This document shows, in pieces, positions 1 to 64,000 of a stretch of DNA of 64,000 nucleotides (position 1 is its first letter; each line of letters begins with the position of its first letter). Made by a program: the position numbers and the translations under genes. Origin of the DNA: Thermus sp. 2.9. Its GTDB lineage: Bacteria > Deinococcota > Deinococci > Deinococcales > Thermaceae. The notes below the pieces were generated by a model. The model was not told where the DNA came from. It saw only the letters and a list, made by a program, of their open reading frames with translations, and searched no databases. The stretch is taken from assembly GCF_000794385.1 (NCBI RefSeq), contig NZ_JTJB01000003.1:186001-250000 (forward strand), given 5' to 3'.

Positions 1-468
1 CAGGCGCTTGCCCCACTCGGCGAGCTGCGTGGCCCCGGCGGCGCGGAAGGTGTCCCCGGCGCAGAACATCACCTTCTTGCCCAAGGCTTGGTAGTAGCGG
101 CCCAGCTTGGCGATGGTGGTGGTCTTGCCCACCCCGTTCACCCCCACCACCATCACCACGTGCCCTTGGGGCTCCACGGGCTTGGGGGTTTGGGGGCGGA
201 AGCCCAGCTTGCGCAGGGTTGCCCGGCGCTCGTCCGGCTCCAGCATCTGGACGAGCTTTTCCTTCACCGCCTCCTTCAGGTCCTTCCTTCCCGAGGCCTT
301 GAGCTCCGCCAGGAGTTCCTCCGTGGCCGCCACCCCCACGTCGGCGGCCAGGAGGGCCATCTCCAGCTCTTCCAAGACCTCCTCGGGGTTGCCGCCCCAG
401 GGGATGGCCTTGAGGAGGGTTTCCCGGGTCTTGGCGAGCCCGGCCTTTAGGCGGTCAAAGAAGCCCAT
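1..468 (-). CDS. ftsY: FtsY, signal recognition particle receptor (partial, C-terminus outside window)
   Basis: SRP receptor GTPase that docks ribosome-SRP complexes at the membrane for co-translational insertion. About 156 N-terminal residues are present: the short helical N domain (from MGFFDRLKAGLAKTRETLL), then the start of the G domain with the P-loop GVNGVGKTTTIAKLG and the DTFRAAGATQLAEW motif. The remaining G motifs lie beyond position 1. There is no long acidic N-terminal extension, so this is a compact NG-type FtsY. Its ATG overlaps the stop codon of the upstream gene (TGATG), so the two are probably translationally coupled. Confidence 0.95.
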   Translation of the reverse strand, partial: MGFFDRLKAGLAKTRETLLKAIPWGGNPEEVLEELEMALLAADVGVAATEELLAELKASGRKDLKEAVKEKLVQMLEPDERRATLRKLGFRPQTPKPVEPQGHVVMVVGVNGVGKTTTIAKLGRYYQALGKKVMFCAGDTFRAAGATQLAEWGKRL

Positions 469-905
469 CAGCGGAAGTTTACCCCCAGGGCGAAGCGCCA
501 GACCTTGGGGAAGTCGGCGAAGCCGTAGACGTAGCTCCCCTCGGCGAAGAGGCCCGTGTAGGGGTCCAGAAGGCCCTCGAGGCCCAGGGTGAAGCCCACC
601 CCGGCGGTGGGGCGTGGCCCCAAGAGGGCGCCCAAGCCGCCCCCGAAGTAGGGGAGGAGGCCCTGTAGGCCCGGCTCGTACTGGCCCAGGTCCGGCTTGA
701 AGAGGAGGGCGGCCTCCAAAGCCACCCCGGGAGCGGCGGGGGCGAGCTCCGCCGTGAGGCGGCCCACCAGGTTCTGTCTTAAGTGGCTTTCCACCCCGGC
801 CCCAAAGGTGAGGCCCAGGGCTTCCCCGTGGCCGAAGCGCATCTGGATGGCGCTTTGGGCGCCGGCCAAACCGAGCAGGAACAAGAGGACGAAAACCCGC
901 CTCAT
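468..905 (-). CDS. Small exported, probably beta-barrel outer-membrane protein
   Basis: Protein of 145 residues with a Sec signal peptide (MRRVFVLLFLLGLAGA, then Q). The mature part alternates small and aromatic residues (RFGHGEALGLTFGAGVE, YFGGGLGALLG, FAEGSYVYGFADF) and ends in an aromatic-rich strand, WRFALGVNFR. That is typical of small outer-membrane beta-barrels, but no named family is recognised. The ATG at 905 is chosen over the longer reading frame because it begins the signal peptide and lies 7 nt after a TATACT box. It is co-transcribed with ftsY, whose start overlaps its stop. Confidence 0.7.
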   Translation of the reverse strand: MRRVFVLLFLLGLAGAQSAIQMRFGHGEALGLTFGAGVESHLRQNLVGRLTAELAPAAPGVALEAALLFKPDLGQYEPGLQGLLPYFGGGLGALLGPRPTAGVGFTLGLEGLLDPYTGLFAEGSYVYGFADFPKVWRFALGVNFR

Positions 906-912
906 CCCGCCC

Positions 913-918
913 AGTATA
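913..918 (-). promoter_or_regulatory. -10 box (TATACT), probably leaderless promoter for the exported protein and ftsY
   Basis: TATACT on the minus strand ends 7 nt before the ATG at 905, so the predicted transcription start falls on the start codon. No good -35 is visible. The box lies just beyond the 3' end of gltX. Confidence 0.5.
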
Positions 919-936
919 GCCCTTTCGCGCTTCTTT

Positions 937-2349
937 TCACGAGGCGGCCAGGGCCCGCGCAAGCCGCCCCAGGACCCGCTCCTTGCCCAAAAGGGCCAGG
1001 ATCTCAAAAAGCCCCGGGGTTTCCAGGCTGCCGGTGACGGCGGCCCGGAGGGGTTGGGCCACCTGGCCCAGCTTGAGGCCCCTCGCCTCGGCGAACCCCC
1101 TTAGGAGGCCTTCCAAGGCGGCCTCGCTCCAGTCCTCCTGGGCCCTTAGGGCGGGAAGGAGCTCCCGGAGGAGAGGTAGGCCCTCCCGCAGCTTGGCCAG
1201 GGCCTTCTCCGAGAAGGGGTAGTCCTCGGCGAAGAGGTAGCGGGCCTTTTCCGGGAACTCCTTGAGGGTGTCAAAGCGGGGGCGCATGAGGGCCACCGCC
1301 CTTTGCAGGTAGGCCTCCTCGGGCCAGGAAAGCCCCGCCTGTTGCAAGAAGGGCTTCACCCGCTCGGCCACTTCCTCCAGGGAGAGGACCTCCCGGATGT
1401 ACTTCCCGTTCATCCACCGGAGCTTCTCCAGGTCAAAGACGGGCCCCCCCAAGGACACCCGGTCCCAGCTGAAGGCCGCAATGAATTCCTCCAGGGTGAA
1501 GATCTCGCGTCCATCGGGCATGGAAAAGCCCATGAGGCAGAGGTAGTTGCGCAGGGCCTCGGGCAAAAACCCCTCCGCCTTGTACCACTCCAAGGAGGTG
1601 TGGCTTTTCCGCTTGCTGATCTTGGTCTTGTCGGGGTTGCGCAGAAGGGGCATGTGGTAGAACTTGGGCACCTCCCAGCCGAAGGCCCGGTAGAGGAGGA
1701 CGTGGATGGGGGTGGAAACCAGCCACTCCTCCGCCCGGATCACGTCCGTGACCCCCATGAGGTGGTCGTCCACCACGTTGGCCAAGTGGTAGGTGGGGTA
1801 CCCATCGGACTTCAGGAGGACCACATCGGGGATCTCCTGGTTGTCGTACACCACCACCCCCCGGAGCTCGTCCTTCACCTCGGTGGCGCCGGGGCGGGGG
1901 ACCTTGAGCCGGATCACGTGGGGCTCGCCCCGCTTAGCCCGCTCCTCCGCCTCCTCCGGGGGGATGTTCCGGGCCCGGCCATCGTATCCCCCCTTTTCCT
2001 TGCGGATCTGTTCCAGCTCCTCCGGGGTTTCAAAGGCGCGGTAGGCCCACCCCCGCCGCAAAAGCTCCTCAGCGTACTGTCGGTAAAGGGGAAGCCTTTC
2101 CGACTGGCGGTAAGGCCCATGGGGGCCGCCGATGTCGGGGCCTTCGTCGTAGGTGATGCCGAGCCACTTGAGGGCGGCCAAAATCCTTTCCTCCGCCCCC
2201 GGCACGTAGCGGGCGCGGTCGGTGTCCTCTATGCGCACCAGGAAGCGCCCCCCGTTTTTGCGGGCCCAGGCGTAGTTGAAAAGGGCGATGTAGGCCGTGC
2301 CCACGTGGGGGTCCCCCGTGGGGCTTGGGGCAATGCGGGTCACCACCAT
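937..2349 (-). CDS. gltX: Glutamyl-tRNA synthetase
   Basis: Class I aminoacyl-tRNA synthetase of 470 residues that charges tRNA-Glu. The N-terminus [18 protein letters not shown] carries the HIGH-type motif (PHVGT), and the KMSKS-type loop reads KISKRKS near residue 245. The all-helical C-terminal anticodon-binding region of the bacterial discriminating type follows. Length is normal for the family. The ATG is preceded by GATAAT about 9 nt upstream, so the mRNA probably has almost no leader. It is divergent from the LptB-like gene, with only 54 bp between starts. Confidence 0.97.
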
Positions 2350-2403
2350 ACCTCGCCCATTATCTCATCCGCGCTTAAAGGCCGGGCCTTAGGCTTGGGG
2401 GTA

Positions 2404-3132
2404 ATGGACGGGGAGCTTCTGGCCCAGGGTTTGCGCAAGCGCTACGGCCCCAAGGAGGTGGTGCGGGGGGTGGACCTTCACCTGAAGCGGGGGGAGATCG
2501 TGGCCCTCTTCGGCCCCAACGGGGCGGGGAAGACCACCACCTTTTACATGGTGGTGGGGTTCATCAAGCCCACCGCGGGGCGCATCTACCTAAAGGGGCA
2601 GGAGGTGAGCCGCCTGCCCATGTACAAAAGGGCCCGGCTCGGCCTCGGCTATTTGCCCCAGGAGCCCAGCGCCTTCCGGCGGATGACCGTACTGGAAAAC
2701 CTCCTCGCCATCCTGGAGTTCCAGCCTCTTTCCAAAAAAGAGCGCCTGGAAAAGGCCAAAGCCCTTCTGGAGGAGCTCTCCATTTACCATTTAAAAGACC
2801 GCCTGGCCTACGCCCTTTCTGGGGGGGAAAGGCGGCGGTTGGAAATCGCCCGGGCCCTTTGCACCGACCCCGACTTCATCCTCCTGGACGAGCCCTTTAC
2901 CGGGGTGGACCCCAAGAACGTGCGGGAGATCCAAAAGGTCATCGCCGAGCTCCGGGAAAGGCGGGGGGTGGGGGTCTTCATCACCGACCACGCGGTGCGG
3001 GAGACCCTGGCCATCACCGACCGGGTCTACCTGATGTACGACGGCCAGGTCCTCTTCCACGGGGACCCCGACACCTTCGCCCAAGACCAGGGGGTAAGGC
3101 GGCACTACCTGGGTGAGGATTACGAGCTTTAG
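2404..3132 (+). CDS. lptB: LptB-like ABC transporter ATPase
   Basis: ABC ATPase of 242 residues of the YhbG/LptB type, which powers lipopolysaccharide or related envelope-lipid export with LptFG. Walker [17 protein letters not shown], a Q-loop in [18 protein letters not shown], signature [15 protein letters not shown], Walker [14 protein letters not shown] and the H-loop [10 protein letters not shown] are all present. The ATG at 2404 is used because the family N-terminus fits and TAGGCT lies 8 nt upstream; the same frame is open far upstream without homology. The following gene begins directly after its stop (TAGATG). The lipid substrate in Thermus is inferred, not shown. Confidence 0.85.
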
Positions 3133-4518
3133 ATGACCTTTTGGGCGCTTTTATTCCTCATCCTCTTCCTCGCTGCCCTGGTGGCCTACCTGGGGGACAA
3201 GGTGGCCAAGTGGGCGGGGAAGCGCCATTACCGCCTCTTTGGACTTCGCCCTCGCCAGACCGCCACCCTGATCGCCGTCTTCACCGGGGTGGGCATCGCC
3301 CTTTTTAGCTACCTGGGCTTCCTCTTGGTCTTTCGCGAGGCCCGGGAGGTGATCCTGGAGGCCACGGCCATCCGCAAGGAGCGGGATGCGCTAAGGGCCG
3401 AGCGGGACGTGCTTTTGCGGGCCAAGGCGGCCATGGAGGCGGAGGCGGCCCGGGCTTTGGCGGAGCTCAACGCTTTGCGGGTGGAAAGGCGGGAGCTTTC
3501 CGAGGCCTTGGCGGCGGCGGAGGCCGTGAGGCGCCGCCTCGAGGGGGAAGCCCAGGCCCTTTCCCGCCAGGTCCAGGCCCTCACCCAGGAGCGAAAGGCC
3601 CTTCTCCAGGAAACGGGGCGGCTTAAGGCGGAGCGGGAGGAGCTGGCCAACCTCCTCACCCTAAAGAACAAGGAGCTTGGGGAAAGGAGCCGGGAGCTTC
3701 AGGGCTTAGAGAGCCGCCTAAAGGGCCTCCAGGAGGCGGCGAGGAGCCTCGAGGCGGAAAGGCGCCGCCTCCAGGAGGAGCTCGCGAAGGCCCAGGCCCG
3801 CCTGGAAGGGGCGAGGGAAGAGCGGGCCCGCCTCGCCCAGGAGGCGGAGGGGCTTAAGGCCGCCTTGGAGCGCACCCGGCGGGAGCTCCGCCAGGCGGAG
3901 GAGCGCCTCCTGAGCCTTTTGGCCCAAGCGGAGGTCCTGCAGGGGGAAAAGGGGCAGCTGGCCCAGAGCCTGGTGCGGCTAAGCCAAGGGCTTTACCTGG
4001 GGGAGGTGCGCCTGGGGACGGAGGAGGGCCGGGCGGTGCTGGAGAGGGTGGCGGAAAGGCGGGCCCTCCTCCAGGGCTTCCGGGGGGTGGAGCTTCTGGG
4101 GGAGGTCAGGGGCCCGGGGCTTGCGGTCCTCGAGGGGGCCGGGTACCAAGAGGGCAAGCTTTTGGTGCAGGTGCGCTTCTACCCGGAAAAGCGGGCCTTC
4201 GCCGAGGGGGAGGTCCTGAGTAGCGCCACTTTTCGCCTGAGCACGCCCGCCCGCAACCAAGAGGCCCTGGAGCGCCTGGGGGAAGAGGCGAGGAAGCGCC
4301 TTCTGGAAGCGGGGTTTCCCCCGGAATACGCCACCTTCCCCTCCCCGGAGGAACTGGCCCGGGGCCTTGCCCTCCTGAAAGGGCGGCAGGGGGTGGTGCG
4401 GGTGGGGGTGGTGGCGGAGAAGGAGCTGTGGACCACGGAGCGGCCCCTCCTAGCCTTCCGCCTCCTCGGGGGGCCGCCGGGCCCGGAGGTACCGGTCCCG
4501 ACCCGCCAGGTCCCGTAG
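3133..4518 (+). CDS. DUF3084 membrane-anchored coiled-coil protein
   Basis: Protein of 461 residues with two N-terminal transmembrane segments (about 3-20 and 48-68), a charged linker between them (RHYRLFGLRPRQTATLIAVF) and a long Glu/Arg/Ala-rich coiled coil (about 75-270). A mixed alpha/beta C-terminal domain follows. This matches the DUF3084 family of Deinococcus-Thermus and cyanobacteria, whose function is unknown. It starts immediately after the LptB-like stop, so an envelope role is a reasonable guess. Its 3' end overlaps the convergent prmC by 69 bp. Confidence 0.8.
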   Translation: MTFWALLFLILFLAALVAYLGDKVAKWAGKRHYRLFGLRPRQTATLIAVFTGVGIALFSYLGFLLVFREAREVILEATAIRKERDALRAERDVLLRAKAAMEAEAARALAELNALRVERRELSEALAAAEAVRRRLEGEAQALSRQVQALTQERKALLQETGRLKAEREELANLLTLKNKELGERSRELQGLESRLKGLQEAARSLEAERRRLQEELAKAQARLEGAREERARLAQEAEGLKAALERTRRELRQAEERLLSLLAQAEVLQGEKGQLAQSLVRLSQGLYLGEVRLGTEEGRAVLERVAERRALLQGFRGVELLGEVRGPGLAVLEGAGYQEGKLLVQVRFYPEKRAFAEGEVLSSATFRLSTPARNQEALERLGEEARKRLLEAGFPPEYATFPSPEELARGLALLKGRQGVVRVGVVAEKELWTTERPLLAFRLLGGPPGPEVPVPTRQVP

Positions 4519-5280
4519 CACCTCCGCTTCCCAGCCCCTTTCCCGAAGCGCTGCCGCCAGGCGGTGGACGTTTTCCGGCGCCAGTTCCAGAAGCAGGAAG
4601 CCCCCCGGCCTTAAGGCCCCTTCCGCCTCCAGGGCCAAGGGCTGGGCCACGGCGAGCCCCTCTTCCCCGGCGTAAAGGGCCAGGGGGTTCTCGTAGGCCA
4701 GCTCCGGGGGGGCCGCCTCCCGGTAGGCCTCGGGGAGGTAAGGGGGGTTGGCCACCACCAGGTCCAGCCCCCTAAGCCCCCCCGTGAGGGGGGCTTTGAG
4801 GAAGCGGACCTTAAGCCCAAGCCGCTTGGCGTTTTCCTCCGCCAGGCGCAGGGCCTTTTCGTCCACGTCCGTGGCGTAGACCTCCGCCTCGGGCAGGCGG
4901 CTTTTCAGGGCGAGGGCGATGGCCCCGGTGCCCGTGCCCACGTCCAGGACCCTGGGCCTTGGGGGGAGGGGAAGGGCCAGGGCCAAGGCCACCAGGCCCT
5001 CCGTCTCGGGCCGGGGGATGAGGATCCCCTCTTCCACCCTTAGGGGCAGGCCGAAAAACTCCACCTCCCCCAAGAGGTACTGCAGGGGGTAGCGGGCAAG
5101 ACGCTTCTCCAGAAGGGCCCAGGCCTTCTCCTCGGCTCCCGGGGGCGGGGGCTCGGCCAGCCGGAGGAGGAGGTCTTTCCGGGAAAGCCCCGTGGCCAAG
5201 GCCAGGAGGTCCCAAGCCTCCCCCTCGGGGAGCCCCGCCGCCTTAAGCCGCGCCTGAAGCGCCCGGAGGAGCCTTATCAC
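4450..5280 (-). CDS. prmC: PrmC, peptide chain release factor glutamine methyltransferase
   Basis: SAM-dependent methyltransferase of 276 residues that methylates the Gln of the GGQ motif of RF1 and RF2. It has an N-terminal helical substrate-binding domain, then a Rossmann fold with motif I VLDVGTGTGAIALAL and the catalytic NPPY motif (VVANPPYLPEAY) near residue 180. The start is a GTG at 5280 that overlaps the 3' end of khpB by 38 bp. It is the last gene of the rnpA-yidC-khpB series. Confidence 0.93.
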   Translation of the reverse strand: MIRLLRALQARLKAAGLPEGEAWDLLALATGLSRKDLLLRLAEPPPPGAEEKAWALLEKRLARYPLQYLLGEVEFFGLPLRVEEGILIPRPETEGLVALALALPLPPRPRVLDVGTGTGAIALALKSRLPEAEVYATDVDEKALRLAEENAKRLGLKVRFLKAPLTGGLRGLDLVVANPPYLPEAYREAAPPELAYENPLALYAGEEGLAVAQPLALEAEGALRPGGFLLLELAPENVHRLAAALRERGWEAEVLRDLAGRDRYLRARRPPEEAEG

Positions 5281-5830
5281 GGGGGTAGACCACCACGTGG
5301 CGCGCCTCGCCCTCCCCCTGGCTTTCCGTGGTCACCTGGGGGTGGTTCTTGAGGAGCATGTGGACGATGCGCCGCTCCGAGGGCCGCATGGGGGGGAGGT
5401 GCAAGGGCTCCCCGGTCATGGCCACGGTGAGGGCGGCGTCCTCGGCCATGCGGCGGATCTTGTCCTCCTGTCGCTTGCGGTAGCCGGCGGCGTCCAGGAC
5501 CACCCGGTACGCCCCGCCGAAGTGCTTAGCCAGGACCACCCCCGCCAGGTATTCCACCGCCTTCAGGGTGCGCCCCTCCTTGCCGATGAAGCGGCCCAGG
5601 TCACCGCCCTTGACCTCCGCCTTGAGCAGGTTTCCCTCCTGGCGGACTTCCACGTAGTGCGCTGGGTCCAAGCGGAGGAGAAGGCCCACCAAGAAGGCTT
5701 CCAGCACCTCCTTGGGCCCTTGGGGGCGGGGTTCCTTCCCCGCTTCCTTGAGCTCCACCTCCACCGGGGCTTCTTCCAGGACCCCGAGGTCGGAGAGGAG
5801 GTCGTCAATGCTCTTTTTCTTCTCGTCCAT
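5243..5830 (-). CDS. khpB: KhpB/Jag RNA-binding protein (KH + R3H domains)
   Basis: Protein of 195 residues with a short acidic Jag-like N-terminus (MDEKKKSIDDLLSDLGV), a KH domain with the GRFIGKEGRTLKAVEYL loop, and a C-terminal R3H domain (SERRIVHMLLKNHPQVTTES). The family binds RNA and affects cell division and envelope growth in Gram-positives. It lies directly after yidC, as in many bacteria (the spoIIIJ-jag pair). Confidence 0.92.
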   Translation of the reverse strand: MDEKKKSIDDLLSDLGVLEEAPVEVELKEAGKEPRPQGPKEVLEAFLVGLLLRLDPAHYVEVRQEGNLLKAEVKGGDLGRFIGKEGRTLKAVEYLAGVVLAKHFGGAYRVVLDAAGYRKRQEDKIRRMAEDAALTVAMTGEPLHLPPMRPSERRIVHMLLKNHPQVTTESQGEGEARHVVVYPRDKAPPGASGAA

Positions 5831-5839
5831 GCCTCAAGT

Positions 5840-7132
5840 TTACGCCCCCATTGGCTTCAGGCTCCGGTTGATGAGCCACTGCTGCGCCACCCCGATGAGG
5901 TTGGAGAGCACCCAGTAGAGGGTCACCCCGGCGGGGAACTGCAGGACCAGGAAGATGAAGATCAGGTTCATGAAGAGGCTTTGGCGGATGAGGTCCTTGT
6001 TGCCGTGGGCGGAAAGCCAGGTGGAGAGGAAGGTGGTGGCCACGTAGAGGGCGGGGAGGACGTAGAAGGGGTCGGGCAGGGCCAGGTCGGGGATCCACAA
6101 AAGTCCCTGGCCGAACTCGTAGTTGGCGATCACCTTCCAGAGGATGAAGAGGATGGGCATCTGGATGAAAAGGGGCAGGCAGCCGGCGGCGGGGTTCACC
6201 TTGTGCTCCTGGTAGAGCTTCATGGTGGCCTCGGCCCGCTTGTTGGGGTCGTCCTTGTACTTCTCGTTGATCTTCTGGATGAGGGGCTGGAGGCGCTGGA
6301 TCTCCGCCATGCTCTTGAACTGCTGGTGCATTAAAGGCCAAAGGAGGAGGCGCACCACCAGGGTGAGGAAGAGGATGGCGAGGCCCCAGCTCCCCGTGTA
6401 GCGGAAGGCGGTTTCCATGAGCCAAAGTAAGCCCAAGGAGAGCTGGCCCCAGATGTTGGGGCTAAAAAGCCCGGGAAGGGCAAGGAGCCCCTCCACGTGG
6501 AAGCGCACCAGCTCGTTCTGGCCGCCGTAAAGCTTGAGGGGTTTGCCCCTTTCTAGCCTCACTTCCCCTTCCCTGCCCACCAGCTTGCCCAAAAAGGGTT
6601 TCTCGGCGAAGGCCACCAGGGCGTAGCCCGCCTTGGGCTTGGTCTGCCAGGCCAGGTAGCGGAGGCTTCCCTCCCCGCTCGGGGCGGGCTCCTTTTCCCC
6701 AGCCAGGAGGACCTTGGGCTGGCCCTGGGCTTTAAGCTTGAGGGTTAAGGGGAAGTCCGCCTCCACCCGCAGGGTGTAGCGCCCCTTTTCTATGCGGTAG
6801 GTGAGGGTGCCTTCCCGCCCGTGGAAGCGGGCGAGGAGGCGGCCATCCTCCACCAAGAACTCCGCCTTTTCCGGGGAGAAGCCTTCCGGGGTCACCACGG
6901 GGCTCCCTTCCGCCAGGTTAGGGGCCCGGGTGTAGTCGCCGATGCCGGTGCCCTTGTAGGTCTTCACGTACCAGCCCACGATCTGGCCCTTTTGGTCAAA
7001 GGCCAGGTCCATGAGGTTGGTCACCGCCACCTTCTCCGGGGTGCCGTCCCCGTTCACGTCCACGTCCTTGAAGGTGGCCTCGAGGGCCAAGGCGGGCGCC
7101 AAAAGCGCCACGAGGGCCAGGAGTTGCCTCAT
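5840..7132 (-). CDS. yidC: YidC membrane protein insertase
   Basis: Insertase of 430 residues for inner-membrane proteins, acting alone or with SecYEG. It has a signal-type first segment, a periplasmic P1-like domain (about 25-255), then five conserved transmembrane segments with [20 protein letters not shown] and [18 protein letters not shown]. The periplasmic part opens with DVNGDGTPE, which resembles a calcium-binding loop. The ATG at 7132 is preferred to the longer frame because it starts the signal segment and overlaps the yidD stop (ATGA). It is co-transcribed with rnpA and yidD. Confidence 0.95.
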
Positions 7133-7371
7133 CGCGCCCCCTCCTTCCTCATCGGGAAAACCAGGGGCACAGGGTCTAGCCCCCCGGGGTTTAGGGGGTG
7201 GCACTTTAGGATCCGCCGCGCCGCCAAATAGCTTCCCCAAAAGGCCCCGTGGCGCTCCAGGGCCTCGAGGGCGTAAGCGGAACAGGTGGGGTGAAACCGG
7301 CAGGTCTTGGGCTTGAGGGGGGAAACGTACCGGCGGTACGCCTTGATCAGGAGTACGAGGAGCCTGCGCAC
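7129..7371 (-). CDS. yidD: YidD membrane protein insertion efficiency factor
   Basis: Protein of 80 residues of the YidD/DUF37 family. It carries the conserved core [20 protein letters not shown], with both cysteines, followed by [12 protein letters not shown]. YidD is a small membrane-associated protein thought to help YidC. The GTG at 7371 is chosen because the homology begins with [17 protein letters not shown]; the longer frame continues without homology into rnpA. Its stop overlaps the yidC ATG by 4 nt. Confidence 0.9.
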
Positions 7372-7376
7372 GCCGC

Positions 7377-7865
7377 CTATTGTATCAGCCCGCTTTTCCT
7401 CAGGGCGCGCACCAGGTCCTGGAAGAGCTCGGCGTAGCTCGCCTCCCGGGCCTCGGGGCTCGCCACCACCAGGAGGTGGGCCTTGGGCAGGTGGAGGCGG
7501 CGGAGGATCTCCCTCAGGCGCCGCTTCACCTTGTTGCGCACCACCGCCTTGCCCACTTTTTTGGAGACCACGATGCCCACCCGGAGTTCGGAAGCCGGGA
7601 GCCACTTCACGCTCACGTACCGCCCCCGCCCCGCCTTGCCCTTGCGCAGGCGGGCGAAGTCCCGGTCGCCCTTTAAGGAAACGAGTTTGCCCCCCGGGGC
7701 GGGGGGCGGGGCCTTTAGGCGTTCACCTTGGGCGTGAGGCGCCAGCGGCCCTTCTGCCGCCTGCGCTTCAGCACCTTCCTGCCGCCTGGGGTCTTCATGC
7801 GGGCCCGGAAGCCGTGGGTCTTGGCCCGCTTCCTCCGGTTGGGCTGCCAGGTCCTTTTCATTCAT
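7377..7865 (-). CDS. rnpA: RnpA, RNase P protein component, with Thermus-type N-terminal extension encoding rpmH in another frame
   Basis: Protein of 162 residues. The conserved RnpA domain occupies the last ~105 residues ([20 protein letters not shown], then the RNR-type signature [16 protein letters not shown]). The first ~55 residues ([20 protein letters not shown]...) are unrelated to other RnpA proteins, because the same DNA also encodes L34 in another frame. The ATG is 4 nt upstream of the rpmH ATG (ATGAATG), so one ribosome-binding site can serve both. This nested layout is established for Thermus strains. The protein binds the RNase P RNA and helps process the 5' end of tRNA. Confidence 0.95.
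7715..7861 (-). CDS. rpmH: Ribosomal protein L34, entirely nested in rnpA
   Basis: Protein of 48 residues, too short for the usual ORF cut-off. It starts [20 protein letters not shown] and continues with the [20 protein letters not shown] type L34 core, ending KVNA. It is a very basic large-subunit ribosomal protein. The reading frame differs from rnpA, and its ATG lies 4 nt downstream of the rnpA ATG. GGAGGG in the leader (about 7868-7873) is the shared Shine-Dalgarno sequence. The C-terminal KVNA is somewhat unlike the usual Arg/Lys-rich L34 tail, so the last codons deserve a check. Confidence 0.93.
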
Positions 7866-7901
7866 TTCCCTCCCTGGGGCTTGCGCCCCGATACCCTAAA
7901 G

Positions 7902-7907
7902 AGTGTA
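7902..7907 (-). promoter_or_regulatory. -10 box (TACACT) for the rpmH/rnpA-yidD-yidC-khpB-prmC operon
   Basis: TACACT on the minus strand, 36 nt upstream of the rnpA ATG, gives a leader of about 30 nt that contains GGGAGGG before ATGAATG. A possible -35 TTAGAC (7929-7934) is 21 bp away, which is too far for a strong match. The gap also holds the divergent livG promoter. No DnaA boxes are seen here, although rpmH often neighbours dnaA. Confidence 0.4.
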
Positions 7908-7962
7908 GCACAGATAGTCCTGTACCCAGTCTAACGGTTTTTTACACCTTGGCGCCATAGCG

Positions 7963-7992
7963 TTGACATTTCCCCGCCGTCCCCCTTATACT
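7963..7992 (+). promoter_or_regulatory. Strong sigma-A promoter of the liv operon
   Basis: Perfect -35 TTGACA (7963-7968), 18-bp spacer and -10 TATACT (7987-7992). Transcription should start near 8000, followed by TAGGGAGGAG and the GTG at 8023. An upstream in-frame start codon at 7963 falls inside the -35 box and so cannot be the real start. Confidence 0.8.
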
Positions 7993-8022
7993 TCCCGGCA
8001 AACGGTCGTTAGGGAGGAGTCC

Positions 8023-8784
8023 GTGGCCCAGCTACTCGTGGAGAACGTCACCCTAACCTTTGGAGGCGTGGCCGCCCTTTCCGCCGTTTCCCTGCGGGTG
8101 GATAAGGGGGAGCTCGTTTCCGTCATCGGCCCCAACGGGGCGGGAAAGACGAGCCTCCTGAACGTGGTTTCCGGCTTCTACCACCCCCAGCGAGGGCGCA
8201 TCCTCTTTGAAGGCCAGGAGATCACCCGGGCAAGCCCCCACGAGATCACCCGGAAGGGCATCGCCCGCGCCTTTCAGAACATTGAGCTCTTCTCGGGCCT
8301 CACCGTCCTGGAAAACCTCATGCTGGCCCGGCACACCCACCTCCGCTACGGCCTCTTCCAGGCGGGGCTTTTTTACGGCCGGGCCTTAGCGGAGGAGGTG
8401 AAGAGCCGCCGCCTGGTGGAGGAGGTCATTGACTTCATGGAGCTGGAGCCCTACCGCAAAGCCCTGGTGGGGAACCTGCCCTATGGGGTGCGGAAGCGGG
8501 TGGAGGTGGCCCGGGCCCTGGCCCTTTCCCCCAAGCTCCTCCTCCTGGACGAGCCCATGGCGGGGATGACCCTGGAGGAGAAGGAGGACATGGTGCGCTT
8601 TATCCTGGAGATCCGCGCCCAGGGCACCACGGTGATCCTCATTGAGCACGATTTGGGGGTGGTGATGGACATCTCCGACCGGGTCTACGTCCTGGACTTC
8701 GGCCAGGTCATCGCCGAGGGCCCGCCGGAGGCCGTGGCGCAAAACCCGAGGGTGCAGGAGGCCTACTTGGGGGTGGAAGCGTGA
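8023..8784 (+). CDS. livG: LivG, branched-chain amino acid ABC transporter ATPase
   Basis: ABC ATPase of 253 residues, LivG type. Walker [19 protein letters not shown], signature LPYGVRKRVEVARALALS (a YG form of the ABC motif, as in LivG), Walker B LLLLDEPMAGMT and the H-loop IEHDLGVVMDISDRVYVLD are present. It energises import of Leu/Ile/Val-type substrates with LivHMF and LivK. The GTG at 8023 is chosen because GGGAGGAG lies just upstream and the promoter excludes earlier starts. Its stop overlaps the next gene by GTGA. Confidence 0.93.
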   Translation: MAQLLVENVTLTFGGVAALSAVSLRVDKGELVSVIGPNGAGKTSLLNVVSGFYHPQRGRILFEGQEITRASPHEITRKGIARAFQNIELFSGLTVLENLMLARHTHLRYGLFQAGLFYGRALAEEVKSRRLVEEVIDFMELEPYRKALVGNLPYGVRKRVEVARALALSPKLLLLDEPMAGMTLEEKEDMVRFILEIRAQGTTVILIEHDLGVVMDISDRVYVLDFGQVIAEGPPEAVAQNPRVQEAYLGVEA

Positions 8785-10716
8785 AGGTGCTCCGGCCCTC
8801 CTACGAGATGAAGCGCCACACCCTGCCCCAGCTCCTCAGACTTCGCGCGCTTCAGGAAGGGGACCGGGTGGCCCTAAGGGAAAAGGACTACGGCATCTGG
8901 AACGAGATCACCTACGCCGAGTACTACGAGAAGGTCCTCCTTTTCGCCCACGGCCTCCTGGCCTTGGGGTTTGAGCCGGGGGAGCGCCTCGCCATCATCG
9001 CCGACAACATACCCGAGTGGCTTTACGCCGAGCTCGGCACCCAGGCGGTGCGGGGGATCAGCGTGGGGGTGTACCAAAGCTCCTTGCCCCCCGAGATCGC
9101 CTACATGCTGGCCTACACGGGGGCCAGCGTGGTCCTGGCCGAGGACCAGGAGCAGGTGGACAAGCTCTACGAGATCCGGAACGAGATCCCCCACGTGCGC
9201 CACGTCATCTACGAGGATCCCAAGGGCATGCGGGGCTACCGGGACCCCTGGCTCCTCTCCTTTGAAGAGCTGTTGGAGCGGGGAAGGGAGCACCGCAAGC
9301 GCCATCCCGAGGCGGTGGAGAAGCTCCTCCTCGCCGCAAGCCCGGAGGAGGTCTGCCACCTTTCCTCCACCTCCGGTACCACGGGCAGGCCCAAGGCGGC
9401 CATGCTCCGCCACCGCAACCTGATCCACATGGGGGTGGCCCTGCAGGAGGTGGACCCCCTGAAGCCCACGGACGACTACCTCTCCTTCCTGCCCCTGGCC
9501 TGGATCGGGGAGCAGATGATGTCGGTGGCCATGGCCCTCACCGGGGGCTTCGCCGTGAACTTCCCCGAGGCGGTGGAAACCGCCCTAAGCGACCTTAAGG
9601 AAATCGGCCCCCATGTGATGTTCAGTCCCCCAAGGGTCTGGGAGGGGATCCAGAGCAACATCTGGGTGCGCATCTCGGAAAGCCCCGCCTTCAACCGCTT
9701 TGTGTACGAAAGGCTCCTTCGCCTGGGCTACCGGGCGGCGGAGTACCGCATGCGGGGAAGGCCCATGCCCCTTGCCCTTCGCCTCGCCTACTTTTTGGCC
9801 GACCAGGTCCTTCTTTAAGCCCCTGCGCGACCAGCTGGGCTTCCTGCGCCTGCGCCGCGCCTACACCGGCGGGGCCGCCTTGGGGCCCGACGTGTTCCGC
9901 TTCTACCACGCCATTGGGGTGAACCTGAAGCAGATTTACGGGCAGACGGAGATCATCGGCATCGCTTTCGTGCACCGGGATGGGGACGTGCGCCACGACA
10001 CCGTGGGCCTGCCCATTCCCGGCACGGAGGTGCGGATCAGCGAGGAAGGGGAGATCCTCCTCCGCTCCGATGCCGTGTGCGCCGGCTACTGGGAAAGGCC
10101 CGAGGCCACGGCGGAAACCTTCCGGGACGGGTGGCTCCACACGGGCGATGCCGGCTACCTCACGGAAGATGGCCACCTGGTGGTCATTGACCGCCTCTCC
10201 GACGTGATGCGCACCGAGCGGGGCACGGTGTTTAGCCCCCAGTTCGTGGAGAACAAGCTCAAGTTCTCCCCCTACATCAAAGAGGCCGTGGTGTTTGGCG
10301 ACCGCAAGCCCTTCCTGGCGGCCCTCATTAACATTGACCCCCAGACGGTGGGCAAGTGGGCGGAGGAGCGGGGGCTTGCCTACACCACCTACCTGGACCT
10401 TTCCCTAAAGCCGGAGGTGGCGGCCCTCATCCGCAATGAGGTGGAGCGGGTGAACGCCGAGCTTCCGGAGGAGCTTAGGATCCGGCGCTTCGTCCTCCTC
10501 TACAAGCTTTTGGACGCCGACGACGAGGAGCTCACCCGCACGGGGAAGGTGCGCCGGGGGCTCATCGCCAAGAAGTACGCTCCCTTGGTGGAGGCCCTTT
10601 ACGGCGAGGGCAAGGAGGTGGAGGTGGAGGCGGAGTACCGCTACCAGGACGGGACCGCGCAGCGGGTGCGGGCCCAGGTACCGGTGTGGGACCTTCGGGA
10701 GGAGGTGTTGGCGTGA
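8781..10716 (+). pseudogene. Long-chain acyl-CoA synthetase (AMP-binding), one frameshift near 9812
   Basis: The two halves together give about 644 residues of an ANL-family acyl-CoA ligase. The first frame (8781-9818) holds the ATP/AMP loop STSGTTGRPKAAML. The second, shifted by +1, holds YGQTEIIGIAF, the GWLHTGDAGYLTEDGHLVVIDR core and a C-terminal Lys region (GKVRRG). The first frame ends ...LADQVLL then TAA, and the other frame continues at KPLRDQLGF. Removing one base in the CCTTCTTTAAG stretch (about 9809-9819) restores one protein. It sits inside the liv operon with GTGA overlaps on both sides. A sequencing error and a real mutation both fit. Confidence 0.85.
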
Positions 10717-11610
10717 GTTTTCTCCTAGAGCTTCTCCTTTCCGGGGTGGTCCTGGGGCTCATATACGCCTTGGTGGCCTTGGGGTTCGTCCTCATCTACA
10801 AGGCGAGCCGGGTGGTGAACTTCGCCCAGGGGGAGCTTCTGGCCATCGGAGCCTTTTCCGCCCACTTTTTCCTGGTGAACCTGAAGCTTCCCGTGCTTTT
10901 GGCTTTCCCCTTGGCCTTGGCCTTCACCGCCTTGGTGGGGTATTTTTTGGAGCGGGTTTTTCTCAAGCGCCTGGTGGGCCAGCCCATCATCTCCGTCATC
11001 ATGGCCACCATCGGCCTGGCCTTCTTCCTGGATGGCCTCTTGCACCTCACCCCCTACGGGGCTGGGAGCTACGGCTATCCCCCTTTCCTTCCGGAGGGCG
11101 GGGTGAGCGTTCTGGGGGTGCGGGTTTCCTACGCCCAGCTCCTTGCCCTTTTCCTCACCGGGGCCTTCTTGGCGCTCTTTTCCTGGTTCTTCCAGCGCTC
11201 CACCCTGGGCGTTGCCATGCGCAGCGTGGCCGATGACCAGATGGCGGCCATGAGCCTGGGGGTTTCCGTGACCAAGGTCTTCGCCTTGGCCTGGGCGGCG
11301 GCGGGCTTGGCGGCGGCGGCGGGAGGGGTGATGGTGGGGACCATTTCCGGGCTTAACCTGGACGGCTTGGTCCACATCGGCCTAAAGGTCTTCCCGGTGG
11401 TGTGGGATCCTGGGGGGGCTTGACTCCATCCCGGGAGCGGTGGTGGCGGGCATCCTGATCGGCGTCTTGGAAAACCTGGCGGCGGGCTTCTTGGACCCCT
11501 ATGTCCCCGGTGGGGGCACGCGGGATGTCTTCCCCTTCCTGGTGCTTCTCCTGGTCCTTTGGTTTAAGCCCCACGGGCTTTTCGGCACGGAGGAGATTGA
11601 GCGCGTATGA
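10713..11610 (+). pseudogene. livH: LivH, branched-chain amino acid permease, frameshifted near 11400
   Basis: Inner-membrane permease of the LivH type with about eight hydrophobic segments. It starts at the GTG at 10713, which overlaps the preceding TGA, and reads normally to ...LKVFPVVWDPGGA, then stops at 11423. The conserved continuation (GLDSIPGAVVAGILIGVLEN ... ending GTEEIERV) is in another frame and ends at 11610. The sequence GTGGTGTGGGATCCTG carries one extra base (restoring VVWILGGLDSIPGA) or four extra bases (restoring VVILGGLDSIPGA, the usual family form). Four extra bases would argue against a simple base-calling error. Confidence 0.85.
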
Positions 11611-12674
11611 GGAACCCTTGGGCCCAGACCGGCAACTACCGAACCAGCTACCCACAGGACACATCCATCTTCGCCACCCATCGGGAGCTCCTTTCCCTCT
11701 TGGCCTTCTTGGCGTTTCTCCTCGTGTTGCCCCAGTTCCTCTCCCGCACCCAGGTCTTCATCCTGGACCTCATCCTGGTTTACAGCATCGCCGTGCTTGG
11801 CCTGAACATCACCACGGGCTACGCCGGCCTCATCAACATCGGCCAGGCGGCCTTCATGGGGGTAGGGGCCTACACCGCTGCTCTCCTCGCGCCCCAGGGC
11901 CTTCCCCTCTGGCTCGTGATCCCCATGGGGGGGCTGGTGGCCGCCTTCTTCGGCTTCCTGGTGGGGATCCCGAGCCTGAGGGTGAAGCACCTCTATTTGG
12001 CCTTGGCCACCTTGGCTTTCCAGATGATCTTTGAGTGGAGCGTGGGCCACCTGCCCCTCCTGAAGCAAGGGGGGGCCATGGATATGCCCCGGGGGAGCTT
12101 TTTGGGCTATGAGGCGGGTTTCCGCAACCACTTCCACTTCTGGTACTACGTTTCCCTCACGACCCTCGTCCTCCTTGCCCTCTTCTTCCGCAACCTCTTG
12201 CGGACCAAGTACGGCCGCGCCTTGGTGGCGGTGCGGGACAACGACCGGGCGGCGGACGCCATGGGCATGGACCCGGGGCGCACCAAGCTCTTCGCCTTCG
12301 CCCTGGGGGCCTTCTACGCCGGGGTGGCGGGGGTGCTTTACGCCTACCTCTCCCGGGCGGTGGTGATGGAGGACTACGTCTTCGCCCACTCCGTGAAGTA
12401 CCTGGCCATGGCCATCGTGGGGGGGCTCGGCACCTTGGTGGGAAGCTTCCTCGGACCCTTGTTCCTGGTCCTGTTAGACGTGAACATGGAGGCGCTTTCC
12501 AACCTCATCAAGGCCTTGGGCTTCAGCGTGGCCGGGGTGGACGTGGCGAGCGCCTTAAGGCCCCTGGCCTTCGGGCTCATCATCGTCCTCTTCCTCATGT
12601 TTGAGCCGCGGGGGCTTTACAACTGGTGGCGCATCGTGCGGAGCTACTTCCGCACGTGGCCTTTTAAGTACTAG
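11607..12674 (+). CDS. livM: LivM, branched-chain amino acid permease
   Basis: Permease of 355 residues with about ten hydrophobic segments and the family motif region LNITTGYAGLINIGQAAFMG near residues 65-85. A second conserved stretch is RDNDRAADAMGMDPGRTKLFAF, with AFALGAFYAGVAGVLY after it. It pairs with LivH as the membrane channel. The ATG at 11607 overlaps the end of the livH reading frame (ATGA). The frame is intact although both neighbours are broken. Confidence 0.93.
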   Translation: MRNPWAQTGNYRTSYPQDTSIFATHRELLSLLAFLAFLLVLPQFLSRTQVFILDLILVYSIAVLGLNITTGYAGLINIGQAAFMGVGAYTAALLAPQGLPLWLVIPMGGLVAAFFGFLVGIPSLRVKHLYLALATLAFQMIFEWSVGHLPLLKQGGAMDMPRGSFLGYEAGFRNHFHFWYYVSLTTLVLLALFFRNLLRTKYGRALVAVRDNDRAADAMGMDPGRTKLFAFALGAFYAGVAGVLYAYLSRAVVMEDYVFAHSVKYLAMAIVGGLGTLVGSFLGPLFLVLLDVNMEALSNLIKALGFSVAGVDVASALRPLAFGLIIVLFLMFEPRGLYNWWRIVRSYFRTWPFKY

Positions 12675-12685
12675 AGGAGGGAAGT

Positions 12686-13883
12686 ATGCGCAAGGGTTTG
12701 GTGGCGGTTTTGGCGGCGTTGGGCCTGGCCTTGGGCCAGCAGCAGGTGACCCTTTTCTGGTCGGGGGCCATCACCGGTCCCACCTCGGAGACGGGGGCCC
12801 CCTATGGGGCGGGGATTGAGGGACTACTGCCGGCACATGGCTCGCGCTATCCCGGGGGTGGTGCTGAGCTGCGTGGTGCGGGACGACCGCTACGATAACG
12901 CCACCACGCAGCGCCTCTTTGAGGAGGCGGTGGACCGGTTCAAAATCCCCATTTACCTGGGCTACGGCACGGGGGCCATGCTGCAGATGAAGGCCCTCAT
13001 CCAGGAACTTAGGATCCCCACCCTGCCCGCCTCCAACCACGTGGGCCTCATTGACCCCCCCAACGGGGACTACTACTTCATCCCCGTTTCCACCTATTCC
13101 GAGCAGGTGGTGGCCCTCCTGGAGTACATCGCCAAGCAGAAGCGGGGGGCCAAGGTGGCCCTGGTGGTCCACCCCTCCCCCTTCGGCCGGGCCCCGGTGG
13201 AGGACGCCAAGAAGGCGGCGCAGCAGCTCGGCCTCCAGATCGTGGATGTGCAGGAGGTGGGGGCGGGGAACCTGGACAACACCGCCCTCCTGCGGCGCTT
13301 TGAGGCGGCGGGGGTGGAGTTCGTGGTGCACCAGAACGTGGCGGGCCCCGTAGCCAACATTCTGAAGGACACGCGCCGGCTTGGACTTTCCGGCAAGATG
13401 CGCCACCTGGGGGCGGTGTACACGGGCGGGGTGGACCTCTTGAGCCTGGCGGGGGAGGCGGCGGAAGGCTTCCTCTGGGCGAGCCCCTACTTCACCCCCC
13501 AGGACGACACCCCCGGCATCCGCCTGCAAAAGGAGCTGGTGGCCCGCTTCGGCCGCCCGGCGAGCTACGTGGAGAACCACAACTACACCGCGGGTATGCT
13601 GGCGGCGGCCATCGCCATTGAGGCCATGAAGCGGGCCCAGGAGCGCTTCAAGCGCACCACCAACGAGACCGTGTACCAGGCCATCGTGGGCATGAACGGG
13701 CCCAACGCCTTTAAGCCGGGGCTCGCCGTGTCCACCAAGCAGGGGATTGAGGTGGACTTCACCAAGAGCGAGCGCACGGGGGCGGAGGGGCTTAGGATCC
13801 TTGAGGCCAAGGGAGGCCGCTTCGTCCCCATCACCGAGCCCTTCACCTCGGCCCTCTTCCGCAAGGTGCACTACGGCAAGTAG
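12686..13883 (+). pseudogene. livK: LivK-type substrate-binding protein, frameshifted near 12820
   Basis: Periplasmic binding protein of about 398 residues with signal peptide MRKGLVAVLAALGLALG. The first frame runs MRKG...APYGAGIE and then goes out of phase. The rest (DYCRHMARAIPGVVLSC ... FRKVHYGK) is in the +1 frame to 13883. Deleting one G in GATTGAGGGACTAC (about 12815-12828) restores a continuous Peripla_BP_6-type protein. AGAGGAGGGAAG precedes the ATG. It is the ligand-recognition part of the liv importer; the exact substrate cannot be read from sequence. Confidence 0.85.
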
Positions 13884-13890
13884 CCCCTTA

Positions 13891-13915
13891 GGCCCGGGGG
13901 GCGACCCCCCGGGCC
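13891..13915 (+). terminator. GC-rich hairpin between livK and livF
   Basis: Perfect 11-bp stem (GGCCCGGGGGG / CCCCCCGGGCC) with a CGA loop, followed by TTTCCC. The T-run is weak, so partial termination or 3'-end protection of livK mRNA is likely. That would fit the usual excess of binding protein over ATPase. Confidence 0.6.
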
Positions 13916-13928
13916 TTTCCCTCGCGCC

Positions 13929-14759
13929 ATGAGCCTGAACCCCACGCGCCCAGAAGACCTCGGTCCCATCCTGCTTTTGGTCAACAACATTGAGGTGGTC
14001 TACCACGACATCATCCAGGTGCTGAGAGGGGTTTCCCTCAAGGTGCCCGAGGGCCGGATCACCGCCCTTTTAGGCCCCAACGGGGCGGGGAAGACCACCA
14101 CGCTAAGGGCCATCTCCGGCCTCCTCATCCCCGAGGACGGGGAGGTGGTGCGGGGCGAGATCCTCTACGGGGAAAAGCCCATCCACGGCCTGCCCCCCGA
14201 GGAGATCGTGAAGCTGGGCATCGTCCAGGTGCTGGAGGGGCGGAGGGTCTTCAAGCACCTCACGGTGGAGGAGAACCTGCGGGTGGGGACCCTCACCCGC
14301 AAAGACGCCCGGCTTAAGGAGGAGCTGGAGCGCATCTACCACTACTTCCCCCGCCTGGCCGACCTCCGCCACCGCCTGGCGGGCTACTGCTCTGGCGGGG
14401 AGCAACAGATGATCGCCATCGGGCGCGCCCTCTTGGCCAAGCCGAGGCTTCTTCTCCTGGATGAGCCTTCCTTGGGCCTGGCCCCCCTTTTGGTGCGGGA
14501 GATCTTTGACATCGTGGCCCGGGTGAACGCCGAGGAAGGGGTCACGGTGCTGGTGGTGGAGCAAAACGCCCGGGTGGCCCTTTCCATCGCCCACTACGGC
14601 TACATCATGGAAACGGGGCGGATTGTGTTGGAGGGGAACCGGGACTACCTTTTGGAGAACCCCGACGTCCAGGAGTTCTACCTGGGGGTGGCCAAGGGCG
14701 GGGGGCGGAAGAGCTTCAAGGAGGTGAAGGCCTACAAAAGGCGCAAGCGCTTCATGTAG
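13929..14759 (+). CDS. livF: LivF, branched-chain amino acid ABC transporter ATPase
   Basis: ABC ATPase of 276 residues, LivF type. Walker [19 protein letters not shown], signature SGGEQQMIAIGRALL, Walker B LLLLDEPSLGLAP and the H-loop region VVEQNARVALSIAHYGYIME are present. The C-terminus is extended and basic (KSFKEVKAYKRRKRFM). It is the last gene of the liv operon and intact. Confidence 0.93.
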   Translation: MSLNPTRPEDLGPILLLVNNIEVVYHDIIQVLRGVSLKVPEGRITALLGPNGAGKTTTLRAISGLLIPEDGEVVRGEILYGEKPIHGLPPEEIVKLGIVQVLEGRRVFKHLTVEENLRVGTLTRKDARLKEELERIYHYFPRLADLRHRLAGYCSGGEQQMIAIGRALLAKPRLLLLDEPSLGLAPLLVREIFDIVARVNAEEGVTVLVVEQNARVALSIAHYGYIMETGRIVLEGNRDYLLENPDVQEFYLGVAKGGGRKSFKEVKAYKRRKRFM

Positions 14760-14763
14760 CCCC

Positions 14764-14792
14764 TTGACCAAATAGTGAAAACTCAGTATCGT
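14764..14792 (+). promoter_or_regulatory. Promoter of the metal ABC importer, probably leaderless
   Basis: -35 TTGACC (14764-14769), 17-bp spacer and -10 TATCGT (14787-14792). The expected start falls at the GTG at 14800, with no room for a ribosome-binding site. The spacer is AT-rich for this genome (AAATAGTGAAAACTCAG) and could hold a metal-regulator site, but no clear palindrome is seen. Confidence 0.65.
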
Positions 14793-14799
14793 TAAGGGC

Positions 14800-15540
14800 G
14801 TGTGGGCCCTGGAGGTGGAGGATCTCGCCGTGCGCCTGGGGGAGTTCTGGGCCCTGGAGGGGGTCTCCTTCCGGGTGCCGGAAGGGGCCTTCGTGGCCAT
14901 CGTGGGGCCCAACGGGGCGGGGAAGAGCACGCTCCTCAAGGCCCTCTTGGGCCTGGTGCCTTTCCGGGGGAGGGTGCGGGTCTTGGGGCGTCCCTTGGCG
15001 GAGGCCGACCCCCTGTGGTTCGGCTATGTGCCCCAGATCAAGGCCTTTGACCGCTCCTTCCCCGCCTTGGCCCTGGAGCTGGTGGCCACGGGGCTTCTCG
15101 GGCGCTGGCCTTTCCGCCTGAGCTCCAAGGTGCGGGCGGAGGCCCTTCGCGCCTTGGCCCGGGTGGGGGCGGAGGGCCTGGCGGAAAGGCCCTTGGGCCG
15201 GCTTTCCGGGGGGCAGCTCCAGCGGGTCTACCTGGCCCGGGCCTTCGTACGCCGGCCCCGGCTCCTCCTCCTGGACGAGCCCGCCACGGGGGTGGACCGG
15301 GCGGGGGAGGTGGACCTTTACCGCTACCTCGAGGCCTATCAGGCGGAAACGGGGGCCACGGTCCTCATGGTCACCCACGACTGGGAGGCGGCCCACCACG
15401 CCAGCCACGTCCTGGTGCTCAACCGCAAGGTGGTGGGCTTCGGCCCTCCTGAACGGGCCCTAAGCGAGGAGTGCCTCCGCCAGGCCTTCGGCCACCTGGG
15501 CCACGCCCACGGCCTTTACGTGGGGGGTAGCGGTGCTTGA
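14800..15540 (+). CDS. Zinc/manganese-type ABC transporter ATPase (ZnuC/MntB-like)
   Basis: ABC ATPase of 246 residues in the metal-uptake (family 9) group. Walker A GPNGAGKSTLLKALLG, the Q-loop region YVPQIKAFDRSFPALALELV, signature LSGGQLQRVYLARAF, Walker B LLLLDEPATGVD and the H-loop VTHDWEAAHHASHVLVLNRK are present. The GTG at 14800 is supported by the promoter position. The C-terminus is His-rich (FGHLGHAHG), as often in this group. Zn versus Mn cannot be decided from the sequence, and no solute-binding gene is adjacent. Confidence 0.85.
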   Translation: MWALEVEDLAVRLGEFWALEGVSFRVPEGAFVAIVGPNGAGKSTLLKALLGLVPFRGRVRVLGRPLAEADPLWFGYVPQIKAFDRSFPALALELVATGLLGRWPFRLSSKVRAEALRALARVGAEGLAERPLGRLSGGQLQRVYLARAFVRRPRLLLLDEPATGVDRAGEVDLYRYLEAYQAETGATVLMVTHDWEAAHHASHVLVLNRKVVGFGPPERALSEECLRQAFGHLGHAHGLYVGGSGA

Positions 15541-16339
15541 GGCCTTGGCTTATCCCTTCTTCCAGCGGGCCCTCCTGGCCGGGCTTTTGGTGAGCCTCTT
15601 GGCCGGGCTCCTTTCCCCCTTCGTGGTGCAAAGGCGGCTTTCCTTCCTGGGGGATGGCCTGGCCCACGCCGCCTTCGCCGGGGTGGCCCTGGGGCTTTTC
15701 CTGCGGGGAGAGCCCTTATGGTTCGCCCTCCCCTTCACCTTCGTGGTGGCGCTCGCCATCACCTTCGTGAAGGAACGCACCGAGCTTTCCGAGGACACCG
15801 CCATCGGTGTCTTCTTCGCCCTTTCCGTGGCCTTGGGGGCGGTCTTCCTGGCCAAGGCCAAGGGGTACGTGGGGGACGCCATGGGCTACCTCTTCGGCTC
15901 CCTCTTGGCGGTGGGACCTGAGGACCTTTGGGCCTTGGGGCTCCTTGCCCTTTTGGGGCTTTTCCTCCTCCCCCTTTGGGGGAGCTTGGCCTACGCCACC
16001 TTGGACCGGGAGCTCGCCCTGGCGGACCGCCTGCCCGTGGTCATCCACGACTACCTTCTTTCCGGCTTCCTCGCCGTGAGCCTGGTTCTGGCGGTGAAGG
16101 TGGTGGGGGTGCTTTTGGTGGCGGCCTTTTTGGTCATCCCCGGGGCCACGGCCCGGCTCCTTTCCCCCACCTTCGCCCGCATGACCCTCCTTTCCCTCCT
16201 CTTGGCCGCCCTTTCCACCCTCTTAGGCCTCTTGCTCTCCTTCCTCCTGGACTGGCCCAGCGGGGCCAGCGTGGTCCTGGCCCAGGCGGGGTTCTTTGCC
16301 CTTGCCTTCACAAAATGGCTATTTCCGCACGGCAAATAG
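15533..16339 (+). CDS. Zinc/manganese-type ABC transporter permease (ZnuB-like)
   Basis: Permease of 268 residues of the ABC-3 family with about eight hydrophobic segments. Conserved features are RRLSFLGDGLAHAAFAGVAL near residue 35 and VKVVGVLLVAAFLVIPGATARLL near 185. It starts at a GTG overlapping the end of the ATPase gene by 8 bp, so both are translated from one message. With the ATPase it forms the transport core of a metal importer. Confidence 0.88.
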   Translation: MLEALAYPFFQRALLAGLLVSLLAGLLSPFVVQRRLSFLGDGLAHAAFAGVALGLFLRGEPLWFALPFTFVVALAITFVKERTELSEDTAIGVFFALSVALGAVFLAKAKGYVGDAMGYLFGSLLAVGPEDLWALGLLALLGLFLLPLWGSLAYATLDRELALADRLPVVIHDYLLSGFLAVSLVLAVKVVGVLLVAAFLVIPGATARLLSPTFARMTLLSLLLAALSTLLGLLLSFLLDWPSGASVVLAQAGFFALAFTKWLFPHGK

Positions 16340-16342
16340 GGA

Positions 16343-16348
16343 TATACT
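16343..16348 (+). promoter_or_regulatory. -10 box (TATACT), probably leaderless promoter of the Rrf2 regulator and cysteine desulfurase
   Basis: TATACT ends 6 nt before the ATG at 16355, so the predicted start coincides with the start codon. No clear -35 is visible. Autoregulation by the Rrf2 protein is plausible, but no operator could be identified. Confidence 0.5.
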
Positions 16349-16354
16349 TAGGGC

Positions 16355-16800
16355 ATGTGGGTTTCCACGAAGGCCCAGTACGGCCTAAGGGCCCTGGTGG
16401 AGATCGGCCTCCGCGCCCCCGAGGCGGTGCCGCTTAAGGAGGTGGCCGAGGCCCAGGGCATCAGCCAGCACTACCTGGAGCAGATCGCCGCCCAGCTGCG
16501 CCGGGCGGGGTTCATCCGCTCCGTGCGGGGGGCCAAGGGGGGTACCGCCTGGCCCGCCCCCCGGAGCGGGTCACCGCCCTGGAGGTGGTGGAGGCCCTGG
16601 AGGGGAGCCTGGCCCCCGTTTCCTGCATTGAGGACCCGGAAAGCTGCGCCAAGGTGGGGCAGTGCTCCACGGAGCTCCTCTGGAAGCGGGTGGACCTGGC
16701 CATGCGCCAGGTTCTGGGGGGGACCACCCTCAAGGACCTCATTGAGGAACGGAAGCTCATAGAGGCGAGGCGCCTCATCCAGCTGGAGCCCGCGGGGTAG
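16355..16800 (+). pseudogene. Rrf2/IscR-family regulator, frameshift in a G-run near 16545
   Basis: Winged-helix regulator of about 148 residues. The first frame gives MWVSTKAQYGLRALVEIGL and the recognition helix ISQHYLEQIAAQLRRAGFI. It is interrupted at GAKGG. One more G in the AAGGGGGGTAC run restores GAKGGYRLARPPERVTALEV and joins the second frame, which ends at 16800. The second part carries SCIEDPESCAKVGQC, three cysteines spaced as C-x6-C-x5-C, like the Fe-S ligands of IscR. It is followed after 9 nt by a cysteine desulfurase, so regulation of Fe-S assembly is likely. One missing G in a long run is a typical sequencing error. Confidence 0.85.
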
Positions 16801-16809
16801 GCTTAGGAG

Positions 16810-17934
16810 GTGCGCGGGATCTATCTGGACCACGCCGCCACCACCCCCCTGGACCCCGAGGTGCGGGAGGCCATGCGGGGGGTGGAGGAGGTATTTGGCA
16901 ACCCCAGCAGCATCCACCGCTACGGCCAGGAAGCCCGGCGGGTGCTGGAGGGGGCCAGGGAGAAGGTGGCCACCCTTCTGGGGGTAAGGCCCCGGGAGGT
17001 GGTCTTCACCAGCGGGGGCTCGGAGGCGGACGCCTTGGCCCTTTTGGGGGTGGCCTTGGCCAAGGGGCGGGGCCACGTGGTGAGCACGGAGGTGGAGCAC
17101 TCGGCGGTGCTCGGGGCCCTGCGCCTTTTGGAGCGGTTAGGCTTCGCCGTCACCCGGCTTAGGCCCGACCCCACGGGCTTCGTCTACCCCGAGCAGGTGG
17201 CGGAGGCCCTCCGGCCCGACACCATCCTGGTGAGCGTCATGGCGGCCAACAACGAGGTGGGGACCCTTTACCCCGTCCGGGAGATGGCCGAACTGGCCCA
17301 TGCCCGCGGCGTTCTTTTCCACACGGATGCGGTGCAGGCGGTGGGGCATGTTCCCTTCCGGGCGGACGAGGTGGGGGCGGATCTTGTTTCCTTGAGCGCC
17401 CACAAATTCCACGGGCCCAAGGGGGTGGGGGCCCTTTTGGTGCGCCAGGGGGTGGACCTCCTTCCCCTGGTGCCGGGAAGCCAGGAAGGGGGGAGGCGGG
17501 GGGGGACGCCAAGCCCGGCCCTGGCCTGGGGCATGGCGGTGGCCTTGGAGAAGGCCCTAAGGCTTCTCCCCGAGGAGGCCCCGCGCCTCGCCGCTCTAAG
17601 GGACCGCCTCGAGGCCGGCCTCCTCGCCGTGCCCGGGGTGGAGCGGAACGGCCACCCCACGGCCCGCCTGCCCCACCTGACGAACGTCACCGTGAAGGGG
17701 GCGGACGGGGAGGCTTTGCTTCTCGCCATGGACCTCTTGGGCGTGGCGGTGTCCTCGGGCTCCGCCTGCTCCGCGGGGAGCCTGGAGCCCTCCCACGTCC
17801 TCCTGGCCCTGGGCCGCTCCCCCAAGGAGGCCAAGGCCTCCTTGCGCTTCTCCTTGGGCCGCGCCACCACCCTCGAGGAGGTGGACAAGGCGGTGGCCGC
17901 CTTTAAGGAGGCGGTGGCGCGGGCCCGGGGCTAG
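16810..17934 (+). CDS. iscS: Cysteine desulfurase (IscS/NifS family)
   Basis: PLP enzyme of 374 residues that moves sulfur from cysteine to Fe-S cluster and thio-cofactor assembly. N-terminus IYLDHAATTPLDPEVREAM, the PLP-lysine region SLSAHKFHGPKGVGALL near residue 200, and the active cysteine loop VSSGSACSAGSLEPSHVL near residue 320 are intact. The GTG at 16810 is forced by an in-frame TAG just before it, and AGGAG directly abuts the start codon. The stop codon shares a CTAG palindrome with the convergent fadD stop. Confidence 0.93.
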   Translation: MRGIYLDHAATTPLDPEVREAMRGVEEVFGNPSSIHRYGQEARRVLEGAREKVATLLGVRPREVVFTSGGSEADALALLGVALAKGRGHVVSTEVEHSAVLGALRLLERLGFAVTRLRPDPTGFVYPEQVAEALRPDTILVSVMAANNEVGTLYPVREMAELAHARGVLFHTDAVQAVGHVPFRADEVGADLVSLSAHKFHGPKGVGALLVRQGVDLLPLVPGSQEGGRRGGTPSPALAWGMAVALEKALRLLPEEAPRLAALRDRLEAGLLAVPGVERNGHPTARLPHLTNVTVKGADGEALLLAMDLLGVAVSSGSACSAGSLEPSHVLLALGRSPKEAKASLRFSLGRATTLEEVDKAVAAFKEAVARARG

Positions 17935-19613
17935 CCCTGCTTCTTGGCGAACTCCTCCCTGAGTTCCCGCCTCAGGATCTTCCCCACGCTGGACTTGGGG
18001 AGGCTATCGCGGAAGGCGATGATGCGGGGCACCTTGTAGGCGGCGAGGTTTTGGCGGCAGAAGGCCTCCATGTCCTTTTCCGTCACCTTGCCCCGGTACT
18101 CGGGTTTGAGGACGAGGAAGGCGGCCACGGTTTCCCCGCGGTAGGGGTCGGGGACGCCCACCACGGCGGCCTCCTGGACGGCTTCGTGCTGGTAGAGGAC
18201 CTCTTCCACCTCGCGGGGGTAGATGTTGTAGCCCCCGGCGATGATCAAGTCCTTTTTGCGGTCCACGATGTAGAAGTAGCCGTCTTCGTCCATGCGGGCC
18301 ATGTCGCCGGTGTAGAGCCAGCCGTCCTTGAGGGCCTTTTGGGTTTCCTCGGGGCGGTTCCAGTAGCCTTTCATGACGTTGGGGCCCTTGACGATGAGCT
18401 CGCCCACCTCGCCCGGGGGCACCTCCCGCCCCTCCGCGTCCACCACCTTGGCCTCCACGCTGGGGAGGGGCATGCCGATGGAGCCCTTCTTCACCACCCC
18501 CTCCACCGGGTTGGAGTGGGTCACGGGGCTGGCCTCGGAGAGGCCGTAGCCCTCAATGAGCCGGGCCCCGGTGATCTCCTCAAAGCGTTTGGCCACCTCC
18601 ACCGGCAAGGGCGCCGCCCCCGAGAGGCAGATGCGGATGCTCTTGACGTTGCGCTTCTCAATCCCGGGGAAGTTGTTGAAGGCCACGTACAGGGTGGGGA
18701 CCCCGGGAAAGTGGGTGACGCCGTGCTTCTCTATGGCCTCCACGATGGGGCCGATTTCCGGGCGGGGCAAAAGGACGATCTTGTAGCCGGAAAAGAGCCC
18801 GTAGTTCATGGCCACGGTCATGCCGTAGACGTGGAAGAAGGGAAGGGCCCCCAGCATCACCCCCTTGCCCAAAAGCTCCCGGGAGGTGGGGTCCCAGGCG
18901 TCAATCTGGAGCACGTTGGCCACCAGGTTGCGGTGGGTCAGCATGGCCCCCTTGGAGATCCCCGTGGTGCCCCCGGTGTACTGCAAAAGGGCCAGCTCCT
19001 CGGGACCGGCCACGTGGGGCGCGGCGGGGGGGCGCTTGAGGAGGTCCAGGAAGGCGTGAAACCCTTCCCGCTTGGGGAAGCCCAGGGGAAGCTTGTCCCT
19101 TTTGGCCTTTAGGGGGTAGAGGAGGTTTTTGGGGAAGGGCAGGAAGTCCTTGATCCCGGTGACCACCACCCGCTTCACCGGGGTTTCCCCTTCCACCTCG
19201 AGGAAGCGGGGGAGAAGGTGGTCCAGGATCACCAGGGTTTCCGCCCCGGCGTCGGATAGCTGGTGCCTGAGTTCCCTTGGGGTGTACAGGGGGTTCACGT
19301 TCACCCCCACGCCCCCCGCCAGGAGGGTGCCGAAGAAGGCCAGGACGAACTGGGGGGAGTTGGGGAGCATGATGGCCACCCGCTCCCCGGGTTTCACCCC
19401 GAGGTCCTTAAGCCCTTGGGCGAAGCGGCGGGCGAGGTCCCAGGTTTCCCCGTAGGTCAGGGTTTTCCCCAAAAACTCCAGGGCCACGTTTTGGGGAAAG
19501 CGCTTGGCGCTCTCCTCCAAAAAGCGCCAAAGGGGAATGGGGGGGACGTCTATCTCCGCCGGTACACCGGGGTCGTAATGGGCCAACCAAGGCTTGGTGC
19601 TGACTTCGGACAT
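17931..19613 (-). CDS. fadD: Long-chain fatty acid-CoA ligase
   Basis: ANL-superfamily ligase of 560 residues that activates fatty acids to acyl-CoA for beta-oxidation. ATP loop YTGGTTGISKGAMLTH (about 212), core YGLSEASPVTHSNP (about 365), the GWLYTGDMARMDEDGYFYIV hinge region (about 435) and the C-terminal catalytic Lys in LPKSSVGKILRRELREEF are present. AGGAGGG lies 5 nt before the ATG. A TetR-type operator-like sequence overlaps its promoter. A second, frameshifted ligase sits in the liv operon 8 kb away. Confidence 0.95.
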   Translation of the reverse strand: MSEVSTKPWLAHYDPGVPAEIDVPPIPLWRFLEESAKRFPQNVALEFLGKTLTYGETWDLARRFAQGLKDLGVKPGERVAIMLPNSPQFVLAFFGTLLAGGVGVNVNPLYTPRELRHQLSDAGAETLVILDHLLPRFLEVEGETPVKRVVVTGIKDFLPFPKNLLYPLKAKRDKLPLGFPKREGFHAFLDLLKRPPAAPHVAGPEELALLQYTGGTTGISKGAMLTHRNLVANVLQIDAWDPTSRELLGKGVMLGALPFFHVYGMTVAMNYGLFSGYKIVLLPRPEIGPIVEAIEKHGVTHFPGVPTLYVAFNNFPGIEKRNVKSIRICLSGAAPLPVEVAKRFEEITGARLIEGYGLSEASPVTHSNPVEGVVKKGSIGMPLPSVEAKVVDAEGREVPPGEVGELIVKGPNVMKGYWNRPEETQKALKDGWLYTGDMARMDEDGYFYIVDRKKDLIIAGGYNIYPREVEEVLYQHEAVQEAAVVGVPDPYRGETVAAFLVLKPEYRGKVTEKDMEAFCRQNLAAYKVPRIIAFRDSLPKSSVGKILRRELREEFAKKQG

Positions 19614-19633
19614 GCTACCCTCCTTTGCCCTTC

Positions 19634-19663
19634 AGGCTACCAAACACTTTATACCGCGTTCAA
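19634..19663 (-). promoter_or_regulatory. fadD promoter with an overlapping operator-like palindrome
   Basis: On the minus strand: -35 TTGAAC (19658-19663), 18-bp spacer, -10 TAGCCT (19634-19639). The sequence TTGAACGCGGTATAA (19649-19663) covers the -35. It matches 14 of 15 positions of the Thermus FadR consensus as I remember it (TTRNACYNRGTNYAA). That recollection was not checked. Repression by a fatty-acid-responsive TetR protein is inferred. Confidence 0.5.
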
Positions 19664-19702
19664 GACCAGGGGCTGGTGTAGCATGGATGGCGGAGGTTTC
19701 CT

Positions 19703-20329
19703 ATGCGCTTCCGTGACCGCCGGCACGCCGGAGCCCTCTTGGCCGAGGCCTTACAACCCTTGGGCTTGGAGCGTCCCGTGGTTTTGGGCATACCCCGGGG
19801 CGGGGTGGTGGTGGCGGACGAGGTGGCCCGGCGCCTGGGGGGCGAGCTGGACGTGGTCTTGGTGCGCAAGGTGGGGGCGCCCGGCAACCCCGAGTTCGCC
19901 TTGGGGGCGGTGGGGGAAAGGGGGGAGCTCATCCTCCGCCCCTACGCCTTGCAGTTCGCCGACCAAAGCTATTTGGAACGGGAGGCGGCCCGGCAAAAGG
20001 ACGTGATCCGCAAGCGGGCGGAACGCTACCGCAAGGTGCGTCCCAAGGTGCCCCTGGCCGGGAGGGACGTGGTGTTGGTGGACGACGGCATCGCCACGGG
20101 GGCCAGCATGGAGGCGGCCCTTTCCGTGATCTTGGCGGAGGGCCCGAGGCGCGTGGTGGTGGCGGTGCCCGTGGCGAGCCCGGAAGCGGTGGAAAAGCTG
20201 AAGGAGCGGGCGGAGGTGGTGGCCCTTTCCGCCCCCCCCGACTTCGCCGCCGTGGGGGCCTACTACCTGGACTTCAGCGAGGTCACGGACGAGGAAGTGG
20301 AGGGCCTTTTGCTACAATGGGCGGCATGA
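19703..20329 (+). CDS. Type I phosphoribosyltransferase-domain protein
   Basis: Protein of 208 residues with the PRPP-binding loop VVLVDDGIATGASMEAAL (about 130-147) and an N-terminal GIPRGGVVVADEVARRLG segment. This matches the stand-alone Pribosyltran family common in thermophiles and actinobacteria. The substrate is unknown, and no purine or pyrimidine genes are nearby. GGAGG lies 8 nt before the ATG. The stop overlaps the ATG of the following cupin. Confidence 0.85.
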   Translation: MRFRDRRHAGALLAEALQPLGLERPVVLGIPRGGVVVADEVARRLGGELDVVLVRKVGAPGNPEFALGAVGERGELILRPYALQFADQSYLEREAARQKDVIRKRAERYRKVRPKVPLAGRDVVLVDDGIATGASMEAALSVILAEGPRRVVVAVPVASPEAVEKLKERAEVVALSAPPDFAAVGAYYLDFSEVTDEEVEGLLLQWAA

Positions 20330-20697
20330 AGCCCGTGGTCAAGCAGGCGGCCAGCGTGGAGGCCCGCCCCGTGGAGCGGGGGGAGAAGGCCTTCATCCAG
20401 GTCCTCATCGGCCCCGAGGACGGGGCGCCCCACTTCATCACCCGCAAGTTCACCCTCCTCCCCGGGGGGCGGATCCCCAAGCACAAGCACCCCACCATTG
20501 AGCACGAGCAGTACGTGCTTTCCGGGCGCATGAAGGTCTTTTTGGGGAACGAGGTGCGGGAGGTTTCCGCCGGCCAGGCGGTCTACATTCCCCCCGACAC
20601 CCCGCACGCCTACGTGAACGAGGGGGAGGAGCCCGTGGAGTTCCTCTGCGTCATCCCCAAGACCAGCGCCTACGCCACGGAATGGCTGGAGGAGTAA
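20326..20697 (+). CDS. Cupin-domain protein
   Basis: Single-domain cupin of 123 residues. Motif 1 is present as PKHKHPTIEHEQYVLSGRMK, with three His and a Glu suited to bind a metal, and motif 2 is PPDTPHAYVNEGEEP. It is probably a small metal-dependent enzyme or binding protein of unknown substrate. The ATG at 20326 is chosen over the ATG 9 nt upstream because it overlaps the preceding stop (ATGA). A strong terminator follows. Confidence 0.8.
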   Translation: MKPVVKQAASVEARPVERGEKAFIQVLIGPEDGAPHFITRKFTLLPGGRIPKHKHPTIEHEQYVLSGRMKVFLGNEVREVSAGQAVYIPPDTPHAYVNEGEEPVEFLCVIPKTSAYATEWLEE

Positions 20698-20726
20698 GGG
20701 CCGTGGGCGCGCCCGCGGCCCTTTTT
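20698..20726. terminator. Rho-independent terminator between convergent genes
   Basis: GC-rich stem built from GGGCCGTGGGCG and CGCCCGCGGCCC, followed by TTTTT on the plus strand. It terminates the phosphoribosyltransferase-cupin pair and abuts the end of the convergent ABC permease. Confidence 0.85.
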
Positions 20727-21681
20727 AGGCCCGCACCTCCTGCCGCTGGAAGGCCACGTAGGCCAGGGTGAAGAGGAGGATGACCAGGGCGAAAAGCCCG
20801 GTGAGCTGGGGCCACACTAGGAGAAGGCTCTGCCCCAGGGGCAAGGGGGTCCCGAGCACCGCCCCTTCCAGTTGGGTGATGAGGATGGGCCCCAGGGAGC
20901 GCACCGCCGGGTTTAGGACGGCGGTGAGGGTTTCGGCGTAGAGGGTGTTGGGGGAAAGCCGGGAGATCCAGAGGGCCAGGTTGGCCTGCCTCAGCTGGCT
21001 TTCTGGGTCAAAGGGGTCGGCCTGGAGGAGGAGGGCGCTCGCCGCCAGGTCGGTGAGGATGGGGAAGAAGACGGCGAAGAAGAGCCAGACCCCGATGGCG
21101 GCCAGGGCAGCGGTGGCGGGCTGGCGGAAAAGCACCGAGAAGAGAAGGCCCAAGGCGAGCCAGAACCCGGCGTAGGCCAGGGTGGCCAGGAGGAAGAAGA
21201 AGGCCCGGGCCATCTCCTCCGCCTCGGGGGGCACGCCCAGGGTGAAAAGCCCAAGGCCCACCACCAGGAGGAAGAGGGCGAGGAGGAGGACCGCCAAGGT
21301 GCCGAGCCCCGCCAGGAACTTGCCGAAGAGGAGGGCGTCGCGGTAGATGGGCTGGGAGAGGATGCGGGAAAGGGTGCCCCGGGCGTACTCCCCGTTCACG
21401 GCGTCAAAGGCCAGGGCGATGGCCGCCAGGGGAACAAAGAAGGAGAGGAAGCCCACGAAGGAGGGCAGGGGGTCCTGGGCGGTGGTGAGAAGCTTGAGGT
21501 AGAGGTAGGGGTCCTCCCCCACGGTCTGCCGCAGGGTCTGGGTGCCCGTGTATAGGGCGGCCAGGGCGGAAAGGAGGATGAGGGCCTCCAGGATCCGCAT
21601 CCTGAGCCCCGAGAGGTGGTCGGCCATCTCCTTGAAGAAGACGGCCCAAAGCCCGGTCCACGGGGAGCCTTCACGCCGCAT
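20725..21681 (-). CDS. ABC-2 type transporter permease
   Basis: Membrane protein of 318 residues with about six hydrophobic segments and a short cytoplasmic N-terminus ([18 protein letters not shown]). [20 protein letters not shown] after the second segment is typical of NosY-like ABC-2 permeases. It works with the overlapping ATPase gene upstream (11-bp overlap). The substrate is unknown. The NEW3-domain membrane protein at the head of the operon suggests export of, or response to, an envelope component. Confidence 0.85.
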
Positions 21682-22594
21682 GGGCCACCTCCTGGAAGTA
21701 GTGGGCGTAGACTTCGTCCAGGCTGGGCTTGCGTAAGGAGAGGCCGTAGAGGCTACCTTGGGTCACGGCGATGCGGGCCAGCTCGGGCCTGAGGTCACGG
21801 GTGGCGAGGATGCGGTAGCGCCCCTCTTCCGCCTCCACCTTGGCCACCCCGTCCAAGGCGGCGAAGGCCTGGGCGAGGCCCGGGCTCGCCTCCACCAGGA
21901 TCTCGTACCCGCCCCCCAGCACCCGTTGGGCCAGCTCCTCCACGGTGCCCAGGAGGGCGAGCCTTCCCTTGTGGAAAAGCCCCACCCGGTCGCAGATCTC
22001 CTGCACCTGGTGCAGGAGGTGGCTGGAAAGGAGCACGGTGATGCCCTCCTGCTTCAGGCCCTTGATGAGGGCCAAGAACTCCCGGGCGGCCTCGGGGTCC
22101 AGGCCCAGGGTGGGCTCGTCCAGGATGGCCACTCTGGGCCTTTTGAGGAGGACCTCCGCCAGGCCCAGGCGCTGCCGCATGCCCCGGCTGAAGGCGGAAA
22201 CCCGGCGGTCTTTGACCTCCCAAAGCCCCATGCGCTTTAGAACCTCCTCAATGCGGGCCTTGGCCTCGGCCTCGGGAAGGCCCAAAAGCCTTGTGGTGTA
22301 GCGCAGGTTCTCCCAGGCGGTGAGCTCCCCGTAGAAGCCCACCTGGTCAGGGAGGTAGCCCACCTTGGCCTTCACCTTTAGGGGCTCCCGCATGGGGTCC
22401 AGGCCCAGGACCCGGGCCTCCCCCGCGGTGGGCTCGGTGAGGCCCAGGAGCATGAGGATGGTGGTGGTTTTGCCCGAGCCGTTGGGGCCAAGGAGGCCGA
22501 AGACCTCCCCTTCCGCCACCTCCAGGTTCAGGTTCTCCACGGCCACCACCCGACCGTAGCGCTTGGTGAGGCCGCGGGTTTGGATGACCGTCAT
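21671..22594 (-). CDS. ABC-2 type transporter ATPase
   Basis: ABC ATPase of 307 residues. Walker [18 protein letters not shown], the Q-loop [20 protein letters not shown], signature [16 protein letters not shown], Walker [14 protein letters not shown] and H-loop [15 protein letters not shown] are present. A ~75-residue C-terminal extension is typical of CcmA/NatA-type ATPases paired with ABC-2 permeases. The start is an ATG one base downstream of the preceding gene's stop. Confidence 0.9.
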
Positions 22595-22595
22595 G

Positions 22596-23741
22596 CTACC
22601 TCCGGCCGAAGCGGTTCACGGCGAAGCCCAGGACCAGGAGGGCCACCGCCATGATCCCCACCCCCACCAGGCCCCAGAGGCTGGAGCGGACCACGGTGGC
22701 CCGGTAGTCCAGACTTGCGGAAACCCCCTCGTCCCCCGAGAGGGAAAGCGTCACCATGTAGTCCCCGGTGACCGCCTTGGGGGTGGGCTTGATGCGAGCG
22801 GTCACCTCCTGTTCCTGGCCGGGGTTCAGGGCTTCTAGCTTGTCCGGCTCAAACTTCACCTCCCAGCCCGAGGGCTCCATGGCGCTGAAGGAGAGGTTCT
22901 TGGCGGGGGCGCTCCCCTCGTTTTTCACCAGGAGCTTCACCGGGTTCTCCCGGCCCGCCACCACCTGGCCGGAAAGCCTTCCTTCCTTGGTGGTGAAGCG
23001 CACCTCGGGCCGCCCCGTGACCTCCAGGGTGAGGGCGAGCTCCGCCTTGGCCTCCCCCGCCACCGCCCGCAGGGTGAGGCCGTAGGTGTCCGCCTTGGTA
23101 TCCTTGGGCAGGGAAACCTCCACGTCCAGGTCCTTGCTTTCCCCCGCCTTGATGGGGAGGCTCGTGACCTGCTGGCTGGCGAAGGCGGGGGTGAAGGTCA
23201 CCTGGAAGCCCTTGGGGGCCTCGTACTCCAGGGAGACCAAAAGGTCCCGATCGGACTCGTTTTTGAGGGTCACCCGGTAGCGGAAGGAGCTGGTGGGGGG
23301 GCCTTTGAGCACGGGGAGTTCGGCCTCGAGGCTAAGCCGTTGCGGCAGCCCTTGGCCCACCACCAAGGCGATGGGAAGGCTCGCCGTCTGGCCCAGCCCC
23401 TCGGCCCGGACCAGGAAGCGGTAGGTGCCCGCCTTCACCTCCTTGGGGGGCTGGAGGCGGAGGGTCAAGGTGGCCTCCCCATCGGGGGCTAGGTAGACGG
23501 CCCGCACCAACCGCCCGCCTCCGATGAGGCTCGCCTGCCAACCCTGGGGCACCTCCGCCAGGGAGAGCCGCACCACCCCCGGGGGCAGGCCGTGGTTTTT
23601 CAGGGTGAGGGTCAGGTTCACGCTCTCCCCGGGCTGCACCCCCATCTCGGGGTAAGGGGTGCCCAGGGAAAGGCCCCGGAAACCTTGGGCCAAGGCCAGA
23701 CCCAAGAGGATGACCGCCAAGGGAAGCAGTTTGCGCACCAT
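22596..23741 (-). CDS. Exported NEW3-domain membrane protein
   Basis: Protein of 381 residues with a signal peptide ([20 protein letters not shown]), three or four Ig-like beta-sandwich repeats with alternating strands, and one C-terminal transmembrane segment ending in a basic tail (VNRFGRR). Repeats such as [20 protein letters not shown] and [20 protein letters not shown] match the NEW3/COG1470 type found beside ABC-2 transporters. The ATG at 23741 is preferred because AGGAGG lies 8 nt upstream and it begins the signal peptide. It is probably a periplasm-facing partner of the transporter encoded downstream. Confidence 0.8.
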
Positions 23742-23791
23742 ACCTAAGCCTCCTTTATCAAGGCTAGGCAGAAAGGATGAGCGCAAAATGA

Positions 23792-23813
23792 AAACCCCGG
23801 GCGCGCCCGGGGA
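23792..23813 (-). terminator. Rho-independent terminator of speD
   Basis: On the minus strand, CCCCGGGCGCGCCCGGGG (23796-23813) is a perfect self-complementary stem followed by TTTT, 16 nt after the speD stop. Confidence 0.85.
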
Positions 23814-23828
23814 AGGGAGGTGGGCCCG

Positions 23829-24266
23829 CTAGCCCATGCGGGCTTCCAGGTACTCCCGCTCGCCCAGGACGATCTTCCGGGCCAACTCGGGGTCCTTGGG
23901 GAACTCCTTGCCCCGGTGGATCATGTAGGTCTCGTAGCGCCCGATCTCAAAGACCTCGGCCAGCTTCTTCAGGGCCTTGGCCATGTCAAAGGCCTTGCAG
24001 GAGAAGATGTCAATGGAGAGGAAGCGCTTCTTGGGGAAGGTGTGGATGGCGATGTGACTTTCGGCGATGATCACCACCCCCGTCACCCCTTCTTCCCCGT
24101 TGGGCCCGTAGCTGTAGACGAAGGGGGGAAGCACCTTGGTCATCTCCATTTCCTCGGGGAGCTCGTCCAGAACGCGGCGCACCAGCTCGGCGTCCCGGAG
24201 CTTGGCGGGGTTGGCGTCGTACCCGTCCACCATGAGATGCGGACCGAATCCGAAGAGTTCCACCAT
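23829..24266 (-). CDS. speD: S-adenosylmethionine decarboxylase proenzyme
   Basis: Pyruvoyl-dependent enzyme of 145 residues that makes decarboxylated SAM, the aminopropyl donor for spermidine and the long and branched polyamines typical of Thermus. The self-cleavage site is the Glu-Ser in VIIAESHIAIHTFPKK near residue 70, and the conserved Cys is in FSCKAFDMAKAL. The ATG at 24266 is chosen over a GTG 6 nt upstream, because AAGGAGG is at proper distance from the ATG. Confidence 0.95.
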   Translation of the reverse strand: MVELFGFGPHLMVDGYDANPAKLRDAELVRRVLDELPEEMEMTKVLPPFVYSYGPNGEEGVTGVVIIAESHIAIHTFPKKRFLSIDIFSCKAFDMAKALKKLAEVFEIGRYETYMIHRGKEFPKDPELARKIVLGEREYLEARMG

Positions 24267-24316
24267 GACCACCTCCTTCCCGTGCCCCCCGGGGTATTCC
24301 CCGCGGCACGCCCCCC

Positions 24317-24345
24317 ATTATGCCCCCCCCTCCCCCCCCTGTCAA
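24317..24345 (-). promoter_or_regulatory. speD promoter with an all-purine G8-A-G8 spacer
   Basis: On the minus strand: -35 TTGACA (24340-24345), exactly 17 bp of spacer, -10 CATAAT (24317-24322). The spacer is eight G, one A and eight G. The -35 is perfect and the -10 differs by one base. Transcription should start about 40 nt before the ATG. Confidence 0.8.
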
Positions 24346-24541
24346 TACCTCGTTCCCTGGCGGAAAAACCCCGGATGGCCCCCGGGGGATACCGCCGGGG
24401 GTTCTTGGTCCAGGGGGCTTGGGGGGAGATGCCCTCAGCTCAAGCCTTTTATACGGGATAGGGGTATTGAGGGGGGAGTGTGCCCTTCCCGACGCAACGG
24501 GCGAGGAGGAGGGTGTATGATAACCCCGGCAAGGAGGTGCC
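24346..24541 (+). other. Non-coding leader region upstream of sdhC, GC-rich and structured
   Basis: No gene is seen here. Several complementary runs (ACCCCGG at 24368, CCCCCGGGGG at 24380-24389, CCGGGGGTT at 24395) could fold into nested hairpins. TATACG (24440-24445) and TATGAT (24516-24521) are candidate -10 boxes for sdhCDAB, but neither has a good -35. AAGGAGGTGCC directly precedes the sdhC ATG, so sdhC is translated from a normal ribosome-binding site. Confidence 0.4.
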
Positions 24542-24907
24542 ATGTACAGGGGAAGAGAAGGGCAGTGGGCGTTTTACCTGCACCGGATCTCGGGCCTGGG
24601 CATCCTGGTCTTCCTCATGCTCCACGTTGCCAACATCGCCAGCGCCATGTGGGGGCCGGAGGTGTCCAACGCCCTCATGAAGTTCTACCACCAGCCCGTG
24701 TTCCAGGTGGGGCTTTTGTTCCTCATCGCCGGGGTGCTCTACCACGGCTTCAACGGGCTTCGGATCATCCTCATGGACTTCACCGCCTGGGGGGTGCGCT
24801 ACCAGAGGCAACTTTGGTACGCCGTGTGGGTGCTTTTTGTCCTCTTCTACCTGCCCTTCTTGGTGAAGATCGGCGGCGGCATCCTGGGAGGGAGCCATGG
24901 CGATTAA
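24542..24907 (+). CDS. sdhC: Succinate dehydrogenase cytochrome b subunit
   Basis: Membrane anchor of 121 residues with three hydrophobic segments. The SdhC signature YLHRISGLGILVFLMLHVAN and the heme-ligand region VLYHGFNGLRIILMDF are present. With SdhD it anchors SdhAB to the inner membrane and passes electrons to quinone. A strong AAGGAGGTG ribosome-binding site precedes the ATG. It is the first gene of sdhCDAB. Confidence 0.92.
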   Translation: MYRGREGQWAFYLHRISGLGILVFLMLHVANIASAMWGPEVSNALMKFYHQPVFQVGLLFLIAGVLYHGFNGLRIILMDFTAWGVRYQRQLWYAVWVLFVLFYLPFLVKIGGGILGGSHGD

Positions 24908-25292
24908 GTCCAAGCGCTACCCAGAGGCCCGGCTCGAGGCCAGCACCAACCTGGAGCTTTACTGGTGGGTCTTCATGCGCATCTCTGGGGTGGTCTTGGT
25001 CTTCTTGCTCATCGGCCACATGTGGATGAACGCCGTGATGACGGATCTCAACAGCATCAACTACGACTACGTGGCCAAGAGACTTTCCCAGACCACCTGG
25101 AAAATCTACGACTGGCTCATCCTGGCCCTGGCCCTCCTGCACGGGGGCAACGGGCTTCGCTACGTGCTGGACGACTGGATCCGCCACCCGGCCAAGCGCT
25201 TTTGGACCAAGGTGGTGCTCTACGGCCTCATCGCTTTCCTCTTCTTCCTGGGGAGCCTGAGCCTGTTCAACCACGACTTTGGGGTGAAGTAG
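24897..25292 (+). CDS. sdhD: Succinate dehydrogenase membrane anchor subunit
   Basis: Anchor protein of 131 residues with three hydrophobic segments. It has the family pattern WVFMRISGVVLVFLLIGHMW near the N-terminus and LALLHGGNGLRYVLDDW in the middle, which includes the probable heme ligand His. Its ATG overlaps the end of sdhC by 11 bp. The following sdhA starts one base after its stop. Confidence 0.92.
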   Translation: MAIKSKRYPEARLEASTNLELYWWVFMRISGVVLVFLLIGHMWMNAVMTDLNSINYDYVAKRLSQTTWKIYDWLILALALLHGGNGLRYVLDDWIRHPAKRFWTKVVLYGLIAFLFFLGSLSLFNHDFGVK

Positions 25293-25293
25293 T

Positions 25294-27027
<1,734 letters not shown>

Positions 27028-27036
27028 GAGGCGCCC

Positions 27037-27735
27037 ATGCAGGTCACCCTGAAGATCCTCCGCTTTGACCCTGCTAAGGACCAAAGGCCCCGCTGGCAGA
27101 CCTACCAGGTGGAGGCCGAGCCTTGGGATAGGGTCTTGGACCTCCTCCACAAGGTCAAGTGGGACCAGGACGGCACCCTGGCCTTCCGCCGCAGCTGCGG
27201 CCACGGCATCTGCGGCTCCGACGCCATGCTCATCAACGGCCGGAACCGCCTGGCCTGCAAGACCCTGGTGAAGGACCTGGGCAGCGTCATCACCGTGGAA
27301 CCCATCCGGGGGCTGCCGGTGGAGAAGGACCTCATCGTGGACATGGAGCCTTTCTTCGCCGCTTACCGGGCGGTGAAGCCCTTCCTCATCAACGAGGAGC
27401 CCCCGCCCCAAAGGGAGCGCCTCCAATCCCCCGAGGAACGGGAGCGCTTTGACCAGGGCACCAAGTGCATCCTCTGCGCCAGCTGCACCACCAGCTGCCC
27501 CGTCTTCTGGGTGAACGGCACCTACTTGGGCCCGGCGGCCATCGTCCAGGCCCACCGCTTCATCTTTGACTCCCGCGACCGGGGGAAGCGGGAGCGCTTT
27601 AAGGCCTTGGGCTCGGGAAGCGGGGTTTGGCGGTGCCGCACGGCCTACAACTGCACCGAGGCTTGTCCGCGGGAGATCCCCGTCACCCAGCTCATTGAGG
27701 AGGTGAAGCGGGAGATCCTCTTTGACCGCTTCTAA
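27037..27735 (+). CDS. sdhB: Succinate dehydrogenase iron-sulfur subunit
   Basis: Protein of 232 residues carrying three Fe-S clusters between SdhA and the quinone site. The plant-type [2Fe-2S] ligands are in RRSCGHGICGSDAMLINGRN plus LACKT. The [4Fe-4S]/[3Fe-4S] ligands are in CILCASCTTSCP and CRTAYNCTEACP. The start follows AGGAGG 5 nt upstream, 9 nt after sdhA. A terminator follows the stop. Confidence 0.96.
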   Translation: MQVTLKILRFDPAKDQRPRWQTYQVEAEPWDRVLDLLHKVKWDQDGTLAFRRSCGHGICGSDAMLINGRNRLACKTLVKDLGSVITVEPIRGLPVEKDLIVDMEPFFAAYRAVKPFLINEEPPPQRERLQSPEERERFDQGTKCILCASCTTSCPVFWVNGTYLGPAAIVQAHRFIFDSRDRGKRERFKALGSGSGVWRCRTAYNCTEACPREIPVTQLIEEVKREILFDRF

Positions 27736-27751
27736 GCGTTGCGCTTGGGGG

Positions 27752-27783
27752 ACGGAGGGGGGACTTCTCCCCTCCGTTTTCTC
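27752..27783 (+). terminator. Rho-independent terminator of sdhCDAB
   Basis: ACGGAGGGG pairs with CCCCTCCGT, followed by TTTTCTC, 17 nt after the sdhB stop. Confidence 0.85.
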
Positions 27784-27785
27784 GC

Positions 27786-27791
27786 TAAACT
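27786..27791 (+). promoter_or_regulatory. -10 box (TAAACT), probably leaderless promoter of the cupin
   Basis: TAAACT ends 6 nt before the ATG at 27798. It lies directly after the sdhB terminator, so the cupin is likely a separate transcription unit. No convincing -35 is seen. Confidence 0.45.
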
Positions 27792-27797
27792 GCATCT

Positions 27798-28115
27798 ATG
27801 GAGATCCGCGACCTTAAGCGCCTGGCCCGCTTCAGCCAGGAGAAAATGGCCAAGATCCCGGTGTTTGACTCCCCCTACATGTTCTACGACCTGTACGCCC
27901 TCCTCCCCGGCCAGGCCCAGAAGGTGCACGCCCACGAGGGGACGGACAAGGTCTACTACGTCTTGGAGGGGGAGGTGGTGGTGCGGGTGGGGGAGGAGGA
28001 GGCCCTTTTGGCGCCGGGGATGGCGGCCTTGGCCGAGGCGGGTAAGCCCCACGGGGTGCGGAACGAGTCGGCGAGCCCCGCCCTCCTCCTGGTGGTCATG
28101 GCCCCTAGGCCCTAA
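27798..28115 (+). CDS. Small cupin-domain protein
   Basis: Single cupin fold of 105 residues. The motif AQKVHAHEGTDKVYYVLEGE carries two His and a distal Glu for metal binding, and the second motif is AEAGKPHGVRNES with one His. It is probably a small metalloprotein of unknown substrate. It differs clearly from the cupin at 20.3 kb. The short gap to the histidine kinase contains a separate -10 box. Confidence 0.8.
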   Translation: MEIRDLKRLARFSQEKMAKIPVFDSPYMFYDLYALLPGQAQKVHAHEGTDKVYYVLEGEVVVRVGEEEALLAPGMAALAEAGKPHGVRNESASPALLLVVMAPRP

Positions 28116-28145
28116 GGCTTTCACACCCCTTTCAAGCCTTAGGGG

Positions 28146-28151
28146 TAAGCT
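28146..28151 (+). promoter_or_regulatory. -10 box (TAAGCT) upstream of the histidine kinase
   Basis: TAAGCT ends 7 nt before the ATG at 28159, which predicts a leaderless message for the kinase/glycosyltransferase locus. The -35 is weak (TTCACA at 28120 is 20 bp away). Confidence 0.4.
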
Positions 28152-28158
28152 CAAGGCC

Positions 28159-29109
28159 ATGCTCCAGGAGCGCCCCCCCGCCGACCTGGGCTTTTTGGGG
28201 GAACTCCTCCGCCGCTACCCGGTGCGGGTGGTCTTCCGTGGGGAGGTGCTGCCCGAGCCGCCTTTAAGGGGGGAAAAGCTTTGGGAGGAGGGGGAGCTCG
28301 CCCTTTACTGGGAGGGGAGGCCTCCTTCCCGGGAGCTCCAGGAGGCCCTGCGCCTTCTCCTTAAGGCCTTCCGTGAGGTACTTGCCCTTCGCGAGCGGGA
28401 ACTGGCCCTACTCCGGGCCCAAGGGGAAAGCGGGCGGCTTCTTCGCCTCCTCCTTCACGAGATCAAGAACCCCTTGATGAGCGTCCTGGGCGCTTTGGAG
28501 CTCGCCCGGGAAACCGAGGAGCTTCCTGAGGAGGCCAAGGAGCTTTTGGAGATCGCCGAGCGCTCTGCCCGGCGCATCCAGGACCTCCTGCAAAGGGCCC
28601 AGGAGTACCTGAGCCTGGGCCAGGGGGTGCGGCTTAAGGCGGAGCGGGTGGACCTAAAGGCCCTGCTCCTCCAGGCGGCGGAGGAGGTGCGGCCCCTGGC
28701 CCGCAGGAAGCGCCTGGCCTTGCGCCTGGCCCTGCCCAAGGGGGAGGCTTGGGTCTATGGGGATAGGGACTGGCTGTACCAGGCCCTTCTCAACGTCCTC
28801 AATAACGCCGTCAAGTACACCCCGGAAGGGGGGAGGGTGGGCGTGCGGCTTCTCAAGGGCCGGGACCATTTCGGCATTGCCGTGGCCGACACCGGGCCCG
28901 GCATCCCCGTGGAAGAGCAGGACAAGGTTTTTGAGCCCTTTTTCCGGGCCTCCACCAGGGGGGAGGTGGAGGGGACGGGGCTTGGGCTTGCCCTGGTGAA
29001 GCGGGTCCTCGAGGCCCACGGGGGGGAAGTGCGCCTAAAAAGCCGCCTGGGGCGGGGAAGCACCTTTCTCCTCCTCCTTCCCCGGCCCAAGCCCGGGCAG
29101 CGGGCCCCG
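28159..29109 (+). CDS. Soluble-type sensor histidine kinase (reads on without a stop into the next protein)
   Basis: The kinase part is about 317 residues. The N-terminal ~80 residues are a short unassigned sensor region without transmembrane segment. It is followed by the HisKA box with phospho-acceptor LLHEIKNPLMSVLGALELAR, then HATPase_c with the N box ALLNVLNNAVKYTPEGG, the G1 box VADTGPGIP and the G2 box GTGLGLALVKRVLEAHGG. After STFLLLLPRPKPG the frame runs on, with no stop, into a hydrophobic segment and a FecR-like domain. The end given is therefore a domain boundary, not a stop codon. A lost stop, a second frameshift or a true fusion are all possible. Confidence 0.8.
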
Positions 29110-30329
29110 GTGGGGCGGCTTTTATTGCTCCTGGTGGCGGTGATCGCCCTGGCCCGGCTTCCCATCTACCCCGCACCCTTGGGCTCCCGGGCCTTTGGAG
29201 AAGTGCCAGCGGGAGAGGTGGTGCGCCTTAAGGGGCTTGAGCTCGCCTTCAGCCCCGATGCCCAAGGGGAGGCCCGACGCTGGCGGAGCCTTTGGGGCGG
29301 GGGGAAAGGCTCCGCGTGGCCTTGGAAAAGGGCGCGGTGGAGGCGGTGCGGGAGGGAAACGCAAGCCTCGCCTTCGCCACCCCTGAGGGGGAGCTTAGGC
29401 CCACGGGCACTCACCTGCGCTTATCCCGCGAGGAGCGGGCCCGGGTCTCCCTCTATCGGGGCCGGCTTGCCCTGGGGCAGGAGAGCCTGCCCGCTGGGGA
29501 GGGTGCCCTTTTGGGCACGGGGGTGCGGAGGAAGCTCCTTCCCGCGCCCCTGGTGCGGCCGGTGCCGGGGGAAGGGGGCGAGGTGGTCTTCCGCTTCCTG
29601 GGCCCCGAGGGGGCCAGGGGGTTTTGGGTGGAGGTGCGAAGCGGGGAAAGGGTGGTCCTCTCGGCCCGGGCGGAAGGGGGGCTATTCCGCTACCTTCCCC
29701 AGGCGGACCGGGTGAGCCAGGTGCGGGCCTTTGCCCTGGACGAGGTGGGGCTTTTGGGCTACCCCTCGGACCCCGTGCCTTTCCGGGAGCGGTATAGCTT
29801 TTACCAAGGCAAAAGGCGCTTGCCCCAGGACCCCGTGGGGGCGGAGGCCTTCTTGAGGCGGGCGGTGGAGGCCTTCCCCGACGACGCGGAGGCCTTGGGG
29901 GAGCTCGCCTTCGCCCTCTACCTCCAAGGCCGCCACGCCGAGGCCAAGCCCCTTTACGAGCGGGCTTTGGCCCTTCTGGATAGCCCCGACATCCGGGTGC
30001 GCTACGGCCGCCTCCTTTACCACATGGGCCGCTACGCCGAGGCGGAGGAGAGCTACCGCAGGGTATTGGCGGCGGATCCGGGCAACCTGGACGCCCGCTG
30101 GGGCCTCGCCGAGGTGGTGCTGGCCTTGGGGCGGGCCAAGGAGGCGGAGCTCCTCGCCCGCCAGGTGCTTTCCCTAAAGCCCAACTACCCCTTGGCCCGG
30201 TTCACCCTGGCCAAGGCCCTCTTGGAGGCGGGAAAGAAGGAGGAGGCCCGGCGCCTTCTGGAGGAGGAGCTTCGCCGTAATCCCGATCCCGAGGTGCGGG
30301 GCCTTTTGGAACGCTTATCCGGCGAATAG
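29110..30329 (+). pseudogene. FecR-like plus TPR protein, frameshift in a G-run near 29300
   Basis: A GTG at 29110 followed by GRLLLLLVAVIALARLPIY could be an own start with a signal or anchor segment. FecR-like strands follow (RLRVALEKGAVEAVREGN, FATPEGELRPTGTHLRLS). The C-terminal half holds about four tetratricopeptide repeats (for example AEAFLRRAVEAFPDDAEALG and AEESYRRVLAADPGNLDARW). The frame breaks at SLWGGG. One more G in the GCGGGGGGAAAGG run gives SLWGGGERLRVALEKG and joins the two parts. It lies between the kinase and the receiver genes and is probably secreted or anchored outside the membrane. Confidence 0.75.
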
Positions 30330-30330
30330 A

Positions 30331-30702
30331 ATGGCCTCTGTGGCCCGGGTTCTGGTGGTGGAGGACGACCCCGCCGTGGCCAAGGTCCTGGAGCTTGCCC
30401 TGAAGCGGGAAGGGTTCCTGCCCCATCTGGTCCGGGACTATGCCTCGGCGCTGGCGGCCTTGGGGGAGGACTGGGACGCCATCCTCCTGGACCTCAACCT
30501 GCCTGGGGGGTTTGGCCTGGACCTCCTGCGCCACCTGCGCCAGACCTTGGGGAAGGCGACCCCGGTTCTGGTCCTCTCGGGGCTGAAGCAGGAGCACCAC
30601 GTCCTCGAGGCCCTGCGGGCAGGGGCCCAAGACTACCTCACCAAGCCCTTTAGCCCGAAGGAGCTTATTCTCCGCTTGGGGCGGTATGTGGCGGCCCGGT
30701 GA
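30331..30702 (+). CDS. Stand-alone response regulator receiver protein
   Basis: A single REC domain of 123 residues without output domain. Acidic pocket VVEDDP (residues ~10-14), phospho-acceptor Asp in ILLDLNLPGG (~54), the conserved Ser/Thr position in VLVLSGLK, and Lys in YLTKPFSPKE (~105) are present. It follows the FecR/TPR gene by one base, and its 3' end overlaps the HEAT protein by 17 bp. It is probably the partner of the kinase encoded at the start of the locus, acting by protein contact rather than DNA binding. Confidence 0.9.
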   Translation: MASVARVLVVEDDPAVAKVLELALKREGFLPHLVRDYASALAALGEDWDAILLDLNLPGGFGLDLLRHLRQTLGKATPVLVLSGLKQEHHVLEALRAGAQDYLTKPFSPKELILRLGRYVAAR

Positions 30703-31819
30703 GGGGCTTTACGCCCTGGTGGTCTTCCTGGTGGTCCTCCTCGAGGCCCTGGCCCTGGGGTATTTGGTCCTGGCCTTCACGGGTCGCCTCTTCGGCCTCC
30801 TGGGGTACGGGGAAACGATGGGTGCCCTCCTCCTGGGCCTCGCCCTCACGGGGCTGGCCTTGGTTCTCTTGGGGGCCTATGTCCTCCTCTACCACGCCTA
30901 CACCGCCTGGCGGGAAGGAAGGGAAGCGCAACAGAAGGAGGCGTATCTAGAGCGTTTTACCCAGGCCCTCCTGGCGGGGGAGCCCCCTCCGCCCCTCCCT
31001 TGGCCCCAGGCCGCCCTCGTTGCCCTCCTGGCCTTGCGGGAGAGCCTGAAGGGGGAGCTCGCCGAGGCCCTTCTCCCCTGGCTGCGCCAGGGCTTGTCCC
31101 GCTGGGAAAGGGCCCTGAGGAGCCCCCTCGCCTCCCGGGCCCGCCGCCTCGAGGCCCTGGATGCCTTGGCCCAGGCCCGGTTGCCGGAGGCCTTTCCCCT
31201 GGTCTTCCCCTACCTGACCCACCAAGACCCCGTGCTCCGCTTGGCGGCCGCCCGGGCTGCGGCCCGGCTAGCCAGGGGGGAAGACCTGGAGGCGTTGGCA
31301 CAGGCCTTGTTGCGGGCGGCGCTGCCCCGGGGGGCTCTGCTGGAGGTCCTTCTCCTCCTGGAAGAGCGGGCAGAGCCGGTGGTGCGGCGTTTTTTGCAAG
31401 AGGGGGGAAGCGAGGAGGTGTGGGCGGCCTTGGAGGCCTTGGGCCGGCTGAAGCTCCATGGCTTGGCCGCGAAGGCCCTGGCCTTGCTCCACCACCCCGA
31501 CCCGGAGGTGAAGGCGGCGGCCATGCGGGCCCTTTGGCGCCTGGAGTATCCCCCCTTGGGCCATGAGGAGGCGGTGCTCGCCGCCTTAGGGGCGGAGGAG
31601 GAGTTCTTGCGCCTTCAGGCGGTCCGCCTCCTTCCCCTCCTCGGGGGAGGGCTGGCCCGGAGGGCCCTGTGGAAGGCCCTTTCCGACCCCTCTTTTTACG
31701 TGCGCCGGGGTGCGGCGGAGGCCCTAAAGGCCTTGGACCCTAGCCTATTGAAGCGGGCGGCCGAGGCCCACCCGGACCCTTACGGCCGGGCCATGGCCCG
31801 GCAGGTGGCGGGGGTGTGA
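30686..31819 (+). CDS. Membrane-anchored HEAT-repeat protein
   Basis: Protein of 377 residues. Two N-terminal transmembrane segments (about 9-30 and 45-70) are followed by a cytoplasmic helical domain with HEAT-type repeats, seen in PLVFPYLTHQDPVLRLAAAR, AKALALLHHPDPEVKAAAMR and RALWKALSDPSFYVRRGAAE. Such repeats form protein-docking scaffolds. Overlapping starts with the receiver gene before and the glycosyltransferase after suggest that it links the phosphorelay to the synthase. That link is inferred from gene order. Confidence 0.8.
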   Translation: MWRPGEGLYALVVFLVVLLEALALGYLVLAFTGRLFGLLGYGETMGALLLGLALTGLALVLLGAYVLLYHAYTAWREGREAQQKEAYLERFTQALLAGEPPPPLPWPQAALVALLALRESLKGELAEALLPWLRQGLSRWERALRSPLASRARRLEALDALAQARLPEAFPLVFPYLTHQDPVLRLAAARAAARLARGEDLEALAQALLRAALPRGALLEVLLLLEERAEPVVRRFLQEGGSEEVWAALEALGRLKLHGLAAKALALLHHPDPEVKAAAMRALWRLEYPPLGHEEAVLAALGAEEEFLRLQAVRLLPLLGGGLARRALWKALSDPSFYVRRGAAEALKALDPSLLKRAAEAHPDPYGRAMARQVAGV

Positions 31820-33249
31820 TGGAGGCCATCCTGTGGTTCCTTTTCGCCTACCAAGTCTTTGTGCTCTACTATTTCGCCCTTTTGAACCTCCTTTACGCCT
31901 ATTTCGCCCTAACAGGCCTTTCCATGGTGGCCCGCTACGCCCGGGAGCTTTCTGAGCTCGCCCTAAAGGACCTCCTGGAGCGGGAAGCGTACCTTCCCGT
32001 TTCCATCTTGGTGCCCACCTACAACGAGGAGAAAACCATCGCCGCCTCGGTGCGCTCCTTCCTCGCCCTCCACTACCCGGAGTTTGAGGTGATCGTGGTG
32101 GCGGACGGCCCCAAGGACAGGACCCTCGAGGTTCTGAAGGAAACCTTCCGCCTGGTGGAGGTGGACTGGGTTTACCGCCGAGTTCTCCCCAGCAAGCCGG
32201 TGCGGGCCATCTACCGCTCGCTTTCGCACCCCAACCTCCTGGTGGTGGACAAGGAAAACGGGGGCAAGGCGGATGCCTTAAACGCCGGGCTTAACCTGGC
32301 CCGCTACCCCCTCTTCTGCGCCGTGGACGCCGATAGCCTCCTGGACGCCCAAGCCCTCCTCCGGGCGAGTCGGCTCTTCCTGGAGGACGAGCGGGTCTTG
32401 GCGGTGGGGGGGACCATCCGTCCCTTGAACGGGGCGGTGGTGCAGGGCGGGGTGGTGCGGGAGATGCACCTGCCGCGGGGCTTCCTGGAGAGGATGCAGG
32501 TGATTGAGTACGCCCGGGCCTTCTTCATGGGGCGTGCTGGCTGGAGCGCCATGAACGCCCTCCTCATCATCTCGGGGGCCTTTGGGGTTTTCCGCCGGGA
32601 GGAGGTGCTGCGTGCGGGCGGCTACCGCACGGACACCGTGGGGGAGGACATGGAGCTGGTGGTGCGCCTCCACCGCCGGGCCCGGGAAGAGGGCCGGGAC
32701 TACCGCATCCTCTACACCCCAGACCCCATCTGCTACACCGAGGTGCCCGCGGACCTGGCCACCTTGCGCCGGCAACGGAACCGCTGGCACCGGGGGCTTT
32801 GGGAGGTGCTCTGGACACACCGAGCCATGCTTTTCAACCCTCGGTACGGGCGGCTCGGCTTCGTGGCCATGCCTTACTTTTTTCTTTTTGAGGCCCTGGG
32901 TCCGGTGGTGGAGGTGCTGGGCTATGCCCTTCTCCCCCTGTTTTGGCCCCTCGGCCTCCTGAATGCCGAGGTGGCGGTGCTTTTCCTGCTCTTGGCCGTG
33001 GGGTATGGGGTGCTCCTTTCCCACCTTGCCGTGGGGATGGAAACCCTACTCCTCAAGCGGTATCCCCGGCTAAGGGACCGGCTGTGGCTGCTTCTCTTAG
33101 GGGTCCTCGAGGCCCTGGGCTACCGCCAGCTCCTCGCCCTGGAGCGCTTTCTCGCCACCTTCCAGGTGTGGCGCAAGCGGGGGGAGTGGGGCGAGATGCG
33201 AAGGAAGGGCTTAGAGTCCCCGGAACCGCAAGGCCACGAGAAGCCGTAA
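31819..33249 (+). CDS. Membrane glycosyltransferase family 2, processive polysaccharide synthase type
   Basis: Protein of 476 residues resembling poly-N-acetylglucosamine or cellulose synthases. It has one N-terminal transmembrane segment, a GT-A domain with SILVPTYNEEKTIAASVRSF, the NGGKADALNAGL loop, the DxD motif CAVDADS, the TVGEDMEL acceptor motif and RQRNRWHRG (a QRxRW motif), then about three C-terminal transmembrane segments. The complete set of D, DxD, ED and QxxRW motifs indicates a processive enzyme. Start at ATG 31819, overlapping the HEAT stop (TGATG); a GTG lies 3 nt earlier. The product sugar is unknown. Confidence 0.88.
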   Translation: MEAILWFLFAYQVFVLYYFALLNLLYAYFALTGLSMVARYARELSELALKDLLEREAYLPVSILVPTYNEEKTIAASVRSFLALHYPEFEVIVVADGPKDRTLEVLKETFRLVEVDWVYRRVLPSKPVRAIYRSLSHPNLLVVDKENGGKADALNAGLNLARYPLFCAVDADSLLDAQALLRASRLFLEDERVLAVGGTIRPLNGAVVQGGVVREMHLPRGFLERMQVIEYARAFFMGRAGWSAMNALLIISGAFGVFRREEVLRAGGYRTDTVGEDMELVVRLHRRAREEGRDYRILYTPDPICYTEVPADLATLRRQRNRWHRGLWEVLWTHRAMLFNPRYGRLGFVAMPYFFLFEALGPVVEVLGYALLPLFWPLGLLNAEVAVLFLLLAVGYGVLLSHLAVGMETLLLKRYPRLRDRLWLLLLGVLEALGYRQLLALERFLATFQVWRKRGEWGEMRRKGLESPEPQGHEKP

Positions 33250-34377
33250 GCCCATGGAGGCGAGGATGGGCAGGTGGTAGGAGCTCATGCCCAGGCTGGC
33301 GAGGCCTCCACCCAGGAGGCTCCCCGCGAGCCCTCCAAGTCCCATGGCCAACCAGAAAAGGGCCAGGTAGCCGTTTCGTGCCTCCTCAGGAGCCCGGGCC
33401 AAGGCGGCGTTCACCAAGGCGGTGCCGAGGCCGCTCCAGGCCAAGGCGTCGGCCACGGCGGAAAGCCAGATGGGCCAGGGAAAGGCTGCCGTGCCCAAAA
33501 GCCAAAGGAGGGGCATGGCGGCCCCCACCATCCCCGCCCGGAAGACCACCACCCCGTGCCCCGCCCTGTCCGCCAGGCGGCCCCAAAGGGGCCCAAAGAG
33601 GAGCCCCGAGGTGGCGGAGATCAGGGTCCATAGCCCCACCTCGGTCATGGAAAACCCACCCACCTTGACGAAGCAGGGTACCACGAAGGGCCCGCCCACC
33701 ATCACCGCCCCGTACCAAAGGAAGACCAAGCCCAGGTAGCTCCGGTAGGCCCGGTCGCCCAAGGCGGCCCGCAAGGCGGCTTGGGGTGGGGGCGCGGGGG
33801 CCGGCGGGGGCTCGTGTTGCAGCCGCAGGACCAGGACCGACAAAAGCCCCGCCCCCACCCCGAGGAGGAGCACCGCCTGGTACCCCGTGGGAGGGGGAAG
33901 GGTGTCGGCCACCAGGCCCCCAAGGAGGTTCCCCAAGGTGCCCACCAGGCCCAAAAGGGCGTTCCTTAGGCCAAAGTAGCGGCCCCGCCTTTCTTGCGGC
34001 ACCAGGTCCGCCATCCAGGAAAGCCAGAGCACCCCCACGGGGGCGGCCAAAAGCTGGGAGGCCCCGGCGAAGAGGAGGAGGGCCGGGATCCTAAGCCCCT
34101 CGGGCAGGAAGGGGGCCAGGAGGGCGGGCAAGAAGAGGAGGCGGGAAGCCAGGTTGAGGCGCACCGTCAACGCCCTGCGGCTTCCCCGCATAAATAGGGC
34201 TAAAGGGGCCGTGAGCTGGGCCAAAAAGGGCAGCGATCCCAGGAGGGCCAAGGCCAAGGGGGGTGCTCCCAGGGCCAGGGCGTAGCCCGTGACCAGGACC
34301 CCCGTGGTCCAGTAGAGGAACAAGACGGCCAGGGTTCCTTCCCAGATGGATAGCCGCAAGGAGCGCTCCGGTTCCAC
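33211..34377 (-). CDS. Major facilitator superfamily transporter
   Basis: Membrane carrier of about 388 residues with 11-12 hydrophobic segments. A conserved loop LSWMADLVPQERRGRYFGLR follows the fourth segment, and GPLWGRLADRAGHGVVVFR is an MFS motif A in the second half. The substrate cannot be told. The GTG at 34377 is chosen because a GATAAT box ends 6 nt upstream and the longer frame lacks family sequence. The 3' end overlaps the convergent glycosyltransferase gene by 39 bp. Confidence 0.85.
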   Translation of the reverse strand: MEPERSLRLSIWEGTLAVLFLYWTTGVLVTGYALALGAPPLALALLGSLPFLAQLTAPLALFMRGSRRALTVRLNLASRLLFLPALLAPFLPEGLRIPALLLFAGASQLLAAPVGVLWLSWMADLVPQERRGRYFGLRNALLGLVGTLGNLLGGLVADTLPPPTGYQAVLLLGVGAGLLSVLVLRLQHEPPPAPAPPPQAALRAALGDRAYRSYLGLVFLWYGAVMVGGPFVVPCFVKVGGFSMTEVGLWTLISATSGLLFGPLWGRLADRAGHGVVVFRAGMVGAAMPLLWLLGTAAFPWPIWLSAVADALAWSGLGTALVNAALARAPEEARNGYLALFWLAMGLGGLAGSLLGGGLASLGMSSYHLPILASMGLRLLVALRFRGL

Positions 34378-34383
34378 CCGCCC

Positions 34384-34406
34384 ATTATCCTTGAACCGGG
34401 TAAAAT
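34384..34406. promoter_or_regulatory. Divergent pair of -10 boxes for the MFS gene and the nitronate monooxygenase
   Basis: Minus strand GATAAT (34384-34389) lies 6 nt from the GTG at 34377, and plus strand TAAAAT (34401-34406) lies 7 nt from the ATG at 34414. Both predict leaderless messages. The whole gap between the two start codons is only 36 bp, so neither promoter has room for a classical -35 that avoids the opposite gene. Confidence 0.5.
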
Positions 34407-34413
34407 CTCCCCC

Positions 34414-35268
34414 ATGGAGACCGCCATCACGAGGATGCTGGGCATCCGCTATCCCATCGTGGCCGCGCCCATGTTTTTGGTTTCCGGGGCCAGGCTCCTT
34501 TTGGCCGTGGCCGAGGCGGGGGCCATTGGGGTCATCCCCAGCCTCAACTTCCGCACCCACGCCGCTTTCCGGGAGTTTTTGGAAACTTTCCCGCAAGGGG
34601 TCCCCTTCGGCGTGAACTTAATTCTTAAGAATAATCCTCGCCTCGAGGAAGACCTGGAAGCCGTGGCCGAGCGCAAGGTCCCCTTGGTGGTTACCTCTTT
34701 GGGGGACCCCACCCGGGTGGTGGAGAAGGTCAAGGCCTATGGGGGCGTGGTCTGGTGCGACGTGGTGGGCCTGCGGCACGGCCGGAAGGCGGTGGAGGCG
34801 GGGGCTGACGCCCTGGTGGCCGTGGCGGCGGGGGCGGGGGGGCACGCCGGAGGGGTGAGCCCCTTTGTCCTGGGGCCTTGGCTCAGGGAGGAGCTTGGGG
34901 TGCCCGTGCTCATCGCCGGTGGCATCGCCACGGGAAGGCAGGTTCTGGCCGCCTTGGCCCTGGGGGATGGGGCCTACATCGGCACCCGCTTCATCGCCAC
35001 CTTGGAGTCGGAGGCGCCCTTGGAGTACAAGGAGGCCCTCCTGCGCGCCGCTCCAGAGGACATAGAGTACACCCCGGAGGTGACGGGGGTGCCCGCCAAC
35101 TTCCTCAAGGAGTCCTTGGAGCGCTTCCGCCAGGGTGGGGGGAAGGCTTGGAAGGAGGTCTATTCCGCCGGGCACGGGGTGGCCTTCATCCGCGACATCC
35201 CCTCGGCCAAGGAGGTGGTGGCCCGCCTGGTGGCGGAGTACCAGGAGGCCAAGCGCGCGCTTCCGTAG
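34414..35268 (+). CDS. Nitronate monooxygenase-family FMN protein
   Basis: TIM-barrel flavoprotein of 284 residues of the nitronate monooxygenase/FabK group. N-terminus MLGIRYPIVAAPMFLVSGARLLLAVAEAG, the FMN-phosphate binding segments AAGAGGHAG (with the His usually at the active site) and VLIAGGIATGRQVLAALALG, then GTRFIATLES. It probably oxidises alkyl nitronates, though enoyl-reductase-like members look alike. It is followed 9 nt later by an FAD protein, perhaps co-transcribed. Confidence 0.85.
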   Translation: METAITRMLGIRYPIVAAPMFLVSGARLLLAVAEAGAIGVIPSLNFRTHAAFREFLETFPQGVPFGVNLILKNNPRLEEDLEAVAERKVPLVVTSLGDPTRVVEKVKAYGGVVWCDVVGLRHGRKAVEAGADALVAVAAGAGGHAGGVSPFVLGPWLREELGVPVLIAGGIATGRQVLAALALGDGAYIGTRFIATLESEAPLEYKEALLRAAPEDIEYTPEVTGVPANFLKESLERFRQGGGKAWKEVYSAGHGVAFIRDIPSAKEVVARLVAEYQEAKRALP

Positions 35269-35277
35269 TTTTTGCCC

Positions 35278-36969
35278 ATGGCTTCCCGGGCTTCTTTGCG
35301 GACCATGCCAAGGTGGATTGCCCTTTTGGTGCTCTTGGGCCTCGCTTGGGCCCAGTACGACCTGGTGGTGTACGGGGCCACCCCGCAAGGGGTGGCGGCG
35401 GCGGTGGCCGCGGCCCAGGAGGGGCTTAAGGTGGCCCTGGTGGAGCCGGGCCGGGGGGTGGGGGGTGTCCTCACCCAAGGGTGGCTGGCCACCTTGGACG
35501 TGGCCAAGGACGGGGAAGGGTTGCTCCAGGGGGGGCTTTTCCGGGAGTTTTACCGCCGGGTGGGGGGGGAGCCCTCCTTTGATGTGGAGCGGGCGGAAGA
35601 GGTCTTTTGGGACATGTTGCGCCAGTCGGGGGTGGAGGTGCGCTTGGAGGAGCCTTTAGACGGCGTGGAGGTGGAGGCACCCCGCCTCCTGGCCCTAAAG
35701 ACCCCAAAGGCCACCTACCAGGCCCCCTACTTTCTGGATGCCAGCGATACCGCCGAGCTGGCCTTTCGCGCGGGGGCTTCCTTCACCCTGGGGCGGGAGG
35801 ACACGGGGCTGGACCGCCGCCTTATGGCCGCCACCTTGGTTTTTCGCCTGGAGGGGGTGCCTTGGGGGGCGGTTTTCTTGGCTCTCAACTACGAGGGGCA
35901 GGTGCGGCGCACGGGGGCGGGGGCCTGGGGCCGGAGCGGTTGGGGCTTCGGCGAGCTGGTGCGGGGGTATACCCCCTCGGACCCCACCCGCTACGCCCTG
36001 AGGGGCCTCAACCTCTCCCGCCAGGACGACGGGAGCCTCTTGGTCAACGCCCTCCTCCTTTTCGGCCTCGAGGGCTTAGACCCCTTGGAGCTGGAACGGA
36101 GGCGGCAAGAAGCGGCCCTAGAGGCGGAGCGGGTGGTGGCCTTCCTACGGGAGAAGGACCCCTTGCTCTTCGGCACCGCCCGCCTGGCCCAGGTGGCCCC
36201 TCTCCTTTACATCCGGGAAAGCCGCCACCTCAAGGCCCTTTACCGCCTGCGGGCCGAAGAGGTTCTCCTGGGCAAGGACTTTCCCGACGCCGTGGCCCTG
36301 GGCGGCTATCCCTTGGACGGCCAGGCCTACTTCCCCGGGGAAACCCCTTACCTCCTCGGGACCCCGGCGCCCTATGGGGTCCCCTTCCGCACCCTGGTGC
36401 CCCGGGAGGTGGCCAACCTGCTGGTGGTTTCCCAGGCGGCGGGGTTTGACAGCGTGGCCGCCTTTTCCGCCCGGGTGGTGCCCCTGCAGATGGCCTTGGG
36501 GGAGGCGGCGGGGGTGGCGGCGGCCCTGTTGCGCCTTGCACCCCAGGCGGGGCTGGAGCGGGTGCCCATGGGCACTTTCCAGGAGTTGGCCGCAAGCCCC
36601 AACGCCCTCGAGGCCCTGCGCAAGCGCCTCCTGGAGCGGGGTGGGCGGCTTTCCTCTCGGGAGAAAGGCCGGGCCGAGACGGACAGGCCCGGCTACCGGG
36701 AAGCGGTGAGCCTACTGAGGCGGGGGCTGTTCGCTGGGCCCTACTACCTCAAGGGCGCCTTGGGGCTTTCGGAGCCCATTTTGCTCGGGGACTTCCTGGC
36801 TAACCTGGAGCACTATTACCGGGCCAAGGGCCCCGAGGAGCGGCTAAGGGTGGTCTTGAAGGCCCGAGAGCTCTACCGGGAGGAACTGCATAAGCCCTTG
36901 CGGCGCCCCCTCCTTAACCAGATCCTGCAAGCGTTGGGAGAGTCCCCCCTTCCGGGGGAGGGGGGGTGA
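35278..36969 (+). CDS. Exported FAD-dependent oxidoreductase
   Basis: Protein of about 563 residues. A Sec-like signal (MPRWIALLVLLGLAWAQ) precedes the FAD dinucleotide fold YDLVVYGATPQGVAAAVAAA, and PGRGVGGVLTQGWLATLDVA and PYFLDASDTAELAFRAG fit the FAD-dependent oxidoreductase family found in many exported bacterial proteins. Its reaction is unknown. The start is uncertain: ATG 35278 gives a 13-residue n-region, ATG 35305 a minimal one, and neither has a clear ribosome-binding site. A cofactor-bound protein with a Sec rather than Tat signal is unusual. Confidence 0.75.
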   Translation: MASRASLRTMPRWIALLVLLGLAWAQYDLVVYGATPQGVAAAVAAAQEGLKVALVEPGRGVGGVLTQGWLATLDVAKDGEGLLQGGLFREFYRRVGGEPSFDVERAEEVFWDMLRQSGVEVRLEEPLDGVEVEAPRLLALKTPKATYQAPYFLDASDTAELAFRAGASFTLGREDTGLDRRLMAATLVFRLEGVPWGAVFLALNYEGQVRRTGAGAWGRSGWGFGELVRGYTPSDPTRYALRGLNLSRQDDGSLLVNALLLFGLEGLDPLELERRRQEAALEAERVVAFLREKDPLLFGTARLAQVAPLLYIRESRHLKALYRLRAEEVLLGKDFPDAVALGGYPLDGQAYFPGETPYLLGTPAPYGVPFRTLVPREVANLLVVSQAAGFDSVAAFSARVVPLQMALGEAAGVAAALLRLAPQAGLERVPMGTFQELAASPNALEALRKRLLERGGRLSSREKGRAETDRPGYREAVSLLRRGLFAGPYYLKGALGLSEPILLGDFLANLEHYYRAKGPEERLRVVLKARELYREELHKPLRRPLLNQILQALGESPLPGEGG

Positions 36970-37008
36970 GCCGGGGCGAGGCGGCAAAGCTCCTTTCCCG
37001 CCTTCTGC

Positions 37009-37014
37009 CATAAT
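37009..37014 (+). promoter_or_regulatory. -10 box (CATAAT) upstream of the DJ-1-like gene
   Basis: CATAAT ends 8 nt before the GTG at 37023, so the message would have almost no leader. No convincing -35 is seen. Confidence 0.4.
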
Positions 37015-37022
37015 AGCCTAGG

Positions 37023-37517
37023 GTGCTGGCGGTTCTGCTCCTTCCCGAGTTTTCCGAGCTGGAGGCCGCCCTTGGCCTCGAGGCGGCCCGCCGCTTGGGG
37101 CTTCCCGCCTACACCGCGGCCAAGGGCAGGAAGGGCACGCCAGGGCTTGCCGGCTCCGTCTGGACCCCCACCTACGCCTTCCCGGCCGCTCCCAAGCCCA
37201 CGGCCCTCCTCATCCCGGGGGCCAAAAGGCCCAAGCGCCTGGCCCAGGACCCGGCCTGGCTGGCCTTTTTGGAGGAGGTGTGGGAGGGCCTGGAGGCGGT
37301 GTTCGTGGGCTATAACGCCCACCTCTTTTTGGCGGAGGCGGGAAGGCTTCCCGAGGAGGTGGCGGCGGGGGAAGAGGTGGCCCAGGATCTGGTGCAGATG
37401 GGCTACCGGGTGAGAGAGGAGGGGTTCTGGAAAGTGGATAGGGTCTACACCTCCCATGGGGGCCTGGCCCTTCTCCGGGCCCTAGAAGACTGGGCCCAGA
37501 AAGCGGTTGTGCTTTGA
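37023..37517 (+). CDS. DJ-1/PfpI-like protein without the usual catalytic cysteine
   Basis: Protein of 164 residues. The opening VLLLPEFSELEAALGLEAAR, the central TYAFPAAPKPTALLIPG and the GYNAHLFLAEAG segment line up with the DJ-1/PfpI (ThiJ) fold, in which that last segment normally reads as a Cys-centred nucleophile elbow. Here no cysteine exists at or near it (VFVGYNAHLF), so classical hydrolase or glyoxalase chemistry is unlikely. It starts at a GTG preceded by CATAAT. Family assignment rests on pattern only and is moderate. Confidence 0.5.
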   Translation: MLAVLLLPEFSELEAALGLEAARRLGLPAYTAAKGRKGTPGLAGSVWTPTYAFPAAPKPTALLIPGAKRPKRLAQDPAWLAFLEEVWEGLEAVFVGYNAHLFLAEAGRLPEEVAAGEEVAQDLVQMGYRVREEGFWKVDRVYTSHGGLALLRALEDWAQKAVVL

Positions 37518-37536
37518 GTTTGGACTAAGGTACACT
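37507..37536 (+). promoter_or_regulatory. Promoter of the TetR gene with operator-like overlap
   Basis: -35 TTGTGC (37507-37512), 18-bp spacer, -10 TACACT (37531-37536), ending 6 nt before the ATG at 37543 (leaderless). An imperfect inverted repeat TTTGGACTA...TACACTAAA surrounds the -10, which would suit autorepression. Confidence 0.5.
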
Positions 37537-37542
37537 AAACCC

Positions 37543-38160
37543 ATGTCCGTCCGGGAGTACCAGAAAAGGCGCCGCCGGGACCGGATCTTCCAGGCGGCCA
37601 TGAAGCTTTTCCGCGAGCGGGGCTTCCAGGAAACCACCGCCACGGATATCGCTAAAGCGGCCCACGTTTCCCGGGGCACCTTTTTCAACTACTTCCCGTA
37701 CAAGGAGGCGGTACTGCTAGAGTATGGTGCCCAACTTTTGGAATACGCAAAAGCAGAGGTGCGCCGTTACCTTGCCCAGGGTATGGACCCTTTAGAGGTT
37801 CTTTACCGCTTGTTCAGCGAACTGGCGCAGTATACCAAAGAAGAGAAAGGGCTTTTGTTGCCGCTTCTTTACGAGCTGCTTAATCCGGACCCCGTACGGG
37901 CGCGGGCTGCTTTTGAGGCGCTACCTTTAGGAGATCTGATCGCCGAGGTGTTGCGTCCCTTGCAAGAGAAGGGAATTGTGCGGCGGGATCTTTCTTTGGA
38001 GCGGATGGGGCGGACCCTGGCCGACCTGTACTTTCTGGCCGCTTTGCGGTGGGCGGCCTATACGCCCCATCGCGATCTTAGCGTGGAGCTAGAGCGGTCG
38101 TTGCGCCTGGCTTTAGAGGGGATCCTTACCCGCCAGGATGTGTCAGCTTCCAAGGCCTAG
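37543..38160 (+). CDS. TetR-family transcriptional regulator
   Basis: Regulator of 205 residues. The N-terminal helix-turn-helix reads RIFQAAMKLFRERGFQETTA then DIAKAAHVSRGTFFNYFPYK, a textbook TetR domain. The C-terminal helical ligand domain has no recognisable specificity. The ATG at 37543 is used rather than the longer frame because it begins the domain and follows the promoter. Its codons use far more A/T at third positions (ttg, tta, cct, gat, gaa) than neighbouring genes, which suggests recent acquisition. Target genes are unknown. Confidence 0.9.
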   Translation: MSVREYQKRRRRDRIFQAAMKLFRERGFQETTATDIAKAAHVSRGTFFNYFPYKEAVLLEYGAQLLEYAKAEVRRYLAQGMDPLEVLYRLFSELAQYTKEEKGLLLPLLYELLNPDPVRARAAFEALPLGDLIAEVLRPLQEKGIVRRDLSLERMGRTLADLYFLAALRWAAYTPHRDLSVELERSLRLALEGILTRQDVSASKA

Positions 38161-38166
38161 AGGGTT

Positions 38167-38886
38167 ATGCGCTATACCCTCATCTCCCTTTTCCCCGATT
38201 TGTTGCGGCCATGGCTCCGGGAGTCCCTTATCGGCAAGGCGATAGAGCGGGGGCTCCTATCGGTGGAGGTGGTGGACCTCAGGGCCTTTGGCCTGGGGCG
38301 GCACCGGAGCGTGGACGACACCCCCTACGGGGGCGGGGCGGGGATGGTGATCCGGCCTGACGTGGCCGTGGCCGCCATTGAGTCGGTCTTACCTGCCGAC
38401 GAAATCATCCTCCTGAGCCCGGTGGGGGAGCCATTCACGCAAAAGGTGGCGGAGGAGCTGGCGATTAAGTCCCACGTGGTCCTCCTTTCGGGCCGCTACG
38501 AGGGGTTTGACGCCCGGGTGGAGGCCTTCGTCACCCGCATGCTTTCCATCGGGGACTACGTCCTCATGGGGGGGGAGGTGGCGGCCTTGGCGGTGCTGGA
38601 GGCCACGGCCCGCCTGGTTCCCGGGGTCATCGGCGACCCCAAAAGCCACCGGGAGGACTCCTTTGTGCGGGGTCTTTTGGACTATCCCCAGTACACCCGT
38701 CCCCCGGAGTTCCAGGGGCTTAGGGTGCCGGAGGTGCTCCTCACCGGCCATCACCAGGAGGTGGAGAGGTGGCGCCGGCGGGAGGCCTTAAGGCGCACCC
38801 TACTCCTTAGGCCTGAGCTTTTGCGCCAGGCGAGGCTTGGGGCGTTGGAGGCCGCCTGGCTTGCGGAACTGGACCGGGAGGAATAG
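38167..38886 (+). CDS. trmD: tRNA (guanine-N1)-methyltransferase TrmD
   Basis: SPOUT methyltransferase of 239 residues that makes m1G37 in tRNAs and prevents +1 frameshifting. The SAM-binding trefoil knot is seen in VVLLSGRYEGFDARVEAFV and SIGDYVLMGGEVAALAVLEA, and substrate motifs in DDTPYGGGAGMV and PGVIGDPKSHREDSF. It precedes rplS as in most bacteria. The start is only 6 nt after the TetR stop, so it may be read through from that gene. Confidence 0.96.
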   Translation: MRYTLISLFPDLLRPWLRESLIGKAIERGLLSVEVVDLRAFGLGRHRSVDDTPYGGGAGMVIRPDVAVAAIESVLPADEIILLSPVGEPFTQKVAEELAIKSHVVLLSGRYEGFDARVEAFVTRMLSIGDYVLMGGEVAALAVLEATARLVPGVIGDPKSHREDSFVRGLLDYPQYTRPPEFQGLRVPEVLLTGHHQEVERWRRREALRRTLLLRPELLRQARLGALEAAWLAELDREE

Positions 38887-38900
38887 ACTAGAGGCTGTTG

Positions 38901-38929
38901 CCCACGAACCCTTGAAGGGTTCCTCTGGG
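38901..38929 (+). promoter_or_regulatory. Hairpin in the rplS leader
   Basis: GAACCCT pairs with AGGGTTC, extended by an outer CCCA/TGGG pair. It sits between trmD and rplS just before the CGGGAGG ribosome-binding site. A role in mRNA processing or L19 feedback is possible but unproven. Confidence 0.45.
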
Positions 38930-38943
38930 ACGGGAGGCCAAGC

Positions 38944-39369
38944 ATGAACCGTGGAGCGCTGCTTAAGGTGGTGGAGTCCCGCTACGCCCGCACCGACCTG
39001 CCCGAGTTTCGTCCGGGCGACACCGTGCGGGTGGCCTACCGGGTGAAGGAAGGTAACCGCACCCGAATCCAGAACTTTGAGGGCATCGTCATCAAGGTTA
39101 AGCGGAACGGCTACAACTCCAGCTTCACCGTGCGCAAGGTGAGCTACGGGGTAGGGGTGGAGCGCATCTTCCCCATGAACTCCCCCTTGATTGAGAAGGT
39201 GGAGATCGTACAGCGGGGCCGGGCCCGGCGGGCCAAGCTCTACTTCATCCGCGAGCTTTCCGAAAGGGAGATCCGGCGCAAGCTCCGGGCCGACCGCAAG
39301 CGCATCGGCCAGGACCAGGAACGGGCCAAGGCCGCCAAGGAGGCGGCCCAGAGCGAGGCGCAGGAGTAA
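38944..39369 (+). CDS. rplS: Ribosomal protein L19
   Basis: Protein of 141 residues. The conserved L19 core [35 protein letters not shown], and [20 protein letters not shown] is present. The C-terminus carries a Lys/Arg/Ala-rich extension ([15 protein letters not shown]) longer than in E. coli, as known for Thermus L19. L19 lies at the 30S-50S interface. GGGAGG precedes the ATG. Confidence 0.97.
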
Positions 39370-39383
39370 GGGACTTTGCGGCC

Positions 39384-39408
39384 AGGGGGCGGCCAAGCCG
39401 CCCCCTTT
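39384..39408. terminator. Terminator between rplS and the convergent response regulator
   Basis: Perfect 10-bp stem AGGGGGCGGC / GCCGCCCCCT with a CAA loop. It sits between convergent genes, and the stop codon of the minus-strand gene lies right at its edge. Confidence 0.75.
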
Positions 39409-39986
39409 CACTTGAGAAAGCCGAGGGACCTTGCCCGCTCTAGCGCCTCCACCCGGTTTTTGGCCAGGAGTTTGCCATAAAGGCTTTCCAGGTGGTCCTT
39501 AACCGTGTCGGGGGAGAGGCGGAGGAGGCGGGCTATCTCTTTCACGGATAGTCCTTGGGCCAGGAGGTGGAGCACCTCCCGTTCCCGGGGCGTGAGGGGG
39601 GGAAGCTCTGGGGGGGTTAGCTTTTCCTCGCCCCGCGCCACCTTGAGGAGGCGGTGTTTTAGTTCGGGGGCGGAAAGTTCCTTGGAAAAGTAGGCGTCGG
39701 CCCCCGCCAGCCAGGCTTCCTTCACCAAGGCGGGCTCCTGATAGGTGGTGAGGAGGGCGAGAAGGCCCCGATAGCCCCGCTCTCTAAGCCGACGCGCCAC
39801 TTCCAGCCCGTCCAGGCCGGGAAGCTTGAGGTCCAATAAGACCGCTTCGGGGTTTAGGGTCAGGGTCTTTTCCAAGGCCTCGATGCCGTCTTGGGCCTCG
39901 GCCACCACCACCAGGCCTTGGGCCTCGAGGCCCGCCCTCAGGCCCAGGCGGAAGAGGGGGTGGTCGTCGGCGATGAGGAGCCGCAC
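39408..39986 (-). CDS. NarL/FixJ-type response regulator
   Basis: DNA-binding regulator of about 192 residues. The receiver domain has [15 protein letters not shown] (acidic pair), phospho-acceptor [19 protein letters not shown], the Thr site in LALLTTYQE and Lys in [10 protein letters not shown]. The LuxR-type C-terminal helix-turn-helix reads [20 protein letters not shown] then [16 protein letters not shown]. No kinase gene is adjacent. Start: a GTG at 39986 ([10 protein letters not shown]) lies just after the predicted transcription start; a TTG 9 nt earlier lies directly beside the -10 box and is unlikely. Confidence 0.85.
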
Positions 39987-39996
39987 CTTTCCCAAG

Positions 39997-40004
39997 ACTA
40001 TACT
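39997..40004. promoter_or_regulatory. Overlapping divergent -10 boxes (response regulator / sdaA)
   Basis: The 8-bp sequence ACTATACT contains TATAGT on the minus strand (39997-40002) and TATACT on the plus strand (39999-40004). The plus box ends 6 nt before the sdaA ATG and the minus box ends about 10 nt before the GTG of the regulator. Polymerase cannot open both at once, so the two promoters must exclude each other. Confidence 0.6.
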
Positions 40005-40010
40005 GGAGGC

Positions 40011-40868
40011 ATGGCCCTCACGCTAAACCGCCTGGCGGAGCTTTCCGGCCGGGCTTCGGAGCACGTGCTTAAGGAGGAAGTGGAGGAAACCGGCCTAGCC
40101 CCGGAGGCTATTTTGGCTAAGCTGGCGGAGCGCCTTTCCATCATGCGGGACTCCATCCGCCGGGGCCTCGCCTCCGACGCCCCCAGCGTGGCGGGGATGG
40201 TGGGCAAGAACGCCAAGACGCTTTGGGAGGCGGAAGACCCCCTAAAGGACCCCCTATTGAAGCGGGTCCAGGCCTACGCCATGGCGGTGAACGAGGAAAA
40301 CGCCCGCATGGGGCGCATCGTGGCTGCCCCCACGGCGGGAAGCGCCGGCACCCTCCCCGGGGCCCTTTTGGGGGTGGCGGACCACCTGGGCATCCCCGAG
40401 GAGGAGCTCCTCATGCCCCTGGTTCTGGCGGGTGGGGTGGCCAAGATGATCAGTCGGGTCATCCACATCGCCGGGGCCAGCGGGGGATGCCAGGCGGAGA
40501 TCGGTGCCTCCGCCGCTATGGCCGCCGCGGCCGTGACGGAGCTTCTTGGCGGAAGCCCGGAGGCTTCAGCCCACGCCGCCGCCCTTGCCCTCCAGAACAC
40601 CTTGGGCCTGGTCTGCGACCCCGTGGGGGGGTTCGTGGAGGTGCCCTGCGTGATGCGAAATGGCTTCTACGCCGTGCACGCGGTGAGCGCCGCCTCCATG
40701 GCCCTGGCGGGGATAAGAAGCGTGATCCCCCCGGACGAGGTGGTCCTGGCCATGGCGGGGATCGGCCGCCTCCTCCCCTTGGAGCTAAAGGAAACGGGCC
40801 TTGGGGGCCTGGCCGACACCCCCACGGGGCGGAAGCTGGCGGAAGAAGCCCTAAAGAGGGCCCCTTAG
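40011..40868 (+). CDS. sdaAA: L-serine dehydratase, alpha subunit (iron-sulfur type)
   Basis: Protein of 285 residues of the Fe-S L-serine dehydratase alpha family, converting serine to pyruvate and ammonia. Conserved stretches are [36 protein letters not shown] and [20 protein letters not shown], whose three cysteines are the likely [4Fe-4S] ligands. The start at 40011 fits the family N-terminus and the -10 box. The beta subunit gene is not in this window. Confidence 0.92.
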
Positions 40869-41122
40869 CGGGCGGTCCAACCCAGGTCAATGGGGAAGAC
40901 CGCGCCCGTGATGGCCCCCGCTTTCTCCGAGGCTAAATAGAGGGCCAAGGCCGCCACCTCCTCGGGTTCAATGAGGCGCTTGACCGCCGCCTGGGCCAGG
41001 AAGACCTTTTCCACCACTTCCTTTTCCGGGATGCCCAGGGTGCGGGCCTGGTCGGCCACCTGGTTCTCCACCAAGGGGGTGCGCACGTGGACGGGGGCGA
41101 TGGCGTTCACCGTGACAGTAGC
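40865..41122 (-). pseudogene. C-terminal remnant of a short-chain dehydrogenase (3-hydroxybutyrate dehydrogenase-like)
   Basis: Only the last ~85 residues of an SDR survive: [18 protein letters not shown], then [19 protein letters not shown] and [18 protein letters not shown]. These match the C-terminal third of 3-hydroxybutyrate dehydrogenases. The Rossmann N-terminus with the TGxxxGIG loop and the YxxxK catalytic pair is missing. Upstream of VTVNA the frame turns into unrelated sequence (RRAPSAAAT). It appears to be a deletion remnant, convergent with sdaAA and overlapping its stop by 4 bp. It is probably not functional. Confidence 0.8.
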
Positions 41123-41205
41123 AGCGGCGCTTGGCGCACGACGTGTTAGCCCATGTGCTGGGAGGCACAACGCCTTTGGCAAGAGGCCTCAGCCGAACTC
41201 TAAAC
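41123..41205. other. Unassigned sequence at the break point of the truncated SDR
   Basis: This stretch shows no gene, no recognisable mobile-element end and no similarity to the missing SDR part. It separates the SDR remnant from the secDF terminator and is probably a rearrangement scar. Confidence 0.4.
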
Positions 41206-41237
41206 GAGCTCCCGGGCCCCGAGGGGCCCGGGAGCTC
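41206..41237 (-). terminator. Long perfect hairpin terminating secDF
   Basis: GAGCTCCCGGGCCCC pairs with GGGGCCCGGGAGCTC (15 bp, minimal loop), 10 nt after the secDF stop. On the minus strand it is followed by GTTTAG, a short T-run. Confidence 0.75.
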
Positions 41238-41246
41238 ATCAGGAGC

Positions 41247-43454
41247 CTAGGCCGCCTTCTTCGTCTCCTTGTGCCTGAGTTTCTTCCAGAAAACCACCAA
41301 GGCGCTCACCACGTAGATGGAGCTATAGGTGCCCACGAAGATCCCCACGAAGATGGCCAAGGCGAAGTCCCGGAGGACGCTACCCCCCAGGAAGAGGAGG
41401 GCCAGGATGGGCAAAAGGGTGGTGAGGCTCGTCATGAGGGTGCGGGAGAGGGTCTGGTTGATGGAGCGGTTCACCAGCTCCGCGTAGGGCAGGCCCCTAA
41501 GGAGCTTCTGGTTTTCCCGAATCCGGTCGGAAACCACAATGGAGTCGTTGATGGAGTAGCCCACCACGGTGAGGAGGGCGGCGATGGTGGGGATGGAGAA
41601 CTCCAGGTTGAAAAGGCTATACATCCCCGCCACGATGGCCACGTCGTGGGCCACGGCGAGGACGCTCGCCACCCCAAAGGTCCAGTCAAAGCGGAAGGCC
41701 ACGTAGATGAGGATGAGCCCAAGGCCCACCAGCACCGCCATCACCGCGTTGCGGCGAAGCTCCGAGCCAATGGCGGGCCCCACGGTTTCCGAGGTCAGGA
41801 CCGTGGCCTTGAGCTCTGAGACCAGAAGCCTTTCCAGCTCCAAGCGCTTAGCGTCGGGAAGGGGCGGGAGCTTGACGGAAAACTCCTTGTGGTCCGCCAC
41901 GGGGGCCTGCACCTCGGTGATCACCGCCTCCTTGGCGGGGAAGCCCTTTTCCTCCAGGAAGCGCCTTAGGGCGTCCACGCTCACCGCGGGGGCAGCGCGC
42001 AGGGTGTAGGCGGTCCCCCCGGTGAAGTCAATGGAGTAGTTGAAGCCCTTGGTGAAGACCACCCCCGCGGCCAAGACCGCCAGGAGCAAGGTGGCCGCGG
42101 TGACATATCGGGCAGGGCCCATGAAGTTGAAGCGGGGGTCCACCAGCCACATGGGGGGGCGGATCTCCCGGCGCTCCGCCAACTGCTCCAGGAGGTAGCG
42201 GCTGAAGACCAGGTTGGAGAAGACGCTGGCCACCACTCCTATGGCCAGGACCACGGCGAAGCCCCGCACGGGGCCGGTGGCGTATTGGTAAAGGGCCGCT
42301 GCCGCCAAGAGGTGGGCGGCGTTCACGTCCAGGATGGTGAGGGTGGAGTGCTTGAAGCCCTCGGGAATGGCCTGGCGAAGCCTCTTTCCTGCCCGGATCT
42401 CCTCCTTGATGCGTTCAAAGGAGAGGACGTTCCCGTCCACCGCCGCTCCCAGGGTGAGGACGAGGCCGGCGATGCCGGGCAGGGTCAGGGTGGCCCCAAG
42501 CCCCGAGAGGAGGCCGAGGATAAGGGCGGAGGTGTAGAGAAGGCCCAAGGAGGCCACCATGCCGAGGCTTGCCCCGTAGTAGGCGAAGATGAGGAGGAAG
42601 ATGGCGAGCGTCCCGATAAGGGCTGAGCGGATGCCTGCCTGGATGGCGTCTTGGCCCAAGGTGGGGCCGATGGCCCGGATTTCCGCCACCTTAAGGGGCA
42701 CGGGCAAGGCACCCGAGCGCAGGACCAGGGCGATTTCGCTGGCCTCCTCCAGGCCCGAAAGGCCTTCGATCACCGCCTGCCCCCCGGTGATGGCTTGGCG
42801 GATTACGGGGGCGGTGTAGACCTTGCCGTCCAGGACGATGGCAAGCTGCCTACCCACGTTGGCCCGGGTCACCTCCTCAAACTTCTTGGCCCCTTCCGGG
42901 GTGAAGGTGAGGGCCACCTGGGGGCGGCCGAACTGGTCAAAGACCGCCCGGGCGTCCGCCAGATCCGCTCCCGTCAAGAGGGGTGGGCCTAGGTCCTCGG
43001 GCTTGATGAGATCCTTCTCCAAATCTTCCCGCTTAAGCCGCGGGTTTTCCCTCAGGGCCTGGTTGATCTGGGCCACGGTGGTGCCGGTGGCCCCTTCCTT
43101 AAGGATGCGGAACTCCAGCACCGCCCGCTGGCCGATGAGCTTAAGCGCCCGGTCCTGGTCCGCTTGGGAGAGTCCGGGAAGCTCCACCACGATGCGCTTC
43201 TGGCCCTGGATCTGGATTAGGGGTTCCGCCACCCCCAGGGCGTTGATGCGGTTTTCCAGGACGGTGCGGGCCTTTTCCAGGTCATCGGGGGTGGGGTTTT
43301 GCACGTCCGCTTCCAGGACGATGCGCAATCCCCCTTTGAGGTCCAGGCCTAGCTTGATCTTGGGTTCGTTTGGGGCCCAAGGCTTCCAGACAAAGAGCAA
43401 GGAAAGGAGGAAAAGGGAGAGGTGGAAAAGTCCGTTAAGTAGTCTGCGGTTCAT
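41247..43454 (-). CDS. secDF: SecDF, fused protein-export membrane protein
   Basis: Single polypeptide of 735 residues combining SecD and SecF, the same length as the structurally characterised Thermus SecDF. It uses the proton gradient to pull exported proteins out of SecYEG on the periplasmic side. DLKGGLRIVLEADV starts the P1 region, and proton-path residues lie in GAAVDGNVLSFERIKEE (D340 region) and GYSINDSIVVSDRIREN (D637 region). Twelve transmembrane segments in two sets are visible, with the SecF-side DFTGGTAYTL loop after the seventh. Confidence 0.97.
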   Translation of the reverse strand: MNRRLLNGLFHLSLFLLSLLFVWKPWAPNEPKIKLGLDLKGGLRIVLEADVQNPTPDDLEKARTVLENRINALGVAEPLIQIQGQKRIVVELPGLSQADQDRALKLIGQRAVLEFRILKEGATGTTVAQINQALRENPRLKREDLEKDLIKPEDLGPPLLTGADLADARAVFDQFGRPQVALTFTPEGAKKFEEVTRANVGRQLAIVLDGKVYTAPVIRQAITGGQAVIEGLSGLEEASEIALVLRSGALPVPLKVAEIRAIGPTLGQDAIQAGIRSALIGTLAIFLLIFAYYGASLGMVASLGLLYTSALILGLLSGLGATLTLPGIAGLVLTLGAAVDGNVLSFERIKEEIRAGKRLRQAIPEGFKHSTLTILDVNAAHLLAAAALYQYATGPVRGFAVVLAIGVVASVFSNLVFSRYLLEQLAERREIRPPMWLVDPRFNFMGPARYVTAATLLLAVLAAGVVFTKGFNYSIDFTGGTAYTLRAAPAVSVDALRRFLEEKGFPAKEAVITEVQAPVADHKEFSVKLPPLPDAKRLELERLLVSELKATVLTSETVGPAIGSELRRNAVMAVLVGLGLILIYVAFRFDWTFGVASVLAVAHDVAIVAGMYSLFNLEFSIPTIAALLTVVGYSINDSIVVSDRIRENQKLLRGLPYAELVNRSINQTLSRTLMTSLTTLLPILALLFLGGSVLRDFALAIFVGIFVGTYSSIYVVSALVVFWKKLRHKETKKAA

Positions 43455-43516
43455 GCCTACTCCTTCAGCCTACGACAAGGCTCCTGTAGCCGGGGGAAGG
43501 CCTAGAAGCCCCTAAT

Positions 43517-43546
43517 CTTGGCGCCCCCTTCCCGTAAGGCGCCAAG
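43517..43546. repeat. Inverted repeat between secDF and the small exported protein gene
   Basis: CTTGGCGCC and GGCGCCAAG form a perfect 9-bp stem with a 12-nt loop. No T-run follows on either strand. It may be an mRNA-stabilising hairpin or a weak terminator. Confidence 0.5.
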
Positions 43547-43561
43547 GCGGGGTGGTGGGGC

Positions 43562-43849
43562 TTAGCCACCTTCCAGCTGGAGCTTCCCGTAAAGGAGGTA
43601 GAGGCCTGGCCGGGGAAGGACTTCCCCTAAAGGGGGAAGGGGATGGTGGTGGGTGCGGGACGGGCGGGGCGGGGTGGGTCGGTTGACGCCCCCCCAAAGG
43701 GGCGGTGCATAGCCCCCGCCCCGGTCCTCCTTCAGCACCAGCACCGGGCCTTTGGCCAAAAGCCCCGCCTCCCCCTTGCCCGGGGAAGGGGAGAGGGCGA
43801 ACCCCGGCAAGAGGAGGCCTAGGGCGGCCAGAAGCCTCAGGCCCCGCAT
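43562..43849 (-). CDS. Hypothetical small exported protein
   Basis: Possible protein of 95 residues with a signal peptide (MRGLRLLAALGLLLPGFALS), then a proline-, glycine- and histidine-rich mature part (PTPPRPSRTHHHPLPPLGEV). It has no recognised family. It starts 4 nt after the infB stop on the same strand, which suits an operon gene, but low-complexity composition means it could be a chance frame. Coding status is uncertain. Confidence 0.4.
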   Translation of the reverse strand: MRGLRLLAALGLLLPGFALSPSPGKGEAGLLAKGPVLVLKEDRGGGYAPPLWGGVNRPTPPRPSRTHHHPLPPLGEVLPRPGLYLLYGKLQLEGG

Positions 43850-43852
43850 GGC

Positions 43853-45568
43853 TTAGGCGGGCACCTCCACCATCTGGAAGGCCTCTATGATGTCCCCTTC
43901 CTGGAAATCGTCAAAGCCCTCGAGGCCCATCCCGCACTCGTACCCCTGGGCCACCTCCCGCACGTCCTCCTTGAAGCGCTTGAGGCTGGCGATGCGGCCC
44001 TTCCAGATCTCTTGCCCCTTGCGCAGGACCCTCACCTCGGCGTTCCGAGGGATCTTGCCCTGGGTCACCATGCACCCCGCCACCTGCTTGCCCGTGGGCA
44101 GGCGGAAGACGGCGCGCACCTCGGCCCGGCCCAGGACTTCCTCCTTGTACTGGGGCTCCTTCTGCCCCTTGACCATGGCCCGGACCTCGTCAATGAGGTC
44201 GTAGATGATGCGGAAGGTTTTGAGGAGGACGCCCTTTTGCTCCGCCGCCTTCTTCACCGAGCCCGGGGGATTGACGCCAAAGGCCAGGATGGCGGCCCCC
44301 GCCGTCTGGGCCAGGAGGACGTCCGACTCCGTGGGGGCGCCTACCTGGGCCAGGAGGACGTTGATCTTCACGTCCTCAGTGCTCTCCTTGGCCAGGATGT
44401 GCTGGATAGCCTCCAAGGAGCCTTGGGTGTCCGCTCGCAGGATGAGGTTGACCTCCTTTTTGCCCTCCTCCTGCAAGGCCCGCAGGAGGTCGGCCATGGT
44501 CTTGGGGCGGCGCTCCTTCTCCGCCTCTTCCCGGGCCCGGCGCTCCTCTTTCCGCTCCTCGGCGATCTCCTTGGCGGCCTCGAGGTCCGGCACCCACTCC
44601 ACCACGTCCCCGGCGTGGGGGAGTTCCTGGAAGCCCAGAACCTGCACCGCGCTTCCCGGGCCCGCCTCCTTGCGCTGGTTGCCGTCGGCGTCCATCATGG
44701 CCCGGATGCGCCCGTAGACCTCCCCGGCCACCACGTAGTCCCCTACGCGGAAGGTGCCTTCTTGGACCAGCATGTTGGCGACGATCCCCGCCTGCTTGTC
44801 CAGCTTGGACTCCAGGATCACCCCCTTGGGCTCGGCGTTGGGATCGGCCCGGTAATCCTCCAGCTCGGCCAGGAGCAGGATCATCTCCAAGAGGTCCTGC
44901 ACCCCCTGCCCCGTCTTGGCGCTGATGGGGACGATGATGGCGTCCCCGCCGTACTCCTCGGGGACGAAGCCCCGCTCCATGAGCTGGCGCTTCACCTTTT
45001 CGGGGTCCGCCTGGGGCAGGTCCATCTTGTTCAGGGCGAAGATGATTTTCGCCCCGGCGGCCTTGGCGTGGGCGATGGCCTCCTCGGTCTGGGGCATGAC
45101 GCCGTCGTCCGCGGCGATGACGATGGTGGCGATGTCCGCCACCTTGGCCCCCCGTTGCCGGATGGTGGTGAAGGCCTCGTGGCCCGGGGTGTCAATGAAG
45201 ACCACGGTGCCCTGGGGGGTCTTGACCTCAAAGGCGCCCACGTGCTGGGTGATCCCCCCCGCCTCCTTTTCGGCGATGCGGCTTTTGCGCAGGTAGTCCA
45301 GGAGGGTGGTCTTCCCGTGGTCCACGTGGCCCATGATGACCACCACGGGGGGGCGTTTGGGGAGGCTTTTCCTGCGCTCCTCCTCCGCCAGCTTTTCCTG
45401 GAGTCCCCGTTGTTCCCGCACCAGCTCCCGCACCGCCTCGGCGTCTTCCTCGCTCAAGGTGGAGGCGTGGGACTTGTAGGGCACCCCCATCTGGTCCAGG
45501 AGCTCCAAAAGCTCCTCGTTTTCCATGCCCAGCTCTTTAGCCAGCTGGTAGATGCGTACTTTGGCCAT
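43853..45568 (-). CDS. infB: Translation initiation factor IF-2
   Basis: GTPase of 571 residues that brings initiator tRNA to the ribosome. N-terminal IF2_N domain VRIYQLAKELGMENEELLEL, then the G domain with VVIMGHVDHGKTTLLDYLRK, IDTPGHEAFT and ALNKMDLPQ, and domains II-IV, with the C2 domain binding fMet-tRNA. The N-terminus is short, as known for Thermus IF-2. It overlaps ylxR by 32 bp and belongs to the rimP-nusA-ylxR-infB operon. Confidence 0.97.
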   Translation of the reverse strand: MAKVRIYQLAKELGMENEELLELLDQMGVPYKSHASTLSEEDAEAVRELVREQRGLQEKLAEEERRKSLPKRPPVVVIMGHVDHGKTTLLDYLRKSRIAEKEAGGITQHVGAFEVKTPQGTVVFIDTPGHEAFTTIRQRGAKVADIATIVIAADDGVMPQTEEAIAHAKAAGAKIIFALNKMDLPQADPEKVKRQLMERGFVPEEYGGDAIIVPISAKTGQGVQDLLEMILLLAELEDYRADPNAEPKGVILESKLDKQAGIVANMLVQEGTFRVGDYVVAGEVYGRIRAMMDADGNQRKEAGPGSAVQVLGFQELPHAGDVVEWVPDLEAAKEIAEERKEERRAREEAEKERRPKTMADLLRALQEEGKKEVNLILRADTQGSLEAIQHILAKESTEDVKINVLLAQVGAPTESDVLLAQTAGAAILAFGVNPPGSVKKAAEQKGVLLKTFRIIYDLIDEVRAMVKGQKEPQYKEEVLGRAEVRAVFRLPTGKQVAGCMVTQGKIPRNAEVRVLRKGQEIWKGRIASLKRFKEDVREVAQGYECGMGLEGFDDFQEGDIIEAFQMVEVPA

Positions 45569-45812
45569 CTTTACCTCCTAAACGGGCCCAAAGGGCTTCG
45601 GCAAGCGCCTTAGCCCCGGCCCCGGCGAAGCGCCGGAGCTTCTTTTCCATCCAGCAGTCCGGGTTGTCGGGGCAGACGTAGGCTCCCCGGCCCGGGAGCT
45701 TGCCCGTGGGGTCCAGCTGGAACCCCTCGGGGGTCATGAGGATGCGCAAAAGCTCCCCTTTAGGCCGCCTCCTGCGGCAGGCCACGCACATGCGCAAGGG
45801 GACGTGCCGCAT
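45537..45812 (-). CDS. ylxR: YlxR (DUF448) RNA-binding protein
   Basis: Protein of 91 residues with MRHVPLRMCVACRRRRPKGE, the classic YlxR opening that includes the MCxxC-type signature, and GRGAYVCPDNPDCW. YlxR proteins bind RNA and are linked to transcription or ribosome assembly between nusA and infB. The ATG at 45812 overlaps the nusA stop (TGATG). A GTG 3 nt earlier is also possible. Confidence 0.9.
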   Translation of the reverse strand: MRHVPLRMCVACRRRRPKGELLRILMTPEGFQLDPTGKLPGRGAYVCPDNPDCWMEKKLRRFAGAGAKALAEALWARLGGKDGQSTHLPAG

Positions 45813-46975
45813 CACTCGGAAAGATCCTTGAAGAGCTTCTCAAACTCCTCCCGGGCTCGGCTTGGGGCCGCCGCTTCCTCCTCCGCCGCCCGGCGAATGG
45901 CCTCGTCCAGATCGGAGATCTCCGCCTCCTCAAAGTGGATGTCGTAGCCGGTGAGCTTGGAGGCCAGGCGCACGTTCTGGCCGCCGGTGCCGATGGCCAG
46001 GGAGTGCTGGTCCTTGGTCACCTTCACCCGGGCCTTCTTGGCCTCGGGGTCCAGCTCGATGGAGCCCACCTCGGCGGGGGAGAGGGCGTTGCGGATGAAC
46101 TCCTTGGGGTCCTTGGACCAAAGGATGATGTCCACCTTTTCCCGGCCCAGCTCCGCGGAAACCGCCTGGATCCGCTGCCCCTTGTGGCCGATGCAGGCCC
46201 CGATGGGGTCCACGTTGGGGTTGTGGCTCATCACCGCCACCTTGCTGCGGCGGCCCGGCTCCCGGGCGATGGCCTTGATCTCCACGATGCCTTCGGCGAT
46301 CTCGGGCACCTCCTGCTTCAGGATGTGCTCCAGCAGCTTCTCGTGGGCCCTGCTCACGATGAGGGAAGGCCCCTTGGCGGAGCGGTCTACCTTCTTCAAG
46401 TAGACCTTGAGCCGTTGCCCGGGGTAGTACTTCTCCGTGGGGATCTGCTCGCTTTTGGGCAGGTAGGCCTCGCCCCGGCCCAACTCCACGAAGACGTTGC
46501 CCCGGTTGTCCACCCGGGTCACCACCCCGGTGAGGACCTGCCCCTCCTTGTCCTTGTACTCGTTGTAGATGCGGTTGCGCTCGGACTCCTTGAGGCGCTG
46601 GGTGAGGATCTGCCGCAGGTCCTGGATGGCCATGCGGGAAAGCCCCTCCGGGTCAATGGGGAACTCCATCTCGTCCCCCACCTGGACCTCGGGGTCGTAC
46701 TGGAGGGCCTCGGAGAGGGCGATTTCCTTGTCCGGGTCCTCCACCTTTTCCACCACCCGGCGCACCTCCACCATCTCAATCCGCCCCGTCTGGGGGTCAA
46801 TGTACACGTCCACCTCGGGGCCCTTGCCGGCGTCCACCTCTTCCTTGCGGTAGCCCTTCTGCCGCTTGATGTAGGCCTTGCGCAGGGCTTCCTTGAAGGC
46901 CTCGAGGACCTCCTCGGTGGTCACGCCCCGCTCCAAGGCTAGCTGTTGCATGGCGTCAATGAATTCCCGGTTCAT
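45812..46975 (-). CDS. nusA: Transcription elongation factor NusA
   Basis: Protein of 387 residues that binds RNA polymerase and controls pausing, termination and antitermination. N-terminal domain MNREFIDAMQQLALERGVTT, S1 domain with VLTGVVTRVDNRGNVFVELG, and the two KH domains with NVDPIGACIGHKGQRIQAVS and AIGTGGQNVRLASKLTGYD. The acidic C-terminal repeats of E. coli NusA are absent, as is usual outside gamma-proteobacteria. It is second in the operon after rimP. Confidence 0.96.
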   Translation of the reverse strand: MNREFIDAMQQLALERGVTTEEVLEAFKEALRKAYIKRQKGYRKEEVDAGKGPEVDVYIDPQTGRIEMVEVRRVVEKVEDPDKEIALSEALQYDPEVQVGDEMEFPIDPEGLSRMAIQDLRQILTQRLKESERNRIYNEYKDKEGQVLTGVVTRVDNRGNVFVELGRGEAYLPKSEQIPTEKYYPGQRLKVYLKKVDRSAKGPSLIVSRAHEKLLEHILKQEVPEIAEGIVEIKAIAREPGRRSKVAVMSHNPNVDPIGACIGHKGQRIQAVSAELGREKVDIILWSKDPKEFIRNALSPAEVGSIELDPEAKKARVKVTKDQHSLAIGTGGQNVRLASKLTGYDIHFEEAEISDLDEAIRRAAEEEAAAPSRAREEFEKLFKDLSE

Positions 46976-46983
46976 GTTCCCTC

Positions 46984-47415
46984 CTACCTAGGCTCCTCGG
47001 GCCACTCGGCCAGGTTGGCGCGGAAGGTGCCGATCTTGAGGCGCTTTTCCTCCGGGCCCACCTGGAAGACCACCTCTTCCCCCTCCACCCTGAGGATCCG
47101 CCCCACGAAGCCCTCGGGCCCGGGCACCTTGGCCTTCAGGCCCTGGAAGCGCTCAAAGTGGCGGCGGGTGAAGAGGGGGCGCTTGGGCCCGGGGGACTCC
47201 ACCAAAAGCCGGTAGCTTCCAGGGATGGGGTCTTCCCGGTCCAAGGCGGCCTCAATGTGGCGGCTTGCCCGTTCCAGGTCGGCCACGGTGATGGGCTTCT
47301 CGTCCAGGCGTTCCAGGCGCACCAGGACCTCCCCCGGGGCTTCCCTCACCTCCAGGACCTGGAGGCCCAAGGCCTCCACCGCCTCTTCCACCAACCGCCA
47401 AAGGTCCACAGGCAC
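46984..47415 (-). CDS. rimP: Ribosome maturation factor RimP
   Basis: Protein of about 143 residues required for 30S assembly. Conserved segments are LWRLVEEAVEALGLQVLEVR, the middle ITVADLERASRHIEAALD and VESPGPKRPLFTRRHFERF, which is typical of RimP. The start is uncertain. The GTG at 47415 has GGAGGTGG just upstream and fits the family N-terminus; a GTG at 47433 would add six residues, and a GTG at 47409 would remove two. It is first gene of the nusA operon. Confidence 0.88.
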   Translation of the reverse strand: MPVDLWRLVEEAVEALGLQVLEVREAPGEVLVRLERLDEKPITVADLERASRHIEAALDREDPIPGSYRLLVESPGPKRPLFTRRHFERFQGLKAKVPGPEGFVGRILRVEGEEVVFQVGPEEKRLKIGTFRANLAEWPEEPR

Positions 47416-47484
47416 CTCCCCACCTCCCTTCACAAAGGAAGGGTGGGCTTACACCCACCCCCCTCCCTTGGGAGCACTGGGCTC

Positions 47485-47514
47485 AGTTTACACCCAAGGG
47501 GCGCTTGACTACAA
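47485..47514 (-). promoter_or_regulatory. Promoter of the rimP-nusA-ylxR-infB operon
   Basis: On the minus strand: -35 TTGTAG (47509-47514), 18-bp spacer, -10 TAAACT (47485-47490). The leader of about 65 nt contains GGGTGGGTGTAAGCCCACCC, which can form a hairpin before the rimP start. Its -35 overlaps the -35 of the divergent ssrA promoter by 2 bp. Confidence 0.6.
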
Positions 47515-47534
47515 CCCCTTTAGCCTGGTACACT
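47505..47534 (+). promoter_or_regulatory. Promoter of ssrA
   Basis: -35 TTGACT (47505-47510), 18-bp spacer, -10 TACACT (47529-47534). The start would be near 47541, leaving a 5' extension of about 25 nt to be removed by RNase P. Confidence 0.75.
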
Positions 47535-47565
47535 CAAGGTTGCCGGTCCGAACCCGGCCCATCGT

Positions 47566-47916
47566 GGGGGTGAACGGTCTCGACGGGGGTCGCCGAGGGC
47601 GTGGCTGCGCGCCGAGGTGCGGGTGGCCTCGTAAAAACCCGCAAAAGAATAAAGGCCAACAAGCCTGCTTACGCCCTCGCGGCTTAATGACCGCGACCTC
47701 GCCCGGAAGCCCCGCCGGGGGCTCGCCGGAAGCGGGGACACGAAACCCGGCTAGCCGAGGGCAAGGCCCCGTAGCCCGAGGCGAACTTTAACGGGGCTCG
47801 CTCCTGGCCGCCCGTCCGCGGGCCAAGCCAGGAGGACATCTAAAGCGCGGACTACGCGCGTAGACGCCCGCCGTAGGGACCTTCGGACGGGGGTTCAACT
47901 CCCCCCACCTCCACCA
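47566..47916 (+). ncRNA. ssrA: Transfer-messenger RNA (tmRNA)
   Basis: RNA of 351 nt for rescue of stalled ribosomes. The 5' GGGGGTG pairs with the 3' CACCTCC to form the tRNA-like acceptor stem, with the encoded CCA at 47914-47916 and a T-arm loop of the GGTTCAACTCC type. The tag frame GCC AAC AAG CCT GCT TAC GCC CTC GCG GCT TAA (47655-47687) encodes ANKPAYALAA, and the last residues YALAA are the standard protease signal. The resume codon is inferred. GC-rich pseudoknots flank the tag. Confidence 0.95.
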
Positions 47917-47919
47917 AAG

Positions 47920-47950
47920 GGGGCGCCCCAAGGGGCGCCCCATCCTTATT
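47920..47950 (+). terminator. Terminator of ssrA
   Basis: GGGGCGCCCC AA GGGGCGCCCC (47920-47941) forms a 10-bp stem. It is followed by ATCCTTATT, a moderate T-rich tail, 3 nt after the tmRNA CCA end. Confidence 0.75.
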
Positions 47951-47985
47951 GCGTGGCAGAGGACACACCTACCGGCGGGTCTTGC

Positions 47986-47991
47986 TAAAGT
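47986..47991 (+). promoter_or_regulatory. -10 box (TAAAGT) upstream of the FMN riboswitch
   Basis: TAAAGT would start transcription near 47998, about 14 nt before the riboswitch P1 stem. The -35 region is poor. Confidence 0.45.
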
Positions 47992-48011
47992 GAAGGGGGT
48001 GCCTTGGGCAC

Positions 48012-48126
48012 CTCCTTCGGGGCGGGGTGGAAGTCCCCACCGGCGGTGAAAGCCCGCGAAGCCCCCTTGGGGCCCGACCCGGTGGAATTCCGGGGCCGAC
48101 GGTGAAAGTCCGGATGGGAGAAGGAG
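48012..48126 (+). promoter_or_regulatory. FMN riboswitch (RFN element)
   Basis: All RFN hallmarks are present in order: TTCGGGGCGGGGTGGAAGTC, CCCACCGGCGGTGAAAGCCC, GTGGAATTCCGGGGCCGACG, GTGAAAGTCCGGATGGGAG. CTCCTT (48012-48017) pairs with AAGGAG (48121-48126) to close P1. That 3' strand is also the Shine-Dalgarno sequence of ribD, 6 nt before its TTG. FMN binding would therefore hide the ribosome-binding site, which points to translational control. Confidence 0.95.
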
Positions 48127-48132
48127 GGCCGT

Positions 48133-49266
48133 TTGCGCGAACTGGACGAGCGCTTTCTCCGTAGAGCTTTGCAACTGGCGGAACGGGCCCGCGGCCACAC
48201 CAGCCCTAACCCTTTGGTGGGGGCGGTGCTGGTGCGGGAAGGCCGGGTTGTGGGCGAGGGGTACCACCCCAAGGCGGGGGAGCCCCACGCCGAGGTCTTC
48301 GCCCTGCGGCAGGCGGGGGAGTTTGCCCGGGGGGCCACGGCCTACGTGACCCTCGAGCCCTGCGACCACTTCGGCCGCACCCCCCCTTGTTCCTTGGCCC
48401 TACTGCAGGCGGGGGTGGCCCGGGTGGTGGTGGCGGCGCGGGACGAGAACCCCATCGCCCGGGGGGGGGTGGAGCGGTTAAGGCAAGCCGGCGTCCAGGT
48501 GGAGGAGGGCCTTTTGGCGGAGGAGGCCCGCCTCCAAAACGAGGCCTTCTTTACCGGGCAGAGGAAGGGGAGGCCCTTTGTCCTCCTAAAGGCGGCCTTG
48601 ACCTTGGACGGGAAGGTGGCGGCCCTGTCCGGGGACGCCCGCTACGTTTCCTCCGAGGCGAGCCGCCGGGTGGCCCACGCCTACCGCCAGTGGCTCCCCG
48701 CAGTGGCGGTGGGGGTGGGCACCGTGCTCCAAGACGACCCCGCCCTCACCGTGCGCCACCCCGACTTCCGCCCCTTCCCCCACATGCTGGAGCCCCCGCC
48801 CCTTAGGGACCCCTTAAAGGTGGTCCTGGACACGGAGGCCCGCACGCCCCCCACCGCCCGCCTCTTCGCCCCGGGGCCTCGAGGCGAGCCCGCCCGGGTC
48901 CTGGTCCTGGTGGGCCAAGGCGCCCCCAAGGAGCGGGTCGTGGCCTTGGAGCGGGCGGGGGCGCGGGTGGCGGAGCTTCCCCGGGAAGGGGGCCGGGTGA
49001 GCCTGGAGGCCGCCTTGGCCTTCTTGTGGGAGGAGGGGATAGACGGGGTCCTCCTGGAGGGGGGGCCGAGGCTCGCCGGGGCCTTCCTCGCCCGGGGCCT
49101 GGTGGACAAGGTGGCCCTCTTCCTGGCCCCCAAGCTCCTGGGGGAGGGGAGGGGCCTTTTGGAAGGGGTGGCCGCCTCCAGGGTGGAGGAGGCCCTTCGG
49201 CTCCGTTTGGCGCGGCGGGAGTGGCTTGGGGAAGACCTTTGGCTGGAAGGCTACCTGGAGGTGTGA
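48133..49266 (+). CDS. ribD: RibD, bifunctional pyrimidine deaminase/reductase
   Basis: Protein of 377 residues for two steps of riboflavin synthesis. The N-terminal deaminase domain has the zinc site HAEVFAL and LEPCDHFGRTPPC. The C-terminal reductase domain has LLKAALTLDGKVAALSGDAR and the GVGTVLQDDPALTVR NADPH-binding region. A TTG start is used: the ribosome-binding site AGGAGG is 5 nt upstream and the in-frame sequence begins there. The start of RELDERFLRRALQLAERARG fits the family. It is directly controlled by the riboswitch. Confidence 0.95.
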   Translation: MRELDERFLRRALQLAERARGHTSPNPLVGAVLVREGRVVGEGYHPKAGEPHAEVFALRQAGEFARGATAYVTLEPCDHFGRTPPCSLALLQAGVARVVVAARDENPIARGGVERLRQAGVQVEEGLLAEEARLQNEAFFTGQRKGRPFVLLKAALTLDGKVAALSGDARYVSSEASRRVAHAYRQWLPAVAVGVGTVLQDDPALTVRHPDFRPFPHMLEPPPLRDPLKVVLDTEARTPPTARLFAPGPRGEPARVLVLVGQGAPKERVVALERAGARVAELPREGGRVSLEAALAFLWEEGIDGVLLEGGPRLAGAFLARGLVDKVALFLAPKLLGEGRGLLEGVAASRVEEALRLRLARREWLGEDLWLEGYLEV

Positions 49267-49851
49267 GTGTTCACGGGACTGGTGGAGGAAACTGGCGAGA
49301 TCGTGCGGGTGGAGGAAGGCCCTTTCCTCCGGGTCCGGGTGGCCGCCCGGGAGGTCCTCACCGATTTGAAGGTGGGGGACTCGGTGGCGGTGGACGGGGT
49401 CTGCCTCACGGCGGTGGCGGTGGATGGGGAGGGGTTTTGGGTGGAGCTCGCCCAGGAGACCCTGCGCCGCACCGCCCCCACCTGGCGGGTGGGGCATCGG
49501 CCCAACCTGGAAAGGGCCCTAAGGGTGGGGGACCGGCTTGGGGGGCACTTCGTCACCGGGCACGTGGACGGGGTGGCGGAGCTGGTAGGGGTGCGGGAGG
49601 CCCCGGGGGCTAAGGACTTCTTCTTCCGCCCCCCTGGGCCCCTCGCCCGGTACATCGCGGAAAAGGGGAGCGTGGCCTTAAATGGCGTTTCCCTCACGGT
49701 GGCGGGCCTCGAGGGGGAAGCCTTTTGGGTCACCCTCATCCCCCACACCCTTAAGGTGACCAACCTGGGAAGCCTTCGGGTGGGGGACAAGGTGAACCTG
49801 GAGGTGGACCTCATCGCCCGCTACGTGGAGCGGCTTCTTGGGAGGGCGTGA
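49267..49851 (+). CDS. ribE: Riboflavin synthase alpha chain
   Basis: Protein of 194 residues made of two similar lumazine-binding repeats. The first opens [19 protein letters not shown] with [15 protein letters not shown]. The second begins [15 protein letters not shown] and contains [15 protein letters not shown]. The N-terminal MFTG and the conserved Cys in GVCLT are typical. It makes riboflavin from two lumazine molecules. It begins with a GTG immediately after the ribD stop. Confidence 0.95.
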
Positions 49852-51050
49852 TGGAAGGGCTGGCAAGCGTCAAAGAGCTTCTGGAAGAACTCCGAAAGGG
49901 CCGCCCGGTGATCCTGGTGGACGACGAGGACCGGGAGAACGAGGGCGACCTCATCATGGCGGCGGAGCACGTGACCCCGGAGTGGGTAAACTTCATGCTT
50001 CGGGAGTGCCGGGGCCTCCTTTGCGTGGCCCTCACGGAGGAAAGGGCCAAGGCCCTGGACCTGCCCCTCATGGTGGAGAAGAACCAAGACCCCCAGGGCA
50101 CCCGCTTCACGGTGAGCGTGGACGCCCGGGGCACCACCACCGGGATCTCCGCCTTTGAGCGGGCGGCCACCATAAGGCTTTTGGCCGACCCTGAGGCCAC
50201 GGCCCAGGACTTCCGCCGCCCGGGGCACATCTTTCCCCTGGTGGCCCGCCCTGGCGGAGTGTTGCGCCGCGCCGGGCACACCGAGGCCACGGTGGACCTC
50301 CTGCGCCTCGCCGGGCTCACCCCGGTGGGGAGCCTCATTGAGGTCCTCAAGGAGGACGGCACCATGGCCCGGCTTCCGGACCTGCTCCGCTTCGCCCAAG
50401 GGCACGGCCTCAAGGTGGGCACCATCGCCGACCTCATCCGCTACCGCTTGGAGAAGGGGGACCTGTACGTGCGCCGGGAGGCGGAGGCCCTTCTTCCCAC
50501 CCGCTTCGGGGAGTTCCGCATTCTGGGGTACCGGGACACCCTCACGGGGGAGGAGCACGCCGCCTTGGTCATGGGGAGCTGGGAGCCGGAGGAGCCCATC
50601 TTGGTGCGCATGCACTCCGAGTGCCTCACGGGGGACGCCCTCCACTCCCTGCGGTGCGACTGCGGCTTTCAACGGGACCTGGCCCTGGAGCGCATCGCCC
50701 AGGAGGGGAAGGGGGTCTTGGTCTACCTGCGCCAGGAGGGGCGGGGGATTGGCCTCATCAACAAGATCCGCGCCTACCATCTTCAGGACCAGGGCCTGGA
50801 CACGGTGGAGGCCAACCTGGCCCTGGGCTTTCCCCCGGACCTCCGCGACTACGGGGTGGGGGCGCAGATCCTCTATGACCTTGGGGTGCGGAAGATGCGC
50901 CTTTTAACCAACAACCCCCGCAAGGTAAAGGCCCTCTCCGGCTTCGGCATAGAGATCGTGGAGCGCCTGCCCTTGCGGGCCGGGGATAACCCCTTCAACG
51001 AGCGCTACCTGCAGGCCAAAAAGGAGAAGCTGGGCCACTGGATGGACTAG
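49851..51050 (+). CDS. ribBA: RibBA, DHBP synthase / GTP cyclohydrolase II
   Basis: Bifunctional enzyme of 399 residues that starts both branches of the riboflavin pathway. The N-terminal DHBP synthase has [20 protein letters not shown] and [20 protein letters not shown]. The C-terminal cyclohydrolase II has the zinc cysteines in [19 protein letters not shown] and the [16 protein letters not shown] motif. The ATG at 49851 overlaps the ribE stop (TGATG); a GTG lies 3 nt upstream. Lumazine synthase (ribH) is not in this operon. Confidence 0.95.
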
Positions 51051-51051
51051 G

Positions 51052-53178
51052 ATGCCCCGGGGGGTGCTCCTCTTAAGGGTTTCCGTTATCCTCCTGCTCC
51101 TCCTTGCCTTCCTAGACCCACGCCTGCCCCTAAGGGGGCGGGTGGCGTACCTTTTGGACTTCTCCCCCTCGGCCCGGGAAGGGGTCTTCGCCCTGGCCCC
51201 CAGGCTTCCCAAGGGCGGGGTCTACCTGGCATTCGCCGGGGAGGTGGCCCGGCTTCCCTCGCCCTTGGCCCGGCGGCTGGACCTGGGGGAGGGGACGGAC
51301 GTGCGCCGGGCCCTGGAGGCGGCCCTCCGCCTGGGGGTGGACCAGGTGGTTCTGGTGTCCGACGGACTTTTCCCTCCGGTGCCCTCCCCCCTTCCCCTGG
51401 ACGCCCTTTACGTTCCCCCAAAGCCCTTCGTGGCGGTAAGCCTCCTTCCGCCCCCCTTTCCCCTCCTCGGGGAGACCGTGGGGGTGCGGGTGGTCCTCGA
51501 GGCGCCCGTCCCGGCGGCGGCCCGCCTCCTTGTGGAGGGGCCCGGGGGGGCGTGGGAACGGGAGGTGCGGGTGGAGGGGGTGCGGGTCCTCACCTACACC
51601 TTTCCCCTCTGGGAACGGGCGGAGGTGCGGGCGGAGGCGGAGGGTTCTTGGGGGAGGAGCGAGGCCCGGGTGGGGGTGGTGCCCGCCGATCAGGCCCGGG
51701 CCCTGGTCCTGGGGGACCCGGCCCTGGCCCGCCGCCTCCGGGCCCAGGGCTTCCAGGTTTCGGAGGGCCCGTTTCGCCTTCCCCTGGAGGCGGACCTGGT
51801 GGCGGTGGGCCTCGGGGTCTTGGACCTGCCCGAGGGGGCGCCTGAGGCCCTTCGGGACTACCTGCGGCGGGGCGGCGGCCTCCTCTTCACCGCCACCCCT
51901 AGGGGGCTTTTCTTCGGGGGCTGGGACCGGGCCCTGCCCGACGAGCTTCCCCTGAAGCCCGTAGGGCGGCAAGGGGCAGCCTTGGTCCTGGTCCTGGACA
52001 CCTCGGGGAGCATGGAGGGGGAGAAGCTGGCGCTGGCGGTGGCGGCGGCCTTGGAGCTGGTGAAAAGCGCCGCCCCCGAGGACTACCTGGGGGTGGTGGT
52101 CTTCGCCTCGGGACACAGGGTCCTCTTCCCCCCCAGGCCCATGACCGACCGGGCCAAGAAGGAGGCGGAAAGCCTCCTCCTCTCCTTGAGGGCGGGCGGG
52201 GGCACCGTGCTCGGCGGGGCCTTCCGGGAGGCGGTGCGGCTTCTAGAGGGGGTGCCCGTGGGGCGCAAGGGGGTTTTGGTCCTCACGGACGGCCTCCTCT
52301 CCGACCCCAAGGAGCCCATCTTGGCCCTGGCGGAAAGGGCTGGCCTCGAGGTCTCCGCCATCGCCCTCGGGGCCGACGCCGACGCCCCCTTCCTGGAGGA
52401 CCTCGCCACACGGGGCGGGGGCCGCTTCTACCGGGCGGCCACGGCCCGGGAGCTTCCCCGCCTTTTCCTCCGGGAGGGGCAGGAGGTCTTCGGGAAGGGG
52501 GCGGTGGAGGGGCGGTTTCCCCTGGAGGCCCTTCCCCACCCCCTCACGGAGGGCTTCGCCTTCCCGCCCCTTTCCGTGCTCCTCCCAGCCCGGGCCGAGC
52601 CGTGGGCCGAGGTGCTCTTAAAAAGCGGGGAGCGGGTGGTGTTGGCCGTGGGGGAAAGGGGCGAGGGGCGGGTGGCGGCCCTGGCCACGGACCTCTCCCG
52701 CTCCTGGCGGGACTTTGAGGAAGCCTCCGCCTTCCTCGGGGGGCTTGCCCGCTACCTCATGGGGGTGGGGCGGGTCCTGGCCCTTCACACCTACCCCGAG
52801 GGGGAGGGGGTGCGGGTGGTGGCCTTGGGGCGGCTGGAAGCCCCCAGGCTTTTGGTGGAGGGGATGGAGGTGCCCATGGTGCCCACGGGGGCCCTGCGCT
52901 TTGAGGCCCATGTGGAAGCTCCCGGGGTCCTCCTGGACGGCAAGCGGCGCATTCCCCTGGCCCTTCCCCTGCCCGGGGAGTGGACCCCTCGGGACGGGGA
53001 GGCCACCTTGAGGGCCATGGCGGAGGCGAGCGGGGGAAGGCTTCTTGGCGCGGAAGACCTCGCCCTCCCGCCCAAAAGGCCCCTTCCCCTAAGGCCCTAC
53101 CTCCTCCTTGCCGCCCTCCTCCTCTTCCTCCTGGAGCGGGTTTGGGAGGCCCGGGTGAGCCGGGCCACACTCCCTTAG
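51052..53178 (+). CDS. VWA-domain membrane protein (BatA-like architecture)
   Basis: Protein of 708 residues. An N-terminal transmembrane segment (about 5-21) is followed by a predicted extracytoplasmic part, a GATase1-like segment (about 215-290) and a von Willebrand A domain near 305-470 with the MIDAS motif VLVLDTSGSMEGEKLALAV. A further beta-rich region leads to a C-terminal transmembrane segment (about 680-700). VWA plus class I amidotransferase-like domain between two membrane anchors is a common but uncharacterised arrangement. It starts one base after the ribBA stop, so it may be read through from the rib operon. Confidence 0.8.
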   Translation: MPRGVLLLRVSVILLLLLAFLDPRLPLRGRVAYLLDFSPSAREGVFALAPRLPKGGVYLAFAGEVARLPSPLARRLDLGEGTDVRRALEAALRLGVDQVVLVSDGLFPPVPSPLPLDALYVPPKPFVAVSLLPPPFPLLGETVGVRVVLEAPVPAAARLLVEGPGGAWEREVRVEGVRVLTYTFPLWERAEVRAEAEGSWGRSEARVGVVPADQARALVLGDPALARRLRAQGFQVSEGPFRLPLEADLVAVGLGVLDLPEGAPEALRDYLRRGGGLLFTATPRGLFFGGWDRALPDELPLKPVGRQGAALVLVLDTSGSMEGEKLALAVAAALELVKSAAPEDYLGVVVFASGHRVLFPPRPMTDRAKKEAESLLLSLRAGGGTVLGGAFREAVRLLEGVPVGRKGVLVLTDGLLSDPKEPILALAERAGLEVSAIALGADADAPFLEDLATRGGGRFYRAATARELPRLFLREGQEVFGKGAVEGRFPLEALPHPLTEGFAFPPLSVLLPARAEPWAEVLLKSGERVVLAVGERGEGRVAALATDLSRSWRDFEEASAFLGGLARYLMGVGRVLALHTYPEGEGVRVVALGRLEAPRLLVEGMEVPMVPTGALRFEAHVEAPGVLLDGKRRIPLALPLPGEWTPRDGEATLRAMAEASGGRLLGAEDLALPPKRPLPLRPYLLLAALLLFLLERVWEARVSRATLP

Positions 53179-53215
53179 GGAAGCCTCCCTTAGCCTGACA
53201 GGGAAGGAGGTCAGT

Positions 53216-54130
53216 ATGGACCGCAGGCGGTTTATTGGGGTTTCGGCCGGGCTTCTTATGGCCGGGCTTTCCCCCGCTTGGGGGCAGGGCCGCTCCCCCA
53301 AGGGGGTGAACGGGGGCGGGTTTTACCGCTTCGCCCTGGGGCGCATGGCGGTCACCGTCCTCTCCGACGGCCAGTCGGCCCCGGGGCCCCTTCTCCCCAA
53401 CTGGGGGGCGAACCCCGAGCTCCAGGAAACCTTCCGCCGCACCCTGGAGGAAAACTTCCTCAACCCGGATGCCACCCGCAACAACTTCAACCCCGTTCTC
53501 CTGGACCTGGGGGAGGCTAGGCTCTTGGTGGACACGGGCCGAGGGGCGGCGGCGGGGGGGAGGCTGCTGGCCCACCTGGAGCTTGCGGGCTACGCCCCCG
53601 AGGACATCACCCACGTCTTCCTCACCCACGGCCACCCCGACCACATCGGGGGGCTGGTGGATGGCCAGGGAAGGCCGGTCTTCCCCCGGGCGGCCCACCT
53701 CATGGGCCGGGTGGACCTGGACTACTGGCTCAAAAACCCCACCCCCGCGGTGGAGCGAGCCCTCCTGCCCCTACGGGACCGCATCCGCCCCGTGGAGGAC
53801 GGGGAGGAGGTCCTGCCCGGGGTGAGGGCCGTGGCCTCCTACGGGCATACCCCGGGGCACATGAGCCTCGAGGCCCTCTCGGAGGGGAAGAAGCTTTTCA
53901 TCTTCGGCGACGCCGCTGGGCACTACCTCCTCTCCCTGCGCTTCCCCCAGGCCTACCTGGGCTTTGACATGGACAAGGAGCTGGTGGTGCGCACCCGGGC
54001 CCGGCTGTTCCAGAAGGTGAGCGAGGAGAAGACCCTCATCACCGCCTACCACTTCCCCTGGCCCGCCGTGGGCCACCTCCGGCGGGAAGGGGAGGGGTAC
54101 ACCTTCGTCCCCGTCTTCTTTGAGTTCTAG
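53216..54130 (+). CDS. Tat-exported metallo-beta-lactamase-fold hydrolase
   Basis: Protein of 304 residues with a twin-arginine signal (MDRRRFIGVSAGLLMAGLSP, then AWGQ). The metallo-beta-lactamase fold has the metal motif THGHPDHIGG (HxHxDH), a further His in YGHTPGHMSLEAL, and Asp in FIFGDAAGHY. It resembles periplasmic lactonase or quinone-type hydrolases of the superfamily; the substrate is unknown. AAGGAGGTC is a good ribosome-binding site before the ATG. Tat export implies that metals are loaded in the cytoplasm. Confidence 0.85.
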   Translation: MDRRRFIGVSAGLLMAGLSPAWGQGRSPKGVNGGGFYRFALGRMAVTVLSDGQSAPGPLLPNWGANPELQETFRRTLEENFLNPDATRNNFNPVLLDLGEARLLVDTGRGAAAGGRLLAHLELAGYAPEDITHVFLTHGHPDHIGGLVDGQGRPVFPRAAHLMGRVDLDYWLKNPTPAVERALLPLRDRIRPVEDGEEVLPGVRAVASYGHTPGHMSLEALSEGKKLFIFGDAAGHYLLSLRFPQAYLGFDMDKELVVRTRARLFQKVSEEKTLITAYHFPWPAVGHLRREGEGYTFVPVFFEF

Positions 54131-54170
54131 GCGGTGTGCAGATTTCACACGGCCCAAAACGGAAGGGGTT

Positions 54171-54176
54171 TAACCT
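54171..54176 (+). promoter_or_regulatory. -10 box (TAACCT), probably leaderless promoter of the coiled-coil gene
   Basis: TAACCT ends 6 nt before the ATG at 54183. No convincing -35 is visible. Confidence 0.4.
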
Positions 54177-54182
54177 TAGGCC

Positions 54183-54560
54183 ATGCTTCACTGGGACGAC
54201 GAGCTGGAGCGCCGGATGCGGGCCGAGTTGGCGCGGCGGGAGGCCTGGGAGAAGCCCTTGAGGGAAGAGATTCACAAACTTCAGCTGGAGGTGTGGCGGC
54301 TAAAGCAGTTGGTGCAGCATCTCCAGAAGGACAAGGAAGCTCTCCATTGGCAGGTGCGGGAGTACCTGCTCGGGCAGGCCTTCCCGGAGAAGGAACTCCT
54401 TTGGGCCAAAAGGGTGCTGGAGGAGGCCTGGTTGGAACTTAGCCTCATGGGCTCCGAGCGGGCCTCCGAGGTGAGCCAGCTCATCCACCACCTGGAGCGG
54501 ATTTGGAACGCCCGAAATCCTCGCCGATCAATATCAAAACCGCCTCCCCCCGAACCGTGA
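54183..54560 (+). CDS. Hypothetical coiled-coil protein
   Basis: Protein of 125 residues, almost entirely helical and rich in Glu, Arg and Leu with a heptad-like pattern (EIHKLQLEVWRLKQLVQHLQ and KDKEALHWQVREYL). It ends in a proline-rich tail (SKPPPPEP). There is no known family. It has its own -10 box and a 3' overlap of 80 bp with the convergent thioesterase, which might mean that the true end is earlier. Probably a small structural or regulatory protein. Confidence 0.55.
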   Translation: MLHWDDELERRMRAELARREAWEKPLREEIHKLQLEVWRLKQLVQHLQKDKEALHWQVREYLLGQAFPEKELLWAKRVLEEAWLELSLMGSERASEVSQLIHHLERIWNARNPRRSISKPPPPEP

Positions 54561-54969
54561 GGACGCCCTCGGCGTAGAGCTCGGTGGCCACCACCACCTT
54601 CTTGCCCTTGACCTCCATGGGCCTGCCCACCAGGAGGAGCTCGGGGCCTAAGGGGGTGGGCTTCAGGTAGTCCACCTTGAGGCTTGCGGTGACGAAGCGC
54701 AAGGGGTGGGCCTCGAGGCTAAGGCCTTCCGCCGCCGCCTTGGCCGCCGCGGCGGTGGCGGTGGAGTGGCAGTCCACCAAGGAGGCGAGAAGCCCCCCGT
54801 AGACGAAGCCGGGGATGGCGGTGTGGTGGGGGCTTGGGGTGAAGCGGGTTTCGCTTTCCCCGCGCTCCGCCTGCCAGTACGTCTTGATGTGGAGGCCGTG
54901 GGCGTTCAGGTAGCCGCACCCGTAGCAGTGCGCCCACTCCGGAGGGTAGTAGAGCTGGATGGCCTTCAT
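54481..54969 (-). CDS. PaaI-like hotdog-fold thioesterase
   Basis: Protein of 162 residues with the hotdog-domain pattern [20 protein letters not shown] and the catalytic region [14 protein letters not shown], then [12 protein letters not shown] and [11 protein letters not shown]. It probably hydrolyses acyl-CoA thioesters. It overlaps the methylmalonyl-CoA mutase small subunit by 4 bp and reads in the same direction, so it may edit or recycle CoA thioesters in that pathway. The N-terminus carries CYGCG, a possible metal site. Confidence 0.85.
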
Positions 54970-55394
54970 GCGAACCCCTGGGCCCGCCAGCGCTCGGGCA
55001 CCCTTTGCTTCAGGAAATCCACGATGTCCTGGGTGCTGGTGCCGGGGCCGAAGACCGCCGCCACCCCGAGCTCCTTGAGCTTGGGCACGTCCTCGTCGGG
55101 GATGATGCCCCCTCCGAAAAGGAGGATGTCCGAAGCCCCAGCCTCGTCCAAAAGGCGCTTCACCTCGCGGAAGTAGTGCATGTGCGCCCCGGACAGGATG
55201 GAGAGCCCGATGGCGTCCACGTCCTCCTGGATGGCGGCGGAGACGATCATCTCGGGGGTTTGGCGAAGCCCGGTGTAGATCACCTCCATCCCCGCGTCCC
55301 TAAGGGCCCGGGCCACCACCTTGGCCCCCCGGTCGTGCCCGTCCAAGCCCGGTTTGGCGATGAGTACCCGTATACGCCTGTCCATTCCCTGCAT
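54966..55394 (-). CDS. Methylmalonyl-CoA mutase, cobalamin-binding subunit
   Basis: Protein of 142 residues with the B12-binding fold. Cobalamin signature [20 protein letters not shown] (DxHxxG), then [16 protein letters not shown] (the SxL site) and [20 protein letters not shown] (GG site). It carries the adenosylcobalamin of the split mutase and pairs with the larger subunit encoded just upstream. The start could be ATG 55394 or the internal ATG at 55385 ([13 protein letters not shown]). Confidence 0.93.
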
Positions 55395-55404
55395 GGCAAG
55401 CCTC

Positions 55405-57060
<1,656 letters not shown>

Positions 57061-57079
57061 GGGCCCTCCCTTGGGCCAT

Positions 57080-57108
57080 AGTTTACGCTTTTATGCGCCT
57101 TTGGAAAA
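57080..57108 (-). promoter_or_regulatory. Promoter of the methylmalonyl-CoA mutase genes
   Basis: On the minus strand: -35 TTTTCC (57103-57108), 17-bp spacer, -10 TAAACT (57080-57085). A start near 57073 leaves a 13-nt leader containing GGGAGGG before the ATG. Confidence 0.5.
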
Positions 57109-57157
57109 GAGCGTCATGAACCCCTGCCAAAGGGCGGGGGCGCTGGGGGACGGGCCC

Positions 57158-58033
57158 TTAGTTGCCCAACTCTTTGCGCTCCTTTTCGGGCTCCACGTGG
57201 ATGGTGACCACCAGGCCGGGGAACTCCTTTTCCAGGGCCCGTTCCAGCTCGTCGCAGAGCCGGTGGGCTTCCTCCACGGTCATGGACCCCGGCACCACCA
57301 GGTGGAACTCCAAAAAGGCCCGGTTTCCCGCCTTGCGGGTTTTGAGGTCGTGGACCTCGAGGGCCCTTCCCCCCAAGGCCTCGGCGATGGTTTTTCGGAT
57401 CCGGCTCACCTCCGCCGGGGAGAGCCCCTCATCCATAAGCCCTCCCACGGACTGGCGCACCAGGCGGAAGCCCATGAGGAGGATGTCCCCCGCCACCAAA
57501 AGGGCCAGCAAGGGATCCAGCACCCATAACCCCGTGGCCCACGCAAGGCTTACCCCGGCGAGAACCCCCACGGAGGTGAGCACGTCGGAAAGCACGTGGT
57601 AGCCGTCAGCGGTGAGGGCGGGGGAGCGCAGGCGCCTCCCCTGGCGGAGGAGGTGCCAGGCGAGAAGGCCGTTGATCAGGGAGGCCAAGAGGCTGACCAG
57701 GAGGCCCGGTCCCAGGTCCCCTAGGGGCCTGGGATGAAGGAGGCGGGGGATGGATTCCTTGGCGATGAGAAAGGCGGCCAGCACCACCAGGACTCCCTCC
57801 AGCACCGCGGAGAAGTATTCGGCCTTGCTGTGGCCGAAGGGGTGGGTTTCGTCGGGAGGACGCTGGGCGAAGCGGATGGCCAGGAGGGCGAGAAGCGCCC
57901 CGGCCACGTTCACCAGGGACTCGAGGGCGTCCGAGAGCAGGGCCACCGAGCCCGTGAGAAGGTAGGCGAAGGCCTTGATCCCCAAGACGAGGAGGGCGAC
58001 GACGAGGCTCAACCGGGCGGCGTTTTCGGCCAT
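57158..58033 (-). CDS. Cation diffusion facilitator metal exporter (CzrB/FieF-like)
   Basis: Metal:proton antiporter of 291 residues with six transmembrane segments and a cytoplasmic C-terminal domain of about 90 residues. TM2 reads LLSDALESLVN, the loop HPFGHSKAEYFSA is a family signature, and TM5 has ADGYHVLSDVLTS with the His-x3-Asp site. TM2 has Glu and Asn where YiiP has two Asp, so the metal preference (Zn, Cd or other) is not obvious. It resembles the described Thermus CzrB. The ATG directly abuts the lysS stop. Confidence 0.88.
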   Translation of the reverse strand: MAENAARLSLVVALLVLGIKAFAYLLTGSVALLSDALESLVNVAGALLALLAIRFAQRPPDETHPFGHSKAEYFSAVLEGVLVVLAAFLIAKESIPRLLHPRPLGDLGPGLLVSLLASLINGLLAWHLLRQGRRLRSPALTADGYHVLSDVLTSVGVLAGVSLAWATGLWVLDPLLALLVAGDILLMGFRLVRQSVGGLMDEGLSPAEVSRIRKTIAEALGGRALEVHDLKTRKAGNRAFLEFHLVVPGSMTVEEAHRLCDELERALEKEFPGLVVTIHVEPEKERKELGN

Positions 58034-59976
<1,943 letters not shown>

Positions 59977-60039
59977 AGCTCACCTCGTAAGTCATGGAGG
60001 CCGGCCAAAGCCGACCTCCTTGGCCCAAGGGCCCCCTTC

Positions 60040-60402
60040 TCAGGTGAGTATACCGCGAAGGAGGATTTCCCTCAAACGCTCCGGTTCGGCGTGGCTGGCG
60101 CAGGAGGCGGTGTCCAGGCAGAGGACCAGGTAGCGCAAATGGGTGTCCTTGCCCCCCACCGGGTGGCGGAAGAAGCCCAAAGCGCTTCCCGAGAGGTGGC
60201 GGTGGCAGGCCTCGCACACCTGGGGGCCGTGGGCGGCGCCGGGGAGGGGTTCCAGTTCCAGGCGGAGCTCCGGGGGGCCCTTTTCCAGGATCACCACCCG
60301 GCCCTCCGCGTCCCGGTAGTAGAGGATCTCCCCCAAGGGGAGGAGTTCAGGGGAGGTGCCCGGGAAGAGCTCCAGGATCATCTCCCGCTCTTCGTGGTCC
60401 AT
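60040..60402 (-). CDS. Hypothetical zinc-finger protein (FBP C-terminal domain-like)
   Basis: Protein of 120 residues. The C-terminal half has CEACHRHLSGSALGFFRHP and LVLCLDTASCASH, a four-cysteine set (C-x2-C...C-x5-C) that resembles the treble-clef finger at the C-terminus of EF-G-binding (FBP/FusB) proteins. The N-terminal helical domain of those proteins is missing. A complete insertion sequence begins 12 bp before the ATG, so its original promoter has been displaced. The function is unknown. Confidence 0.6.
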   Translation of the reverse strand: MDHEEREMILELFPGTSPELLPLGEILYYRDAEGRVVILEKGPPELRLELEPLPGAAHGPQVCEACHRHLSGSALGFFRHPVGGKDTHLRYLVLCLDTASCASHAEPERLREILLRGILT

Positions 60403-60414
60403 GGCCTTAGCTTA

Positions 60415-60429
60415 ACCCAAGTTGCTACC
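60415..60429 (+). repeat. Left terminal inverted repeat of the insertion sequence
   Basis: ACCCAAGTTGCTACC, exact reverse complement of the right end at 61291-61305. Confidence 0.9.
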
Positions 60430-60452
60430 TATCCCCTGGATCTGAAAAAATA

Positions 60453-61295
60453 GTGGCCGCTATGCTTTCCCGTCTCATAGCGGCCTTTTGCATTATAGAC
60501 GACGCCCTGCAAGCCATGGGCTACAAGGATGACCCCCAAGCCAAAACGCCCGCCTCCGCCATCCTCACCCTCGCCCTCCTTGCCGCCCTAGAGTTCGGCG
60601 GCAAGCACAACAAGGCCCTGGCCCTCGCCAAAGACCTCGGCCTCTTCACCCACGTCCCCTCCCCAAGCCGCTTCAACCGCAGGCTCCACGCCCTCTACCC
60701 CCTCCTTCTCCCCCTCCTCCACCTCCTGGCCCAGGTCTGGAAGCACCTCCACCAGGCCCAGGCGTATGCCTTGGACACCTTCCCCCTCCCCGCCTGCGAG
60801 AACATCCGCGCCCCCCGCTCCCGCCTCTTCCCGGACAAGGCCTACCGCGGCTTCATCCCCAGCAAGCGGGTCTACTTCCACGGCCTCAAGCTCCACCTCC
60901 TGGTGGACGACGGGAAGTTCGTCCACGAGGTGAACCTGACCCCGGGGAGCTTCCACGACCTCGCTTCGCTTCTCCTCCTTCCCCTGGACCTTCCCGAGGG
61001 GGCGGAGCTCTACCTGGACCGGGGGTACGAGAGCCATCTGTACGAGGACCTCCTCCGGGAGGCCCAGGAGGTTGTTCCCATGGTCATCCGCAGGAGGAAC
61101 AGCCGGCGGTATCTCCCTTGGATGCAGTACCTGGCCATCGTGGGGCGGAGGGTGGTGGAGACGGTGGGGAGCATGCTCCATCACCTCTTCCCCAGGCGCA
61201 TCCACGCCGTGACCCAGGAGGGTTTCGTCATCAAAGTTCTCACCTTCGTCCTGGCCCATAACATCAGTCTCCTGACCCAGAAGATGGCTGGGTAG
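60453..61295 (+). CDS. Transposase of the IS982-like element
   Basis: DDE transposase of about 280 residues. The opening LIAAFCIIDDALQAMGYKDD and PSPSRFNRRLHALYPLLLPL are typical of IS982-type enzymes. Putative catalytic Asp residues are in AYALDTFPLPACEN and ELYLDRGYESHLYE, and the Glu in RRVVETVGSMLHHLFPRR. The start is a GTG at 60453 or the in-frame ATG at 60462. The frame is uninterrupted, so the element is probably still mobile. It transcribes away from the gene on its left. Confidence 0.88.
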   Translation: MAAMLSRLIAAFCIIDDALQAMGYKDDPQAKTPASAILTLALLAALEFGGKHNKALALAKDLGLFTHVPSPSRFNRRLHALYPLLLPLLHLLAQVWKHLHQAQAYALDTFPLPACENIRAPRSRLFPDKAYRGFIPSKRVYFHGLKLHLLVDDGKFVHEVNLTPGSFHDLASLLLLPLDLPEGAELYLDRGYESHLYEDLLREAQEVVPMVIRRRNSRRYLPWMQYLAIVGRRVVETVGSMLHHLFPRRIHAVTQEGFVIKVLTFVLAHNISLLTQKMAG

Positions 61296-61305
61296 CAACT
61301 TGGGT
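61291..61305 (-). repeat. Right terminal inverted repeat of the insertion sequence
   Basis: GGTAGCAACTTGGGT, overlapping the last codons of the transposase. Confidence 0.9.
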
Positions 61306-61652
61306 TAGCTTAGCCCAAGGCGGGCGAGGAGGGGGGGCAGGAAGAGCCATAGCCCCACGAGGAGGGCGAGGAGGCTGGCCAGGAGGACCGCCGCCGCCGC
61401 CGTGTCCTTGGCCCGCTTGGCCAAGGGGTGGTAGACGGGGCTTGCCAGGTCGGTGAGGGCCTCGAGGGCGGTGTTCACGAGCTCCAAGGAGAGGACCAGG
61501 GCCACGAGGAGGAGGACGGGCACTGGGTTCACCCCAAGCCAGAGGGCCAAGCCCACCGCCAAAAGGCCCAAGAGGACCTCAATGCGGAAGTTCCGCTGCA
61601 CCCGCCAGGCGTAGGCCAGGCCCTCCCAGGCGTAGCGAAAGGAGCGCACCAC
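61305..61652 (-). CDS. dgkA: Diacylglycerol/undecaprenol kinase (DgkA-like)
   Basis: Membrane kinase of about 115 residues with three transmembrane segments. The family motif VVRSFRYAWEGLAYAWRVQR at the N-terminus, EVLLGLLAVGLALWLGV, and SLELVNTALEALTDLASP then KRAKDTAAAAVLLAS match Gram-positive-type undecaprenol kinases. The start is one of two adjacent GTG codons (61652 or 61649). Its stop lies at the right boundary of the insertion sequence, and the last codons may be affected by the insertion. It follows ybeY in an operon. Confidence 0.85.
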   Translation of the reverse strand: MVRSFRYAWEGLAYAWRVQRNFRIEVLLGLLAVGLALWLGVNPVPVLLLVALVLSLELVNTALEALTDLASPVYHPLAKRAKDTAAAAVLLASLLALLVGLWLFLPPLLARLGLS

Positions 61653-61657
61653 CCCCT

Positions 61658-62077
61658 TTAGAGGGCGAGGATCCTCTCTTGGACGCGGCGGAACCCTTCC
61701 CAATCCTCCTCCTTCTGGTGGTCGTGGCCCAAAAGGTGCCATAGCCCATGGGCCGCCAGGACCAAGACCTCCTCCTCCAGGGGGGCGCCCCGGGCCTCCG
61801 CCTGGCGCCTGGCGGTGTCCAGGCTGATCCAGATATCCCCCAGGTGGGGAGGGATGAAGGGGTCCCCGGGCTCGTAGTGGGGGAAGGAGAGGACGTCCGT
61901 GGCCTCGTCTTCCCCCCACCAGGTGCGCTTGAGCGCCCTAAGGCGGCGGTCCCCGGAGAGGATTACCGTCACCGCCTTGTCCCCCACACCGAGCTCCTCC
62001 ATGAGGGCGGCGAGGGCGCGGCGGAGCCTGGGCCTAAGGCCCTTGGGGGGACGCTTATTGGCTACGATCTCCACCAC
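61658..62077 (-). CDS. ybeY: YbeY endoribonuclease, rRNA maturation factor
   Basis: Protein of about 139 residues. The zinc site HGLWHLLGHDHQKEED (H-x3-H-x5-H) and the conserved ATDVLSFPHYEPGDPF segment are diagnostic. YbeY acts in 16S rRNA 3' maturation and ribosome quality control. The start is one of two adjacent GTG codons at 62077 or 62074, with 20 bp overlap with phoH. The order phoH-ybeY-dgkA is widely conserved. Confidence 0.93.
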   Translation of the reverse strand: MVEIVANKRPPKGLRPRLRRALAALMEELGVGDKAVTVILSGDRRLRALKRTWWGEDEATDVLSFPHYEPGDPFIPPHLGDIWISLDTARRQAEARGAPLEEEVLVLAAHGLWHLLGHDHQKEEDWEGFRRVQERILAL

Positions 62078-63050
62078 GCTCGGCTTCCTCGTACGCCTTG
62101 ATGATGCGGGCCACCAGGGGGTGGCGCACCACGTCGGATTCCTTGAAGTAGATGAAGGCGATGCCCTCAATCCCCCGGAGGATGCGGGTGGCCTCAATGA
62201 GCCCCGACTTTTGGTGCTTGGGCAGGTCAATCTGGGTCACGTCCCCGGTGATGACCATCTTGGAGGAGAAGCCCATGCGGGTGAGGAACATCTTCATCTG
62301 CTCCGGGGTGGTGTTTTGCGCCTCGTCCAGGATGATGAAGGCGTCGTTCAGGGTGCGCCCTCTCATGAAGGCCAAAGGGGCCACCTCAATGATGCCGGCC
62401 TGCAGGTACTGCTCAAAGCGCTCGGCATCGATCATGTCAAAGAGGGCGTCGTATAGGGGCCTGAGGTAGGGGTCCACCTTGGCCTGGATGTCCCCCGGCA
62501 AAAAGCCGAGCTTTTCCCCCGCCTCCACCGCCGGCCGGGTGAGGACGATGCGCTTCACCCGCCGCGCCTTGAGGTGGCTCACCGCCATGGCCACCGCCAG
62601 ATAGGTCTTGCCCGTGCCCGCAGGCCCGATGCCGAAGGTGATGTCGTGCGTGGCGATGGCCTCCACGTAGCGCTTTTGCCCCGGGGTCTTGGGGCGGAGG
62701 CGCCCCGGGAGGGCGAGCTCGGTTTCCGGGGTGGTGGCCTGGTAAAGGCCCTCCCCCCCTTGCGCCAGGGCCACCGCCTGTTCCAGGGTGGGCTCGTCCA
62801 GCTCGGCCCCTTGCCGGAGGAGGGCCAAGAGGTCCCTTACGACCCGCTCCGCCACCGCCACCGCCTCGGGGTCGCCGGAGAGCTCCACCTGCTCCCCCCG
62901 CGCCACGAGCTTGAGCCGGTCGCCAAAGGCCTCCCGGAAAAGCGCCCTTAACTTTTTCAAGTTCCTGTCCGCTTGGCCCAGGAAGGCCAGGGTTTCCTCG
63001 GGTTTTAGGGGAACTACAAGCCTTTGGGCTTCTTCAGGATTTCGTGCCAT
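62055..63050 (-). CDS. phoH: PhoH-family ATPase
   Basis: P-loop ATPase of 331 residues. An N-terminal KH-like region is followed by the ATPase with Walker A GPAGTGKTYLAVAMAVSHLK, RPAVEAGEKLGFLPGDIQAK, Walker B FIILDEAQNTTPEQMK and ITGDVTQIDLP. PhoH proteins are linked to RNA metabolism and phosphate stress, but the exact role is unclear. The ATG at 63050 is chosen because [15 protein letters not shown] begins the family homology. The 5' end overlaps the proline-rich protein gene by 37 bp. Confidence 0.93.
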   Translation of the reverse strand: MARNPEEAQRLVVPLKPEETLAFLGQADRNLKKLRALFREAFGDRLKLVARGEQVELSGDPEAVAVAERVVRDLLALLRQGAELDEPTLEQAVALAQGGEGLYQATTPETELALPGRLRPKTPGQKRYVEAIATHDITFGIGPAGTGKTYLAVAMAVSHLKARRVKRIVLTRPAVEAGEKLGFLPGDIQAKVDPYLRPLYDALFDMIDAERFEQYLQAGIIEVAPLAFMRGRTLNDAFIILDEAQNTTPEQMKMFLTRMGFSSKMVITGDVTQIDLPKHQKSGLIEATRILRGIEGIAFIYFKESDVVRHPLVARIIKAYEEAERGGDRSQ

Positions 63051-63406
63051 ATCACCCCTTTGAGCAAGCTCTCGCGGTCCGTGGTAAGAAGGCGTTTCTT
63101 CGCGGGTTTTGCCTTGGCTGCCTCCCCCACCTCCTCGCGGAAGCGGGCTTCCAGGCGCTCCCGCTCGGGGCTTGGGGCCCGTTCCAGGCTCTGCCCTTCC
63201 CGGGAAGGAGGGGGGCTTGGGGGGAGGGCGGGTTTGGGCTTCGGCTTGGGTTTGGGCCTGGCCTTGGGTCGGGGAAGGGGCTCGGGCAGGGGCAGGTCCT
63301 CGGGGAAGCTTGGGGGGGTGGCGGGGGCGCGCCTCAAACCCTGCAGGGCGGGGATCACGACGAAGAAGAGGAGGAAAAGGAGGCCCAGAAGGTCGTCCAG
63401 GCTCAT
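63014..63406 (-). CDS. Small membrane protein with a proline/lysine-rich linker
   Basis: Protein of 130 residues. One N-terminal transmembrane segment ([19 protein letters not shown]) is followed by a low-complexity linker with a KPKPKPKP repeat and Pro/Ser-rich region. It ends in a charged helical C-terminus (EREAR-type segment, then [20 protein letters not shown]). No family is recognised. It lies between floA and phoH with overlaps on both sides (ATGA with floA), so it is probably co-translated and could bridge flotillin membrane domains and a cytoplasmic partner. That role is a guess. Confidence 0.65.
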
Positions 63407-64000
63407 TCCTCACCCTCGGGTTTGGCGGCGCGGCTGATGGACTCCCGCATGTCCGTGTCCGCCTCAATGTTCTTCAGGCGGTAGTAGTCCATGACCCCCA
63501 GGTTGCCCTTGCGCAGGGCCTCCGCCAGGGCCAAGGGCACCTGGGCTTGGGCCTCCACCAGCTTGGCCCGCATGGCCTCCACCAGGGCCCGGTTTTCCTG
63601 TTCCGCCGCCACGGCCATGGCCCGGCGCTCCTCCGCCTTGGCCTGGGCGATCTTCTTGTCCGCCTCCGCCTGGTCAATCTGGAGTTGCGCCCCGATGTTC
63701 TTACCCACGTCCACATCGGCGATGTCCACGGAGAGGATCTCAAAGGCGGTGCCGGCGTCCAGGCCCTTTTCCAGGACGGTTTTGGAGATCCGGTCGGGGT
63801 TTTCCAGGACCTCCTTGTGGGAGTTGGCGCTGCCGATGGTGGTGACGATGCCTTCCCCCACCCGGGCGATGATGGTTTCCTCCCCGGCCCCGCCCACCAG
63901 GCGGTCAATGTTGGCCCGCACCGTGACCCGGGCGGTGGCCAGGAGTTGGATGCCGTCCTTGGCCACGGCGGCCACCATGGGGGTCTGGATCACCTTGGGG
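63403..64000 (-). CDS. floA: FloA, flotillin-like membrane protein (partial, N-terminus outside window)
   Basis: C-terminal ~198 residues of a FloA/YqfA-type flotillin, which organises functional membrane microdomains. It contains the SPFH-domain part [20 protein letters not shown] and [20 protein letters not shown], then the Glu/Ala-rich coiled coil [20 protein letters not shown] and a short C-terminus. The membrane-inserting N-terminus lies beyond position 64000. Its stop overlaps the next gene (ATGA). Confidence 0.92.

Follow-up and report, generated by a model that had tools for sequence, protein, structure and literature searches.

Promoter spacers are commonly regarded as filler that has a favoured length. 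Does the spacer of the speD promoter in the window (the whole stretch of 64,000 nucleotides analysed here), built of eight G, one A and eight G, do more than hold two boxes apart? Read directly from the window, plus-strand positions 24317-24345 are ATTATG CCCCCCCC T CCCCCCCC TGTCAA; on the minus strand, from 24345 to 24317, this is TTGACA-G8AG8-CATAAT, upstream of speD. The first-pass annotation had reported 17 bp of G8-A-G8 between TTGACA and CATAAT at this place, and its coordinates and sequence are exact. The promoter and the parts behind it are as follows.

24340..24345, minus strand: -35 element TTGACA, invariant in 26/26 Thermus and in the 57/57 Thermales speD promoters read.
24323..24339, minus strand: spacer G8-A-G8, exactly 17 bp, defined by its sequence, its uniqueness and the comparison within Thermus and Thermales.
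24317..24322, minus strand: -10 element CATAAT, defined by its sequence and the Thermus and Thermales comparison.
24311..24316, minus strand: GGGGGG right behind the -10 element (discriminator region), identical in 26/26 Thermus.
24281..24310, minus strand: predicted leader hairpin CGTGCC...GGCACG with inner stem CGGGG...CCCCG, from fold prediction; outer arms and ATACCCCGGGGGGCACGG present in 26/26 Thermus.
24270..24277, minus strand: Shine-Dalgarno sequence AGGAGGTG, with GGAGGTGG in 26/26 Thermus.
23829..24263, minus strand: speD, coding for SAM decarboxylase, counted from its conserved start (here GTG); the longest listed frame begins at 24272.

The arrangement is that of a consensus sigma-A (sigma70-type) promoter, with TTGACA and a TATAAT-like box 16-18 bp apart upstream of a gene; promoters of this class start transcription about 7 bases past the -10 element. 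Sigma70 promoters with near-consensus boxes are strong; the speD boxes are near consensus, and a strong promoter is therefore expected. The encoded protein is recognised as a SAM decarboxylase by NCBIfam TIGR03330, with 83.3 bits where 75.65 are required, and speD is 90-96% identical to its counterparts in named Thermus species, which places the window in Thermus. Its divergent neighbour is the succinate dehydrogenase cytochrome b subunit, and a 577-residue open reading frame at 25294-27027 is, judged by operon order, probably the succinate dehydrogenase flavoprotein. The same genome holds a second, distant SAM decarboxylase gene next to a spermine-synthase-family gene; we label these two speD2 and speE. 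Among the 26 Thermus genomes the speD start codon is GTG in 17 and ATG in 8. At one locus (L021, genome G024) the conserved position holds ACG, and the sequence is identical in L044 (Thermus tenuipuniceus); translation of speD at L021 may start at this ACG or at a GTG inside the Shine-Dalgarno sequence.

Across the 26 Thermus genomes compared, some of which are closely related, the mean majority-base frequency is 1.00 for the -35 element, 0.975 for the spacer, 0.994 for the -10 element and 0.983 for the leader. The corresponding values are 0.63, 0.56 and 0.71 for three blocks of DNA lying 150 to 5 bases upstream, and 0.958, 0.969 and 0.857 for codon positions 1, 2 and 3 of speD. When 78-base segments were slid along a 20-kb stretch and scored against 15 other Thermus genomes, 3 of 3321 outscored the speD block, all three of them inside the 577-residue frame at 25294-27027; past about 27.7 kb the other genomes share little of this neighbourhood, and low scores there form an unfair background. 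The block from the -35 element to the Shine-Dalgarno sequence equals the best nearby coding DNA in conservation.

All 26 Thermus spacers are matched by an expression of G run, A and G run. Eighteen read G8AG8 followed by CATAAT, and in one G8AG8 abuts ATAAT directly; G8AG7 occurs with one C before ATAAT in three genomes and with two C in one, and G7AG8 with one C in one genome and with two C in two. Counted back from the six-base -10 element, the spacer is 17 bp long in 21/26 and 16 bp in 5/26. The central A is present in every genome, the longest run is 8, and within the runs no G is replaced by A or T. The first-pass annotation had proposed a comparison with other Thermus speD genes, in which spacers of ordinary composition would speak against a role for the tract; the 26 read are all of the form G7-8/A/G7-8, and its claim that the G tract matters is well supported by this conservation. 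On these comparative grounds, the speD promoter is under strong purifying selection from the -35 element to the Shine-Dalgarno sequence, with the spacer as a selected control element.

The element is also singular within the genome. G8AG8 with at most one mismatch occurs once in 2.40 Mb. A scan of the window with two mismatches returned 13 matches where 13.45 were expected, so that loose G-rich matches are ordinary and only the perfect G8AG8 match stands out in the window. The pattern TTGACAGGGGGN{9,13}NATAAT is found exactly once per genome in 26 of 27 Thermus genomes, always just upstream of the speD match; the single genome without it is 65% complete and has no speD hit. Homopolymers of G or C at least 8 long number 8 in the window against about 58 in a first-order Markov simulation, which makes them some seven-fold rarer, and two of the eight lie within the speD spacer. 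Those at least 7 long number 45 across the window (1-64000) against 142 by first-order Markov, about three-fold rarer.

Other promoters served as controls. A census of the window's own genome for TTGACA-N15..20-TATAAT gave no matches, and looser patterns were used instead. Seven groups of similar TTGACA promoters have a mean spacer identity of 0.67-0.86 against 0.96 for speD (12 genomes); the groups were chosen by eye for a similar spacer end and -10 element after automatic clustering had merged unrelated promoters, a choice that favours high identity and works against a reading by selection, while orthology is presumed and one group (G) is loose. Among 153 Thermus promoters of the form TTGACA-N16..18-TANNAT, speD excluded, 2 contain a G run of 7 and 2 a C run of 7 or 8; stretches of at least 5 are found in 49, compared with 27 after each spacer was shuffled. 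Five non-Thermus relatives were picked in knowledge of their speD spacers (four with a C run, one without), so that the unbiased control consists only of their 20 other consensus promoters: in these the longest G or C run is 5, the mean spacer G+C is 0.48, and C runs of 7-9 are found in 0/20. To judge from these sets, a moderate habit of G/C runs is general in Thermus, and runs of at least 7 are a mark of speD. Another G-rich spacer, TTGACA-GGGGCAGGGGGTGGGGGG-TAAAAT, precedes a gene whose product, at least 370 residues long, is likely exported (L085, G000:C1:9647-9676, minus strand).

Does the tract extend beyond the genus? When 111 genomes of the order were searched with the protein, 91 gave matches, many of them distant; 58 genomes had a close match (E 1e-44 or better), and 57 upstream regions were read, the other locus (L177) having no anchor. 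All 57 Thermales speD promoters read have the form TTGACA-N16..18-NATAAT. In the sister genus g5, represented by one genome, the spacer is G6TAGAG7 and the leader is nearly the same as in Thermus. In the other 30 orthologues a C run of 7-9, that is, a run on the opposite strand, occurs in 10, and 20 are without a run of at least 7. By group, C7-9 runs are found in 2/2 of g2, 2/2 of g3, 1/1 of g12 and 5/16 of Meiothermus (g4), and in 0/7 of g14 and 0/2 of family f2; orthologues outside Thermus and g5 that have no such run carry shorter runs or ordinary spacers. In Thermus and g5, then, the long run lies on one strand, and several related genera have it on the opposite one. This pattern of opposite-strand C runs or ordinary spacers argues against a non-template G-quadruplex as the common principle and favours either a property of the (dG)n.(dC)n duplex to which RNA polymerase responds or an operator specific to a lineage.

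The predicted hairpin, which ends just before the Shine-Dalgarno sequence, belongs to the conserved block. ATACCCCGGGGGGCACGG is identical in 26/26 Thermus and in g5, and the 5' arm of the inner stem differs in length by up to 2 bases between species. Three leader variants fold modestly better than their shuffles (z -2.09, -2.70 and -1.27); leader and gene start folded together do no better than shuffles (z -0.18). Folded to a consensus, 14 leaders (7 from g14, 7 of Thermus or g5 type) share only a 3-bp inner stem, with no compensatory changes; covariation thus does not prove the hairpin. Should the presumed transcription start lie at the G eight bases past the -10 element, the hairpin would form the 5' end of the mRNA; hairpins in that position can protect mRNA. 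An upstream reading frame in the leader was rejected, since the length differences of 1-2 bases in the 5' arm of the hairpin would break it. The other genera have different leaders, and short hairpins of the GCGGGG...CCCCGC type were also seen by reading in g12 and g14. A search of 11 loci (3 Thermus, 8 Meiothermus) against Rfam gave three weak matches, all far below the gathering scores. The Meiothermus leader (L035-L042, about 100 bases upstream of speD) is longer, well conserved by eye and without a match in Rfam, a candidate structured or regulatory RNA.

What, then, would the spacer do? We tentatively favour the reading that it is a selected (dG)n.(dC)n duplex element setting initiation at speD through RNA polymerase, with a confidence that stays somewhat below an even chance. 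The run occurs on either strand, and what these promoters have in common is therefore most simply sought in the double helix. A tract of (dG)n.(dC)n in the spacer would, like poly(dG).poly(dC), be stiff and difficult to melt; it would be prone to an A-like helix and could set the register, twist and melting of both boxes under sigma-A RNA polymerase. Spacer, G6 stretch and leader hairpin together would fix the output of speD, which is required for high-temperature growth. The central A would cap uninterrupted runs at no more than 8, so that the length of 16-17 bp would not easily be lost by slippage. Action through duplex and polymerase rather than through a bound protein, control of the rate, and the role of the A against slippage are steps that we infer. 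The suggestion in the first-pass annotation that the tract stiffens the DNA fits the either-strand pattern better than the G-quadruplex that it named alongside.

Published work offers partial parallels. An A-like CD spectrum is described for poly(dG).poly(dC) in PMC3317384. In E. coli spacer libraries, GC-rich spacers need negative supercoiling for spacer deformation, and the response to supercoiling is altered (PMC8695583). The likeness to speD is that spacer composition affects initiation while the boxes are unchanged; the libraries, however, consist of random spacers, whereas speD has a natural, selected near-homopolymer in a thermophile. Against the duplex reading stand the 20/30 orthologues outside Thermus and g5 that have no run of at least 7, from which it follows that the tract is not essential to the Thermales speD promoter. 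The G run of Thermus and the C runs of other genera may, moreover, be unrelated, and the invariance of single bases and of the leader would be explained equally well by a protein site.

Such a site is the main rival. A dedicated regulator that recognises G8AG8, or the whole region from the -35 element to the leader, and controls speD would account for the base-level invariance about as well as the duplex does, and we regard it as unlikely though far from negligible. Single bases of spacer and leader are near-invariant in the 26 Thermus genomes, the 3' part of the leader recurs in g5, and the element sits at one gene only. The spacer tract, however, is not palindromic, related genera switch its strand or composition while the boxes stay, and a regulator with one target per genome would need to be kept genus-wide.

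A bolder proposal dispenses with the regulator. Polyamines made downstream of SpeD would bind the tract, shift it to an A-like helix and lower initiation at speD, a direct feedback that we consider improbable. Put for the whole order, the Thermales speD promoter would be a polyamine sensor in which a (dG)n.(dC)n spacer of either strand changes its helix and shuts its own gene without regulator or riboswitch, a proposition that is doubtful to the same degree. T. thermophilus reportedly depends on SpeD1 for its long and branched polyamines and for growing above 75 C (PMC6418473), and the window speD is the putative equivalent. Transitions from B- to A-form DNA can be driven by polyamines, and the CD spectrum of poly(dG).poly(dC) is A-like (PMC3317384); the either-strand pattern also fits a duplex target. 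Selectivity is doubtful, however, as polyamines bind nucleic acids broadly, and the upstream stretches read for speD2-speE and two arginase-family genes in the same genome have no such tract. The last observation, made at putative gene starts, also speaks against the tract as a shared mark of polyamine genes.

A non-template G-quadruplex that forms in the spacer and tunes polymerase binding, the other half of the first-pass proposal, is very improbable and is the poorest fit to the comparative data. The pattern (four G tracts with short loops on one strand) does lie within the spacer in 26/26 Thermus. It is found within the spacer in 0/31 other Thermales read, in g5 only with the G6 behind the -10 element included, and the opposite strand has it in no more than 6/30; same-strand folding capacity is thus not conserved beyond the genus, and with C runs in several genera and no long run in many orthologues the proposal is weakened. 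The polymerase also needs a duplex spacer in order to read the two boxes, which counts against the quadruplex further. Potential G-quadruplexes have been described in Deinococcales and Thermales, a likeness in G tracts within the same phylum (PMC6200779). The Thermales candidates are reported there as randomly placed, whereas the speD tract has a fixed promoter position and a strand not conserved beyond Thermus and g5; two other Thermales candidates, long-looped unlike the speD spacer, did not fold (PMC6200779).

Equally faint is the prospect of a slippage switch, in which changes of run length would shift the spacing between 17 and 16 bp and with it the strength of the promoter. Its model is porA of Neisseria meningitidis, a proven poly-G spacer switch in which a G homopolymer lies between -35 and -10 and its run length sets spacer length (PMC3639595). 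Spacer length does vary between Thermus species (17 bp in 21/26, 16 bp in 5/26, with one genome per species). The porA tract, however, is uninterrupted (9-11 G reported), slips and varies expression, whereas that of speD is split by an A, has runs of 7-8 and is near-invariant across the genus (PMC3639595 for porA). There is a homopolymer between the boxes (G8-A-G8) and no uninterrupted tract of at least 9, the longest run being 8 in 26/26; the A kept in all 26 and the absence of longer runs would lower slippage, and switching would be odd for a housekeeping gene of biosynthesis.

That a G-rich genome with run-rich promoters made the spacer by chance or mutation bias has next to no likelihood: TTGACA promoters of Thermus often contain runs of at least 5 G or C (49/153) and looser G-rich matches are as frequent as in shuffles, but the spacer is conserved while upstream DNA has diverged, the element is unique in the genome and long runs are depleted elsewhere in the window, and by this conservation, uniqueness and depletion we rule out chance or genome style for the Thermus spacer.

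Within titles and abstract beginnings of an open-licence library, subscription journals lying outside, we recognised nothing on the Thermus speD promoter or on its conserved spacer of G runs; the porA promoter of the meningococcus, with its poly-G spacer, comes nearest as a precedent (PMC3639595). The speD promoter is a consensus promoter whose homopolymer spacer is probably functional. A near-pure G tract is fixed genus-wide at one gene only, several related genera have C tracts there, and the spacer provides a natural case for how the helix form of a spacer controls bacterial RNA polymerase and for whether a metabolite acts directly on promoter DNA. As RNA polymerase from Thermus serves as a standard model in structural and biochemical work, the spacer question is practical to test.

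A different arrangement is seen at two other genes of the same genome. Sequences resembling a -10 element (TATCAT/TACCAT) lie near or overlap the likely starts of the second SAM decarboxylase gene (L190) and of an arginase-family gene (L187), on contigs C35 and C3. With these gene starts taken as putative, the position suggests that both mRNAs are leaderless, unlike that of speD.
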